From NCBI RefSeq assembly GCF_000835495.1, contig NW_015622541.1, positions 992,001 to 1,056,000 on the forward strand: 64,000 nucleotides of DNA, given 5' to 3'. The notes under the pieces were generated by a model, which was not told the DNA's origin, ran no database searches, and saw only the letters and a list, made by a program, of their open reading frames with translations. The translations under genes were made by a program, and so were the position numbers. The DNA is from Cladophialophora immunda (taxonomy: Eukaryota > Ascomycota > Eurotiomycetes > Chaetothyriales > Herpotrichiellaceae). Of this stretch, positions 1 through 64,000 are shown piece after piece; within the stretch, counting starts at the first letter, position 1; each line of letters opens with the position of its first letter.

Positions 1-1156
1 ACAACAACTTGGATTGACCGGCTCTTGGGAAGTAGCCTCCTGGGCCGTGCATTGCTCAGGCCGTGTCCCCGCTGTCCTTGTTGGTCGATACATCTAGAAC
101 ATTATTACCCCGCTCGCAAACAGGTATCACATGCCAGCAGAAAAGCTGATCTAGAAAGCAGCCCGTACTTGGCACCTATGGCCTCTATGTACCAGCCTAG
201 ACCCCGGCAACAAATGCTGGTGAGGCTAGTAGGCTATCAGGGCCCAGGCCGTAAGAAGTAACTCGCAGCCTGATGTTGACCACCACGCGCCCACCCTACC
301 CAAAAACATATCCCCAACCCTTCGATATCCCTTCAGAAACCAGGAGTGGGAAAAAAGGACAACCCAAAAGAAAAGAGAATGTCAATCAAGCTAAAAAAAA
401 CAATCAACAGCCAGGATTCCCACCTGGTCACCCACGGTAGTACTAACTGGCCGGCATATGGCTTAAGTATGGCTGAGCGAACGGGAAGCCCTGCTTTCCA
501 TATCCTATGGTCGATTGCGGGAGAGAATGTTGCACATGAGTATATATGTTATGCCATTGCATCTAAGGGTTTCCGATTCCATAAATTGTGCAATGGTAAT
601 TAAATCCGTGACCAAGGATCAATCAGTGACCTGCTGTAGTCGTTAGTAAGACAGGTAATCAATTGCAGATCGCAAAGTTTTCCAAACAAAAACATGTTTA
701 TAACTCGAAGAGTTTCATCTTCCCTTTGCGATTTGCGATTTCCTACCAACGTTCCTCTTCACTCGCCGTTTATCCTCTGATCCGTGGCTATGGCGCATGG
801 CGAGTGGCGCAAATCCCACAGAACTCGAAATTCTTCACGCTGTTCCCCCCCCCCTCTCTCTCTCCAATCTATCGACGCTCCTTGGAAGCCACGTCTTCTA
901 GCCATGTTACGCTCTCCACTGCCGACTCTCGCGCTCTAGGCTGGAGAAAACAGTAAATAGGAGAGGGAGACATCCAGCTCGTTCAGAGGTTCGCGTTGAG
1001 CTCGAGAAAGCGCGCCTTCGGTCTGGTCAGGTCAGTGTCAGGTCAGTGTCAGTCTGTCTTGTTGCGACGCCGTTGCCTGTCCGGGCCGGCGCAAGGTCTC
1101 CCCTCGAAACGGTGTTGCAAATCGGGGGGTTCGCCGTCCCTGTCTTCAGAACCGGT

Positions 1157-1186
1157 CTGGATCTGGATCTGGATCTGGACCTGGAC
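1157..1186. repeat. Hexanucleotide tandem repeat, five units
   Basis: Three copies of CTGGAT are followed by two copies of the variant CTGGAC. The array lies in apparently non-coding DNA about 110 bases left of the microsatellite. Confidence 0.85.
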
Positions 1187-1291
1187 CAGAAACAACGGCG
1201 TGGCCATGTGGAAGAAGCCCGGTCATTCCAGGACCGCCTGAGACAGAGGACGCCGTGGGGCTGGGCTATGGTGTTCGTAGGTACCTATCAG

Positions 1292-1292
<1 letters not shown>

Positions 1293-1350
<58 letters not shown>
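1293..1350. repeat. Compound (CA)19(GA)10 microsatellite
   Basis: A perfect dinucleotide run of about 19 CA units (1293-1330) passes directly into about 10 GA units (1331-1350). The long open frames across this position are artefacts of the repeat. Confidence 0.95.
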
Positions 1351-1351
<1 letters not shown>

Positions 1352-2018
1352 GACCTAGGACACGGAAGCCGCCAAACATCAAGGCGCGACCGCAACCAGA
1401 ATCTCAACACGCAGCAAGAACTCGTTCGACTGCAGAAGGAGGGAGATGGCAAGATATCCATCTCCGGGGCAGAGATGAAATAGATCGCGAAACCCCGGTG
1501 ACGGACTCGCAGCTCGCAGCGTGGCAAGGCTCTTCCTCGGACGGGGAGTCAGTGAGGGAAAACGGGAATCCCAAAGAGAACATGGCATGTGGAGGCGTTG
1601 CGAAGTTCACTGGAAAGAGAATGCGAGAAGCTCTGGAACAAGCTCGACCTTCCAGCCGAACAGACAAGGCACCAACGGCCCTGCAACAGAGATAAAAGAA
1701 GCACGATAGTAGTAAAGAAACAAACCAACTTTCGACTTAGTTGCAGGTTAATGAGAAAGGCGTAGAAAGGAGCCACTTGCAGCACTAATGTCAAATCAGA
1801 GGACAGCAAGCAGAGCAGGAGTCGCAGGTTGACGTCCAATAAAGTCATGTCCCTGCAGGACACTTCGTGCTCCATTTCCAGAGTTGTTTCAGCGTTGATG
1901 GCCGTATTTTGGTCCGATCAAAATCCTCCTCCCCTAAATATCCTGCCCGTCGCTAAATCCCCATCGACGAGATGGGATCCGGCCTTCTCTTCAAAATGGC
2001 GTCAACTTTTTCTTGGTA

Positions 2019-4538
2019 TTATCCCAGCATCTCCACATCGAGGCCGATGGCTCTCATGAACAGGTTGACATTCCCTAGTCGAACGCTCGACATTTCGGGT
2101 GGTAATGTCTTGCTCTGAAGCACTGTCTCCATAACTCTGTCTTTAACACCGATGACCAGCCTCTGTTGTTGGTCGGGGCTGGCGCATATGCCGGTGGCAG
2201 CCAGGAATTGCCAAACGTACATATCGTCACCAGAGTTGACCGGGCCAGGGAATAGAGAACCAAGAAGAGGCTCCAACATGTCAAAAAGGCGACTATATAG
2301 CATGGTCCACTGTTGCCAATCCTGATCACTCACTGACCCAGCCTCCTTCACCAATTCGGCACGGGTCAATAGCATCGTCAGCATACCAAGCCCAATCTTG
2401 GTATGTGCAACGACCGAGATGTTCGTGTGATCGATGAGAAGCCCGAGCAATCCGGTGATGATATTGACGGGTGCTTCGCTAACATGAGATAACAAGCACG
2501 GCATGACGGCTTGTGAGAATAGCTCGATCTCTTCCCGCACAAGGGGAGGAGGCTGTACCTCCCCAGGCGCAGGACGGGCGTCCTTGACTACATCAAGCTG
2601 ATCAAGGTGGACCACAATCATTGTCAAGATGGTCAGTCTTTTGTCCTGATCAATTTGATGGAAGACACGCGGAATGGCCTTCTTGCCTTTGGCAAATGAT
2701 AGAAATGCAATGAAGGGATGAGGAATGGTCGATCCGGGGACTATAGGATCGAGGACCTTGAGATCTTGCCATAGAGTGTTGCCGAGTTCCTGTTGCTTTT
2801 GCCGCCACTCAAGGTGTGCCTGGATTGAATCAGCGTCGCCCTCGGTGGGTGGAGGCGGCATTTGTCGTTCATGATCCTCCAGGCGCATCAGGATCGTGTA
2901 CACAGCTTCGATGTTCTTCAAAATTGTTTTGCGGTCACTGACTCCACTTGCTCGTTTGGCACCTGTTGGTCGGGAGTCGATGCCCTCCTGTCGTTTGATA
3001 TTGAGCAAAGGCTTCGGTGTCTTTGCATTGCTGAATGATATTTTACCCAAGCTACCTTCAATGATCAGCTGCTTATTCTTGGGTTTGAGCTTGGCTGCTT
3101 CAACTGCACGCTGGACTTGTTGCTGCATTCTCTGCATGTGGTTGTCTCCATTGATCTGCTGCCGTCTGCCACCTACACGAGTCCCCGTCTGGAAGAGATA
3201 GGTTTGCGCAAAGTGACCCAGCGGTTGAGTAGGATGTTGTCTTGGAGCGCCGCGGATTTGACTGTAGACCTGGTAATAGAAATCCTCGTTGAGAGCAGCT
3301 TCGGGATTGGAATCCGTGGAGCTCCCTGTAGCCGCTACCAATTGTTGAAGTTGAATTCGAGTGATAAAGTTCTTGTCCTGGGGTGTCATTAACCCATTTC
3401 CTTTGGAAAGCAGGAAGATCTTGTGGTTTCTCTTCGCCCTTTTGGCGTCTTCTTCCAGATATGCTCGTCGCTGTTCTTCAGAGAGTTCCATTAGCTGTTG
3501 AGGATGAGTTATGATTGGCAAGCCACCAGACCCTTGAGGTCCGAGTGGCGGGATAGGTTGAGACCTGTCAAGGCTTGGCTGAGGTGAATGACGGGCCCTA
3601 TTTGGGTTCTGCAGAATCTGGAGCGGCTGCTGAGGCTGCGGAGGCGCACGCGGCTGTGAGGGCATCCGATTGTGGCTTCTAGGACCATCGAGCGGAGGTT
3701 GTGGTTGTGGTTGTGGTTGAGGTTGAGTTGGTAAGCCGGGGGGAAGTCCCATTGGTTGGTAGTGCTGTGGAGATTGTGAATGCATTGGCTGAGTTGGGAA
3801 CGGATATGGCTGAGGTTGAGGGAATGGAAGCTGTGACTGTCTCGCTTGAGATTCACCAAGCATAGCCGCCTCAACCTGTTCAAGGGTCATCATTGGATGT
3901 GGTAACATAGGTGCCGGTGGAGGTGAGGGTTGAGGAGCAGCGGGCAAGGCTGGAGCAGCGCTACGAGCCGTACTGATGCGGCCATCGCCAGACGGAGGAG
4001 CAGCTGTGCTGGACCTGGTGCCCCAGGCCCCAGATTTTGCTTGAATATCTGGAATGTAACCCGGATCTTGATATTTCTCATAACCGGTCTTTTTGGCCTT
4101 TGTGGGTTGCGGAGCCGCTGCACCTGGCGGCTGATGAGGATGTTGCAAGTTATAGCGCATATGCTCTTCATTGATGACATTTGAGACTTGTGCCGTTTTT
4201 CCAAAAAAGTCGTAGTCTTTTCCCACCGAGCCGTGGCCGATTGCGCCCTCGGCGCCACCACCAAAGGTATCGTCGTTGAAGTCATCGCCGGCCTCCTCGA
4301 GTTGATCGCCTAGCCCATCGTAGGTATCTTCGAAGTCAAGACTGGAACGAGGACTTAGTACTGTATGTCTTGCTTGTCAAAGTCGGTTCACTTACATCTC
4401 GTCCTGGTTGTCTTGGAAGGCCTGCAATTTCCGAGCTTTTGCGACTTCGGCGAAGGGGTTTGTGTGCTCAAAAATGCCCTTGCCAGCGCCTTCAGGCTTG
4501 TCCCTGGGAAGGGAAGTATCGAAGCCGAAGAAGGACAT
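2019..4538 (-). CDS. PAT1: PAT1-family mRNA decapping activator, 821 aa
   Basis: Two exons: 4538-4396 (starts MSFFGFDTSLPRDK) and 4341-2019, with a 54-nt intron (donor GTAAGT, acceptor CAG) that restores one frame of 822 codons including TAA. The N-terminal part is acidic and holds the conserved MSFFGFDTSL start; the next ~250 residues are Pro/Gln-rich and probably disordered; the C-terminal half is the helical Pat1 core, with the run IEAVYTILMRLEDHERQ and a helical-repeat-like end. In the family (yeast Pat1, human PATL1) this protein bridges Dcp2, Lsm1-7 and Dhh1, promotes decapping and represses translation in cytoplasmic P-bodies. The start was chosen because the intron joins it in phase to the long frame. 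It is divergent from the KTR gene, sharing a ~950-bp upstream region. Confidence 0.93.
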
Positions 4539-5483
4539 GGCTGCAGTCTCCAAAATGAGCTGAACTGGCCAAATTCAGAATGGCAGTTCTGTTATTTTCA
4601 CCCCACTGCAATCCACCTCTTTTCTCGACGGTGACCAGAGCGCAATGCCTATTCGCATGATACAGAGGGAGAGAAAAGGTAGAGCAAGGATGCTATGACA
4701 TGACCTGGTGGAGATGGCAAAGTGACCCTCACTCGTAGACCGTTCAATGATCAAACGATGGTGTTGTGAATGGCGAGGTCCTCGTATTGCTGGATTGTGG
4801 GATGCAGTATGTAAACGGCAGGTGACGGTGGATGGGCTGCTAACTGGAATCGGTGACGCAGACTTGTCTCGAAACGGGCGAGCCTGGCGATTGGTGAGGT
4901 GTCTGGTGCTAAGCCTCTGGGCTCTAGTTGCAGCCTTCGGGGGCCCCTTCCCGCCTAAGTTGCCCACACCTAGCCTATTAGGCGGGCGCGCAAGCCATCC
5001 CGTTACCCGAATCACGCATCCAGATGCCACGTCCAGGGGGCCGCTACCAAAAAAGCAGCCTACGTCTTCAGCCCCATGTGCCCGAGTGCAGCTAAACCGG
5101 AATTGAGGCGTCCCTTTCTATCACTACAGAAAAGTTTCCTGCAACACGTTGTCTCGGGGCTTGCGCGTCTTCCTGCGGCTCTCCCTATTGCGAACTGAAA
5201 TGTTTCCTCGACCTACTTCACTCCTTTAAACACCTTCACCCTCTGAGCGACGAGATTTCTTTGTTTCCAAGCCCTTTTCCACGTCGTGTTTCTGTCTCAG
5301 CGTTGGGCTACTCAGTTTAACCTCGACCAGTCAGCCTCATGTGCTGATCGCACCGTTTCAGGCTGCCCGATTTCCTCCACGAGCCTCACTCGTCTTTCCA
5401 GTCTTTACTGCCAATACGACAGTGGTGGTCCCCTGGTCCGCTTCCTCGTCTCCTTTTAATATTACCGGCTTCTCTCGCCCAAG
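4539..5483. promoter_or_regulatory. Divergent upstream region of PAT1 and KTR
   Basis: About 945 bp between the two start codons. No convincing exon was found. It should contain both 5' UTRs and both promoters; the stretch 5200-5480 before the KTR start is pyrimidine-rich, as is common upstream of fungal start codons. No TATA box or named operator was recognised with confidence. Confidence 0.5.
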
Positions 5484-6871
5484 ATGGCGACCGGCTCGGG
5501 GAGATATCTTCGTTATATACTCTTTGCGGTTTTTGTGAGTTACACGGAACCCGGCCAGCCCAAGTCTGAGACATTGAATGCTGACTTGACATGAACAGGG
5601 AATTACCATCATCTACTTTATTTCCACCTCGTCACTGCCCTCCTACGCCCAACCACTGACCTCGGGTACGGCCTTCTCGTGGGAACGACCTGGAGAGTCC
5701 ACGCCGAGTTCGAGTACCAACGAGATAGACGATTCCATTCATCTCCCGCAGACGACTTCTGTTGTGGAGTCTTCACAGTCCGAGGAAACAACGACCCCTA
5801 ACGTGATTCCTACCATTCCCTCGGAACTCTCCCCTCCCGCTCCAGGCGAACGAATCAATGCGACCTTTATAACCCTGGCAAGAAACACCGATATCTGGGA
5901 GATAGCCCGCTCAATCAGACAAGTCGAAGACCGCTTCAATAGGAACTACAACTACGACTGGGTCTTTTTGAACGATAAACCCTTTGATGAGACATTTAAA
6001 AAGGTAACGACTTCTCTCGTCTCGGGCAAGACACATTATGGCGAAATTCCCGTCGATCACTGGTCATTCCCGCCATGGATCGATCAAAAGAAGGCTGAGG
6101 CCGTCCGGGAAGACATGCGCCGGAGGAAGATTATCTATGGCGACTCAGTCAGTTACCGACACATGTGCCGATTCGAGTCAGGTTTTTTCTTTCGTCATCC
6201 GCTGCTTCAGCAATTCGAGTACTACTGGCGAGTCGAGCCCAGCATTGAGCTGTTCTGCGATATCCATTATGATCCTTTCCGGTTCATGAAAGAGAACAAG
6301 AAAAAGTACAGCTTCGTCCTAAGCCTGTACGAATACGTCGAGACCATTCCAACGCTGTGGGATAGCACAAAGAAGTTCATCAAGGCGCATCCTGAACACA
6401 TCTCTCCAGATAACTCGATGGGATTTTTGAGCGACGACGGAGGTGACACATACAACAAATGCCATTTCGTGAGTTCTCCAAGAAGTCATTTGTCTTCTTG
6501 TTTCTAATCTTTGTTAGTGGTCAAACTTTGAGATTGGTAACCTCGACTGGCTCCGATCGAAACCTTACATTGACTTCTTCGAAACCCTTGACAAAGACGG
6601 TGGTTTCTTCTACGAACGTTGGGGCGATGCTCCAGTGCATTCCATCGCTGCTAGTCTACTCCTAAGGAAGGACGAGATTCATTTTTTCAATGATATCGCC
6701 TACTACCACGTCCCCTTCACACATTGTCCAACGGGAGAGGACGTTCGCAGGAAACTCCGTTGCCACTGTAACCCGGCCGACAACTTCGACTGGAAGCCGT
6801 ATAGCTGTACATCTCGGTTTTTCGACCTCAACAAGCTTAAGAAGCCCGAAGGGTGGGAGACTCAGGTATGA
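5484..6871 (+). CDS. GT15 (KRE2/MNT1/KTR-type) alpha-1,2-mannosyltransferase, 424 aa
   Basis: Three exons: 5484-5534, 5599-6468, 6518-6868, then TGA at 6869-6871. The second splice rebuilds the family signature CHFWSNFEIG, which confirms it. The product is a type II Golgi membrane protein: a short cytosolic N-terminus, one signal anchor around residues 9-26, a Ser/Thr-rich stem to about residue 80, then the GT15 catalytic domain. The domain begins at [11 protein letters not shown] and includes the motifs [19 protein letters not shown] and FFNDIAYYH; the Glu of SNFEIG is the family's proposed catalytic residue. Such enzymes transfer mannose from GDP-mannose to O- and N-linked glycans of secreted proteins. 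The exact paralogue (KTR1, KTR4 or other) was not decided. The stop codon context is unusual: TGA CTA G, followed by a long open frame in phase (separate entry). Confidence 0.93.
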
Positions 6872-7177
6872 CTAGCCGGCGGTGATGTCGGAAGCCCAGG
6901 CAACAACAATGGAAACGGCGATGGTAACGGCGACAAGCAAAACGAATCAGAGTCAGGCGTTTCCCTGTCGTGGGAGATTTTTAAATATGCATGCATTACG
7001 TTTAGCGTTGGATTGGTCTTGACGATTACTTTGATGAGGATTCCCTGGACGAGACGCAAGTTGCTTTCGTGGGCGGAACGCCTCGCGGAATGGCACGAAA
7101 GCGGACTCGACCGCGACGAGGATGAAAATTGGTACAAAAAGCCGGAGAGGCCTTCAAGGTCGGACAACTCTGGTTGA
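6872..7177 (+). other. In-frame C-terminal extension of KTR beyond a leaky TGA (candidate readthrough)
   Basis: After TGA 6869-6871 the same frame is open for 101 codons, to a second TGA at 7175-7177. Seen in the sequence: a Gly/Asn/Asp-rich linker (about 6878-6958), a hydrophobic stretch of about 22 residues (about 6977-7042; core ITFSVGLVLTITLM), then a basic and Trp-containing amphipathic tail (RIPWTRRKLLSWAERLAEW) and an acidic-to-basic end. This is protein-like composition, not random 3' UTR. UGA CUA is the known readthrough context in fungi and animals, and a following G is often present in the strongest cases. Readthrough would give a 526-residue form. The alternatives are a retained or spliced 72-nt intron (6866-6937, poor AAG acceptor, no good branch site) or a recently acquired stop. 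Confidence 0.6.
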
Positions 7178-8765
7178 TCAGGTGGTTTCAGGGGACCGGG
7201 TCGCGGACCACCTCCTCGGCGCATCGAAGGATTTCCCGGCGTGTTCGGTTTGTTTCTCATGCTCTCAAAGACGTGGAGGCATCAATCCGGCGCCGCCAAC
7301 CACTTCTTTACCTTCGAACACCGTTTGCAGTGGCGGACATCTCAGAAATGGCCTCCGTTGGAGAAATTGGATGGCTTCAGCAGGACAGACATTCAAACCC
7401 ATCTTATACCTACGAGTTACTCAACGAGGAAGTGGTCGAGCACCGAACATCCTGTCCAACAACGCGAAGGAGGCAGAACTGGGATCGTCTAGAGAAGCAC
7501 TGCTTCCTTGGCCCTTTTACTTTTGCATGAGAGGCGTTGGTCAGTGGGTTAGGGCTACGGATTCAGGGATTGGGCTATTGAACTATTGGGAAGAGCGAAC
7601 ACATTGGAGGGAGCATCAAAAAGCTTTCATGGCACTAAGGGAATGAGAGCCTGTGTCCCTCGTCTCCTCTCGTCTCGCACCGCAATGCATTGTGATGCAC
7701 CAGGGCTGGACGATAGAGGCATTTGTGCACTGTGAAGAATGAGCTGGGATGCACGGTATCATTATTCATGGCACGCATTGGAACCCCCCCTGGAGGCAGG
7801 ACGCACCGGTGCACAGTGCACAGTATGTAGTATAGGAAACAAGCGGAACCTGGCCTAGGATCATTCAATCAGAGACGGGTTGTACACATTGGGACTTGAC
7901 ATAATTGCCTCTTTTGACGCTCCTTGTGTGTATATGTCTTCCGCATCTCTGGCCCCTGACACGAGCTTCACGTGGTATGTTTGACATTTTACATTTTACA
8001 TATACATACAAGAGGGGCACTTTCGTCCCGATCCAGGCTACACCTCCATCTCTATTCCATGTCCTCGATACAGTCGCGTTCCCAATCTCAAATCTCCAAC
8101 GCTATCCCTGTGCTCGGCCTCTCTAGCGGCACTTCGTCCTCGATCCAATGCACAGCTCATCTCCAGGCCAGGCGGGCATTTGGTTTTGCGCCACTTTCAA
8201 ATGATCAGGTTAGATCGCGTTGTTTGTAGCGCAAGTACGGTGGACTTCGGTTGCGGGATTGCTCGGCTGGATGGTCCAAAGGTAATATGTTCGTCTCTCT
8301 GGAGTGTGGTCTGTAGGAGCGTGCGAAGGGAGGTGTAGGAGAGAGGATCTGAATTCGGTAGACTGTCATCGAGTGAATGGAAAGGACGATCGTACGGTAA
8401 CATACGCTGAGAGATTGGGTCTGAGTCTGGTTCGGATCCGGGTCCAGATTTGCGGAGCGGCCGTTCTTGCGGTGGGCATAAGGTGGTACCGTAGAGGTGG
8501 ACTTGACTTCCATCCACAGCACCAATTGAGGTGTGTATCCTGTATCAGCACAGGGGACACAGTTGACATCTCGAGGCCCCTCCTGGTTTGCAACCCTTTG
8601 ATCATATGCTGAGAGCACCGTCAATTTAGAGAGACAACGGAAGCTCTACATCTCCTTGCTTCTCACTGATCTCCATTGGCTGTCTTGTCTCTCCGTCATC
8701 TGAACCTGAAGTTGAGTCGGCTTGATCCAGATTCAACCTTCGCTCTGAGAAAGGCCAATCCACGA
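7178..8765. other. Convergent gap between KTR and uS12m
   Basis: Nearly 1.6 kb between two genes that end towards each other. The first ~80 bases still read as Gly/Pro/Arg-rich in the KTR frame, after a second TGA. A minus-strand frame at 8197-8517 looks mildly protein-like but has no ATG start and no recognised homologue. No RNA gene or repeat was recognised. The region should contain both 3' UTRs. Confidence 0.45.
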
Positions 8766-9526
8766 TTATGTCGTCTTCGGCTTCTTGGTGCCGTATTTGG
8801 ATCGACTGGTCATTCGTGTGGGCACACCTCCCTGTAAAGCCATAACGCGGCATCGTCAGTCAATGCTTTTCGTAGACCCATTATACCACTGTTTCAAGAT
8901 CATCCGTCGCACTTCGTCTCTTTTTCCAACACTTTGCTTCCTCGACGCTAGCAAATGCCCCTGATCCGCACTGCCCTGGGCGACGCCACGCCCGAAGAAA
9001 CAGACAAAAAAAAGGACAGAACCGCAGAACTCACCAGATCAAAAGCCCCCCGGACCAAATGATATCTGACACCCGGACAATCCTGGCTCCTGCCGCCCCT
9101 GACTAGAACGACGCTGTGCTGCTGCACATTGTGGCCCTCGCCGGGGATGTACGCGGAGATGACCCTGCCGCTGGACAGCCTGACCTTGGCGGTCTTGCGC
9201 TGACCCGAGTTGGGCTTCTTGGGCTTGGTGATGCCGACCTTGAGGCACACGCCCTTCATGGCGGGCCGGTTGGCGGCGCTGAGCGCCGGGGAGACGGCGT
9301 GGCGGAGTTTCTTGGGCTTGCGCGAGCCCAGGCGCGTGCGGATCTGGTTCAGCGTCACCGCGCGGGCGGGCGTCGTCGAGAAGGCGCGGTGGTGCGGACT
9401 ACACAGCAGCGTCGGTGCCGTGGGAGCTCGGAGGGTCGCTGGTGTAGATTTTGAAGGGGCGGAGATGGTCAGGCGTGTCAGGGCGCGGAGAGCGTGAAGG
9501 GCTCGAAGGGAAGGGACGGGACGCAT
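8766..9526 (-). CDS. Mitochondrial small-subunit ribosomal protein uS12m, 185 aa
   Basis: Two exons: 9526-9035 and 8831-8766, separated by a 203-nt intron (donor GTGAGT, branch CTGAC, acceptor ACAG). The splice joins VRGAFDL to [19 protein letters not shown], the canonical end of S12. Residues 1 to ~60 form an Arg/Ser/Ala-rich mitochondrial presequence ending near AFSTTPARA; the mature part has the S12 hallmarks [24 protein letters not shown] and the [11 protein letters not shown] loop, which belongs to the decoding centre. Its role is decoding fidelity in the mitoribosome. An upstream in-frame GTG exists at 9544, but the first ATG gives the typical presequence, so it was chosen. Confidence 0.95.
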
Positions 9527-10039
9527 CTTGGAGGTTATGGCCACAAAGATATTGTGTTGGCAGATGAGGGAAAGGAAAACAAGAGCGTGGAAGCTGTGAG
9601 GACAAATTTGATGATGCGAGGCATTGAAATCCGAAGCTCCAGTTGGTGCACGGACCTGGAGCTGGCACTAAGCCTAATTCAGTCGCAGCCTCGCAGCCTC
9701 GCAGCCTCTCGGCCTGCTTCACCTCTTCCCCCGAGACAATGTATATGTGGATCTATTCGAATTCATATCTAATGTATCTCTATCGTTTACCTGAGACAGG
9801 ATATTCTCCAGACGTAGTTCCCATCAAAGTCAGGGAGACCTGAGACCTCGCGAGCTGAGGAACGGTGAAGGAAGTGCTGCAGAGCGGCATGGAGGCCCAG
9901 TAGATATTGCTCCGCGAATGCTTCAACAAGCGCAGTGCGTCCGTGAATAGGCAGACTTGCCGCTTCCCGTGACACCGTCCAATGCTGTGTGCTATTCCGC
10001 CGCGTGACTTTTTCGCATCGCACCGTGAACCCCTCTTCT
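9527..10039. other. Upstream region of uS12m
   Basis: This 513-bp gap lies upstream of uS12m and downstream of the GNAT gene. It contains a three-copy 8-bp tandem repeat (unit TCGCAGCC) at about 9683-9706. No gene was recognised. Confidence 0.5.
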
Positions 10040-10762
10040 CTACGCCTCCAGCCTCCTCATCGTCCTCAAATCCTTCCAGAACCACACCTCGTCCACCAGC
10101 CGCCCGTCGCGCGGCGAGTACCCGTACTCCCTGACGACGCCGAGCCTCTCGTAGCCGAGGCGGGGGTAGACGAGCTCGGCGCCGGACCCGACCTCGGTGT
10201 CGAGCATGAGATTCCAGCGGCCCAGACCCACGGCGACGCCCTCGAGCCGGGCCATCAGCTGCCTCGCGATGCCGCGGCGGCGGTGCAGGGGCGAGACGAA
10301 GAGTTTCTGCACGAGGGCGCGGAAGGGCCCGGTCTGCGAGAAGGGCGTCGCCAGGGACACGACGCCGGAGACTTCCAGCTCTTCCGTCCCGGGGGGGTTG
10401 GCTGTCGTGTCAAGAGCGGTGTTGGAGGGAGCCTGGTTGGGTGAAGAGGGGGTTGTCGAGCGGATGACCGGCCAGACTCTTCCCTCGGCGTGCCAGGGCG
10501 CCGGGGCGTCCTTGTCGGTCGTGCGGTCCTTGACTTTGGATAGGCAGATGATGATCTGTCGCTCGCCGCGACTGACCTCCCTCGCACGCTCCTCCCACCA
10601 CTGATAGATCTGGGGGTGTGACAACGGAGGGAGGAACGTGGCCAGGGTGCCGTCGTTCAAGACGCACGAGGCGTGGATGTGGGCTATGCCGTCGATGACT
10701 GAAGAGACATCGGGAGTAGAGGCCGTCAAGAGGTGAATGCCTGGGACAAGGGGCTCAGACAT
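10040..10762 (-). CDS. GNAT-family N-acetyltransferase, 240 aa
   Basis: A single uninterrupted frame with an ATG at 10762 and a stop at 10040. The C-terminal half has the GNAT core: a beta strand followed by motif A, FVSPLHRRRGIARQLM, whose R-R-x-G-I-A loop binds the pyrophosphate of acetyl-CoA, then a strand and helix around WNLMLDTEVGSGAELVY and LGYERLG near the end. Residues ~95-135 form a Pro/Ser/Thr-rich insertion between the N-terminal strands and the core. The acceptor substrate cannot be told; it could be a small amine or an antibiotic-like compound. Many fungal GNATs of this size are uncharacterised. Confidence 0.85.
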   Translation of the reverse strand: MSEPLVPGIHLLTASTPDVSSVIDGIAHIHASCVLNDGTLATFLPPLSHPQIYQWWEERAREVSRGERQIIICLSKVKDRTTDKDAPAPWHAEGRVWPVIRSTTPSSPNQAPSNTALDTTANPPGTEELEVSGVVSLATPFSQTGPFRALVQKLFVSPLHRRRGIARQLMARLEGVAVGLGRWNLMLDTEVGSGAELVYPRLGYERLGVVREYGYSPRDGRLVDEVWFWKDLRTMRRLEA

Positions 10763-11207
10763 GGTTTGTGCAGTCTCCTCTCGCAGAAAGTATTTACTAT
10801 CCAGGCCAAGATGTAGCTTAATTAGATAACTCCCAAATAATAATAAAAAGTCCTGGCGACAAGATGAAATGTACTGCTTATATGGTTATATACTACTCCT
10901 GCCCGTGGCTTGCCCTCTGCATTCTGATCGAGGTAACGTACAACTACCTGGCTCGGGCATGCACGTATGTATTCTGTAGGGCGCGTCTCTATGATGGTCA
11001 CCCAAGCGGGTCCTTTGGATGGCGAAATGTTCCATTTGTAAAAATGCCGGAGCCTGAATGGACGAGATGCGTTTATTGCTCCAGAACTAGAGCATTAGCT
11101 CCAGGCATCCAGCCAGGCAGAAGGACAACGAGAGGAATCTCTCTAATAAGCAGAGTTCGAGTCCAATATGTCAGTCTTTCATGCACCAAGTTCCATCCGT
11201 CTAGCTC
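10763..11207. other. Gap upstream of the GNAT gene
   Basis: Upstream of the GNAT start and downstream of the large orphan gene. It is rather AT-rich near 10800-10860. No exon or RNA gene was recognised. Confidence 0.5.
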
Positions 11208-14200
11208 CTATCGCAACGTCCGCAACGGCAGCACTACAATATCCGCCTCTCCAGGCAATGGATCCATATCTGTCCTACCGCCGTTAGAAGTCCTTCGCGA
11301 GTACAGCGTTGCAGATGTGTAGCCTGCAGGGGGTTCGTCCCTTGTGGGAAGCCTTGGTTGTTCTCCAAGCGGGCCAGATTCATTCCTCAGACTGATTGCC
11401 CGCATATCGTACTGAAGTTGGTCTCTTCTTTTGTGCTCGCTACGCCCGTGTGAAAAATACTCTGTGCTACGTTTGCCTCCGGCCCGGGAGCCGGATTCTA
11501 GACAGTTCTCACGGTGTTCCTGGTTCCTGGTAGAGGAGGCTGTCAATTGGTGTATGGGCAATACTTCGTCGATTCCATAGTCCAGGGGCGACTGCACCGA
11601 AGAGGCACGCACTCCTGCATAAGCACTGTGCCTAAGGGCTGTCCCCACAGTGATAGTCCGCGAGGCTGAGATAGTGTCTCCTGGGAACCGATGCTCGTGG
11701 TTCGTAGAACCGCGCGGGTCTCCTCGAGGCGGTTCTCTATCCTCAGCGTGGACAAAGACCGAGTTTGGCTGGCTGTATAGCCCTTTCGTTGAAGGCACGT
11801 TCGACGCTGGTCTGGTTCTTGTCGGAGCATCAAAGGACTGTCCAAAAATCACCGCACCGCTCTCGAGCCCGTCAAGAACCGGGGCTGGAGGTATTGCTCT
11901 GTTGTGCCAGTGCGATTCTCGCCCGATCTTTTGCAGACGCACGCAGTCACATCGGAATGTTCCTGGAGAGGTGCAAGGCTCGAATAACATTGAGGCGCCC
12001 TGCACCCACTGTAGCTGAGTTGAGGTAAGGTATTGTCTGTGGAGCCGATTGCCAGCAACTTCATAGAGATCCTGCAGGATTTTGACCGTCGTAGCGAGAT
12101 AGCTGTGCTCCTTGGGCATACTCCGCCACTTGAGGCATACATGGTGAAACTGGTCATCTTTCAGAGGACGTAGTATGTCTTCGAATCCACTGGCGAAAAG
12201 AACCAAAGCATCCACATCTCGTACTAGAGCCGGCCAGCCACCACAAGTCCTTCTGAGGGTTGTTTGCTTTGTCCGAAAAGGAGAGCGCTCCTCAACCACG
12301 GACCTGTACTCGTAGCCTTGAAGCACCTCGTGCAGGGGCATATGCATGGCATTACCTGAGGCTTGATCCCTTCTCACGTTCTGGTCCAGTAGAAACTCAA
12401 GGAGGGACCAGTAGTTCAAGATAAGGTCCCTCAAGGTGTACTTTTCAAAGCTGGGGTCACAGAGGTCAAGCGACGCATTTTCCAAGAGTATCTTCTTAGC
12501 AGACTGTCCCGTGGCCTTGGTGCAAGGTAGCAGAACTGCTGAACCGCCGATCTCAAAAGGCTCGACCTGGTTACGGTGGTGGCACATATGCAGGATGACT
12601 TCTGAGGCAGGTACAAGCCATCCCCGTTCATCCGACGTGTCGTAGAGGACAACCAAAGTCTTTTCTGCCGCGCTGACTATTCTCTGGTAAGGACCGGTTC
12701 GCTGAAAGTGGCATTTGCCGTCCTTTGGCCCTAGGGTGAAATCGAGCTGCGCCACGCCAAATTGCTGAAAGCCCAAAGTTCCTCCTGCAAAATTGAACGA
12801 CCTTCCGGCTTCTTTTGCACCCGAGTAATCGATGGACCCGTAGTCGGCATCACGGCTGCCCAGCAAACAACGTGTCGCTGAACACCAACCAAGCACCGCA
12901 CGGGTCTTCTGAAGGCATTCAAAGTCGACTTGGTCCATTAAAGCTCGCCTTGGGCAGCGCTCAAGACCGTCACGATATGAGAGACGCTGCGCAAAGTTTG
13001 CATTGGCAACTAGGTGCCATTGGACTATCTCACCTGTTCTCTCGGTGGGGATAATCATGCTGGAGAATCCCTTGATAACAACTCCCCCGTCATATTCGAC
13101 AGCGCGAACGGCGCCCAACAGAGCGGCCAGAATCTGCAGAGGGATTTCGAGTCCAACCTCATCCTGCCGTCGAGGTATAGGGAAGTCATATGCGATCGAC
13201 GCACCCGAAAAGAGCGGTATCCAACAGGAGTCGGTGTTGGCAGGCAGCGATCTTTTCTGAAAGTCTAACTCAACAACTCCGCGGCTGACAGTGAGGTCCG
13301 GGTGGCAATATGCGACGTTTTCAATGTCGTCAGAAGAACTAATTGCTGCTCCGGCCCAGGCAAGCATCTGAACGAGTTTCCTTATCATGTCCTTGTCCTG
13401 GATGACTTCCATTGTCACCCTGGTCCCAAGGATATCACCGGTGACTATCTGACTCCCGTCACCCCCAACCGGGATACTGAACCCTGCAGGCAAAGAGAGG
13501 TCAGCTTGGACTCAGTGGACCAAGGGGAGATATCAGGCATAGTAACAAAAAGGGTTCGGGCTGTGAAAGGGTATAATCTGGTCCATAAGAGGTCTCCTTC
13601 CCCTTGAAGACAACGCCGAAAGCGCTCTTGAACGCAGAGTTGAAGATTCAACCTACTTTGTGTCGAGTTTGCCCTGTACGAATCCCAAAGGCCTTGCAGC
13701 AAGCGAATGAAAAAGGGGCCATGCCGTGGCCATGTTGTCCGAATGTAGTCGCCGCATGTTGTTGCTTGTGCGCGCAAAACCGAACCGGTGAGTGTGACAA
13801 TTGACTCGACCTTGATGTCTCCTTTGCCGAACTGGCCTTCCAAGGCCTGGAAAAAGGTCCAGCGCAAGCGTATTGACACACCGCGGGCCTTGGAGCCCCG
13901 CAAAGCGAATCGGACTACATGATCAATATTTGAAAATACTTCATCAGGTTCTCCCGTCTGCGGCTCTCTTTTCTCTCCTGAAGTTTCCTCCGAGTCTGAA
14001 GCAATCGTACCGTGAGATGAGTGGTCGCCTTGCAAGCCTCTTTTGTCGTCGGCCTGGGCCTGGTCTGTAGTGGACTCCCTGCTTTGAGGAAGTTGACGTT
14101 CAGATTGAGGGTCATGCACACTGTCTGTTTCGCTGGCAGTGGCTCTGTGGACGTTTTCACCATGGCCCGCTTTGTATTTCGCCCGCTCCAGACGCTCGAG

Positions 14201-14956
14201 ACGTGTCTGAGCCTCTTGATGCCCAACCTTTTCACGCGACAGAAGCTGACGCTGCCGACGCTCTAGAGCTATAAGATATTCAAGCGTTGGAGGCTCCTCG
14301 AACTTCTGAGCTTCCTGACGCTGCCGCTCCAAACGGTCCCGGAGCTCCCGAAGCTCCTGAGCTTCCTGAAGCTCACGCTCCAAACGGTCCCGAAGCTCCT
14401 GATGCTCACGCTCCCGACGATCACGCTCCAGATGGTCACGCCACACAATCTGACGCTCCCGGGGCTCTACAGGTAAAGGATCTCCAAGCCCTCGAAGCCC
14501 CTGGGACTTCCGAGCCTCCTGACGCTCACGCTGCAAACGGTCCCGAAGCTCCACACTCTCACGCTGCAGATGCTCCTGAATCTCCACACGGTGAAGCTCC
14601 CGACGATGCCGACGCTCCGGAAACTCCTGAATCGCCTCACGGTTAAGCTCCCAACGCTCCCAAGCCAGCTGAAGCTGGTATTCCGAAGACTCGTCAAGCT
14701 CGTCGACGACGCGTACCCGACGCGGCTCACTTCGAGGCTTGTATTCGTCGCCCTTAGCAGAGAAAAGCCGCTTGGGACGGTTGTCAACGGTATGGAGGAC
14801 GTCCTCCGACTGGATGGGACTGCGATAGGCTCTCGCATTGAGGCTATCCATTGCCCTGGTGGATGTATCGGTGGTGTCGCTTTCACTAAGGACGGGGTAT
14901 TTCGCCACAGGCTCTCCCGGAGGGTGAACATCTCGTTCGCGCGAGCTCGAAGCCAT
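11208..14956 (-). CDS. Large fungal-specific protein of unknown function (two frames, probably one spliced gene)
   Basis: Two long frames lie head to tail: 14956-13445 (ATG at 14956) and about 13493-11208, in different phases with a 49-bp overlap. They look like one gene. The best splice I see runs from donor GTAGGT at 13656 to acceptor CTGCAG ending at 13484 (173 nt, branch GCTGAC) and gives 1191 aa; a frameshift or another donor is possible. The first part is an Arg/Glu/Gln-rich coiled coil (about residues 100-280, repeats of the type LRDRLERE), then an acidic linker and a globular region with TLTGSVLRAQATTCGDYI and WPRHGPFFIRLL. The second part is globular to about its residue 500 (LVQMLAWAGAAI, WLVPASEVILHMCHHRN, LILNYWSLLEFLLDQ), then Ser/Arg-rich and disordered. 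I recognise this as a class of uncharacterised fungal proteins, with no assigned function. Confidence 0.65.
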
Positions 14957-15552
14957 GGCTGAACAATCAGCACACACTGTCGAAGGTCGGAGCTCCAAAT
15001 ATGCTCAGTTAAATGGCCTAGGTCTGGAAAGACGCTCTGTGGACAGGGCTTGAATTTGTAACTTGAAATCCTCAACAAAAAGGCAGATGAGGCTGAGAAG
15101 AAGAGAAGAGAAAAGTCACAAGTCCTGTCCGTGACATGTTGGCCCCGGTGAGGCTGACCAGGTAAGCAACAATGAATACGCCCTGCACAAGTTCCACAAA
15201 TAGGATCGATCAGTCGAAATGGCGGCGGAGCTTAGCGACGCACTGTCTGAAGCAGGATACCGGAAATGTGCCAATAACTTGCAGGTGGGATTGCAGCCGA
15301 GACTAGAGTGGGTGGATTGTGAGGCGCAGTGAGAGCGTCTCGCTTCGGGCCACGCAGCCTTGTAGTTGGTTGAATATCCCTGTGGAATATGCACCTGCAT
15401 AGCACGGTGTACTCGACGGGTATCGAGACAAGAATCTTCCGGCGATCATCCCATGGAAGGCAAAACTACTCCCAGTGGCCATATCTTTCGCATTTGCATC
15501 GAAATCTACCCGTCCATCACCATTCTTGGGGTATTCTCGGGCATACTGGGGT
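14957..15552. other. Gap between the orphan gene and the SDR pseudogene
   Basis: About 600 bp holding the upstream region of the large orphan gene and the 3' side of the SDR locus. Open frames here are short and show no domain. Confidence 0.45.
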
Positions 15553-16573
15553 TCATCCGTGCATTTCCAACCCACCCGTGCCATGGATGGTCTCACCCGT
15601 GAAGTATGATCCCAGAGGTGACGCCAGAAATATGTACGCTGTGGCCATTTCAACAGGCATACCCGGTCGTTGGAGCGGCGCCTCCTCGACTCCCAGCGCA
15701 CTCATTGCTTCAGGCGGGTTGCCTTTCGTAGCAGGCTGAAGAGGAGTCCAACTATCATCGCAGAGAGAAGGTCAGTAATGCGTAACGATGCGACAGAAAA
15801 GAGGTCTTTTCGAGACAGCTGTGGCGAACGTACATGATTCCAGGTGCAACAGCATTGACCCTGATACCCTTAGGCGCCAGCTGCTGCGCCAGACTCCGCG
15901 TGAAAGTTGTGATCGCTCCCTTAGTCGAGCTATAATCCAAGAGCTGAGGATTGCCCATGTATGCAGCCACCGAGCTCGAATTCACGATACTCGATCCGCG
16001 CTTCATATGGGGTAGTGCATATTTGACCATGGCAAACATGCTCAGGATATTAGTGCGAAAAGTCTTTTCCACAACCCCGAGATTGATGTCTTGAATGTCA
16101 TTGCAGATCTCTTGCATCGCCGAATTGTTGACGAGGACAGAGAGCTTGCCGAATTTCTTCATGTGTGCCTCGACAACCTTCTTGCAGTTCTCTTCCGAAG
16201 TGACATCCAGAGCAAGCGGTTGAGCTTGCCGGCCCGCCTTTTCGATCTGAGCTTTTGTCCATTGGGCATCTTCCTCTTCTTCCGGGAGATAGACGAAGGT
16301 GATGTCGGCACCTTCGCGTGCCATGAGCACGGCAGCGGCGCGTACAATGCCACAATCCCCGCCCGTTACAATCACGGCTTTGTCCTTGAGCAACCCTCGG
16401 CCTTCATAATCTTTCAGAAAAGGGGCTTTCCCTTCGTCGTCCCAGAACTCGAGTTACGTCCAGTTTGCATTTGGCGCAAGTTTCGAATCCAGTCCTTTAC
16501 CGCCTTCTTGGTTCTGTTCCTTCAGCGGGCTTGCCGGATAGGCAGTTGGAGCTGCCTGTGGCTTGTCCGACAT
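15553..16573 (-). pseudogene. Short-chain dehydrogenase/reductase, interrupted by an in-frame TAA at codon 40
   Basis: Two exons (16573-15834 and 15751-15553; donor GTACGT, acceptor TAG) would code 312 aa ending GGLEMHG. The frame has a typical N-terminus (MSDKPQAAPTAYP), then TAA at 16454-16456, then continues in the same phase with LEFWDDEGK and the whole SDR fold. Visible parts: the Rossmann entry VIVTGGDCGIVRAAA, the NNSA motif, the catalytic Ser in IVNSSS, Tyr and Lys in YSSTK, and the C-terminal GRP/FLASP-like segment. Besides the nonsense codon, the third Gly of the TGxxxGxG cofactor loop is Val. No later Met precedes the cofactor loop, and no intron I could build removes the stop in frame. 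It looks like a recently decayed NAD(P)H oxidoreductase gene of the fungal YghA-like type; a sequencing error could explain the stop but not the Gly-to-Val change. Confidence 0.8.
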
Positions 16574-17266
16574 CGCCTTTCACTAGACTGCAAGGAACCC
16601 TGTGGCTGAACAATTATAGATGTGGTTGAGCCATTGGAAGACACGAAGGGCTGGCGGAATTTCTTCTTCTCCTGCCATGTGAACATGACATCAAGATGAT
16701 CAGTGGAGGAAATGCCGTCATGGGCAAAATGACCCCGCGAATCACGGTCGCGGACAGTAGAAATCCTTTTATATCTCGGCGCTCGTGCCGACGAGTCCTC
16801 CATCCTGAGGCTCGCCGAGCAGATCATCTTCCCTTTGACGTGGGAAAAGAAACCTCCCATACGTCGAAGATGGCGGATGCAACGGCCTGTGGGGCAGATT
16901 GCGATCTAAGGCTGGATCACTTTTCCCGGATGCGAGCGGCCAAACTCCTGTGGCATAGCAGGATCGACAAGAAACGTCAAGGGTTCACTTGGAACCACGC
17001 GCGGGCCTTGCGGAACAGTCGATCTTGTAATCATAATTCGTTGGCGTTTTGTCTAAAACATGCATCCTCAAGGAATCTGAGATTGGAGCATTTCCACTTG
17101 CTCCCCTGAATTCGACGCTGTCAGTGGCGTGCAGTTCAATCGACCAGCTCGTCCAATTGGTGCAATTTGACTGTCAATGCTTCACGCAAAGTTGAGGACA
17201 AAAGAAGCTGTGATTTGCGTTAGGAAACGCCTTGGTGCTTGGACCGGCGCCTGTTGAAATGTCAGA
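16574..17266. other. Divergent gap between the SDR locus and the hydrophobic-helix protein
   Basis: About 690 bp between two divergent starts. It contains overlapping open frames on both strands (for example 16696-17109) without protein-like features, so I treat it as upstream sequence. Confidence 0.45.
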
Positions 17267-18424
17267 ATGAGCATCGCTCTAGCATCTCAAGTCATTGGAT
17301 TCATCTCCTTTGGCATCACACTGGCAACCTTATTGGGTGCGTCATCGAATCCGGGACGTACAGCTACTGCCACAATCTCATGATATCGCAGGGGTGTACC
17401 GCGATCTGATATCCACAATGCGGAAAGCTGACACGGCGATCCCGCTCATGCTAGGGAATCTTCGACAAGAACTTGAGGAAGAGAGAGCTCTCCTCCGCTA
17501 TCGATGCCGCGAGGGAGATCCGTATGGTGTCTTCCCTTCCCTGCGCAAGCGGACGCGGAAGCAGCGGGAAGTCGCTCAACTCCTCCAATCTTCAATCGAC
17601 AAGATCTGGCAACAATTCAAGAATATTGAACGTCCGTTTCTTATAAGAAATCCGCTGCGCGCAGAGCAGGTCCAAAAAGGCGACTACTGGGGTGAAAGCG
17701 ATATCGAAGAGAAACCCCGTGCTAGACCGGACAAGACCAGGACAAGGGACCGGGTGGATTTGGCCGAAGCTGGATTTGCTCCCGACCAACAGCCTCGTTA
17801 CTACCGGACCGACCTCGCTCATCGCTTCATCTGGTGGGGTCTATTCTAGCACCCGTACTTCGCATTGGACTGACTCCTGCCAGGTGGCAAAGTAAATCAG
17901 CTGTCGAGGACATGTTGAATCAAGTTCAACGTATTCAGATCCGCAGGGTCGAGAGAGATGTCTTTGAAACCGATGAACTGGTCAAGCGGTGCTTGAACAA
18001 GTTGACAGGCCCAGCGGGTCGTGGAAGAAGCGCACGTGGCAGCTCTAGCAGCAGTGGAGGTGGAGGTGGCAGTGGCGGCATTGGAGACGCCAGAAGGCGT
18101 AATGTGAGGTCGAGAACAGGTAGCATATTGACTCCAGGTCGACGCGCAAGCGCAGCTGGTGAATATTTTCGAGGGGTTGAGGAAAGGGGAGTCACCCAGG
18201 TACGCTCGGAGAATGGCAGAACTGGAGAGGGTGAAGCCAGCTATACAGGCCGGCGCCGCAACCGAAGCCCAGGACCGCAGTATGAGTACGAAGTCATTCA
18301 CCCGGGAAGAATCTTTGTTGATGTGGGTGACGATGGGCCTGGGCGGCGAGAGCGGATTGTGCCGACGAGAAGTTACAGCCGCGACCGTGATAGGGGCAGA
18401 TATCCTGGCACTGAGGGAAGATGA
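17267..18424 (+). CDS. Fungal-specific protein with N-terminal hydrophobic helix, 350 aa
   Basis: Three exons: 17267-17336, 17392-17833 and 17884-18424. The 55-nt and 50-nt introns rebuild TLLGVYRDLIS and HRFIWWQSKSAVEDM. Residues 1-24 are a hydrophobic segment (VIGFISFGITLATLLG). Residues 25-190 are a charged, mostly helical domain (LRQELEEERALLRYR, then WQQFKNIERPFL). The C-terminal 150 residues are Gly/Ser/Arg-rich and disordered, with GGGGGSGG and RSYSRDRDRGR. The N-terminal layout recalls the HeLo-like or STAND-associated N-terminal domains of fungi, but this is only a resemblance and no function is assigned. It ends 100 bp from the convergent aprataxin gene. Confidence 0.75.
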
Positions 18425-18524
18425 AGGCGTCATATCAGAGCGAGGACGAGGTTTTGCATCATCCGTCCACTCGGCAGACTCTGGCGCAGGTTCTTGCCCG
18501 ACCATGATGCCGGTGACGAAGCAA

Positions 18525-19352
18525 TTATTCCTTCCTCCAGGCATTGAATTCTTCCTCAAGGTGGGCTTTGAGCTGTGTAAATTTATTCCCAAACATCTTT
18601 CCGCAACGCCAACACTTGTACTCTTTCGTCAAGTTCGCGTTCTGATAACTTGTTTGGCGTCTGACATCATCTCTGGCGAGCGGAAAATCCTCGAGCGGGA
18701 TGAAGAAGTCTGTGTTGAAGCTGTTGTAATGCTTCCGGTGCTTCAGTCGAGCCGAGTGCATGTCCCGGCTGATGATGTGGATATGAAGGTGATTCATCGA
18801 TGGATGCGCATGGATTCCTACTTTGAATTCCTTGGAGAAGTCTCGTCCAGGTGGCAGTTCGTCTGGAGGGTTCTCGCTTTCCATTGCAGCATTACGAGCT
18901 TTGCACGATTCTGAGTAAGGACCGATCAGCCTCGACAACTCAGATGCTGCCAGTTTGACAGCTGTAGTGGCCTCCGTCCGCACCATGTCCAGAAACTCCT
19001 GGTCGTCCAAAGCATCACGGGGATTGAGCTCTCGTTTCACTGGGTCTCGTGGCAGAAGAAGTAGGTGGACTGTAGCCTTGGGGAATGCGTCGCGAACCAA
19101 CACTGTCTTGTCATTGTATAGAATGACAATATCGGAGGAGAACTTGGTCGGCTCCAAGATGTACGCGAGAAGGCCATTCCGTGGATCGTTTGGGTTGCTG
19201 AGCTTACCTATGTGCTTGGATTCATGTGGCTTTGGGTGCTTGTGTTTGGGAGACATGAGTTCGGCGAAGGCATTGCGCTTGGTGGCAAGAGTACTAGGTT
19301 TGGATGCTTCCTCAGGCTGCCCATCATCGATGCCTCCAGCCTTTGATGCCAT
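18525..19352 (-). CDS. HNT3: Aprataxin-like HIT protein with C2HE zinc finger, 275 aa
   Basis: A single-exon frame with its ATG at 19352; a longer frame has only non-ATG starts. The HIT domain runs from about residue 50 to 210 and carries the catalytic histidine triad in HAHPSMNHLHIHI. A zinc finger at about residues 240-265 starts CWRCGKMF and has its ligands completed by KAHLEEEF (C2HE type). This is the architecture of S. cerevisiae Hnt3 and human APTX without the FHA domain. The enzyme removes AMP from 5'-adenylated DNA ends left by abortive ligation, in the nucleus. In this window it is the second DNA-damage gene beside TEL1. Confidence 0.93.
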   Translation of the reverse strand: MASKAGGIDDGQPEEASKPSTLATKRNAFAELMSPKHKHPKPHESKHIGKLSNPNDPRNGLLAYILEPTKFSSDIVILYNDKTVLVRDAFPKATVHLLLLPRDPVKRELNPRDALDDQEFLDMVRTEATTAVKLAASELSRLIGPYSESCKARNAAMESENPPDELPPGRDFSKEFKVGIHAHPSMNHLHIHIISRDMHSARLKHRKHYNSFNTDFFIPLEDFPLARDDVRRQTSYQNANLTKEYKCWRCGKMFGNKFTQLKAHLEEEFNAWRKE

Positions 19353-20181
19353 TTTGATAGCCGCTGATGCTCCTGTATTCCTGAGACCGCTGTTCAAAGG
19401 CGTGGTGTCGCAAGGACACAAAGAGAAGGCTGGTCTGTGGTTCAGACGATCCTTTCAAGGGGTTTGCTACATGTAAAATAAAAGCCCACTGCCTCGAGTC
19501 TCAGTGTCAACTTTTCCACATTCACGAATGATGCTGACAGAAAATGTGAGGATGCCAGTGAAGAAGGAACCAAGGAGACGTTCCACAGCCAATGCGAGGG
19601 CGGAGCTGGTCCAACTATCATCACCACCACCATGGTCGGCCACTATATCATTACTGTTGTGATATCTACGAGGCACATCATAGTGAATCAGTAGATATCG
19701 GTAGGTGACACTCGAAGCGACGAGACTTGTGTTTCAGTACTGAAGATCTCATTCTGGGAGAAAGGCGAGTTGGATGGCTGCCTTGAGGAATACTCCCTCT
19801 CCCTCCGCCTCTCCCCTGTGGGATGTCTGTTTTCTGTATCTGGTGTATGACTTGCATCCCATAAGAATCAAACGCCGTGGCAGAATCATCCTCCATGACT
19901 GCCAAACCCTCCTTTTCCCCTCCCAATAATATGTAAAAGAAGATAATCTTTCAATTTTGCGGCGCAAGCCTTAAGAAATCTTGATTCTCAACGACTTTTG
20001 GGCACCCCAAGAAAAAAAATGCAAGCCAAACCAGTCAGTCCAGTTCCATTCCACGAGAGACATATGCACTCTTTACTCTTAACTCCGTGCGGTCATAGAG
20101 CCCCAGCAACCCTTTCGCTTGTGGGGTGTATGAGGTTGGTGTCGTGTCCCGGGCCGCCTCTTGTTTAAGTCCCCATCCCCT
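19353..20181. other. Gap between the aprataxin gene and RAS1
   Basis: About 830 bp upstream of the aprataxin gene and downstream of RAS1, both on the minus strand. It should hold the RAS1 3' UTR (right part) and the aprataxin promoter. Short open frames only. Confidence 0.5.
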
Positions 20182-20955
20182 TTACATGACCACACACCGA
20201 CTGCAGCAGCCTGCGCTCTCTGCGTGGTTATCCATCTCCATCTTTTGACCAGGGCCTAAAGACCCAAGCCCTGGCGCGCCGCCGGGATACCCTGACATCT
20301 CTCGGTTATATCTTCGAATTTCGCGAACGAGGTCGTAGAAGGCATTGTCAACGTTTATTCGTGATTTAGCAGATGTTTCGATGAATTTGCAGCCAAATTG
20401 TCTCGCCAACTGAGCCCCCTCCTCTTTTGAAACCACTCTTTCCGACTCGAGATCACATTTGTTGCCCACGAGAATGATGGGGAAATAATCTTTGTCCTTG
20501 ACACGGAGGATCTGTTGCTGGAAGGTCATGATTTCTTCGAACGATTGGCGCGAGGTTATCGAATACACGAGTAAGAACCCTTCGCCGGTTCTCATGTATT
20601 GCTCTCTCATAGCCGAGTATTCCTCTTGACCGGCCGTGTCCAGAACATCGAGGAGGGCAACTTCATCGTCTATCATACACTGCTTGCGATATGAGTCTAG
20701 ACCTGTCAGCGTGCTTCCCAGCTTTTGGGTATTTGTGATCTATCCGCACCTTCAATTGTAGGGTCATATTCATCGACGAAGTGGCTTTGAATCAGCTGGA
20801 TGGTCAAGCACGACTTGCCCACGCCTCCACCTCCTACCACCACCAGCTTGTATTCGCGCAGAAACTGGAACGGTTGCGTTAGTTGTGACATTCTTTCTTG
20901 TGGTTACAAGGAGGAAAAAGGTGTAAAATCGGGGTCGAAGCACCTTTGAAGCCAT
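20182..20955 (-). CDS. RAS1: Ras GTPase, RasA/Ras1 type, 213 aa
   Basis: Three exons: 20955-20944 (12 nt), 20864-20750 and 20696-20182. Intron 1 (79 nt, branch CTAAC, acceptor CCAG) joins MASK to [18 protein letters not shown]; intron 2 (53 nt) joins PTIE to DSYRKQC. The P-loop is GGGGVGKS, with Gly at the usual positions. Switch I is [11 protein letters not shown], switch II is [12 protein letters not shown], and the base-binding motifs are NKCD and ETSAK. The tail ends [12 protein letters not shown] is the farnesylation box and the two preceding cysteines are palmitoylation candidates, so the protein should sit at the plasma membrane. It acts in cAMP/PKA and MAPK signalling for growth and morphogenesis. 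An in-frame ATG at 20891 would give a different N-terminus, but the 12-nt exon restores the conserved one. Confidence 0.95.
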
Positions 20956-23514
20956 GACAGAGAGCTACAGCCACAGCTCGGGTCTCGGGATGAAAAACCT
21001 CGCCAGAGACAGGTATTCCAAAAACGTCAGGGTGGCGTTTATCCTGGTACTGGGATGCTCAGCGTGCAAAAATGCGATACAGGAGGGCTCGGCTGAAGGA
21101 TCTCCGACGAGAATGGGCAAGGGCGCAGGCGAGAACAGTTCCGTTCGCGGAGAAAGTGATAGGGATCGACGGGAAGCGGTCCAGGCGGGCAGAAGAGAGA
21201 CAGTGGTTGAACGGTCGTCCTCCGTAGCTCGAAGTGAAACAGAAGTGTTGAAGCACTTTGTAACGGCGACTTGCGAAGTTACCAGAGACGAGGCGAGGAG
21301 GAAGAGAGACGGAGGTTTCGATAGCTCAGCAATATTTCGAGGGGTTCGCGTTCGCTTGCAAGGCTTGGTTGAGGATAGTTCGTAGGGTGAAGGTTTAGAA
21401 GCGTCGTGTGAGAGTCCAGGAACTGACGGAAACAGCGATGGTGAGTCGTGCTCGAAGAACGAACTGTGGAGAGTTTGGGTCAAGGTGCAGGAGGAGTCTA
21501 GCACGCCAGGGAGGTTCTGGGAGTGGCTGTACTGAGGTGGTGTGGATGTGGACTGAGACTCTAGTTCGGGACCGGGGTCCAGGATCGCAGGGAGAGGAGC
21601 CAACAAGGGGTCCAGGTGGGAAGGATGGAAGGGTGAAGAGGAGGCACTGCAACCACTTTATCACACCAGCTGCTGCTGGGGGAGGCTTGAGTGTGTGCGT
21701 GAGCGTGTGTGTGAGTGCGATGGGAGGGGCGATTTGAGACTTTGGTTGACCAAACACGGAGTAGTTGAAGTCTTATCGTTTCTGTTCTCGCGACAACAAA
21801 ACTATCTTTTGGGCAAAGACTCAATAATACATTATTCGGGAAGGCGGCCGTTGAAGCAGGGAGAAATATGTTGATCCAAGACCAGAAGAGAAGGCGAGGG
21901 AGACGCCAAACCGATAGCAGGCAACTCGTCTGTTGCCTCCGGCCTCCCTTGGTCTGGCGTGGTACTCGGTGCTAGTACCTAGAAGACGCTCGCAAGACTA
22001 CAACAATAACCAGCAACAGGGCCATCAGGGTGCCTACGGGTACTATTGCTCGGATGTTCTCTCTCTCGTTTCTTCTTCTTCTGCGGCTGCTGCGATCTAC
22101 CTCTCGTCGTTGCCATGTATGCACCATCCATCGCGTCGCCTTTCCTCGGGTGCATGTCTCGATCATTTGTGTGCTCTTCTCCTTCGCATCCGCCCCCTAT
22201 TCTCTACCGAAAAGAACGCCCCTACCCACGCTCGCCTACCTGCCGCCCGCCAGTTGGTGGAGTGCGGCCGACAAGGCAATGGGACATGTCCCCTAGCGTG
22301 GTGCCCATGTTAGTGCTAGAGAATGCATCCCATTCCCATGGACCCTTGAACCAACCATGGCTACCCAGGAGAACCGGGTGGGCGGTAACCGCTGAATACC
22401 CGCCCGCCCAGTTGCAGCCAAATTTGGCCCTTGATGCCTCTACCAGCCGTTGATTCGGCGGCTCATCGACCCATCACGCCCGTTCACACGCCGTCCTGAA
22501 CTTGCTTCCCCTAGCACCGCGCTTCTATCCCTGGTCAACGACCCAGAAACCTTCCTCCTCGAACGCTGTGGCTTCCATGCGATCGGGCCTCCGTGCATCA
22601 CACTACCTCCAGGCCGCAGGGGCAAGAAGAAACTCGAGATAACGGTTTTCTCTTCTCTGTCCCCTTCCTCTGTTTGACAGACCCAACGTCCGCATGGCAA
22701 CATGGCCAAGCGCGGCACGATCGTCGTTCTCGCACGCCAGTCCAACCACAAGCGTCATCGCCGCCCACAGTTGTCATTCTTTCCCTACCCCTGTCGGAAG
22801 CGAGGAAGCCAACCCACATAGCAGTCGGTCTTGGCTGGAGGCAGTCCGTCGAACATTGACTCAAGGCATTCACGTCAAGGCTGTTGGAACCGGCATCGAT
22901 TCGATCTTCTACTGCCCCCAGCAGCCCGAACATGATCAGCAGTTGAAAGATATAGCGGACTTGGAACAGCTGCAAGGCAATGGATGATGGACTGCCGATC
23001 ATCATACCCCCTTGAGATATCCACTTGGTCAGGGTGACATTCTGGAAAATTGCCCAAATCCGAAGTCTGCTTGATTCGTCGAATTCCACCTGCAGTTGTG
23101 CCACTCCCGGCAACCATCTGGCTTGACGATGATACCAGCACGGACCTGACAAGAGCAACCACGACGCTATCTCGTGCATTGACCGCGAAGCTTTGATCCA
23201 CGTGGGTTCCCATGTGTCACTCCCACCCGCCACTATCGTTCACCTGCGTGACATGCCAGCAGTTTAGATCCTGTGTACGAGCAACAGAGGCGAACTCTGA
23301 CGATGTCTCCTCCAGAAATCCATTCGATACGCATAGCACACTAGTGACCCGGGCAACATCTTGCATGAGGTAGCCCCTGATACCTGCGACGACTTCGCTT
23401 GCAAGATCCGTATCGAGATTTGGTAGTCTGGACGGAGCGGAAAAGAAACCACCATGACGTATATTTCGGGAAAGATGATGCGGACGGGTTGATCATTATG
23501 GTTCTAGAACGGCC
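20956..23514. other. Long upstream region of RAS1 (2.6 kb)
   Basis: This gap lies between the RAS1 start and the end of the next minus-strand gene. It holds GT-rich microsatellite-like sequence (about 21690-21720) and TTC-type runs near 22060-22090. A minus-strand frame at 22598-23233 begins only at a non-ATG codon and has no domain. I see no supported gene; a long 5' leader, a non-coding RNA or an unrecognised orphan are all possible. Confidence 0.4.
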
Positions 23515-24679
23515 TCATGCATCTTTGTCCTTTCTCACATCGGTCTCGTCGTCCGTATCATCTTCACCTTCTACTCTAACCCTCATGCCTTTGACGCCCT
23601 CGGCCACCTCGGCCTCTAAAGTGTCCATGTATTCTCGATCGCTACCCACCAGGGTTACCACATTCTTATTCTTGCCCCATCGAGGATAACTTCCCACCTT
23701 GATGCCCTTGGGCTCGACTTTGGCAGCCAATTGAGTAAGGAAATCTGCAACCTGACTCTCCGCAAGTGGAGTGCTAAAGAGCATCCGATACATTCCCTTC
23801 CCTTCGGGGTCTTTCAGACGAGGAAGAATGCGAGGCTTCATCCCATCCAACAGCGTCTCGAATATCCTCGGCACACCAGGCAGGATATGGATGTTACCGT
23901 TGACCACCGAGATCGGGACCCAGAGGTCCTCCTTGACATATATAACCTGCTCCTCGTCGGGAATATTAGGGTCTGTTGGTAGTTGAGCCATGCGCATCTT
24001 TGCCGTCAAGGCCGGTGAAGGTATATCCCAGTCGAAATCTGGTTGTGATTTGTGAGGTCTAGAGTATTTCCTCATCTTGCCCATGGTCGGCTCGTGTAGT
24101 TTCAGCTCCAGACCAAAAGCTTTGGCTATTGACTGGTATGTTATATCATCGTGCCTTCGCGTTTGTCAGTGATGCACAGCCGGCCCAAAGGCGTATGACG
24201 GGGAAAACGACATACGTAGGACCGATCCCGCCGCTCGTCACCACGAAATCGTAATTCTTCGACATGCGCCGCGCAGCCTCTATTATCTCGTCTTCGTCGT
24301 CCGCGATGACTTCGATTCTCTTTAATTGCATCCCTAGGGAAAAGCAGAAGCGGGCAAAATATGCGGAATTGGTGTCGACGGTCTAACACGCTCGTGCGCA
24401 GGCGGTCAGTTCTGCCATTCTCCCCAAGCCAACTATTGCGGACGACTCTCTGAGGCGTAGGGGGCCCGATCTGACCTTTCCACCCAAGACCTCATCTCCT
24501 ATCACTATACACCCTGCCGTATGTATCATTCCCTTGTTGGGCGCAGAGACGGTGTAGTCGCCATTGGATGATGTCATTTTGGAGGCAGAGGACGAGGACA
24601 AGGCGGCAGAAGAGCGGTGCGCGTAGTTTGGCAGCGGTCGAAGGAGGTGTCTGGCGATCAGAGAGAGGCGAGAGAACAT
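23515..24679 (-). CDS. Molybdopterin-binding (MoaB/Mog) domain protein, FAD-synthase-like N-domain, 336 aa
   Basis: Three exons: 24679-24476, 24382-24216 and 24154-23515. Splices join GGK to TVDTNSAYFARF, and SGGIGPT to HDDITYQSIAKAFGLELK. The MoaB/Mog domain spans about residues 45-215, with the entry IVIGDEVLGGK, the signature TSGGIGPTHDDIT and a late LPGVPRIFE segment. The C-terminal part (residues ~215-336) resembles the tail seen in fungal homologues and in the first domain of animal FLAD1, where this domain hydrolyses FAD. Molybdenum cofactor work is less likely because no MoeA part is present. The first 34 residues (MFSRLSLIARHLLRPLP) look like a mitochondrial presequence; a second in-frame ATG (24577) would give a cytosolic form. 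Confidence 0.87.
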
Positions 24680-25206
24680 TGATTGCCGAGAAAGAGAGAG
24701 CGAGAAGAAGGCGATGCGGTGGGAAGGATCGTGGAGTCTCGACGGCAGCTTTGCATTGAGAAAGTGGTGCAAGTCGAAGGGTCATTAATACAGGGCGCAG
24801 GTCGATAAGCCGGCGGAAGGATTGCGATGCCCCACCATCGACCACCACGGCACAGCAGCCTGCCACCATACATCTCATACTCCGATGCTGACTGCCTCCA
24901 TTGCACGAAACCTCTCGCGACGCTGGAACTTGTACTAAGTGATGTGAATCTCCCGGTGTGAAATCTCTGAATCGACCTGCTATCTGCGTGGACTCTTTCC
25001 GCCTGGCTCTTCCGTTCTCAAGCGCTCCGCAAGCGGAAGATCGAGGGCTGCACAAGGCTGAGCCTTCGGACCGTCGACACGGGAAAGAACAACATCGCTG
25101 CCGTTCGGTTCCCCTGAGCGACGAGCAGATCGGATCCTACGGGATAGACCACGATCCCCCCGGCACAGGTCCTGGTAGAGTCCGAGTGAGCTGAATTCCA
25201 GCGAAC
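24680..25206. promoter_or_regulatory. Divergent region between MoaB/Mog protein and GMF
   Basis: About 530 bp between two start codons. It should contain both promoters. No specific motif was recognised. Confidence 0.45.
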
Positions 25207-26201
25207 ATGGTATTCCTCTCCCTTTCACGCTGGCGCCTATTCCTAGGCTTTTGCCCAGCTGTCCAACAGCAACACCAGCGTTGTTGTCTCTCTCGCTTCC
25301 CCACTGACCGAACCAGTCAGAATCGAGGCTCTATACCTTCTCGCAGGAGACCAAGGACCAGCTGCGCAAGTTCCGCCTAGGCACCTCCCGGGCGAAGACG
25401 CCTCTGGCCAAAATTTGTGAGTGTTTCCAACTGGGTGTTCTCTTGATATCCGTCGATTATCTCGATACTGCGACTTTAAAGAGGGAAGACTTGGCTCAGA
25501 GGGGCTGGATGGTCTAGTTAGGGAAATCCCCGTTTCCAATGGGGTTGGGACGGTTGCGATCGATCCCAAGTATTCGAAGGACTTGCGAAGCCCGGCTGAC
25601 GAGGGTGTTTTCGCGTTGACTTTTCCCAAGGCAGAGCTGGGATCAAACACTGACTGTGCCGCATGATTGCAAAACGATACAGACCAGATCGACACTAAGA
25701 CGCAAGAAATCAAACCTTCCTCCGATGACACGTACAGCGACATGCTCGAGCTGGCCGACGAACTCCCCGACTCGTCACCGCGGTTTATCCTCTTGAGCTA
25801 TCCGTTAACATTGGTGCGTCTCCTCCCTCTGCTCCGTTGCTTTCCCTCAAAATTTATCATCCAACCATCCCACCGTGGCACAACGTCAACATAGCCACAA
25901 TCCCCCCCTCGGTAGCACGAGACACTTGACTGGCTTACTAGTTGCATCTCACTCCCTGAAAGTCCGCAGTCTATGCTGAAATGCTAACACTTCTCTCTCC
26001 CTGTTCCAGGCCTCGGGACGCCAATCCGTCCCCTACGTCCTCCTGTACTACCTGCCCGTGAACTGCAACCCCAACATGCGGATGAGCTACGCTGGAGCGG
26101 TGGAGTTGATGCGCTCGACCGCCGAGGTGAACCGCGTGCTGGAGATCGCCGACGCGGAGGACCTGCAGGAGATCGAGGGCCGATTAAAGGGCGAGGATTG
26201 A
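25207..26201 (+). CDS. Glia maturation factor (ADF-H family, Arp2/3 debranching), 141 aa
   Basis: Four exons: 25207-25209 (the ATG alone), 25317-25416, 25683-25813 and 26010-26201. The joins give M-SESRLYTFSQETK, AKIYQIDTKTQEIK and SYPLTL-ASGRQSVPYV, matching the fungal GMF pattern. It is one ADF-homology domain over the full length, with DELPDSSPRFILLSYPL in the centre and a C-terminal helix ending IEGRLKGED. GMF binds Arp2/3 complex rather than actin, removes branches and slows nucleation at cortical patches. The intron directly after the start codon is seen in several ADF-family genes of fungi. Splice phases are consistent throughout (142 codons). Confidence 0.93.
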
Positions 26202-26649
26202 GGACGGGTTGCCGCCGAAGATCCGAACCGAAGAAGATGTATATGTGTATATACGTATATGAGAATGTGCGTATAGATGTATGGATGTATGGCTGGATTA
26301 GCGGACGGGTGGCGAGGCTGGAGAGATTGAGAGACGCGGTAACGGATGCAAACTATCACAAACGGTTGGGGACAGTGTTTTTCGGAATCGATACGCTATT
26401 TCACGATTCTTCATTGCTTACATTAAAAAGCTGATGTCGTTCAGAAAGCTTGAACAACGCCGACATGACATGCAAGGCAAACGATATGGGCTAAGCCAGA
26501 TACCCCCGAGACTCTTCCGGCGATCTCTGAAAACGTCGAGATCCTCGTCCATTGATTCTTTGTGTTGTTTTTGCCCATACGGGCTGCCATCCCATCCCAT
26601 CCCAACCCCTTGAACAAAACATCGCTGCGCGAGTGTGCTGGTGCACGAC
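26202..26649. other. Convergent gap between GMF and the flavoprotein
   Basis: About 450 bp between two gene ends. It has an alternating TATG/GTAT-rich patch around 26235-26295. It should hold both 3' UTRs. Confidence 0.5.
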
Positions 26650-28569
26650 TTACAACTGCGATCTCACCCTATCGGCCCCGCCGCCCAGACCGGTCCTGAC
26701 GATGAATCCCTTGAAGTATCCTTCCAGGGCCTCGACCGTGCCCTTCCCCTCGGTCAAGCGCACGGCGATGCCGACGTGTCCATCGGGCCTCACAACCACG
26801 ACGGCGCCCTCGTCGCCAGTCAACCCGACCTTCGCGTGGGCTGAAGCCTTCGCGTCCAGCACCTTGATATCCTTGCGGTCGTCGGCGTAGACCCGGCCAG
26901 AGTAGTCTCGGAACACGTCGGGGAGGTCGGAGATCTCGATCTCCGGTCTCTTGGCGGCGAGGACTAGCGCAAGCGAGAAGAAGCGCGAGTGCGGATTGTC
27001 CATGTCGTGGTGGTTGTCTCTCCGGCGATCCTCGCACCCGAATCTCGAGTAGAACGAGTCCCTTGCCGTGAGGTTCTCGGCGAAGTCGACCAGAGCTTTG
27101 TGTGCCCCCTTCTTGGGCGACTGAGAGAGCCCCGCGTAGATGAACAGGCGGAAAGACCCGTTGAACGGGATCTCATTTTCGAGATGCACGACATTGGCAT
27201 CGACGACTCGAGTGACGTTCGAGGGTGGCATTATCCGACCGGGGCGCAGTTTCTGGCTGTCGGTGATGATGAGGGGATGCTGGAAGGGGTGCTCCAGCGA
27301 GTGGTTGAAGATGTTTGGGTTGTAGGCAACGCCGAATCCAGCAGTGAACTCGCAGTTGGCTTTGAACATCTCGACAAAATCGTTCTTGTGTTCGCCTCCA
27401 TCGTGCTTGTGCGCGTCATCTACTTCCGAGGACGTGGGTTGCCGTGTTGAGAAGAGCGCGGCGTATTTGTTGTCAAAGTTGAGGAGCGTTTCGGCAATGA
27501 AGCGCCGCTCGACTTCATATGTAGACAGGATGTCCCGTGAGGCGAAGCCGGATTCGACCAGGTGTACTTTCCATGCAAAGTTGATGGCATCGTGGAAGGC
27601 TGTGTTCATGCCCTGCCCGGCTTTGGGGGAGTGTGTGTGGCACACGTCGCCCCCCATGAAAACGCGGTGGTCCAGCGTATATTTATCGGCGATTCCCTGG
27701 CCGATCGGGTAGACCGAGTACCATTCCACGCGGTCCCAGTTGCAGTAATAAGGGTGGAAGATGCGTTTGGCAGCAGCCTGCACTTGTTCCACGGTGGCTG
27801 TCTTTCGAGGTGAGAAGTCGGGGTCTGTGGAGCTGGCGATCTGGATGTACAGCCGGACCATGTTGTTTTCGCGGGGGATAACCATGATACTACCATGGTC
27901 TGAGTGGATCGTGCATTTCATCTTGATGTCGGGGAAGTTGGTGCGGACAACACCATCCATAACCCCCCAAACGTGGGAAATCGGGTCCTTGTGTCGGATT
28001 TGAACACCCAGCTGTTCACGAATAAAACTCTTCGCACCTTCGCCGCTGAAGAGGTATTTCGCTCGGACGGTGTCGGTGACGTTGCTGTCAAGGTTTTTCA
28101 GGTCCACCTCGACAGGATATTCTGGGTTCTTGTGGTTGGTCTCGAAACGAGTGATGGTCCATGGCCTCTGGACTTTGGTACCGTTCTTCTCAAGATCTTC
28201 GATGAGGACTCTCTCAATCAGTCCCTGGTGAAGAAGTGCCGTGAAGGGATATCGAGCGTCCAGGAATTCGGGACAACTGGCCCAAGTACCCGTCCTCACG
28301 ATCTTCCCGCCAGGCGCGGGATCCCAGAAGGCCACCTCAAAAACTCGCGCTGGATCATGGGCCATGATCTTGCGTTTTAGTCCCATGTTTTGGAGGATCT
28401 CAAGCGACCGCGGTTGAATGCCATCGGCTCGTCCGGTCGCTGTTGGTACAGGGCGGTTGTCGATGTGTCTGACTTTGTAACCCCATCGTGATAACGACAC
28501 TGAAAGCAATAAACCCACTGGACCAGCGCCGATGATTACAATATCATACAAGGGTATCTCTGAAGGCAT
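26650..28569 (-). CDS. FAD-dependent aromatic hydroxylase, phenol 2-monooxygenase type, 639 aa
   Basis: A single-exon frame; the ATG at 28569 begins MPSEIPLYD just before the dinucleotide fold, while the longer frame starts only at GTG. The N-terminal FAD domain opens with [17 protein letters not shown] (GxGxxG). The substrate domain occupies the middle, and the second FAD motif is [17 protein letters not shown]. The C-terminal ~180 residues are the thioredoxin-like domain of the phenol hydroxylase group. These enzymes use NADPH and O2 to ortho-hydroxylate phenols or hydroxybenzoates in the cytosol, feeding ring-cleavage pathways. The true substrate is not visible here, and no ring-cleavage gene is next to it. 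Confidence 0.92.
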
Positions 28570-30053
28570 CTTGAGGTACGGTCGGGAAAGTGGAAGACAA
28601 GAAGCGGGAGGCGCGGTCAAGATGTAACGTGGACACAAAGCAAACAAACGGCGCACCCTGTAGCTCCGCTAGGCTTGTTACACAGAGGACGAAGTTGATG
28701 ACTTTCAAAATGAGAAGTGGGAGGAAAAGGGCCAATTTATGAAATCAATCCTAAAGACGCGATGCTCGGCTTCGGAGCATGGCAGATATCTGGAGGCCCG
28801 GTCCACGGGGCCAGGTAAGTGTGAGGGTCAAGCGAAGAGAGTGGCCGTTTCCGAACCTGTCACCGAAATTGTTGCCGCTGGCAAGGTCCTGAGAGCTGGA
28901 GGCGGGTTGCACGGGTGTATGGAGTAAAAAGGGCAAGGTGTGGTGTTTTCCCGAGCAGGCCCAGATCCTCTTCCTGGGGGCTCTTTTGATTTGATCAACC
29001 ACCATCCAGGCATTGGCAACGCCTGAGAAGCCCCAGTGGCGGCCATCGAGGACGTTATTTGGAGAGCTGAAAACGTCATGGAGGAAGCACGAAGGTCAGA
29101 CAGCGGCGAGCGCGGTAGTCCCCCGCAGATTCGGATAGCAATGTCGGCAATCTCAACTCATCACGTGACTATGACCTCTCAGGGGTCGGCGGTGGCAGGC
29201 TTTCACGTGACTATCACTTAGCGCCTTGGCAGAGTTCAGCCTTCTTTCAACTTCAACACACCGGCTGCTCAGCTGCCCCCTTTATCACGGCTTCATGCTT
29301 GCTCACACATTGGACACACAGATCACTGGGATGAGTGGGTTAGTGATGTAGCTGGCGAAGATGGACTCTGCTTGTATGTCTCGATTGGACGATTGGACGG
29401 TATGACATTCTACCTGGCACAAGCACTGTACCTCCAAGGGAGCAGTCCATCATGCCTGATCTTGGATGAAGGAACATTGCTGGGCACATCTGTCTGTCAG
29501 AGACAGAAATAATGAGACAGGCGCAATGGAGTCGAGGTGAATATGGGTGACCCGGGAACTGGTTCGTTGAGGTGAAGAGCAGGATATTGAGAGCATGAAT
29601 TGAACCAAATCTGTGAGTGAATGGTTTGCTTTTAGCTGCAACGCCGCCAAATACTTCAACAGGACAATAAACAGATTGCCCTTGTTCAGCCAGCACGTGC
29701 CTGTGGTTGACCTGCTTGTGATCTTGTCGTCGCCTTCGGACTCGGATCGCAAAAAGAATCTTCCGAAGCAACTTGGCGAGAGGTCACGACCGCACCGGCA
29801 GCGATATCATTGCGACAAATTCAACTCATCGCACAGTCTGCATCTCGACCAAAACATTCAACTCCATTGTCTCTGCAGACTGGTCGAGGTGTCACTCTTT
29901 CATCTCCTCCCTCTGTCAGTGCACTTGCTTTCCTTGTTTCGATTCTGTCGAGACTCCTGTATTGTCTGCATCATGTCCTGATCGTGTTGCTGTGCTGACA
30001 CGCTTTTCACTTCTGCACTCTCCTTTTCGCGTTGCTTTTTGTCATCCATCATC
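28570..30053. promoter_or_regulatory. Divergent region between the flavoprotein and the 1016-aa orphan
   Basis: About 1.5 kb without a supported gene. It contains a directly repeated TCACGTGACTAT element (separate entry) and, from 29840, pyrimidine-rich sequence before the next start. Open frames on both strands near 29340-29770 have no domain. Confidence 0.5.
29161..29214. promoter_or_regulatory. Two direct copies of TCACGTGACTAT
   Basis: The 12-mer occurs at 29161-29172 and again at 29203-29214, 42 bp apart (four helical turns). Each has at its core the perfect palindrome TCACGTGA, the E-box bound by bHLH factors of the Cbf1 and related classes. It is about 590 bp upstream of the flavoprotein start and 840 bp upstream of the orphan start. 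The bound factor is inference. Confidence 0.6.
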
Positions 30054-33000
30054 ATGGACATTACGCGTCGTCGCATCTTGACGGCGACGATCCCTTCGCC
30101 CTTGCTCAACAATGCGAACAGAATCGAAGATCTTGGTTGCTTCGACGAAGAAGAATGCCGCTTCTTCCTGCGAGAAGTCGGCGAGCGAGTCGTGCCTGTC
30201 TATCCCTTTTCCTTTGGCATGGAAGAGGTGTACAGCTTGATTCTTGAGCGATATGGATATGCAGGTCTCCCCGACGTGACAAGCGTGCTGCAAGACCTCC
30301 TCGAAGATGAACGCACCGCAGCCGGCTTGGGGGATGATGGAGACGTCTGGCGCTCATGGCGTCACAGTTGGAGACACCGAAATGTAAGTATCCCTAGCCC
30401 TTGAACAGAGGCAATGACATTGACATGACTCCCAGGATGATGCCCTCAACCCTTTCATTCCGAAAGTGGGGAGTTTTGTCCTGCAGCAACCCACCCAACC
30501 ACACATTCGCAAGCTCAAGGCAAGGAATTTCATCCTCGAAGCCGAAAAAGCTCAGAAACTAGAGCGAGCTCGTCAAGCTGAAGAGGCCGGGAAAAGAAAC
30601 GCGCTGGTGGACATTTGTCCCAACCAGAACAGAATAACCAAGCCTACTCCCGGTGACGACCTCGCTAAACCTGGAGACTCGGATGAAGAGAACTCGTATC
30701 GACTCCCCTCCACCACCTATTCCCATCAGAGAACCAGAACTTTGCTGGCGTCGGAGCAATTGACAAGTGAGCAGCCTCACACGGTTAGAGGATCGCATGT
30801 CACCCAACAATCAGCAAGTGGCTCTTCGCAGCAAGACTTTGTTGAAGTGGATCCGTCATTGGCTGATGCAGGCATTGACCCAGCCCTCCTGGTCTCCTTC
30901 GAGATGCTCTCATCCCGCCAGTCATCCTCGGAGCAACAGCCTACCCTGAGAGACGGCCACGGCGAAATCCTCACTCTTCGGCAGATCAGCTCCTCTCACG
31001 ATACCAGTCCCAGCAAGGATTGTGGTGCCGAGGCAGACAGCTCACCGTCGTCGCATGTATTGTCTAGTCCAACCTATGTTGGTTCTTGTGAGACCCCTGG
31101 GAGTCAACGCATGTCAGCTACTTCTAGCCCTGTAACGGCGGGCAACATCGAGCCTCGTAAAGATTCGACCAAAGCCGACAAGGAAGAGCCTGCGGAGCAC
31201 CACAAGTCAGCAGAGAAACAGCGCAAACTTTCGGACAGTCTCAAACAATTCGCCCGCCGCCCCCTTGGTGACGGCTCTGAGCCTATGAAGAGAGCACGGG
31301 CTGTTAATCGGCAAGCCAGAGTCTTCGATGGGACAATATGGCTTCCAAAGGTTCGCAAGAGACACTCATCGCAAATCAACCTTCCTTGTGATGAAGAGGC
31401 CGTGGTGGAGGAGAGGAAGAGATCGATTGTGCGACGCAGCCTCACGCCGGTCTGGCAGAAACGCGACTCTTCACGCAACAGTTGGATGGAAATCATGCGG
31501 AATTTCTTTCGGACCGAATCGAGTTCTAGCCAAGCCAAACAATCCAGAGTTGAGAGTTCCTCACATCAAATTCAATCCACGGTCCCAGCTTCAGTCACAT
31601 CACCAACCGAACAGACCATCGTCAGCACGCAGTCTCCTATTGAGCAAGAGCGAAAGCCATATCACTTTGGACTTGACGGAACCATCGATCAGCGCTCACT
31701 TGCGTCAAGATACATCATGGACTACAACAAGCCCTTGCCGCTCAGTCCTGGCGAAATCGTGCGATCTCTGTCAGCTCACACTGCTCTGCCTCATCTTCGT
31801 CAACCCAGACCTGCAACGCTCAACAACACTGTTGCTTCAGCAGATCTCAAGTATGACTCTCAAGCTCCGACTTCTCATCACATCAAGCGCAAAGAGGTCC
31901 CTGTCAAACACCAGCTCTCGCCTGTTCGCGAAGCCAAAGACCCATTTGCCGCACATGCAGCTGAGCCTCAGAAGATAGAACAGCCACCACTCTCGTAAGG
32001 TGTCTTCCCAAGTTAGGTGATGGTTATGGAACTGATAGTTGAGAAGGGCGATCACATACTCTAGCATTGCCAATATGAACCCATTCATGGACAATCCTAC
32101 CACTGAAATTCCTGCTGTACTTCCTGCCGTCTCTGCACCAGAACCTCTCTTTGCCATCCGTGGAGAAATGCCCGAGCACCTTCGTGGCCTTCCACCTGCA
32201 GTTCCTGAACACATTGTATCCTCGATCCGTCAACAATTTTCAAACTTCTCTCTGCCGCCGCCTCAGCCCGCGCAGCCTGACCGCCGCCAGACCTCGAAGT
32301 CACACATCTTCACTCCAATCAAGAATCTCATGAACAAGCGCAGTGACTCTGAAGAGGTGAAATATGGTACACCAACAAATCGTCCGACAGTGGAGAAGAA
32401 GAAACGCAAGAACAGCCTCCGGAAGTTCAGCGATTTCTTGAAACATCCCTTTGTGGTAAGTGGCCGGCCAACATATTCGCACGTCGTCTCGACTTCTTGC
32501 TAATTTGAACAAAGTCTCAACAAGCAACCGAGGAAGAGAAAGTCGACCGGTGGATGGAGGAAAGTGCCGCAGCCACTGCACCTCGCACTCTCGTGTCCCT
32601 CGATCCGGCCACCCAGGCACGCATTCTTGGAGACATCGAACTCATGCTTGTCACTGCCACGAACAACTTCCTCGTCCACGAAGCCAACGCCGCACGTCTC
32701 AACCCCGAAATTGTCATGCGCTTCAGCAACGAGTGGAAAGCCCGTGGCCTGCGCCCCGTGGTCGAGTTCCTCTACGACTGCCGCACGCAATACAACCTCG
32801 TGCTGGCCCACATCCACACCGTCCAGTTCTCAGCCACATGCGAGCAGTGCTTCTACCTGCGCGACTCGGGGATGGAGGCGTGGTCCGGCATCGTGGAGGA
32901 CGTCGGCGTGCACGCGTTCTGCCTCCCCGACGACGTGGTCGTCAAGAACCTCTACGCCCTCCCACAGGTGTTGAGGATGCTGCGGGCGCCCGAGTCCGCG

Positions 33001-33285
33001 GTCGCGACCGTCCGGGGTCTTCAGCTGAAGACCTCGGCCAAGATCAGCGAGCGCAAGGCCCTGGGCCGCGCGCGCAAGGAGGCCCGCGGTCCCTTTGCCG
33101 TCCGCCTGCCCCAATACGGGGACGGGTTGTTCCACCGGCGCGACATCAGCGTCGCCTCCGACGAGGACGTGTTTGGCGGCATCGAGGCCGTCGTGGCCAA
33201 CATGCCGGTGCCGGCGTCGCTCGCTGCGGTGCTGGACGGACCCGGCCCGACCGTCCGCAAGGGCGATCGGGTCGGCGTCCTCTAG
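30054..33285 (+). CDS. Uncharacterised fungal protein, 1016 aa, disordered centre and conserved-looking ends
   Basis: Four exons: 30054-30383, 30436-31994, 32065-32455 and 32515-33285. All splice phases agree; the donors are GTAAGT, GTAAGG and GTAAGT. Three regions are visible. Residues 1-110 are folded-looking (IEDLGCFDEEECRFFLREVGE), with the end of this part rich in Trp and His. Residues ~130-760 are Ser/Gln/Lys-rich with few hydrophobics, so likely disordered. The last ~260 residues are folded (ARILGDIELMLVTATNNFLV, then VVEFLYDCRTQYNLVLAHIH), with GC-rich codons in exon 4. No signal peptide or membrane helix is seen. I do not recognise the family. Confidence 0.8.
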
Positions 33286-34591
33286 ACGTCAACCGTTGTC
33301 TTGTCTGTTTGTCTCTTCCCTCTTTTTTTTTTTAATTTTCAAATGAACATGTTCAAGCTGGGGGCAGGGTGGGTGCTGTGCTGTGCGGTGCTGGACTGGG
33401 TGGGCGTGCTGTCGCCATTTCTAAATGGCAGAAATGATATCTTGTTGGAGTATTCATGTTCTTTTTTTCCTTGCTTTCATCTTGAAAAAGGGGTCCTGCC
33501 GCTGCGGCAGGACCCCGCCAAAAACAATGTCTGAGTCTCAAAAAAAGCCAGGCGGTTTCTTGTTGTTCCATTGTTTTGTGCGTGGACTCAGCTCGCTGTC
33601 GCTGTCGTCTCCCCTTTCTATCGCGACCTTTTCCGTCTGGGCATGACGGTCGGTGTGTCTGTCGGTGTAGGGATCATTCCAGTTTTCTCGTCCTTTCGGA
33701 AGCCGGAAAACGATCGGACAGGTCCAAGCGAACACCGTGGTGTATCCATTGCTGCGAGAAGCTCATTGACTTTCGACAGGGAGGTCTCACTGCTTTCTAA
33801 TTCGCACTTGACTTGTTTGTTCGTCTCGTGTTGTGACCTGTGACAAGTCTGGATCCTCTTCTGCCATTATATCTGCCATGTATTTGAGACGACCCGTGAG
33901 CACATCCTTTGACTCCTTGTGATGCTACGACGGTGTGCTGTCGTGCGCTGATTTCATCTCTATCGCCACCCCGGTGATCACGACGAGTTCCCCTTCTTAC
34001 GCTGGGCTGGGTTCGTGGCATCACCGAAGACGCCATCGCCTTTCGGGACACCCTTGCCAACCTGTGCTACTTGCCCCTGTGATCCACCGCATTCAACCTT
34101 TAAAGAGAGGGCCCAGGGCCCAGGGCGCTTCATCTCATCTCCATCGAGAACATAGGGAATAGCGTTCGACGAGAGCACGTGGTGTACACTACTACTCCTG
34201 CTCCTCCATACCCGAGATATCAAACATGGTGACGTCGGTGGGAGGACATGCGCATGTCGGACGAGACCGCAACACCCCCCTCGAAAAGTCTTGTACAGTT
34301 CTGATGCCATGTTGAATTGTCCCGGCACGGACTTACGAGGATGTCCCTCAAGGGCCCCGTCTCCCCTGAGGTTCTGGGTGCGCGTAAGTACAGCCGTGGT
34401 GTCATCAGCCTGGGTAAAATAGTAAGGTTATATATAGGCGAGACATGGCAAGCAGAATGCAGAAACGGGACAGATGGAATAAGGGCGGATAGGCGATCAG
34501 AAAACCATTCCTTCCGGCTCATTTTCCTAATGCTCATGTCTTCATGAACCTTGACACTATGTCCTAAGCTACTCTTCACATGTTCATACAC
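33286..34591. other. Convergent gap between the orphan gene and NUP192
   Basis: About 1.3 kb with both 3' UTRs. It contains a perfect 13-bp inverted repeat (separate entry) and a tandem GGGCCCA patch near 34105-34125. A minus-strand frame at 34220-34591 follows the NUP192 end but does not resemble it. Confidence 0.5.
33490..33516. repeat. Perfect 13-bp inverted repeat, one-base centre
   Basis: The arms are 33490-33502 (GGGGTCCTGCCGC) and 33504-33516 (its exact complement) with a single T between. The arms are GC-rich and flanked by A-runs (GAAAAAG on the left, CCAAAAAC on the right). It lies about 200 bp after the stop of the orphan gene. In RNA the loop would need to open one or two pairs, but the stem would remain very stable. 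Confidence 0.9.
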
Positions 34592-37500
34592 TTACGAGAA
34601 CCTGGCATCTCGTCCCGGATCCAATCCTGCTTGATCCTCAAAGTCCACGAAGCCAGATAATGCAGCCAGGCCTGTATAACACCGCACACATTCCTCCACT
34701 AATGGTTTCAACACTTGGTCCACTTTGCCACTTACACCTGCATGCTTTTTGAACACACCCACCATATTCGGCCGATATTCGGTCAAAAAGGAGCGGGCGA
34801 GATATTGAATCTGCTCGTTCTGAGCTCCTCTGGAGAGGAATGTGGAAAGAAGAACGCGGAGGGTTGATGACAAAAGGACGTAATATGTGTGGAGGGCCGA
34901 TATGACGGAGTCGGCAGCATAGGTATTGGATTCGGCCGTGTCACCAGAGGTGGGAGCCATCGAGATGCCGAGATCGGGATCTGCTTGGAAGAGGACTGAG
35001 TCGCGGATAGCAGACATGAGACCTGCGTCGAGGAGAGCTCCTGCGCCGTCCCGGGTGCGTGAGATCTGCAGAAGGAGAAACATACGTGCTTCGAAGACGG
35101 AGAGAAGGGAGCGGCGATCTGTTGAGTCTACACGTTAGCGACGAGTTCATGGGATCTTACCTGGACTGGCTTGGGGAGACGTACAAAGTGGTTCCGAGCT
35201 CTGAAACTCTTCCGCAACGTTCTTAAGGGGGTCGACTAGGATCTCCAACACATTGACTTTGACGAACGAATCGAGAACCAAGTTAGATTTCTCTGTGCGG
35301 GCCAGGGATGTCAGAAGTGACAGAAGACTGAGGGCGTTCAGCCTGCAAGCGTCCACTCCGTCATCCGCATCATCGCACAAAATTTGCACGACGCGCTGGC
35401 TCATGGACCGGACACAGTCCATACTGTTACGCCTTGCTTTGACGTCTACATCCGAGACGCCACCAGCCGAGGATGTAATGCGGCCTAGGTACTGCGAGCA
35501 AATGCTGTAGAATATCGTCCTAAGATTTGTGTTTGAGTTGGACGCCGCAACTCCTTCAACAGAGGCACGAAAGAGCTGGAACAATTTCTCAGTGATGATA
35601 TTGTTCATCTGGGTGTTTTTGAGGTCAGTTTGAGCAAGGGAGAAGAACAAGGCATCAGCAGCTCGGGCTAGCTCCGTCACGTCCGCTCTTCCATCAACGA
35701 TGAAGACATCGAGCTTGGGAAGCATGACCTGTAGCATGTGCAAGATAAATTGTGCCTTGGGTGTGGCCTCCATGGGACAACATTCAATGATAGCGATGAG
35801 CATTTCCACATACTCATGCAACGCATCGCTTCTGGCTTTGTGGGCAAGGATAGATCGGTTTCGAGCTTCGATTATGGCCAATATTGTGTCGGCTTCGTCA
35901 ATCAGAATCTGTTCATCGACTTTGCTGCTGCTTTGTGCTGTAGCCTGATTTCGTATGATGTCGGCTCGATAAGCATTGAGATACTCGCGGATCATCTTGA
36001 CATCGTAAACACTAGGCTGCCTCTCAGTGGCCTCTGTCAAATAGATCTCAAAGTCAACTCCTGGGTATAATTGAGGGTCAACTTCTAGGTTGGCGGAAAG
36101 ATCGAGTTCGAGGAAGTCAAAAAGAGCAAAAACGTCAGGGTTGGTGATGATACTGCCGTCTACGTTTGTAGTCTTGCCCTGTAGAGTTGACAAGGTCTGC
36201 CGCAGTGTTGTCGACAATCCTTCACTCGCCGCTGACCGTATTTCAGTGACGGTGTAGTTGTACAAAGACGCCCGAAACGTGAGAAACTCGGCAAGGGCTT
36301 CTGCCGATGTGGTGTACCAGAAAGCCGGGTGAAGCACGCTATTGCCGTCCCACAGAGTTTGCTGATGGACAACGGGAAGGCTGATATACAAAGACTGTAA
36401 GAATTGAAATCGGCGGAGTTGCCCAACAACAATGGCGGTGGATATCGGGGACGACCATAGATGTCTCAGCACACGTAGGGCGGCTGCTTTCATGTGTATC
36501 AACCAGGACGACATAATCCCATCCTCGTCGTCGGGATAATTCCGGGCCAGATCAACGACGGAGTTGAAAACAGCAGTTGCTGCATCGATGGAGTCGGAAA
36601 TGGTCAGACGTTCGCCCAATCTAGCGAAACCTAACAGGAGGTGCGCGACGTTCGGAAGGTCAGGCTGCGTTTCGAGGCATGCATTGAAAAAGGCTAAAAT
36701 CCCATCTTTGAGGAGGTAGCTGACAGCCCCAAATCCTTCCTCAAGCTCTCGCACGTCGAACTGCAGCCTGGCAGACAGATTTCTCGCGATCGGCTCCAGC
36801 TCAAAGGCCGGATCTGGACCCAACATATCCACAATTCTCCGCGTTCGACCTAGGGTAGGATCGCTGGCCAGGAAATGGTTGTTGAGCTTGGGGGAGCTCG
36901 AGAGCTTCTGCAGCAAAGCTAGAGCACGAAGTGCGAGCTCAGAATGTCCGGTAGCAGAAAACTGACAAAGATTGAGCACGGTCTTCGGATTTGCAGCCAA
37001 GCTGTCTTCTAAGCTGTTTAGATTTGGCCGAGCAAGAGGTCCGTCTTGTGCTAGCTGGGACTGCACCAGCGGTCTCACTATGTCGAAATAAGTTGGCTGC
37101 AGGTCAAGCACTCGATTGATGATATCAATTGAACGTTGTAGACTGAGGAGCAAGGGCGAATCCGGAAGAGCTGCTTCCGCAGCTTCTCCAGATACGCGGA
37201 GGGTTTCCATTAACGGCCTGTTCACATCACTGCTCAGGATCCACTGCATAAGTCTCGCAAATGGACTGCGCTGAGCATATGAAGCTGCCTCCGGCATGTC
37301 TTGAAGAGCATCATGTGCCGATGTCGTGCGATCAAGCATCGCCACATAGTCTTCATTGAATCCCTCGAGGCCGACAGCCACGAATTCGAGACAATGAAAT
37401 GAACCAATTGACCGTTGAAGCTCGTCAGTAACTTCTAGGATCGCTTTGCCAAAGACCTGACCGCATACGAAGTCGATATAGGGTGCTATCCCGGGGGCCC

Positions 37501-39751
37501 TATATGACGCCCCGAGATCCTTGGGAAATGGAAGCAAATCAGTCCCGAGCCCAGTGGAAGGCAGAGAGACAACCAGATCGCGCAGGAACACGACAAAGGC
37601 GTCATACTGATCAAATGACATTGCTATTGAATTGAGAGTGCTCTGTAGATTGAACAGCGTTGGTTTGGGAGGTGCTATCGTTTTGCTAGCAGCGGGTCGG
37701 GCCCTGTCATGGCTATTTGCCGCCCACTCGTCGACGATCTGCCACAGCGTGGTAGCAGTTTGTGCAGTCTTGTCGGTCAACAGCGCGTCCAGTGCCGCAA
37801 AAACACTTGCTCTCAAATAACTCGGGACAGGACCGGAACTGAGAAGCAGGAGAGCCTGCGGGAAGGCTGGAGTCACGGTTTGTAGGATGTACTGGCGAGT
37901 ACCACTGGGTTGTCGGCTGAGATGCGCAAGTAAGCGGAGATAGCAGGAGAGCATGACAGGGCTCTCCAGCTCGTTCATGTCAGTGGGCTGGATCTTCCGT
38001 ACATTGGGTAGTTGAGATGTAACAGGATGTTCATGGACTTTCTGCGCGTAAAGTTCCAACTCGGCAAATATTTGTTGATAATTCATGGAAGGATTGCGTC
38101 GACCTCGTATTTGAGCAGGCTGTGAGTCGTCCAGCAAGAATTTGTGCGCTGCTTCTGCGCACTCTTGCTCCTCGGAGATCGAGCATAAGAGCTCGCAGAA
38201 AGCGCTCACCCTTGGCACTGTTTGTCTTCGAGATGCCCACTGCAAGAAGCCATACAAGTTGCTGTCAGGGTCTTCCCACCACTGCTCCGCAGCCTCAGGC
38301 CTGCCTTCAAAAGCGAACGAGATGAGGATGAGAAAGCATTCCAGATGGAGTTTGCTGACGCTCGTGCCTTGATTGGCAGGTGGTAAGCCTTCTTGCAGTG
38401 CTGTCAATTGATTCAACCTCTGGTCATCTTCTTCGGTCCTGAGCTTTCGTATTGAGTCCGGCATGTTCGAAATAAATGCCTCGGTGAAGTTCTCCAGAGA
38501 TTGCATGAACTGCAAGCGAAAGTAGGATGACGTCTGCTCGCCTTCGAGGGCAAAACCCGCAGTGTCACTGAGAAGCAGAGTCACTAGCTCCTGCCGGGCA
38601 GGATGCCGCCAGACATCTGAATTGGTGCTTGTACATATTGCAAGCATGAATTCCAAGGCATCTTCCTTCAATGCCGCCTTGACTGCATTTGCCCGCTTCT
38701 CCATTCCAGGGTCCTGATCGGACAGGTCGCGGAATTTCCCACTGTATTCAACGGTCCACCAGAGGTTCAAAACCGCCTGAAAAGGCCTGATGGGGGTGGA
38801 AGGAGCATCTTGTGGCAATGACCCGAACACAGAGTCGAGAGAGGCAGTGCTCTCTTGGGAAAGGTGGCTCTCGGGAGAACCGTATTGCCGAAATGCTGCT
38901 GAAAATGCGGGCAGATAATGGATGAGATTAAAATCGAGGCGATTCCAGCGCGGCAGTACACCGTGAAGCTTTCGTAGATCTTCCTGGTTGGTGTAGTCTC
39001 CTTGAAATAAATACGCGAGAATACAAGCCAGGGCTTCATGTTGTTTGAATAGACTGTCTCGCTGGAATTCAAGGGTGGCATAAAACTCGGGACCCCGAGG
39101 CCCGCCTAGAACCGCTTTGCTCTGAAGCGCGTCCGCAACCTTGGCTTGTAACTTTTCAACATCCTCCAATGTACTCAAGCATTTTCTGGCGAAGATTGAC
39201 CCGTTGCTGGGAACACCACCATCAATCTCCAAAACCCGGGCAACGGTGGTCTCAAAGACTCGTTTGACTGCATCACCGGGTTCTAAATTGAGCGACTGTT
39301 GGAGAGTAATTCGGAGGGATTGGAGTAGAAGGTCTCTGCGATTGTGAAACTTGCTCACTGCGTCCATCACAAAAGAGTCCTCTGTGGTATGGACATCGGT
39401 CTGGCTCTGGATCAGCAGCCGTCCGGCCTCGATTTCGTCTAGGTCAAGGGTGGTTGCAACAGCCCGGCTGATATGCTTGAATTCATCATTGATGGCATAT
39501 TCCTGGTCGTCAACGCTGAGTTTCCCTACACATGGATCAGTGTTGAATCGCTAGGAGGGACAGGATAGTATCATACCATTGTTGTAAGCGTCTCGATCAG
39601 CACTCGTGGGTGTTGTCTTGTCCAGCAGCTTCCTGAAGTCCTGAAGGCTGTCCTCTAGTTCCTGCCATAGGCGGTCGATGTTGGCCAGTCTTGTTTCGGT
39701 AAAGGCGACAAGGTCTGCATGGAGACCCTGTAGACGCGAGAGACTGTCCAT
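34592..39751 (-). CDS. NUP192: Nucleoporin NUP192 (NUP205 family), about 1688 aa
   Basis: Three exons: 39751-39577, 39525 to about 35161, and 35118-34592. The first intron (51 nt) joins DRDAYNN to GKLSVDDQEYAIN. At the second intron two donors (GTACGT after 35185, GTAAGA after 35161) and two acceptors are all in phase, so the product differs by up to a few residues; 1688 aa uses GTAAGA and CAACAG. The protein is alpha-helical throughout, with the family segment EALACILAYLFQGDYTNQE near residue 190. It is a scaffold of the inner ring of the nuclear pore and binds Nic96 and Nup53. The stop overlaps a GTAAGT (TCG TAA GT), so a further small 3' exon cannot be excluded. Confidence 0.92.
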
Positions 39752-40061
39752 AGTGAGTGTATCGGAACAGAGGTCATCTGGGAGGGAGAAACGCGCCAGG
39801 AACTTGTTGACCGGTGGCAGGCTTCCTGCGCGTCTCCAAAAAAAAGTCGAAACGCGATCGCAGTTACACTTGTCGCAACTTCCAAAAAGGGTTAGCGCTG
39901 CCAAGCTCACGGGTCGCCTTGCTCTCGCCATCGTCGACTTTCGCCTCGTTAGCCGCCAGCACACACCGGAAATGTGTCTTGATTTAGAGGTCTATGCTGT
40001 CTACCTGGCCGGATCATGACTGCTGCTGCGACGCAGTCATACGACTCTGCGGACCGGAGAG
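39752..40061. promoter_or_regulatory. Compact divergent promoter of NUP192 and TEL1
   Basis: Only 310 bp separate the two start codons, so promoter and both 5' leaders must share this interval. No motif was assigned. Confidence 0.55.
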
Positions 40062-43000
40062 ATGTCGGAGGCTAACATTGCAACTACCGTTTGTACGAAC
40101 TCGAGATTCCCCAATCTCCCCCTATCGTTCAGCCTCGCGAACTAACAATGTTGTTTTTTGTGCCGCAGCAAAGCTAGGAGCGGACAGTCAGAGAGTGAGA
40201 AGTGAGGGGCTCGAGGGTAATGCTGAATCCCTCTGACTGCTCGGAGCTAATGATGTTGCTTCAGAGCTCAAACGGCTCCTGGGAGAAGAGAGAAACTCGT
40301 ATGTGTACCGTTTCTTCCATTGCTGCGCGGGCTGACCGGGCGATCTAGGCAGGATATTGGAGAGGACATCTTCCACAGGATACTGGAGCTTCTCTATAAG
40401 CTAGTGTCCAAGGAGAAGCCTGTGTTCCTTCGAGCCACTACTAAGCCAACGACAAGAAACACTGCTGCTGCTCGTTTGCAGGCGGCGTCGGCAGCCCTCC
40501 GTCTAGTGGTCGAGGTAGCCACCCAAAGGCTCACTTTCAAAACCGCTCTTTCAGTATTGGACCATATAATCGACACCCTACTCTCGCCGGATGGTTCTCT
40601 GTGCGAACCCCTCCAGAATGACTACCTCAAGAGCTTCAGAATCCTCCTTGGCTACGCTCCGCATGGAGAACATATGCGCCGGAAACAATGGCAGGCATAT
40701 GTCGACTTCGCACTCGAGTGTCTGACGACTGGCCTCGACGATGGCTCGGTTGACGAGGGAAGCTCAAGCAGTAGAGACATCAGCATGACTTCGAGGACAA
40801 CTCAACACTTGTCTGTACGACTCAGCCACACAAGCTCCAGGAGCACAGGTAAGGGAAGTGCATCAAATTTCGAAGACATTTGGGATGCGTTGAAGTGTTT
40901 GACGTCTTATACCAACGCACCAGTCATGTCACGAGCGGCAATTATTGCTGAGAAGGTTGAAGAGTTCGTGCAGGTCGACAGGAGGGGTCAAGAAGGGGCA
41001 TTTGAGACTGTGAACAACCTCCTTTTTGTTTCTCTCACCGAAGATGTTACCTTCACCCAGAGATTGTTGTCTAACCTCATTCCCGCCATTAGACGATTGT
41101 GGCCAACCAGGTCTATCCTTCTCCAGCAACAGATGCTAATCACGTTGTTCTCATGTCGATATCTATTCCTTGCTCCAAGTGCACCCTGGGTTCCAATCGA
41201 TTCAGCGTTATTGGAACCGCTTTTGATCACCATTCTGTCGGACTACCGCACGAGGAACGAAAGGGACGTCCTTCACTTTGATGACATGCAGCCAATTTTC
41301 GCACCAGAAAATACCCCTCTGCAGCTCAAGCAATTCAAACCTGTTCACAATTCTCCGCGGGCAGTAACCAGCTGGTTTATGTTGTCCACCATCGCATGTC
41401 TCATCATTGGATTGAGTCTCAAAAGACATACCCAGACTGATGCAGCCGATTCAGAGGAGATTCCGCGGAAGCGACAAAAGGTTCAGAGCCGGCTAGATGA
41501 AATCCTTGAGCTAGCAATGGTGGGCACAGGGCAAGAAAAACTAGTTGCTCTACAAATTATCTTGTTTCTCTTTGATCAACCTGAAGGCATTGAGCAAGAC
41601 TGGACAAAGGACCTTTACAGGCTATTGCCAGACCTTGGCAACGAGGATCCTACCATTCAAACATGGATTCTTCTGGTCTTTTCACGGTACGTCGTTTTCC
41701 TGGAGTCTCGATTCAATGGCTGATCACAATCTAGACTAGCGATCGGTAATGCTGGTCGCGATTATGAAACCTCAGATTTCTGGTTGCAAGTATGGGACGC
41801 AGCGACCAGAGCCATGACAGTTGTCTCCACAACGAGGGCTGCATGCCATGCACTCAACGTCCTCCTCCGGGTAGGGGCTCTAGATTCGTCAATGAGCGCA
41901 AACTCGCTGGAGAGTACCTTATTCGGAGGTGGTAATAATGGCCCTAGCAGTCTCACAGACACATCTCTGCTCTTGATGACACAAGCTCTGCGCTCTAAAT
42001 GCTTTGACCACGAGCGGCGTTTTGAGTCTTTCGGTCTAAAGGTCATTGCGTGGCTCGCTGCTCGCTGGACTCTCCGTACGTTCGTTCCTGTCGGGGCTTT
42101 GATTTGTACTGCTGACTTTCTCCTGCAGCTTCGAACCTTGATCGCCTTCACAATGCACACACCGTCTGTCACGCCAGACCGGAACTTTTATATTCTTTAT
42201 TGAGTACTACGTGCGGCCTCACAGATTCGATAGCCTTTTGTGAAACTTGGACACCAGCGCATCCGTTGTTCGACTCGGCGATGATAGCGTCAGTCAATCT
42301 CGACTTCTTGCGGTATCTTCTCTCCATTCCTGCTCCATCACTCGAGGTAGACGAGGATCCAAAGATCTTTCGTCGCCAATTAGAAACGGCCACCCTGGCT
42401 CGTCTTTTCCGAACTGTGATCGACTTTCTAGCAAAAAAGACGAGAGATTTTGTCCACTCATGGACGGTGATCCGCGAAGAGCGAACTTCAAATATTGGAA
42501 ATGACATCGTGGAAATTCTAGGTGTCGCCTCAGTCGTCTCCTCAGCGTTATGGGTTCGTTGCAGTGGTCAAGCTCCTGGACACAGGCAGCCTTCGATCTT
42601 GGAAGAGAGCCGCCGCGTCCTCAGGGACTTTATCGTCAAGCAAACTATCGATCGCTCACGGGAAATGGCCAATCGTATCTGCGACTGCGTTGTTACTACC
42701 CACAAACAATTGTATCACAACGGCAACCGCAGCTATGGCGAAGAATATCAAGCCTTCATCGAATTTGCGTTGGATATTGCTCGCCTTGCCATGCCCTCAG
42801 CGACTAGGAGCGATCCCGCAGACTTGGATTTCCTGGACGATGATGCATGGGATTCCCAGGCGATTCAAAGGAGTCAGCCAGGCGCCGGTATCGATACGTC
42901 CAGACTTGACCTTCCGCTATGCAAAGATTCGCCTGCTCGGTTGGCGAGATACTCGGTGGAGCTGACGAGAGCTCTTCAAACCGTCAAATCTGCAGGAGTC

Positions 43001-46000
43001 CTTGACAGTTCTGTAACTGGTCTGATCATCGATGAGGTCTTAGCGCTTGATCCGTTCTCGCTCATTGCTGCACGAGGAGCGGTGCAAGAATTTCTCAACT
43101 TGAAAACCGCAACGACTCGTGAGGACGCTCATCGCTTGCTCAAGAAACTGGCCGAGTCATATTTGCGGGACGAAGCCTTTGAAAGATGCGAGTCTGCACT
43201 GTGTTTCTGTCTCCACACTCTTGAAAGCTTTATGGATCTTTGGACTGCTGCAGACGAAGAAGACGAATTGGAGGGCACGGCTTTTGATCTTTATTTCTGG
43301 TTCCTCAAAACCACGACCCGCAGGGGCGTTGTATCCCCGAGGGTGCTATCAACACTGGCGGACCTTTTGGATGCCCTGCTGCGCAAGGATGCTTCTTACG
43401 GCGGCGATGATCTTCCATCGCCCAGGACAAGCCTGCTGAGCATCCTAGATGTGAGTGACGCGGCAAACCAGTATCGACTTGCAGAGAAACTGTCTCATAT
43501 CTTTGAAAAATACGTCCTGACTCAACACGAAGCAATATTCGATGATGTTGTCACCAAATTGCCCACGGATCCCGACAACAAAGAAGGCATCGCTGTGCGC
43601 TTGTATATTGTTTCATACCTTGGAGCCCGATGGCATACCGTACTGCGGCAAGCTATGTATCACTTATTTGACACGGTTGCACATGTACCATCTACGACAA
43701 AACTCGGACGTGGCTGTATCGCCAGAACCTGTGAAGTGCTCAAACTCCGACACCCAAGGCAGCTTTTCAAGTTGTTTTCTCCGCAGATCTTCTACACATG
43801 GCTATCACAGGAGACCCTTGCCAACATGCCCTTCCAACTATTCCAGTATGAGTCCGTGGAAGAGATGGCTGAGGACAATGTTGCAGAGCTTACAGGACAG
43901 ATCGCTCTTCGAGGATTTCAACATTCGGAGGAGCTGGCCCAGCTCGTTGACCAGGGATGGGACCTTTTACTCAGCGAAAATTTTGCCTACGCCGAAGCAT
44001 ACACACTTGCTTCAGAAACTAGCGTGCCAAAACACGACCGTCTTTATGATGGCTCGGAAAAATTAGTGCGAAAACAGCTAGGGTCGGAGCTATACCTCCT
44101 ACGACTTCGCGACTGCCTTCCAGACATTATTGCCTTGCTTGTACTATCCCTTCAAGATGATCGAGGCATCGAAAAGGCTCTCCCGAGCTCTAGCCTCGCA
44201 ATTTGGCAAGAGATAGTCAACGATTCGGGTCAAAATGTCCAATTACCACTTGCTCAGCAGCCATGCTTCCGAGCACGTTGCCTGACTGAAGAGTTCAAAT
44301 ACCTATGCTGGCGTCTCGATCTGAAAGAAAGCGATATGTGGACACCAGGCTTCTTAGTCCATCTATACAGACAACTTGTGGACAGAGCAAGGCCGGCTTT
44401 AGGACCTCTTCACACCTGCAGTATCATCCGCAAAATTCGCATCGTCATCAGCCTTGCAGGTCCCATTGCTTACGAAGGCTATCCACTGGAGATGATGCTG
44501 CATGATCTGCGACCTTATCTTACTGTTTTCGAGTGTGCTGAGGAGACAATGGCCATCTACCATTTCCTTCTTCGTCACGGAGCGCAATCTCTAGCCTCTC
44601 GCCCTTCGTTTATCGCTGGCCTCTGTGTCTCAATCTTCGCTTCTCTTACTGACTTCATCGCGTCCTCTCAGGATAGTACCACACAAGAGGACCATTTTAT
44701 CTCGACTATGACTAAGGCTCAAGAATTTCGCGCGTTTCTGGGGCAGTTCTTGGAATCCCTAGAGCTCGCAGAAACGGATGGCGAAACACTAAGAAGGTAC
44801 AAGAACATCATTCGGCATGCGAAAGGTATATCTCGGACGGGGAGCAGCTTGCGAAGCACAAGCGAAGGGCAGTTGCTTTATGCCTTGCTCTCGGACCAGA
44901 GCAGCACCAATCCTCTTCTGTCGGATTTTCATTTCGATCTCTCAATCAAGATTCTGTGCAGACAGTTTTACCCAGCGTCAGACTATCAAGACGACATACT
45001 TTCCAATGACGACGACGCTTCCCGGTTCTTACCTACTCTCGAAAGCCTGTTGAGAAGATTCGATTTAGACGAATCTTTCCGCATCTGGGCCGCACAAGGG
45101 ATCGGTCGAGGTTATATCATGCGCGGGTTAACCTCGACTACCAATGTTGAAACGAGGCTTATACAAAATCAGTCGCCTGATGCCGGACTCGAAGCGGCCT
45201 CTTCCTATACAAACATCGTACGCTACCTCGTCGATCTGCTCTGGAAGTCCGATTACCCTGCGTTGACTTTTGCCGAAAATACTCTACAGCTTGTGTCCAG
45301 CAACTTGGACGAAGCCGATGAAAGCGCCTTTTTGGCAGCAGATTTTGACAAAAGGATAGTCCATGAGTTGAGACTCAAGAATTTCCCATGTCCTGCAGCG
45401 CCACTGTCCACGACATTCGGTCTCATAGACGAACAAGAAGGAGCCACTCACGACTCTCAGAAATATTCACGTAACTGGGCTAAGGAACTACTTACTCAGA
45501 TCTCCGAAGCTGCTGCTGGCGACCCTGTCCTGGGTTTCCTCCGGCCTCTAATCAAAACGATCCCTAATGCAGCAGGTGTCTTGCTGCCGTATAGCGTCCA
45601 TCTTATCTTACTCGCCGAAGCCAACTCGCGCCAAGTTTTCCGCGAGACATTATCTCAGACCTCTTCCGCAGTTCTTTCATCAAAGGATCAGGCACTCAGT
45701 GAGGCCAGGAAATTACTGCTGAAGACGCTCTTGTATCTCCGAAAATGCCACCTCCCGAACGAGACCAACATGGCGCAACGAAACTCCTGGCTGGAAGTGG
45801 ACCTCAGCAACGCCGCCTTGGCTGCTAGCGATTGTCAAATGTGGCATGAAGCTCTGCTCTTCTTGGAACTTCACTATTCTCAAGCCCAACTCCAGACAGG
45901 CCGGTCTTCTCGACGGTCTTTCGCAATGACTAACAACATCTCAACGGAAGTTTTCTCCAAGATTTACGAAAATGTCGATGATCCTGATTTCTTCTATGGC

Positions 46001-49000
46001 AAGCACCAGAGTCACGATCTGAAGTCAATCATTAGCAAAATGAGCCATGAAGGGGCAAGCCAGAAATCTCTATCTTTTCAGAGCGCAATGCTTGACTCTC
46101 GGTTGAGACTGGAGGAGCAAGAAAACAGCCTGGGTGATGTTGCCTTCACGACAGCATTAACCTTGAGCGCCGCAAATATGCAGGGTATATCTGAAGCAGT
46201 AAAGCAACATTATGAAGGGCCTCACAAGAACACTACCGACAGTAGCTTGGCCATGGGTCATTGGGATCTTTGCTGGACCAGTGAGTCTTCTACGCCGTCG
46301 ACCGCCTTGTCATCACTATTTCGCAACATGCACAGCATCTCAAATAAGAGCAGTCTAGCTCGACAGCTGGACCTGTTGTTGCTGCAACAGGTTGACACTT
46401 TCCGAGCGGACGCTATTAGACGAGGTCAGTTGGATGACCTCTATCCGAAATTAGCAGTCCTGGCAGAGGCGAAGCAGATTTTGGGTGCAACAACGGCAGA
46501 GTCCCTAGATTCGACCTGTGCGGCGATAGTGGCTAGGGATCAAAGGATCAAACTCGCGGAGTAAGTGCTGCCGCTCACATCGTCCACGGTGACTGACCGC
46601 AGCAGATTCAATGCACTATCGCCGATCTTGGCTGGCAGGGAGGCAGCTTTCGCCGCTATCCGTCGAAATAACCAGTTGCGGGCTGCGTTCTCACTGAACC
46701 TGCCGAGGGCGCTGCTGTTTGAAGTTCAAGTGACTCGGCAGTCTTTGGATATGGCATCCAGTTATGAGGCGCCACAGTTCAGCCTTAATCGAGCAATGTA
46801 CCTCTCGCACCTCACTCAGTTGGCTGAAAGTGTAGGACTGAAGGTAGACGTCGCTATCAACTACGACCTGGCCAAAACGCTGTGGGCACAGGAAGAAGTG
46901 TCAGCCTCCATTGACATCCTCCAAAGCCTGGGAGACCGCGAAGATGCTGCCGCACAGGCCATCGCGGTGCCGCGAGCTGACATTCTGACAGACCTGGGCC
47001 ACAAGATTGCCGAAGCTCGTCTGGAAAAACCGGATGAGATTATAGAACGGTACCTAGCTCCAGCAATCCGAGAGCTGCAGGGACCTCGTACCGGCTCCGC
47101 AGCTGGCCGAGTGTTTCACAATTTTGCTGCGTTCTGCGACATGCAGCTGCAGGACACGGACAACCTGGACGACTTCACGCGAATCAGCAAAATCAGAGAT
47201 CGGAAGATGCACGAAGTCCGCGAGCTAGACAGGATGGTGAAAAAGGCGAGCAATGACCAACAGCGAGCCAAATTGAAAACACACTTAGCAAGAGCCAAAA
47301 CCTGGTTCAAACTCGATGAAGAAGAATGGAGGAGGGTCTCGCAGAACCGAGAGAACCTCATCCTTCGGTGCCTGGAGAACTACCTGTTATCGATGAGGGC
47401 GTCCGACGACTATCCCAGTGACACGCTCCGTTTTATCGCGCTGTGGCTCAATCAAGCCGAGAGTCCAACAGCGAACGCTGCTGTTCGCAAGTACCTCGAC
47501 TCGGTCCCTACTCTCAAGTTCGCTCCGCTCGTCAATCAGCTGTCTTCTCGCCTGCTGGATATTCAGGATGATTTTCAGACCCTGCTCAAGGATCTCATGT
47601 TCCGCATCTGCTCTGATCATCCATATCACAGTTTGTACCAGGTGTTTGCCACCAGCAAATCCAAGGCTCCCCCTGGGGATGAAGTGGCTGCTTCCAGATT
47701 CGCCGCCGCCAACATATTGACCGAACGCGTCAAGCAACAAAGCACATCCTCGGCAATATGGACGACTGTTCACAATACTTGCGTTGCTCTGAATCGGGTG
47801 GCTGTTGAAGGGCTCTCTGACCGAGACCTCAAGAGTGGTTCGAAACTCCCGCTACGAAAACTGAAATACGGCCCAGCGTTGGAAGCTCAGATGACCAAAC
47901 CGACAACAAAGATCCCTCCACCAACCATGAACATTGCCTTGCGAGCAGATCGAGACTATTCAGGAGTACCCACTTCGACCATGGTTGATCCGATGATCTC
48001 TGTCGCCGGCGGTGCATCGGCTCCCAAAATTGCAACCATCACCGCCTCGGATGGGTCTCGACACAAACTGCTGCTGAAGGGAGGCAACGATGACCTTCGG
48101 CAGGACGCCATCATGGAGCAGGTCTTTGAACAAGTCTCGAACCTCTTGAAGGACCACCGTGCCACGCGGCGACGCAACCTTGGCATTCGGACCTACAAGG
48201 TCATCCCACTTACAAAGAACTCGGGCGTTATTGAATTTGTCCAGAACACTATCCCTCTTAACGAATACTTGCTTCCTGCTCACGCGCGCTATTATCCCAA
48301 GGACTATAAGGCCAGCCGTGCCCGAAAAGACATCTTCGAGGCACAGGCCAAGAACCTTGAGCAGCGCGTGCGAACCTACCAGACGGTTACCGCCAACTTC
48401 CACCCCGTTATGCGATTTTTCTTCATGGAGAAGTTTCTTGACCCAGATGACTGGTTTTATAAGCGTCTGAATTACAGCCGATCCACTGCTGCCGTGAGCA
48501 TCTTAGGCCATGTCCTTGGACTGGGAGACCGACACGGCCACAACATCCTCCTTGATGAGAAGACGGGCGAAGTGGTCCACATTGACTTGGGCGTTGCCTT
48601 TGAAGCGGGTCGCGTCCTCCCTGTGCCCGAAGTTGTACCCTTCCGGCTCACTCGTGATCTGGTAGACGGGATGGGTCTCACCGGAGTAGAGGGTGTCTTT
48701 CGGCGGTGCTGCAACTTCACCCTTGAAGCCCTTCGCCATGATCAAGAAGCAATCATGACTATCTTGGACGTCCTGCGTTACGACCCCCTATACTCGTGGT
48801 CCATCTCCCCTCTTCGCCTGCAGAAGATGCAGGAAAGCAATGAGCAAGCCGCTGCGGATGCCGCGAGTATTGCTGGTGGCCCGTCCACTTCGTCGATGAC
48901 CAGCGGCGTCGGTTCCACCTTTGCTGGTGCGGCCGACAATGCTGCCGGCGTGATTGCGGCACGCCGAGAAGAGACCGAGCCCTCGGAAGCGGATCGCGCG

Positions 49001-49129
49001 TTGACCGTGGTGGCGAAGAAGTTGGGCAAGGCCCTGAGCGTAGAGGCCACCGTGAACGAGTTGATCAGACAGGCCACAGATGAGAGGAACTTGGCTGTGT
49101 TGTACTGCGGCTGGGCTGCCTATGCTTGA
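40062..49129 (+). CDS. TEL1: TEL1 (ATM-type) checkpoint kinase, 2916 aa
   Basis: Seven exons: 40062-40092, 40169-40216, 40265-40298, 40349-41686, 41735-42075, 42129-46560 and 46603-49129; the sum is exactly 2917 codons. The N-terminus starts MSEANIATTVSKLG, and VRSEGLEELKRLL fits the TAN motif of Tel1/ATM proteins. HEAT-like helices follow for ~1900 residues, then the FAT region. The PI3K-like kinase domain has the catalytic loop GLGDRHGHNILLD (about residue 2716) and HIDLGVAF in place of DFG (about 2735). The end ELIRQATDERNLAVLYCGW is the FATC domain. The kinase is recruited by Mre11-Rad50-Xrs2/Nbs1 to double-strand breaks and telomeres and phosphorylates SQ/TQ sites. Family length (2700-3050) agrees. 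The last intron is only 42 nt. Confidence 0.95.
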
Positions 49130-49831
49130 TTGTTGCACGATGGTGATGATGGGATGGGGAGAGGCAGTTTGATGGAAGAGATGCAGACCACCACAGCGAA
49201 GGCGAATAAGGGAGTGGAGCGCAAGAGACGGAATGAAGGGGGGATAGGATATGTGTCGAATAGAACCAGTCGACACCAGGAGTATGCAGAGTTCTTGCTA
49301 GAGTTGATGAACACAACATGACGGATCATAGACAGCAGTGTTCAAAGAGGCACGAATTGATACAATTTGATACGATGGCTTCACTTTTACTCGACTTGAC
49401 ATGCATTCATCTTGCATCGATCGCCGTTGACTGTCACAATTGACAAGAGGTAGGTATAGATACTACAGATAAATAAACGATCAAGCAGGTATTCACTATT
49501 CAGAGTATAGAGCTCAACACAGTGCCCTCTTTCAAGGATTTTTACAGGCCATATTATCTCCTCTCCTCTCCTTTCCTCTCTTTTCTTTTATACATCCGCC
49601 GCATGATCGACGGTCTTTTCCATGGCGCCCCCGAACTTTGCATGCAAGATAAAGTACAGGTACTCGGTACATACCATATAACCCCGAATCCATAGGACAG
49701 GGAGCCGTCCGCGCATCTCGACCGTAGTACCTACATGTGTATCAAACGTGTAATCATTCGTACGATGGGCGGGAAACAAAGACACGATTCCGTCTCATTT
49801 AAGAACAAGAACATCTCATGATCTCACCGTC
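49130..49831. other. Convergent gap between TEL1 and MIP1
   Basis: About 700 bp between two gene ends. It is AT-richer than the genes and has a pure pyrimidine tract (CTCCTCTCCTTTCC-like) around 49556-49590. No gene was recognised. Confidence 0.5.
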
Positions 49832-52800
49832 TCACACCTCCCATCCGTCGCTTGCCCACTGACTCGACCACTCCGGCGGCGCCTTCTTCTCTGTTAACCA
49901 CGGCTTGTGCACGCCCCCGCCGGCGCTACCACCGTGGCCGGCGTGGCCAAATGCCTTTTTGTATCCCATGTCCCACCGGTCCTCGACCTCCATCAGCATT
50001 GCGCGCTGCGGCTGCGCGTGCGGAGGGATGGGGACCTTTGGTTTCGGGCGTCTTCCCCGCGGCAGCCCCGGAGTGCCTGAGCCAGAGCCAGAGGCAGATC
50101 GAGATCCGGTCGAGCCCTTGGGCGTGGCGGCTGGAGAAGCTTCTGACGCCGATCGAGATGACGCCTCGTTCTCCGCTTCCCGGATAATGGCCTTCAACTC
50201 TTTTTCGTCGCTTGTGATCTGCGCCTTGATGTAAGCAGTGTCGCCCGAACTGTTCAGACTCGACATGACACTTTGTCTTGGCGTGTAGGCATATCGGTCC
50301 AGATCGATCGGTCCATCTTTCGGCGCGATGGCTGGGTTCAGATATGCCTCTTGCCCCTTGTCAAGCAACTGGTTGATGTCTAGACTCTCCCCGTGGGGGA
50401 TCTTCTCTGGGTGGCTGGGTGTTACGCAGTCCATATCGACTTCCTTGCGGAGAACGTGGTCGATGTCCACTGCTGAGAAGAATGCACAAGACTGCGGAAG
50501 GTCTTCGATGCCGATTTGTTGGGAGAACATGGCCCGTGTCCACAGATTACTGATTTGCAAGGCCATCGCAGCTCTATATCGGTCCTCATGTTTGACGAGG
50601 TATCGGATTTCGTCGTGTACGGTGATCGCGAGGCGAGCATCCAGGTTGAACCGCCGGATTAGGTAGTCCATGCTGACTATTAGCAGATGGAGGTAGTCGA
50701 CGCCGGAGGATTGAATGGCCCAATTGATGCGAGAAGTCATGAATGAGCCTTGATTGATGAATCTCCGCATGAGGGCCTCGGTAATTCCCGCTCCCAGCAC
50801 TGGAGTGCGCGGACGCTCCTGCTCGGCGAATTCTTCGAGTTTGTTGAAGACAAATGATTCGGTGCCTCCTCGCCAGAAGCTGCCATTGCCGAACATCTTG
50901 CGCCTTGTACGCGTGCCTTTCGTTTCTTTGTAGAGTTTCGTCGCAATGTCATTAGTTTGCTGTTCCGACAGAGAAGGGTTGAATTGCCGCAGGAGGGTTG
51001 CTGCGAATTTGACGCCGGCGCCGTAGATACGACCATAGTTGAACACTTTGGCATCGTTTCGAGAGATGCCCAGAATCTTTGCGGTCTTGGAATGTAGATC
51101 CGTTCCAGCGGCCTTGGTACCTTCCAGAGTCATGAAGCCGATTGCATTTCCGCCATGTAGCTGAAACTGGGCATCACCCACAACTGAGGCAATCCAAAGT
51201 TCCTGGCTGTCGACGTCGGCGCCGACAAAGCAGTATCCGGGCGGTGCCTTGACCATTGCCTTGAGTTCCGATCCCACTCGGTTTGCTTTGGCATTTGAGG
51301 CTGTGAGCCACGTATTCTCCACAGCACGTCGGGTTATGGTACCCATGGGGATAATCTGAGGAAGAATAAATCCCTGATCGGACTTTCCGGCCAGACTGGG
51401 ATCTCGATCGGCTTCTCTGACCACCAACTGAGAAGTGATCCTATCCCGGGCCGAGATCCAGTATGAGCAGGAGGCATTCATCTCCAGAGCTTCTTTCGCC
51501 AGGGTGAATTTCGAGGACAGGGTGCCCTGTTCAAAATACTGCAAGTAGCCCTTGGCCAGTGGTGACGCACAACGTGCTGCTGGTCCGTCCTTGTGGGGAA
51601 GCTTGAAGTACGTATGCTGGAAGTCCGACTTCAGCCTGAGATTCGTCTCTTCTGACATGTCGCAGCTGACAACGTTGCTGTGCTCATATTTCCCGGCATC
51701 CTGGTTCGGGACACGGAAAGTCCAACCATGTTGGTCAGACCATACCAAAGGGTAGCCATCCCAAGACAGCTTCAATAACAGCGGGGCAATTCTTGTTCGC
51801 ACTGTCAAGTTTATTGGGGACGTGTTGGAGGCGAATAAATCTCGATACCAGTTAGGAGCGCCAGGTTTCTTTTGCCGAGCGACGGGGACAGGTTCCTCGC
51901 CTTTCTTCTTGGCTTTCTTGTATTTGATCTCTTGACCCGACCAGTCCAGCTGATTCAACCACGGATCGTTATTATAGACCTCCGGCTTATCCTTGTTTTC
52001 CAAAGCGGCATCTGATAGCTGTAAAAGTCGCTGCTCGACATCTTTGAGTCTCTGGAGGTATGTCTTCTCGGCTCGATCGATGTATTCATCCCAGGACTTG
52101 TCAACAGGCAGGATGACGGTCGATAAATGGCGTAGTGCGGCAAAGCTGACAGGGTGTGGACAGGTTTCGAGAAAATTGGGGAAGACTTTCTGGAAGACTT
52201 TGTGTGTGATGGCCACATCGGCGGCGCAGTAGTCGAGCAGTTCTTCGATTCGCTGGAGGATGCCTTCTCGATCCAGTTCGCCAAAATAGTCCCTTTGACT
52301 CTTGTCAATTGTAATACCCGTATGGAACTTGGCCACATCCCGCAACGAATTGATGGAGCTTCTGCCAACCCAAAGTTCCTCCTCTTCCTCACTCAACATC
52401 TTACTCTCAAGCATCCTCTGAAGCTCGACGGAGTTGTGTTCGCTTGACATTTTATCCCGCAAATCCCTGTTCTTCTTGTGCTTCATCCAGGTTGGCCGCT
52501 GCCTAGAACACATACCGTTGACAGCGACATGCAGCGACATAGTGTCGATAAAGAAATTCCGTGACTGCTTCAAGTCGTACTCTTCCTTAACTCTCGCACG
52601 GTCGTACCCAATGTTGTGTCCAACGACGATCCGGGGTTTGCTTGGGTCACCCAAGGGTATCAATTGCCTTGGATTCGCTGTTTCCCCCAGAAGCCAGGGT
52701 GATATCCAAGCATACCAAGCTGTAGGACTGGCAGCAGTGGCCATGACAGCGAAGGGTGATTCTCTCCACATGGTTTCAACGTCGAAAGATAGCATGGTGT

Positions 52801-53356
52801 CATCTGGCGCATCCACCTCTTCTGTCGTCATGTCCGCGTTATATTTTGTCCAGCCGCTTTTGATTACCCATTTCCGTGGCCTCTGGGGGGTGTTTGCTCG
52901 CACAAATGCCTTGCCGTACGATAGGTACGGCTCGGCGGCGTCGAGGCCCAGTTTGGTGAAGTGCTCGTCCAAACTGCTCCCTATGACCGGGGGCGCATCC
53001 AAGCCAATGGCGGGGGTATTGTCCTGATTTTTTCCCAAGAGATCATGCCGACGGAGATGGTCCTTGGACAATTCCACCAGCTCTGGGCGAGGTCGCGTGG
53101 CCCCAGAAGGGAAGACTTGGGGATGAAGGGAGTCGCTCAATTGTTGTATACCGATCTCATTATATCTGGGACTCGCGACCCGCGCGAGTGACTTTCGATC
53201 GGCAGCAGAAGTATTGACGGAGCGGTCAACGTCGGAGGCATAATGTCGTCGTAGGAGGGCGGCCGCTCTCGAAGCAAATTGTGGGCGTAACCTGAACTTT
53301 TGCGAAGTTCTGATATAGCCTCGTGCGCATTGCGCCGGCGTAGGAGGCCACAGCAT
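49832..53356 (-). CDS. MIP1: Mitochondrial DNA polymerase gamma, 1174 aa
   Basis: A single exon with its ATG at 53356. The first ~40 residues are Arg/Ser/Ala-rich and look like a mitochondrial presequence. The 3'-5' exonuclease has motif I in LSFDVET, motif II in VVGHNIGYDRARV and motif III in DYCAADV. The family A polymerase has motif A VGADVDSQELWIASV, motif B AKVFNYGRIYGAG and motif C ITVHDEIRYLV. Catalytic Asp and Glu residues are all present, so both activities should be intact. The last ~130 residues are a Ser/Gly/Pro/Lys-rich extension, as in other fungal Pol gamma. The enzyme replicates mitochondrial DNA in the matrix. It shares a 275-bp divergent promoter with the DUF4604 gene. Confidence 0.96.
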   Translation of the reverse strand: MLWPPTPAQCARGYIRTSQKFRLRPQFASRAAALLRRHYASDVDRSVNTSAADRKSLARVASPRYNEIGIQQLSDSLHPQVFPSGATRPRPELVELSKDHLRRHDLLGKNQDNTPAIGLDAPPVIGSSLDEHFTKLGLDAAEPYLSYGKAFVRANTPQRPRKWVIKSGWTKYNADMTTEEVDAPDDTMLSFDVETMWRESPFAVMATAASPTAWYAWISPWLLGETANPRQLIPLGDPSKPRIVVGHNIGYDRARVKEEYDLKQSRNFFIDTMSLHVAVNGMCSRQRPTWMKHKKNRDLRDKMSSEHNSVELQRMLESKMLSEEEEELWVGRSSINSLRDVAKFHTGITIDKSQRDYFGELDREGILQRIEELLDYCAADVAITHKVFQKVFPNFLETCPHPVSFAALRHLSTVILPVDKSWDEYIDRAEKTYLQRLKDVEQRLLQLSDAALENKDKPEVYNNDPWLNQLDWSGQEIKYKKAKKKGEEPVPVARQKKPGAPNWYRDLFASNTSPINLTVRTRIAPLLLKLSWDGYPLVWSDQHGWTFRVPNQDAGKYEHSNVVSCDMSEETNLRLKSDFQHTYFKLPHKDGPAARCASPLAKGYLQYFEQGTLSSKFTLAKEALEMNASCSYWISARDRITSQLVVREADRDPSLAGKSDQGFILPQIIPMGTITRRAVENTWLTASNAKANRVGSELKAMVKAPPGYCFVGADVDSQELWIASVVGDAQFQLHGGNAIGFMTLEGTKAAGTDLHSKTAKILGISRNDAKVFNYGRIYGAGVKFAATLLRQFNPSLSEQQTNDIATKLYKETKGTRTRRKMFGNGSFWRGGTESFVFNKLEEFAEQERPRTPVLGAGITEALMRRFINQGSFMTSRINWAIQSSGVDYLHLLIVSMDYLIRRFNLDARLAITVHDEIRYLVKHEDRYRAAMALQISNLWTRAMFSQQIGIEDLPQSCAFFSAVDIDHVLRKEVDMDCVTPSHPEKIPHGESLDINQLLDKGQEAYLNPAIAPKDGPIDLDRYAYTPRQSVMSSLNSSGDTAYIKAQITSDEKELKAIIREAENEASSRSASEASPAATPKGSTGSRSASGSGSGTPGLPRGRRPKPKVPIPPHAQPQRAMLMEVEDRWDMGYKKAFGHAGHGGSAGGGVHKPWLTEKKAPPEWSSQWASDGWEV

Positions 53357-53631
53357 CTATGCGGCCGGTATTGAGATACTGTTCAACATCGTGAGAGGGA
53401 GCTGAGTCCGAAGTCCAACACAAGAATCTTGACGTCGTGAACTCAGGAGGCGAACACGCGATGCGTAGTGCAGAGGCAGCATTGAGGAGAGATAAGAATT
53501 CTTATCGCCACGTGATGTGCTCTTTTCCACTTCCCGACTCAAGTGCCTCGTCTTCTATCTCCTTCAAGGATTTGTTTATACTGCGCTTAGTTCGCGCATT
53601 CGAGCGAATGACACGAAGGATCTAACAAACA

Positions 53632-54177
53632 ATGGCATTCAATGCCAAAAACCTACAGTATAACAAGCAAGAACCCACCTTCCTTCGCAGGTTGAAAGGG
53701 GAAGTCGGAGGCCTCGATGGACGACACAACGTACAGATCCCTCGGCCAAAAAAGGATAGGTTGAAGACAGGTGACGATGATGAAGACGAGCCAGTAATCC
53801 TGGACGAGCGGGGTGAGCGAGTTGAAAAGGCCGAATTCGAGCGGATGATGAAAGGGGAGGACGAGACTCAAAACCCAGCGGACGGGGAGGACGCTGGTGC
53901 TACTGGGACTCAAGCAGAAGCAAGCCAAGGTTCCGAGCAACTTGAGAGGCAGAGGGTGACAGAGATTGGCTTTGCAGCGAATGCAAAGAAGAGGAAGGCT
54001 GTCAAAGTGGTCGGGGGCGAAGACGAAGATGACCGGGATGTGAATGATAAAGCCCACAAACAGAAAGATGGCCCAAGGGAGACAGATGAGGAGACTCATA
54101 CGGCTAAGACCAGACCAGCTCCACCAAAGAAGAAAGGAAAGAAGATCAAGTTGTCCTTTGACGATCCAGATGGGTGA
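53632..54177 (+). CDS. DUF4604 (KIAA1143-like) nuclear protein, 181 aa
   Basis: A single exon starting MAFNAKNLQYNKQEPTFLRR, which is the family's N-terminal signature (a short hydrophobic/aromatic start followed by EPxFLRR). The rest is low complexity: acidic DDDEDEP at about residue 48, then DERGERV, and a Lys-rich end (PPKKKGKKIKLSF). The family spans fungi to human KIAA1143; its function is not known to me. The basic tail would suit nuclear localisation, which is inference. Confidence 0.85.
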   Translation: MAFNAKNLQYNKQEPTFLRRLKGEVGGLDGRHNVQIPRPKKDRLKTGDDDEDEPVILDERGERVEKAEFERMMKGEDETQNPADGEDAGATGTQAEASQGSEQLERQRVTEIGFAANAKKRKAVKVVGGEDEDDRDVNDKAHKQKDGPRETDEETHTAKTRPAPPKKKGKKIKLSFDDPDG

Positions 54178-54629
54178 AGAGAACGACACCAAACCCCCAC
54201 CATCTGAAAACGCTCTTGACCGGTCCTTACACGTGAGTCGGTCCATCAGAGTCGGGCCTCAGGCACGGCTGCATTGCAGAGGTGACGTTAGAAGACATCA
54301 AAATCGGAGCGCGTCTTCGCTTTGATGTGAAGGGGTTACCCAGCCTTATTGAGGACTCAAGGTCAAGCTCCTCCTTGAGGAGAATCGAAATCTCCCACCA
54401 CTAGGAAATGAAATCCTGAAGCAAGCGACCCAAGCCGGTCCTTGGGGCAATGAAACCAGGTGCCGCAGATTGAAAGAGACCCCAGCACAAGGCTCGATAC
54501 GACTACATGCAACGGAGTCGTCAGGCTAGGCGTGGGAAACGTCACCATTCACGGTCGAAAAATGAGACTGAGAGCGTACAATCGTGGATTCCCAGTTAAA
54601 TCGCACACAAAAAACACATCAGGGACGCC
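54178..54629. other. Convergent gap
   Basis: About 450 bp between the DUF4604 gene and the AAGAB-like gene, which end towards each other. No gene was recognised. Confidence 0.5.
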
Positions 54630-55835
54630 TCAGCCCATCTCCCTCATGATCCTCCCAATCTCCCTCCGCGCGAACTTCTCCCTCTCGGGCTTCGGCATCT
54701 CTGACCCAGCCTCGCGGATTGCGACGACTCTCTCCATCAACGTCTGCAGCTGCTCGACCTGCGTGTCTTCATCTTCTTGCTCCCTCTCGGGACCTTCCTG
54801 GTTATTGTCATCACTGTCGTCAGCGTCTTCAAGCATCGACATCTTTAACTCCATCATCTCACGTTGGAGTTCATAGTCAAACCCTAGCAGCCCCGTGCTG
54901 TTTCCGAGTATGTTCTTTGACGTAGAAGAAAACAGCTCGCCAGCGTCCTCGTCGTCTTCATTAACATCTGCAAAGTCAAAGTCCCCGTGCCCTTCATCCT
55001 CACCGTCCGAATGGGGTGGTGCAGACCAGTCGACTCCCTCGAGCGCTTCGATGACTCGTTTGATCCCTGTCTTTTCGCCGAACTCGTTTCTTTCATCCCC
55101 TTCATCCCTGTTTATATCTCCCGTCTCCTCGGCCGTCTGGTGATCTTTTCCCTCGCTTGGTGCCTCGAGCTGACCATCCCACACGACGAAGTCCCACCCT
55201 AATATGCCCTTTTCGGATAAACAAGTCTCCTCCAAATGCTCCATCGTCTCGTTCAGCCTGGCTTTGCTTACCGTCGATGTCGTAGCCTGTAGTACCACGA
55301 GCGAAGCGACATCTCGCCCGTAGCTTTCGTCCTCGATCGCTTCACGAAGTGCATGGACAGTCTCGACGAGCGAGACATGCGACGCATTCGACGATTGTAG
55401 CGAGGTGACGGGGAGGATAAGAATGACCCCACCGATGACGGCGCGCACCTCTGCCGCCTCGAAGGAGAGCATTTGCTCCCTCCATTCCGAGAGGGTTACA
55501 GACTCGGACTCCGCCACCTGCTGCTGCTGCTGGCCCTCTTCTGAATCGGCATGGTCCGAACCCTTGCCGGTGCTCTTTGTCGCCCCTGCGGCCGTGGGCG
55601 AGGGCAGTTCGTCGCACCAGATGCTCACGTCGGCGCTGTAGTATTTCGTCCTCAAGCTCAGCGGCGGGTGCGAGGTATACCCCGCAAACGAGGTCACTTC
55701 GTCCGACGGCTTGGAGCCGGTGACTGCTTCCAGAAACGGGCGGAATGGAGGAGTCGACGTCACGTCCGGCGGCGATGGGGACAGGATCAGGAGGCGGAAG
55801 GAGGATGGCTTTATAGGTGGCGGGTTGGATGCCAT
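54630..55835 (-). CDS. AAGAB/p34-like (IRC6-type) adaptor-assembly chaperone, 401 aa
   Basis: A single exon; the ATG at 55835 was chosen since the longer frame starts at TTG. The N-terminal ~250 residues form a small-GTPase-like fold without a usable P-loop: strand FRLLILSPS, later AVIGGVILILPVTS, and a WDFVVWDGQLE segment. A Gln run (QQQQQ) interrupts it near residue 105. The acidic middle (DEDDEDAGELF type) is followed by a C-terminal helix ending REKFARREIGRIMREMG, the conserved adaptin-binding end. In the family (human AAGAB, yeast Irc6) it chaperones assembly of clathrin adaptors AP1 and AP2 in the cytosol. Confidence 0.85.
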   Translation of the reverse strand: MASNPPPIKPSSFRLLILSPSPPDVTSTPPFRPFLEAVTGSKPSDEVTSFAGYTSHPPLSLRTKYYSADVSIWCDELPSPTAAGATKSTGKGSDHADSEEGQQQQQVAESESVTLSEWREQMLSFEAAEVRAVIGGVILILPVTSLQSSNASHVSLVETVHALREAIEDESYGRDVASLVVLQATTSTVSKARLNETMEHLEETCLSEKGILGWDFVVWDGQLEAPSEGKDHQTAEETGDINRDEGDERNEFGEKTGIKRVIEALEGVDWSAPPHSDGEDEGHGDFDFADVNEDDEDAGELFSSTSKNILGNSTGLLGFDYELQREMMELKMSMLEDADDSDDNNQEGPEREQEDEDTQVEQLQTLMERVVAIREAGSEMPKPEREKFARREIGRIMREMG

Positions 55836-56361
55836 CGGCACTTTTCCCCGCGACAAGGAGCGTTCCTAGTAATGAAGCTTTACTCGGTCGACCTCACAGG
55901 TTTCCCAAGAGAGAATCCCAAGCGTCAGAGACGATGTTGGTTAAGTGGATGAACTACTACGAATGATTCAAAGTTCGAATGGTGTTTCATTCATGTTTAT
56001 ATTCAGCCTTGGCAGGGCGAGGTTTTCAAATGTGTTCGTAAGCGAGGCTGCAACGCCTGCCCTGCACTCATTCAATCATGTGCCATATCGGCATCAGGAG
56101 TCTGCCAGCTGGTCGGAGCGTGTTTTCGAGTTGGACCGAATTGGATAGACATCCACAGGCTTCCTGGAGAGCGGCGGTATCTTCTAAAGCTCAGTTCTCA
56201 CACGAACTTCCTCTCTTCGCTTCCCTCCAGCCGCTCTCGATCTGTACCTCCTGTGGCGCAGCGATTCTTTTGCACGTTTCGGTGAAAAGATTTCGAACGT
56301 CGTAAAACAAACCCTTGCCCGATTTCTGTTTCCATGTCATCCGACTTGCGCCTGTACCAGC
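55836..56361. other. Gap between AAGAB-like gene and SmD3
   Basis: About 525 bp holding the upstream region of the AAGAB-like gene and the 3' UTR of SmD3, both on the minus strand. No gene was recognised. Confidence 0.5.
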
Positions 56362-56871
56362 TTAATTCCTCCTTCCAGCCCGTGCCCGGTTAACTGTAGC
56401 TCTTCCTCTTGCCAGACCAACACCACGGCCTCTAGTACCCCTCGATCTGAACATAGGCGCATTTCTAAGCATGTCTGGGACGATGAAGAAGCGTACGTGG
56501 CTGCCTCGAATGTAGACTTGATCAAGATGTGACACTCGGCCGTCGCGCGCTGTGGCGGTGATGTCCTTTAGTTGGACATTCATGTTGTCTTCGGCTGTTC
56601 CATTTGGCAAAAGTTAGCCTCAGTGATCAAGTGCAAATGGAGTCGTGGCTTGAAATAGGCAATCCTAAGGAAAATGGAGGAATGCGCACCTTCAAGCAGT
56701 TTTCCTCGGTACACTTGACCGGATGTGAGCTCCAACGTTACTACATGGCCCTATATAGCACATTTACCATCAGCATAGTCCAGAGGTACAGGACAATCTG
56801 TGTGCAATGCTCACCTGAGCCTCGTTGAGCAGCTTGATCGGAATGCCGATGGTGGATGTGAGTTTGCCCAT
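56362..56871 (-). CDS. Spliceosomal Sm protein D3, 116 aa
   Basis: Three exons: 56871-56815, 56750-56690 and 56594-56362. The joins give [21 protein letters not shown] and [17 protein letters not shown]. Sm1 and Sm2 motifs are complete: [16 protein letters not shown] at about residues 20-35, then [19 protein letters not shown]. The C-terminal tail is RG-rich ([14 protein letters not shown]), the usual target of symmetric arginine methylation. D3 forms the Sm ring on U1, U2, U4 and U5 snRNAs with D1, D2, B, E, F and G. Two introns in 116 codons are typical of the gene in fungi. Confidence 0.96.
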
Positions 56872-57185
56872 GTTGGGCGCCCGCGGGTCACAGTGGTTCG
56901 GCGCAGAGGGATGATACGGTGAAGGATCGACGGCCAGACACAGGCGACAACAGCACCAACACAGCTGAGGCAGTCGCAAGTGGTTGCGGGTGTTGAAGTT
57001 GAGGCTGGTTTCGTTTTGACGGCGCACCGCAGCCACACGAAAATGAAAGCAACATTTGACATTTTGACCTGCATGACTAAGTCCGACTTATCTCCGCATT
57101 TGTGATATTCACTTCGCATCTGCAACTTCATCCTTCGCATTCGATCAAACTCGCTCCAAGAACGAAGATCACTCGGTCTTTTGAC
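56872..57185. promoter_or_regulatory. Divergent promoter of SmD3 and GEP4
   Basis: The two start codons are 314 bp apart on opposite strands. No motif was assigned. Confidence 0.5.
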
Positions 57186-57881
57186 ATGCCACTCTTTTCC
57201 AATGTGCCAGCGCTCCGCCTCACCCTAGCCTACGCTCTGAACGAGCCATCGTGCCTGCTCCCGCACCGAACCATTCCAACTCTTCTCCCTCTCCCACTAC
57301 CAATTGGCCCTTGGCTTCCATCTGTCAACGCCGCTGGCAAGAAACCCACGATCCGTGCTCTTGTCATAGACAAAGACAACACACTATGTCCACCGGAGAC
57401 GGTTAAATTACATCATGCATATCTGAACAAGATCGCAAAGATCAAGGAAAGCGACGAGTTCAGCCACAATCCACACAGCATCCTGATTGTCTCCAACACT
57501 GCAGGAAGCTCCTCTGCGCCAGAACATGAAGCTGAAGCCAAGCAGTTGGAGAAGGAGCTTGGCCTTCCGGTCTTGAGACAACACCCTGACCGCAAGAAAC
57601 CATTCTGCGGACCGGATATTCTACAATATTTTAGGGATCATGGTGTTACGCAGGACCCCAAGGAGATCGTAGTCGTGGGGGACCGATTGGCCACCGATGT
57701 TCTCCTGGCCCGTGAGATGGGCAGCTGGAGCATTTGGACCAGGGACGGCTGGCGCAATCCCGAAATGCCCGGGCGAGACTACAGAGGCTTCTTCAGTAGA
57801 ATAGAGAGCCGCTTCGAACGATTTATGCGAGGTGGGCTGGGAAGGGCAGCTCCCCTACCAAAGACTGTATCACCACCATGA
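57186..57881 (+). CDS. GEP4: Mitochondrial phosphatidylglycerophosphatase GEP4, 231 aa
   Basis: A single exon from the ATG at 57186. HAD-family phosphatase: motif I is VIDKDNTLC (the Asp pair D-K-D around residues 62-64), motif II is ILIVSNTAG, and motif III/IV lies in IVVVGDRLATDVLLA. The phosphatase removes phosphate from phosphatidylglycerophosphate in the inner-membrane cardiolipin pathway on the matrix side. The N-terminus (MPLFSNVPALRLTLAYALNEPSC) is the family's typical start. Length matches the yeast enzyme range. Confidence 0.93.
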   Translation: MPLFSNVPALRLTLAYALNEPSCLLPHRTIPTLLPLPLPIGPWLPSVNAAGKKPTIRALVIDKDNTLCPPETVKLHHAYLNKIAKIKESDEFSHNPHSILIVSNTAGSSSAPEHEAEAKQLEKELGLPVLRQHPDRKKPFCGPDILQYFRDHGVTQDPKEIVVVGDRLATDVLLAREMGSWSIWTRDGWRNPEMPGRDYRGFFSRIESRFERFMRGGLGRAAPLPKTVSPP

Positions 57882-58023
57882 GGAACACAGAAGCGGCCTA
57901 AAGCAACTTCGACGCCAGCTCAACGCTACCTTGAGCTACCCATGACTAGGATCCTTGACGCCTTGCTGGCCGATGGTGTGAATGATCGCTGGGGCTCTGC
58001 TATGCTCAGAAACCCCATGGTTC

Positions 58024-58785
58024 TCAACGCTTCATCAATTGATCCCCATCGACTGAGCTTCCCGAAGTAACAGTCGGCGTCCCTGTGGCCGAGGAAGGGT
58101 ATGCAGGAAGAGACTTGGTATCGCCCAAGGGCGCAGAAATCACTGCTGGCAACTCGGACACATTCGCGGGAAGACCAACCTGGCTGGTACTCGTAGACTG
58201 CAATCTGGCCAGCGGCGATTCGGCTGGGCTACCGAACGGTATCGAGTTTGTCCTGGCCATCAAGTCCCTTTTGACCAAGACGCTGTTGTCGGACGTGACC
58301 CTCCTGCTGACGATCTCGGCCACGGCTTCCTTGAGCGAGAACTTGTTCTCCTTGACTCTCACGTCCATCCTGCCGGAGAAGGGGACCCTCGTCCAATTGC
58401 TTCTGTCTTCGACTACCGGCAGCTCTGCATCACTTCCGTCTGGGGTAGCCGCAAACATCATAAACCTCACGCCCTCAAAGAAGACGGTATGGCTTGACCC
58501 GGAGTTGACGAGGCACGTTGCGCGTTTCAGGTCGATTTGATGCCGCGAGCACTTTGCCCGGGTGGAAATGATGGCCTCGATAGCTTCATCCCTCCCGATG
58601 TTCCGCTCCGACTCGTTCTCATTGTCTGTGAAGTCTCGGGAGAAGAGACTGTTGAGATTGGCGCGGCTCGGGTTGGCGTTGTCGTATTCGAGGAACAGCC
58701 TCTTGAGGCATTGGAGGCCTTGGGGCGACTTGGTGGTGATGGCGTGGTATGAGGCGGAGTGGTCGTGGAGCTGGACTTTGCTCAT
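58024..58785 (-). CDS. Small fungal protein of unknown function, 253 aa
   Basis: A single exon, ATG at 58785. Residues 1-165 look folded, with alternating strands and helices (LQCLKRLFLEYDNAN, then HTVFFEGVRFMMFAATP); residues 170-253 are Ser/Pro/Thr-rich and disordered. Size and pattern would allow an NTF2/SnoaL-like fold, but no motif proves it. It ends 140 bp from GEP4. Confidence 0.7.
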   Translation of the reverse strand: MSKVQLHDHSASYHAITTKSPQGLQCLKRLFLEYDNANPSRANLNSLFSRDFTDNENESERNIGRDEAIEAIISTRAKCSRHQIDLKRATCLVNSGSSHTVFFEGVRFMMFAATPDGSDAELPVVEDRSNWTRVPFSGRMDVRVKENKFSLKEAVAEIVSRRVTSDNSVLVKRDLMARTNSIPFGSPAESPLARLQSTSTSQVGLPANVSELPAVISAPLGDTKSLPAYPSSATGTPTVTSGSSVDGDQLMKR

Positions 58786-59526
58786 GCTGGACACGATCCA
58801 CGAACAAGCTGCACTGTTTACTCGGTCCTCCGTACTTTGGCGCCAGTTTTCGGTGCCTCTCGGGCAGTTCGTATCTCTGATATGTATTTCCAGAGTATAT
58901 CCTAACCTAACCTTGATCGAACAAAGATGCTTGTTATGGCCACTGCTCGTCTTCTCGTCGTGGTCCGGAAGCTCTCGACGACGAGCTGTGGTTTCAAGGC
59001 CCAGTTTCAGGCCTCCTCCCTTGCTCCTCTGGGTTAATTTGCCAGGCGATCCCTGTCCGGTGTGATTGCTCTTCCTCCAAGCGGCTAAGCGGCGCCCATC
59101 TCAGCCGCAGCCCACGTCCCAGCCCACGTCCACGCCCACTACTGACCCACGAGCAGCACCGAGCTAAAATATACGGGGATGCCAGGTACGGAGCAGTAAC
59201 TTGTACTCGGCGCCTACCGAGGCATGCGTGCGTGGGCTGCTCGTATAGGCGGTACATTTCTGGACATGGTATTCCGGCCGCCGTTTTCCGCCGCAACGGG
59301 CCCGTATTCGTATATCAAAACAACTTTTCGTTCTCCTATCCCTGAATGGAGTGTTTACGAAATACGGAGCCCTCTAGGAGTCTGGCTGGGGTACTCCGTG
59401 CAGCGCATAGATTTATCCTTGAATAGACGATCCGATTTCCGAGAGCCACTTTACGTGTACAGAGTACTGCTGTACCTCTGTCCCCTTATGATGCCCGTTG
59501 GCCGTTTTCCGAGACTGACCGACGTC
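58786..59526. other. Gap upstream of the 253-aa gene
   Basis: About 740 bp between the small unknown gene and the transporter's 3' end. Open frames here (59224 onwards on the plus strand) are the reverse side of the transporter gene or lack features. No gene was recognised. Confidence 0.45.
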
Positions 59527-61643
59527 TCATTCGGAACTGGTGCTTTCCACCTGTCTCCAGGGCTTCTTCTCATTCTTGACGGCATCGACTGTCTCGACCG
59601 GAGATCTCTCCTCGTCAGCCGCCTGTTTCTCGGCAGCGTCGGCGCCCTGTCCGTGGCTGTAGATTTGACGCGGAACGTGGCTGTTCAGGAGATGGTCGTA
59701 GTCGCGCATGCACAAGGCGGCGACGACGCCGCAGAAGTTGACCGGGATGGACGAATAGTAGATGTACGAATAGGCGACCGAGCGGGCGTGCAGCAGGGCG
59801 TTGATGGCCGCTTGCTGGATCTCGGGCGTCATGCCGGGGACGGCGCTGAAGGCCGCAGTCGTGCCCGCCGCGGCGGCCTGGAGCAGGTCGGCCAGCGACG
59901 ATTTGGGGAGACCCGCGGCCAGGGCGGCCTGGGGCACCTTGGACGCGATCTCCCCCGGCAGTTTGTTGTTCAGGATGGCCAGGTAGATGGTGGCGAAAAT
60001 GGAGCCCAGGGTCGTGCGGGCCAGGAAGAGAATGGCAAAGACGGTCCCCAGGTCGGCGTCGTTGGCTTCCATCTGCACGAGCGAGACCGGGATCAGCTCG
60101 AGGATGCCGCCGGGGAGCGTGGTGAGGAATGAGAACGCCGCGCTCTGGCCTCGGTTGTACTGGTTGCTCGAAGCCAGCGCCCCGGAGAAGGCCATGACCA
60201 TGGCGGCCAGCACCACCGTCTGCCACTTGACGTGCTTGACCACCGCGATCATGGGCCCCCACAGGTAAATGCCCCCAATGATGCCGAAGGCGATGGTGGT
60301 CGACAGCCACGCATTCTCCTGCCAGCCCGTCGTGTTCAAGCCGTAGATCTCGGCGACCTGAGTCGGCCAAATGATGCTGGGAGCGACGTAGGAGATGCCG
60401 GAGATGCCACAGATAACCACCAAGCACGTAAACCCCCGGAGGTCCTTGAAAAAGTACATGGGGATGAGGGGATTGGCGACGCCAGAGTAGATTTCTGAAG
60501 CTTGTCAGTGGCACACACGTTTTGACGGACAGGGACAAAAATGATCTTACCATAAAAGACAAACACGACCAAGGTGACTCCTCCAACGATGAGGAGGCTG
60601 AGAATACGGGCTGATGTCCAGGGAAGAGGAGAGCCACCTGTCCAAGACACCATGTCAGAAAGGTCAAAGCCAACAGGGAAAATAGCGAGGGATTCATACC
60701 CCAAGAGACACCCAGCAGGAACATGGAAAGCCCTGCCGTCATCAAGAAAATGCCGACAAAGTCAATCCGCTTGACTTCCTCCATGACTGTACGTTTCCCG
60801 CCGTGAAGCTGCTGGAAGCTCGGAGGGTGGTAGAAGAAGATCTGCAACGCGGCTGCGGCTCCCATCATCATCAGGTAGGTGTAATAGCACCACCGCCAGC
60901 CCGCGCCAGTGTTGACAAGTCGCAAGGCTGCACTTCTAGATCAATAAAAGCCCCCGTGGTACAAAGGCAAAACGGGAAATTTGCCGGAAGAAACTCACAG
61001 ATATAGGCCCCAAATCCCGTCGTCAAGATGCTGGGAATGACGCAAAAGGTGATTCCCAGAAACTTGTACCTGTTGGGACAGATTTCGCCGACCGTCAGGC
61101 CGTAGCAGGTGTGGACGCCACCTGAGAGGCCCAGCAACACATTTGCACCGATGAGGACGTTCATTGTCTTGGCCGTGCAGGCGATGATGCCCCCGATGAC
61201 ACCGATCACGGAAGCCCCGATCATGAAGTAGCGGCGTCCGAATTTATCGGACAGCCTGCCAAACAGGATGATGGAGACGGCGCAAGCGGCGGTCCAAACG
61301 ATGCTGAAGAGGCTGGCATTCTCAGCGTCACCTATTTCGCCCGGGTCAGCATCCAAACGAGGAGAAAGAGAAGCATCCGCAGTTGGGACTGACCAAGGTC
61401 TTCACTGATATAGGTCAGCACCGCGGCCGGGGGACTGAACCCCCAATACGCTGCGACGGTCCCCAGAGAGATGCCCGCCACGGCCGACACCAGCCTGAGC
61501 AGGTACGTGGCATTGAATTTGGACTGATCGGTCGTCAGGGCCCTCGAGTTCTGGTAGTCGGCGATGGTGCCGGCATCACGCTGTGCATGCTCGAGTTCGA
61601 GCCGCTGCAGGTTGGTTATGGCTTCCTCTCCGGACGAGGTCAT
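59527..61643 (-). CDS. TRI12-like MFS transporter, 621 aa
   Basis: Five exons: 61643-61394, 61331-60999, 60927-60700, 60637-60551 and 60494-59527; introns are 56-71 nt and all phases agree. About 14 membrane helices are expected. Features of the TRI12/siderophore group are visible: SLGTVAAYWGFSPPAAVLTYI in helix 1, GRLSDKFGRRYFMIG between helices 2 and 3, and WRWCYYTYLMMM around helix 5-6. The C-terminal tail is charged and cytosolic. Family members export or import small organic compounds by proton exchange at the plasma membrane; the substrate is not readable. The divergent neighbour is a Baeyer-Villiger monooxygenase, so the two may act on one compound. Confidence 0.88.
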
Positions 61644-62435
61644 CGCGGCTCAATCTCGAGCAGGACGTCTGTGAAGAAGGGGACAAGTGCCGTACTGAGA
61701 AAAACTGGCGGACAAGCAGCAGGGGGTTCCCTCCAAGGAGTTTCAAAGGGCGTGGGCTTCGACATGGACATAGAAATGGATTGCTTTATACTGTGCGAGG
61801 TGGAGGCGTAGGTCCCTTTACCTGCCTTGCGGGGCCCCGCAGCCTTGAGATAGCCGGACAGGCCCAATTACTACTGCGGCGTGTCAGCAACCCATAGTAA
61901 AGACTCGGTTTCCAGGATGCCCTCTGTGATTCGAGTCAGGATTGGCTCAAGAACAACGGTGGCGCACCATGTGGAGTCGCCCGGGGCTGTGAATGCTGGC
62001 GATGTGTTGAGCATTTGATGTGTTGATGCCCGTGTCTAGCTGCGTGGGGAAAGAGTCTCTCCATCTTCCTGACAGCCCAAGTATTGAGTCAGTCAAATGC
62101 ATCCAACCTCGTTGGACGCCTAGATGATTTCCACTATCACTTTGCACCCAGCAGACTGTCTAGACACAGGAAACGGCGGGTTTCGTGGATCTTGCTTTGT
62201 TGAGATATTCATGAGTTGATGGGCAACACCTAAGACTCCATATGCTCCACGAGACGAGCTGCGAGATCACGGGTATGGGAAGATCGCCATTCTGTCGATG
62301 CCCTGTCTTGCATATAGAAGCCCCTTAAGAAATGGCTGCGATCTCCTACACCAAGGTATGCGTGCCTTTAATCAACTTTGGCCATAAGACCTCCTCAATT
62401 ACACTTGGGCATCGACTAGAACTGCTATCATCACG
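61644..62435. promoter_or_regulatory. Divergent region between MFS transporter and BVMO
   Basis: About 790 bp between the two start codons. It would hold both promoters. No gene or clear operator was recognised. Confidence 0.5.
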
Positions 62436-64000
62436 ATGGCAACGGTAGCCAATTTTCCCGCCCCAATCCCCGAGACTTTCCCGGGCTCCAAGCATCTCAA
62501 CGATGTTCACGTCACGCACGCTGAGGTGCAGCCGACGGTCCACGAAGAGGTGAACGGAGACTACCAGATCAAGGAGCAATGGCATTCGCAGCCTCGCCAC
62601 CTTCGCGTCATCCACGTTGGGGCGGGAGCCGCGGGACTGTTGATGGCATACAAGATGAAAAAGGATTTTGAGAACTACAGCCTCGTCTGCTACGAAAAGT
62701 AACATTTCCCCCCCGTTGGAGCTACGTTCAAGGTCGACCGCGGGTTGGGGCTAAAATCTCTCGAATATCAGGAACCCGGCAATTGGCGGCACATGGTTTG
62801 AAAACCGCTGCCCAGGCTGTGCCTGCGACGTGTGAGTGCATCCATGTTCATGAACATATCTTTTGCCTGCGTGGGCTGACACGGAGGGAGAGAAAAGACC
62901 GGCGCATGCATATACGTACTCGTTCGAGCCGAATCCGAACTGGTCCAGCTTCTATGCCTATGCGCCGGAGATCCGACAGTATTTCCAGGATTTTGCCGAC
63001 AAATACGATCTGATGCCCTTTGTCAAATTGAATTCCAAAGTCCTGAGCGCGGTGTGGCAGGAAGAAAAGGGCATATGTGAGTGGTTATAGCCCCTTTTTG
63101 GTGCAAAGTTTGCTTTCGGGAGGAATCTAACGTGAACGAAGACGAGGTCGAGATCGACGTTGAAGGTCAAATCGTGCGAGACTGGTGTCACGTCTTTGTT
63201 AATGGGACCGGATTTCTCAACAGTTGGAAATGTGAGCATATCCCATCCCGCTCCCTGCTGGACAACCTCTCTTGAGCGGCGAAACTGACTGAGGTTCTTG
63301 GGCCAGGGCCGAAAATACCAGGTCTGCACGACTTTGGGGGCAAGCTGATGCACAGCGCCTCTTGGGACTCATGTTCGTTCACGCCCAACTGCCTGCTTCA
63401 TGGTACCACTGGCCCTGCTGACTAGCCAAAAGCATGCGACTGGACTGGGAAAAGAGTCGCAGTCATTGGCACTGGCTCTAGTGCGATCCAGATCGTTCCT
63501 CAGATTCAGAAAAGTACGAATCAATGCCCTTCCCTTTTCTCCCACTTGTCCTGTACTGACTCTTAGGTAGCTGCCAAACATCTCGTCTCGTTCATGCGAT
63601 CGGTCACATGGATCTCGCCCATGGTCGGCCAGGCGGCGCTGGACGAACAGAGGGAGCTGGGCAAGGGCGACGTGCCGCCCAACGCGCAGTACTTCTTCTC
63701 CGAGGACGAGAAGCAAAAGTTCCGCGACGACCCGGACTTCCACCTCGCGTACCGCAAGAAACTAGAAGCGGCGGTGAACAACCTATTTGAGATGTTCTTG
63801 AAGGACAGCGAAACCAACCACGAGGCAGAGCGGTTGATGAGAGCCGAAATGCACCGGCGCATCGGCCCCGGCCATGAAGAGCTCAAGGAGAAGCTGATCC
63901 CGAGCTGGCCGCCGGGGTGTCGTCGCATCACGCCCGGAGACGGATACTTGGAGGCTCTGGTCCAACCCAGTAAGCAAGCACAAGACACAGACTCCCCCCC
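62436..64000 (+). CDS. Type I Baeyer-Villiger monooxygenase, partial (runs past the right edge)
   Basis: Seven exons are visible: 62436-62698, 62772-62831, 62898-63076, 63142-63231, 63307-63372, 63433-63513 and 63571-63969; a new donor GTAAGC opens at 63970. The FAD fold starts VIHVGAGAAGLLMAYK, followed by GGTWFENRCPGCACD. The BVMO fingerprint is present as FGGKLMHSASWD, and the NADPH fold as VAVIGTGSSAIQIVPQ. The enzyme inserts oxygen next to a ketone to give an ester or lactone, using NADPH and O2. Two of the six acceptors end in a plain AAAAG. The N-terminal ~55 residues before the FAD fold are a family-typical extension. The C-terminus is missing because the window ends. Confidence 0.9.

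Follow-up and report, generated by a model that had tools for sequence, protein, structure and literature searches.

Translational read-through of UGA stop codons has been described in fungi, vertebrates and Drosophila, and we draw here on excerpts of the published reports. In Ustilago maydis, UGA CUA is sufficient for read-through, with UGA CU as its core, and Tpi1, Rpe1, Art1 and PGK gain cryptic peroxisomal isoforms through UGA followed by CU(A), which gives one enzyme a second location. These extensions end in a PTS1, the excerpt describing no membrane anchor, and for Art1 and Rpe1 read-through targeting occurs in other fungi too (PMC4207609). In vertebrates, UGA CUAG supports efficient read-through, as measured in reporter assays, in four genes, AQP4, OPRK1, OPRL1 and MAPK10, all of which have kept the motif throughout the vertebrates; the codon preceding the stop is always GUA in AQP4 and mostly so in OPRK1. 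The vertebrate extensions are short (13 residues in MAPK10, typically 28 in AQP4), and in the excerpted part of the report the authors' own TargetP run gave no targeting motif for the four (PMC4132726). In Drosophila, ribosome profiling published in 2013 yielded eight read-through extensions with a predicted transmembrane helix; footprints exist for these, the function tests given in the excerpt covered nuclear signals, and read-through was reported for yeast and humans as well (PMC3840789).

Here we describe a KTR/KRE2-type gene of Cladophialophora immunda (genome size 42.2 Mb, 39 contigs), located within a window of 64,000 nucleotides that was analysed as a whole. Its stop stands in the same UGA CUAG context as the four vertebrate genes and shares the preceding GUA codon with AQP4 and OPRK1. 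In contrast to the reporter-measured vertebrate cases, it is known from sequence, and the 101 codons left open behind it exceed the vertebrate extensions in length (PMC4132726). Unlike the Ustilago extensions, these codons include a predicted transmembrane segment.

Gene structure and protein end

The three exons of the gene (Table 1) join to encode 424 residues. The protein matches the Pfam family Glyco_transf_15 (PF01793) with an E value of 9.2e-138 and 459.5 bits against a cut-off of 25, which assigns it to GT15, and its PDB match is yeast Kre2 (1s4n, E 1.8e-119). On hydropathy, the protein is predicted to start with a short cytosolic part and a single signal anchor (maximum Kyte-Doolittle value 2.05 over the N-terminal 35 residues). 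Members of the KRE2/MNT1-KTR family are type II membrane proteins, whose N-terminus faces the cytosol and whose catalytic domain faces the lumen. The gene agrees with that family and with yeast Kre2 in its catalytic domain, in its anchor near the N-terminus and in the place where the protein ends. Among the matches listed, the nearest protein is from Cladophialophora yegresii (424 aa, 87% identity over 100% of the query), followed by those of Exophiala species. By sequence, the gene is an ordinary Kre2/Mnt1-type Golgi alpha-1,2-mannosyltransferase.

Table 1. Features of the KTR/KRE2-type gene and of the frame behind its stop codon, in window coordinates.
Feature	Position	Strand	Basis or remark
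KTR/KRE2-type gene, exon 1	5484..5534	+	ATG at 5484; joined-exon translation
KTR gene, intron 1	5535..5598	+	64 nt, GTGAGT ... GCTGAC ... CAG
KTR gene, exon 2	5599..6468	+	joined-exon translation
KTR gene, intron 2	6469..6517	+	49 nt, GTGAGT ... CTAAT ... TAG
KTR gene, exon 3	6518..6871	+	conserved C-terminus and stop TGA (6869-6871)
N-terminal signal-anchor codons	5514..5625	+	residues about 11-26; split by intron 1
Glyco_transf_15 catalytic domain	5797..6715	+	residues 84-373, spans intron 2; PF01793
High-read-through stop context GTA TGA CTA G	6866..6875	+	sequence; published motif
In-frame extension, 101 codons	6872..7174	+	joined-exon translation
Gly/Asn/Asp-rich linker, 30 codons	6872..6961	+	carries nearly all coding-like signal
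Possible N-glycosylation sequon N-E-S	6941..6949	+	lumenal side of predicted helix; from translation
Predicted transmembrane segment	6977..7036	+	extension residues about 36-55; then R..RRK
Basic/Trp amphipathic stretch	7037..7102	+	cytosolic if made; model helix 58-77
Second in-frame stop, TGA	7175..7177	+	joined-exon translation

The initial annotation had the GT15 gene ending in GTA TGA CTA G with 101 codons open after it, which proved right to the base (CAG 6863-6865, GTA 6866-6868, TGA 6869-6871, CTA 6872-6874, G 6875), and its count of 526 residues, should the first TGA be read, was confirmed. The divergent neighbour of the gene encodes PAT1 (Topoisomerase II-associated protein PAT1; 2022-4376, minus strand) and covers positions 43-862 of the 862 in the profile within a single open stretch of 785 codons. 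A 5S ribosomal RNA gene lies at 399-518 (minus strand, 80 bits); filamentous fungi commonly carry dispersed 5S copies. Rightward, the next recognised gene is marked by a Ribosomal protein S12/S23 exon (8951-9667, minus strand) and is convergent with the KTR gene. Further minus-strand exons, at 10043-10885 and 15758-16453, belong to a GNAT acetyltransferase and a short-chain dehydrogenase, and overlapping open stretches of 767 and 519 codons (11211-13511 and 13448-15004, minus strand) have no Pfam match at E 0.001.

To locate the usual end of the protein, we surveyed the 120 best-listed homologues of 5600 matches, of which 119 carry a C-x-C landmark (P0063 lacks it and was excluded). The stop falls 25-39 residues past the landmark in 118 of these 119; the longest protein past it, P0107 (69 residues), has an unrelated end, and none of the 119 bears an extension as long as the one considered here. 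The 12 closest records listed (P0001-P0012, from six species, seven of the records being Exophiala dermatitidis) all end in QV, so the last codons before their stops should be CAR GTN; as protein records, homologues give the end position alone and not the stop context. Alignment to the crystallised yeast Kre2 chain (1s4n) reaches residue 421 of 424, and that chain ends 4 residues on. Both comparisons put the C-terminus of the enzyme at the family's usual place, and on their evidence the TGA at 6869-6871 is an old, conserved protein end.

The search for relatives of the extension itself was negative. Scored within the full-length frame against proteins of about 289-920 aa, it had nothing similar in any of 63 candidates; sought as a small protein (about 70-220 aa) together with the 25 residues past its stop, it was absent from all 10. 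Neither the end survey nor the protein search shows extension-like sequence past the stop, and thus no listed homologue or candidate of about 289-920 aa has the stop turned into a sense codon. Were the extension useful and old, such a version might be expected now and then. We found no second copy or related extension elsewhere in the genome, no match in NCBIfam or the PDB and no relative among viral contigs, and the three Pfam matches were all far below the cut-offs (best E 0.067). Scanning viral contigs and a set of genome contigs with the KTR protein likewise yielded no relative. Because the protein search depends on shared words of five residues, it could overlook relatives that change fast. 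The absence of database relatives is weak evidence, since an extension made by leakage alone would go unannotated.

Stop codon context

UGA CUA had been proposed as a read-through context from the outset, and this holds, as the same kind of context has been found to leak in a fungus (Ustilago) and in vertebrates. The likeness extends over ten bases, GUA UGA CUAG being identical to the AQP4 read-through stop. In the same report, 4 of 23 human UGA-CUAG stops have positive PhyloCSF (PMC4132726), so that the motif itself raises the prior for function. According to the excerpts, such contexts give rates in mammalian cells of 0.6% to a few percent, with OPRL1 at about 31% (PMC4207609, PMC4132726, PMC4359377, PMC12233894), and bases beyond the motif alter the rate several-fold (PMC12233894).

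Judged by this context, the stop is probably leaky. The level of leakage in C. immunda is a guess, the rates in the excerpts being mammalian; that the 526-residue product is made in small amounts may reasonably be expected. No stable RNA structure was predicted 3' of the stop, where three stretches gave z values of +0.34, +1.29 and +1.97, weaker than the shuffle mean.

Predicted topology of the extension

The hydrophobic segment of the extension reaches a best 19-residue Kyte-Doolittle mean of 1.83, compared with 2.05 for the N-terminal anchor region. A second membrane anchor had been suggested on this basis, and the topology is coherent: the linker, with a sequon assigned by the N-glycosylation motif rule, would be lumenal, and R, RR and K behind the hydrophobic segment would suit a cytosolic tail. 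The read-through product, if made, could be anchored at both ends. A single-sequence AlphaFold2 model predicts three helices in the extension (residues 31-55, 58-77 and 81-87), with a mean pLDDT of 67, which is compatible with the proposed topology and goes no further.

Chance and coding potential of the open frame

We estimated how often such an arrangement would arise by chance. Among 59 crude ORF ends, 28 are TGA, none is TGA CTA, and 4 are followed by at least 101 open codons, which makes long open frames in that position no rarity; these counts are rough because many such ends probably lie inside introns. In the low-ORF pool, CTA has a frequency of 0.0153, and an open frame of at least 101 codons starts at 2.7% of positions (0.5% in a dinucleotide model). 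With 10000-14000 genes per genome, TGA CTA followed by such a frame would be expected by chance in 1.9-2.7 genes. Hydrophobicity as high as that of the extension occurs in 1.8% of 163 simulated open frames and in 9.7% of 299 real ones of 95-115 codons, the extension among them; adding the hydrophobic segment lowers the expectation to about 0.04-0.26 genes per genome, and requiring CTAG (0.0022 per base) in place of CTA lowers it several-fold further.

The frame stayed open in 1215 of 60000 dinucleotide shuffles of the extension (2%), and among these open shuffles 0.7% reached its codon score, 0.3% its hydrophobicity and none both, with 6% matching its lead over the five remaining frames. Calibration tempers this result. 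Both tests at the 1% level were passed by 3 of 120 frames contained in long genes that are read in a different frame, which are almost surely non-coding, and by 3 of 140 other open frames (120 of 123 and 140 of 333 such frames were scored); the codon test alone was passed by 18% and 12%, respectively. Since control frames also pass both tests, the shuffle values overstate the case.

Taken over its whole length, the extension scores best of the six frames and resembles coding sequence modestly. In a cross-validated three-periodic model its percentile is 20 among 271 coding segments and 87 among 451 open frames that lie outside long ORFs. In the codon model, used without cross-validation, the percentiles are 36 (250 coding segments) and 93 (508 other open frames, a set that includes the extension itself and some real small exons). 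As a likelihood ratio, coding is favoured 2.8-fold when the comparison is with 123 frames inside long genes and 4.0-fold when it is with 336 frames elsewhere.

This signal is unevenly distributed. By part, the codon score is 0.203 in the linker, -0.063 in the helix and 0.017 in the tail. The linker DNA is triplet-like and of low complexity, and its reverse complement scores higher still (0.246), so the signal there lacks strand specificity. Helix and tail together (71 codons) score -0.009, which is percentile 15 among 365 coding frames and percentile 83 among 956 others, and a different one of the six frames does better there; being near neutral, the part proposed to do the work shows little independent sign of coding. 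The earlier view that the continuation is built like protein is partly supported, modestly for the frame as a whole and little for helix and tail.

Past the second TGA the frame reopens for 104 codons (7178-7489, plus strand), with a start that is protein-like by eye. The first 25 codons past 7177 score -0.10, and 102-base windows in the same frame reach up to +0.031; just one window of the extension is higher (+0.053). The true exon 3 itself has windows below zero, and with positive windows past the second stop this means that the method resolves little at window scale. Other downstream frames, of up to 174 aa, were considered as coding and rejected, their codon scores being below zero.

Interpretation

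The likeliest reading, to which we give slightly better than even credence, is that a conserved stop leaks at a low level into a 3' frame that is not under selection. A small minority of ribosomes, possibly around one in every hundred, would pass UGA CUA G, a near-cognate tRNA pairing at UGA to put in an amino acid, and translation would go on. The 101 codons would most likely be 3' untranslated sequence open by chance, or a young frame of the lineage. The main product would be the enzyme of 424 residues with its single anchor at the N-terminus; the rare 526-residue by-product, if stable, would enter the membrane with a second helix and expose a tail to the cytosol, and it might be degraded or mis-sorted. 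In favour of this reading are the conserved protein end, the lack of relatives or copies of the extension in the searches above, the restriction of the coding-like signal to the linker, the weakly positive windows past the second stop, the frequency of long open frames and the leakiness of UGA CUA in Ustilago. Against this reading stand the scarcity of the joint features by chance (0.04-0.26 genes per genome), the 2.8- to 4-fold preference of the codon score for coding, the first rank of the frame among the six over the whole extension and the PhyloCSF record of human UGA-CUAG stops.

The first alternative is functional read-through, in which a selected minor isoform would have its catalytic domain anchored at both ends and a basic amphipathic tail would change Golgi retention, clustering or recycling. 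The ten-base identity with the AQP4 stop (PMC4132726) favours it, as do the fitting orientation (lumenal acidic/Asn linker with sequon, hydrophobic segment, R..RRK) and the percentiles of the whole extension in both coding models. The missing coding signal and inferior frame rank of helix and tail, the higher score on the opposite strand of the linker, the absence of a sense-codon version from the listed relatives and the absence of RNA structure after the stop argue against it, and we consider it possible and, on balance, doubtful. That read-through is programmed in the black-yeast lineage, yielding a doubly anchored Golgi mannosyltransferase isoform whose amphipathic cytosolic tail tunes Golgi residence, we rate as unlikely.

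Alternative splicing could in principle remove the TGA and join the extension as a normal exon. CAG|GTATGA is a plausible 5' splice site, and an in-frame removal of 72 nt (6866-6937) is possible. In the next 430 bases, however, the in-frame acceptors that keep the helix are 6937 (AAG), 6952 (GAG) and 6976 (GAG), all ending in purine-AG; none of the three has a branch-point match or a pyrimidine-AG end, and two are preceded by few pyrimidines. The gene's own introns differ, with GTGAGT donors and CAG or TAG ends, and no protein with the spliced, joined form was found among the 63 candidates. From these sequence features, removal of the TGA by splicing appears unlikely, and we assign this explanation a very low probability. 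It is similarly improbable that the frame is left over from an independent small gene or an earlier exon beside the KTR gene: it looks protein-like by eye and reopens past its own stop with windows up to +0.031, but we see no start exon that would belong to it, the score is negative over the 25 codons that follow 7177, and neither a homologue (protein database, PDB, Pfam) nor a second copy in this genome was found.

The initial annotation regarded the addition of a second membrane anchor by read-through as a use not seen described. Read-through extensions with predicted transmembrane segments are known from Drosophila (PMC3840789), and in this respect the claim was too broad; for Golgi glycosyltransferases, no report of read-through was found among the papers listed by a full-text literature search. 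Among the best 10 of 2290 literature matches, no paper connected Chaetothyriales with read-through. The kind of event is thus known, and what would be new is a selected case that alters the topology of a Golgi enzyme.

If low-level leakage into an unselected frame is the correct reading, the locus counsels caution, as even a textbook leaky motif with a long open frame behind it, protein-like in look and carrying a helix, can still be the work of chance. If the extension is selected, read-through would do more than add short targeting peptides, in that it would change how a lumenal enzyme sits in the membrane, and the fidelity of translation could influence Golgi glycosylation and, through it, the fungal cell wall.
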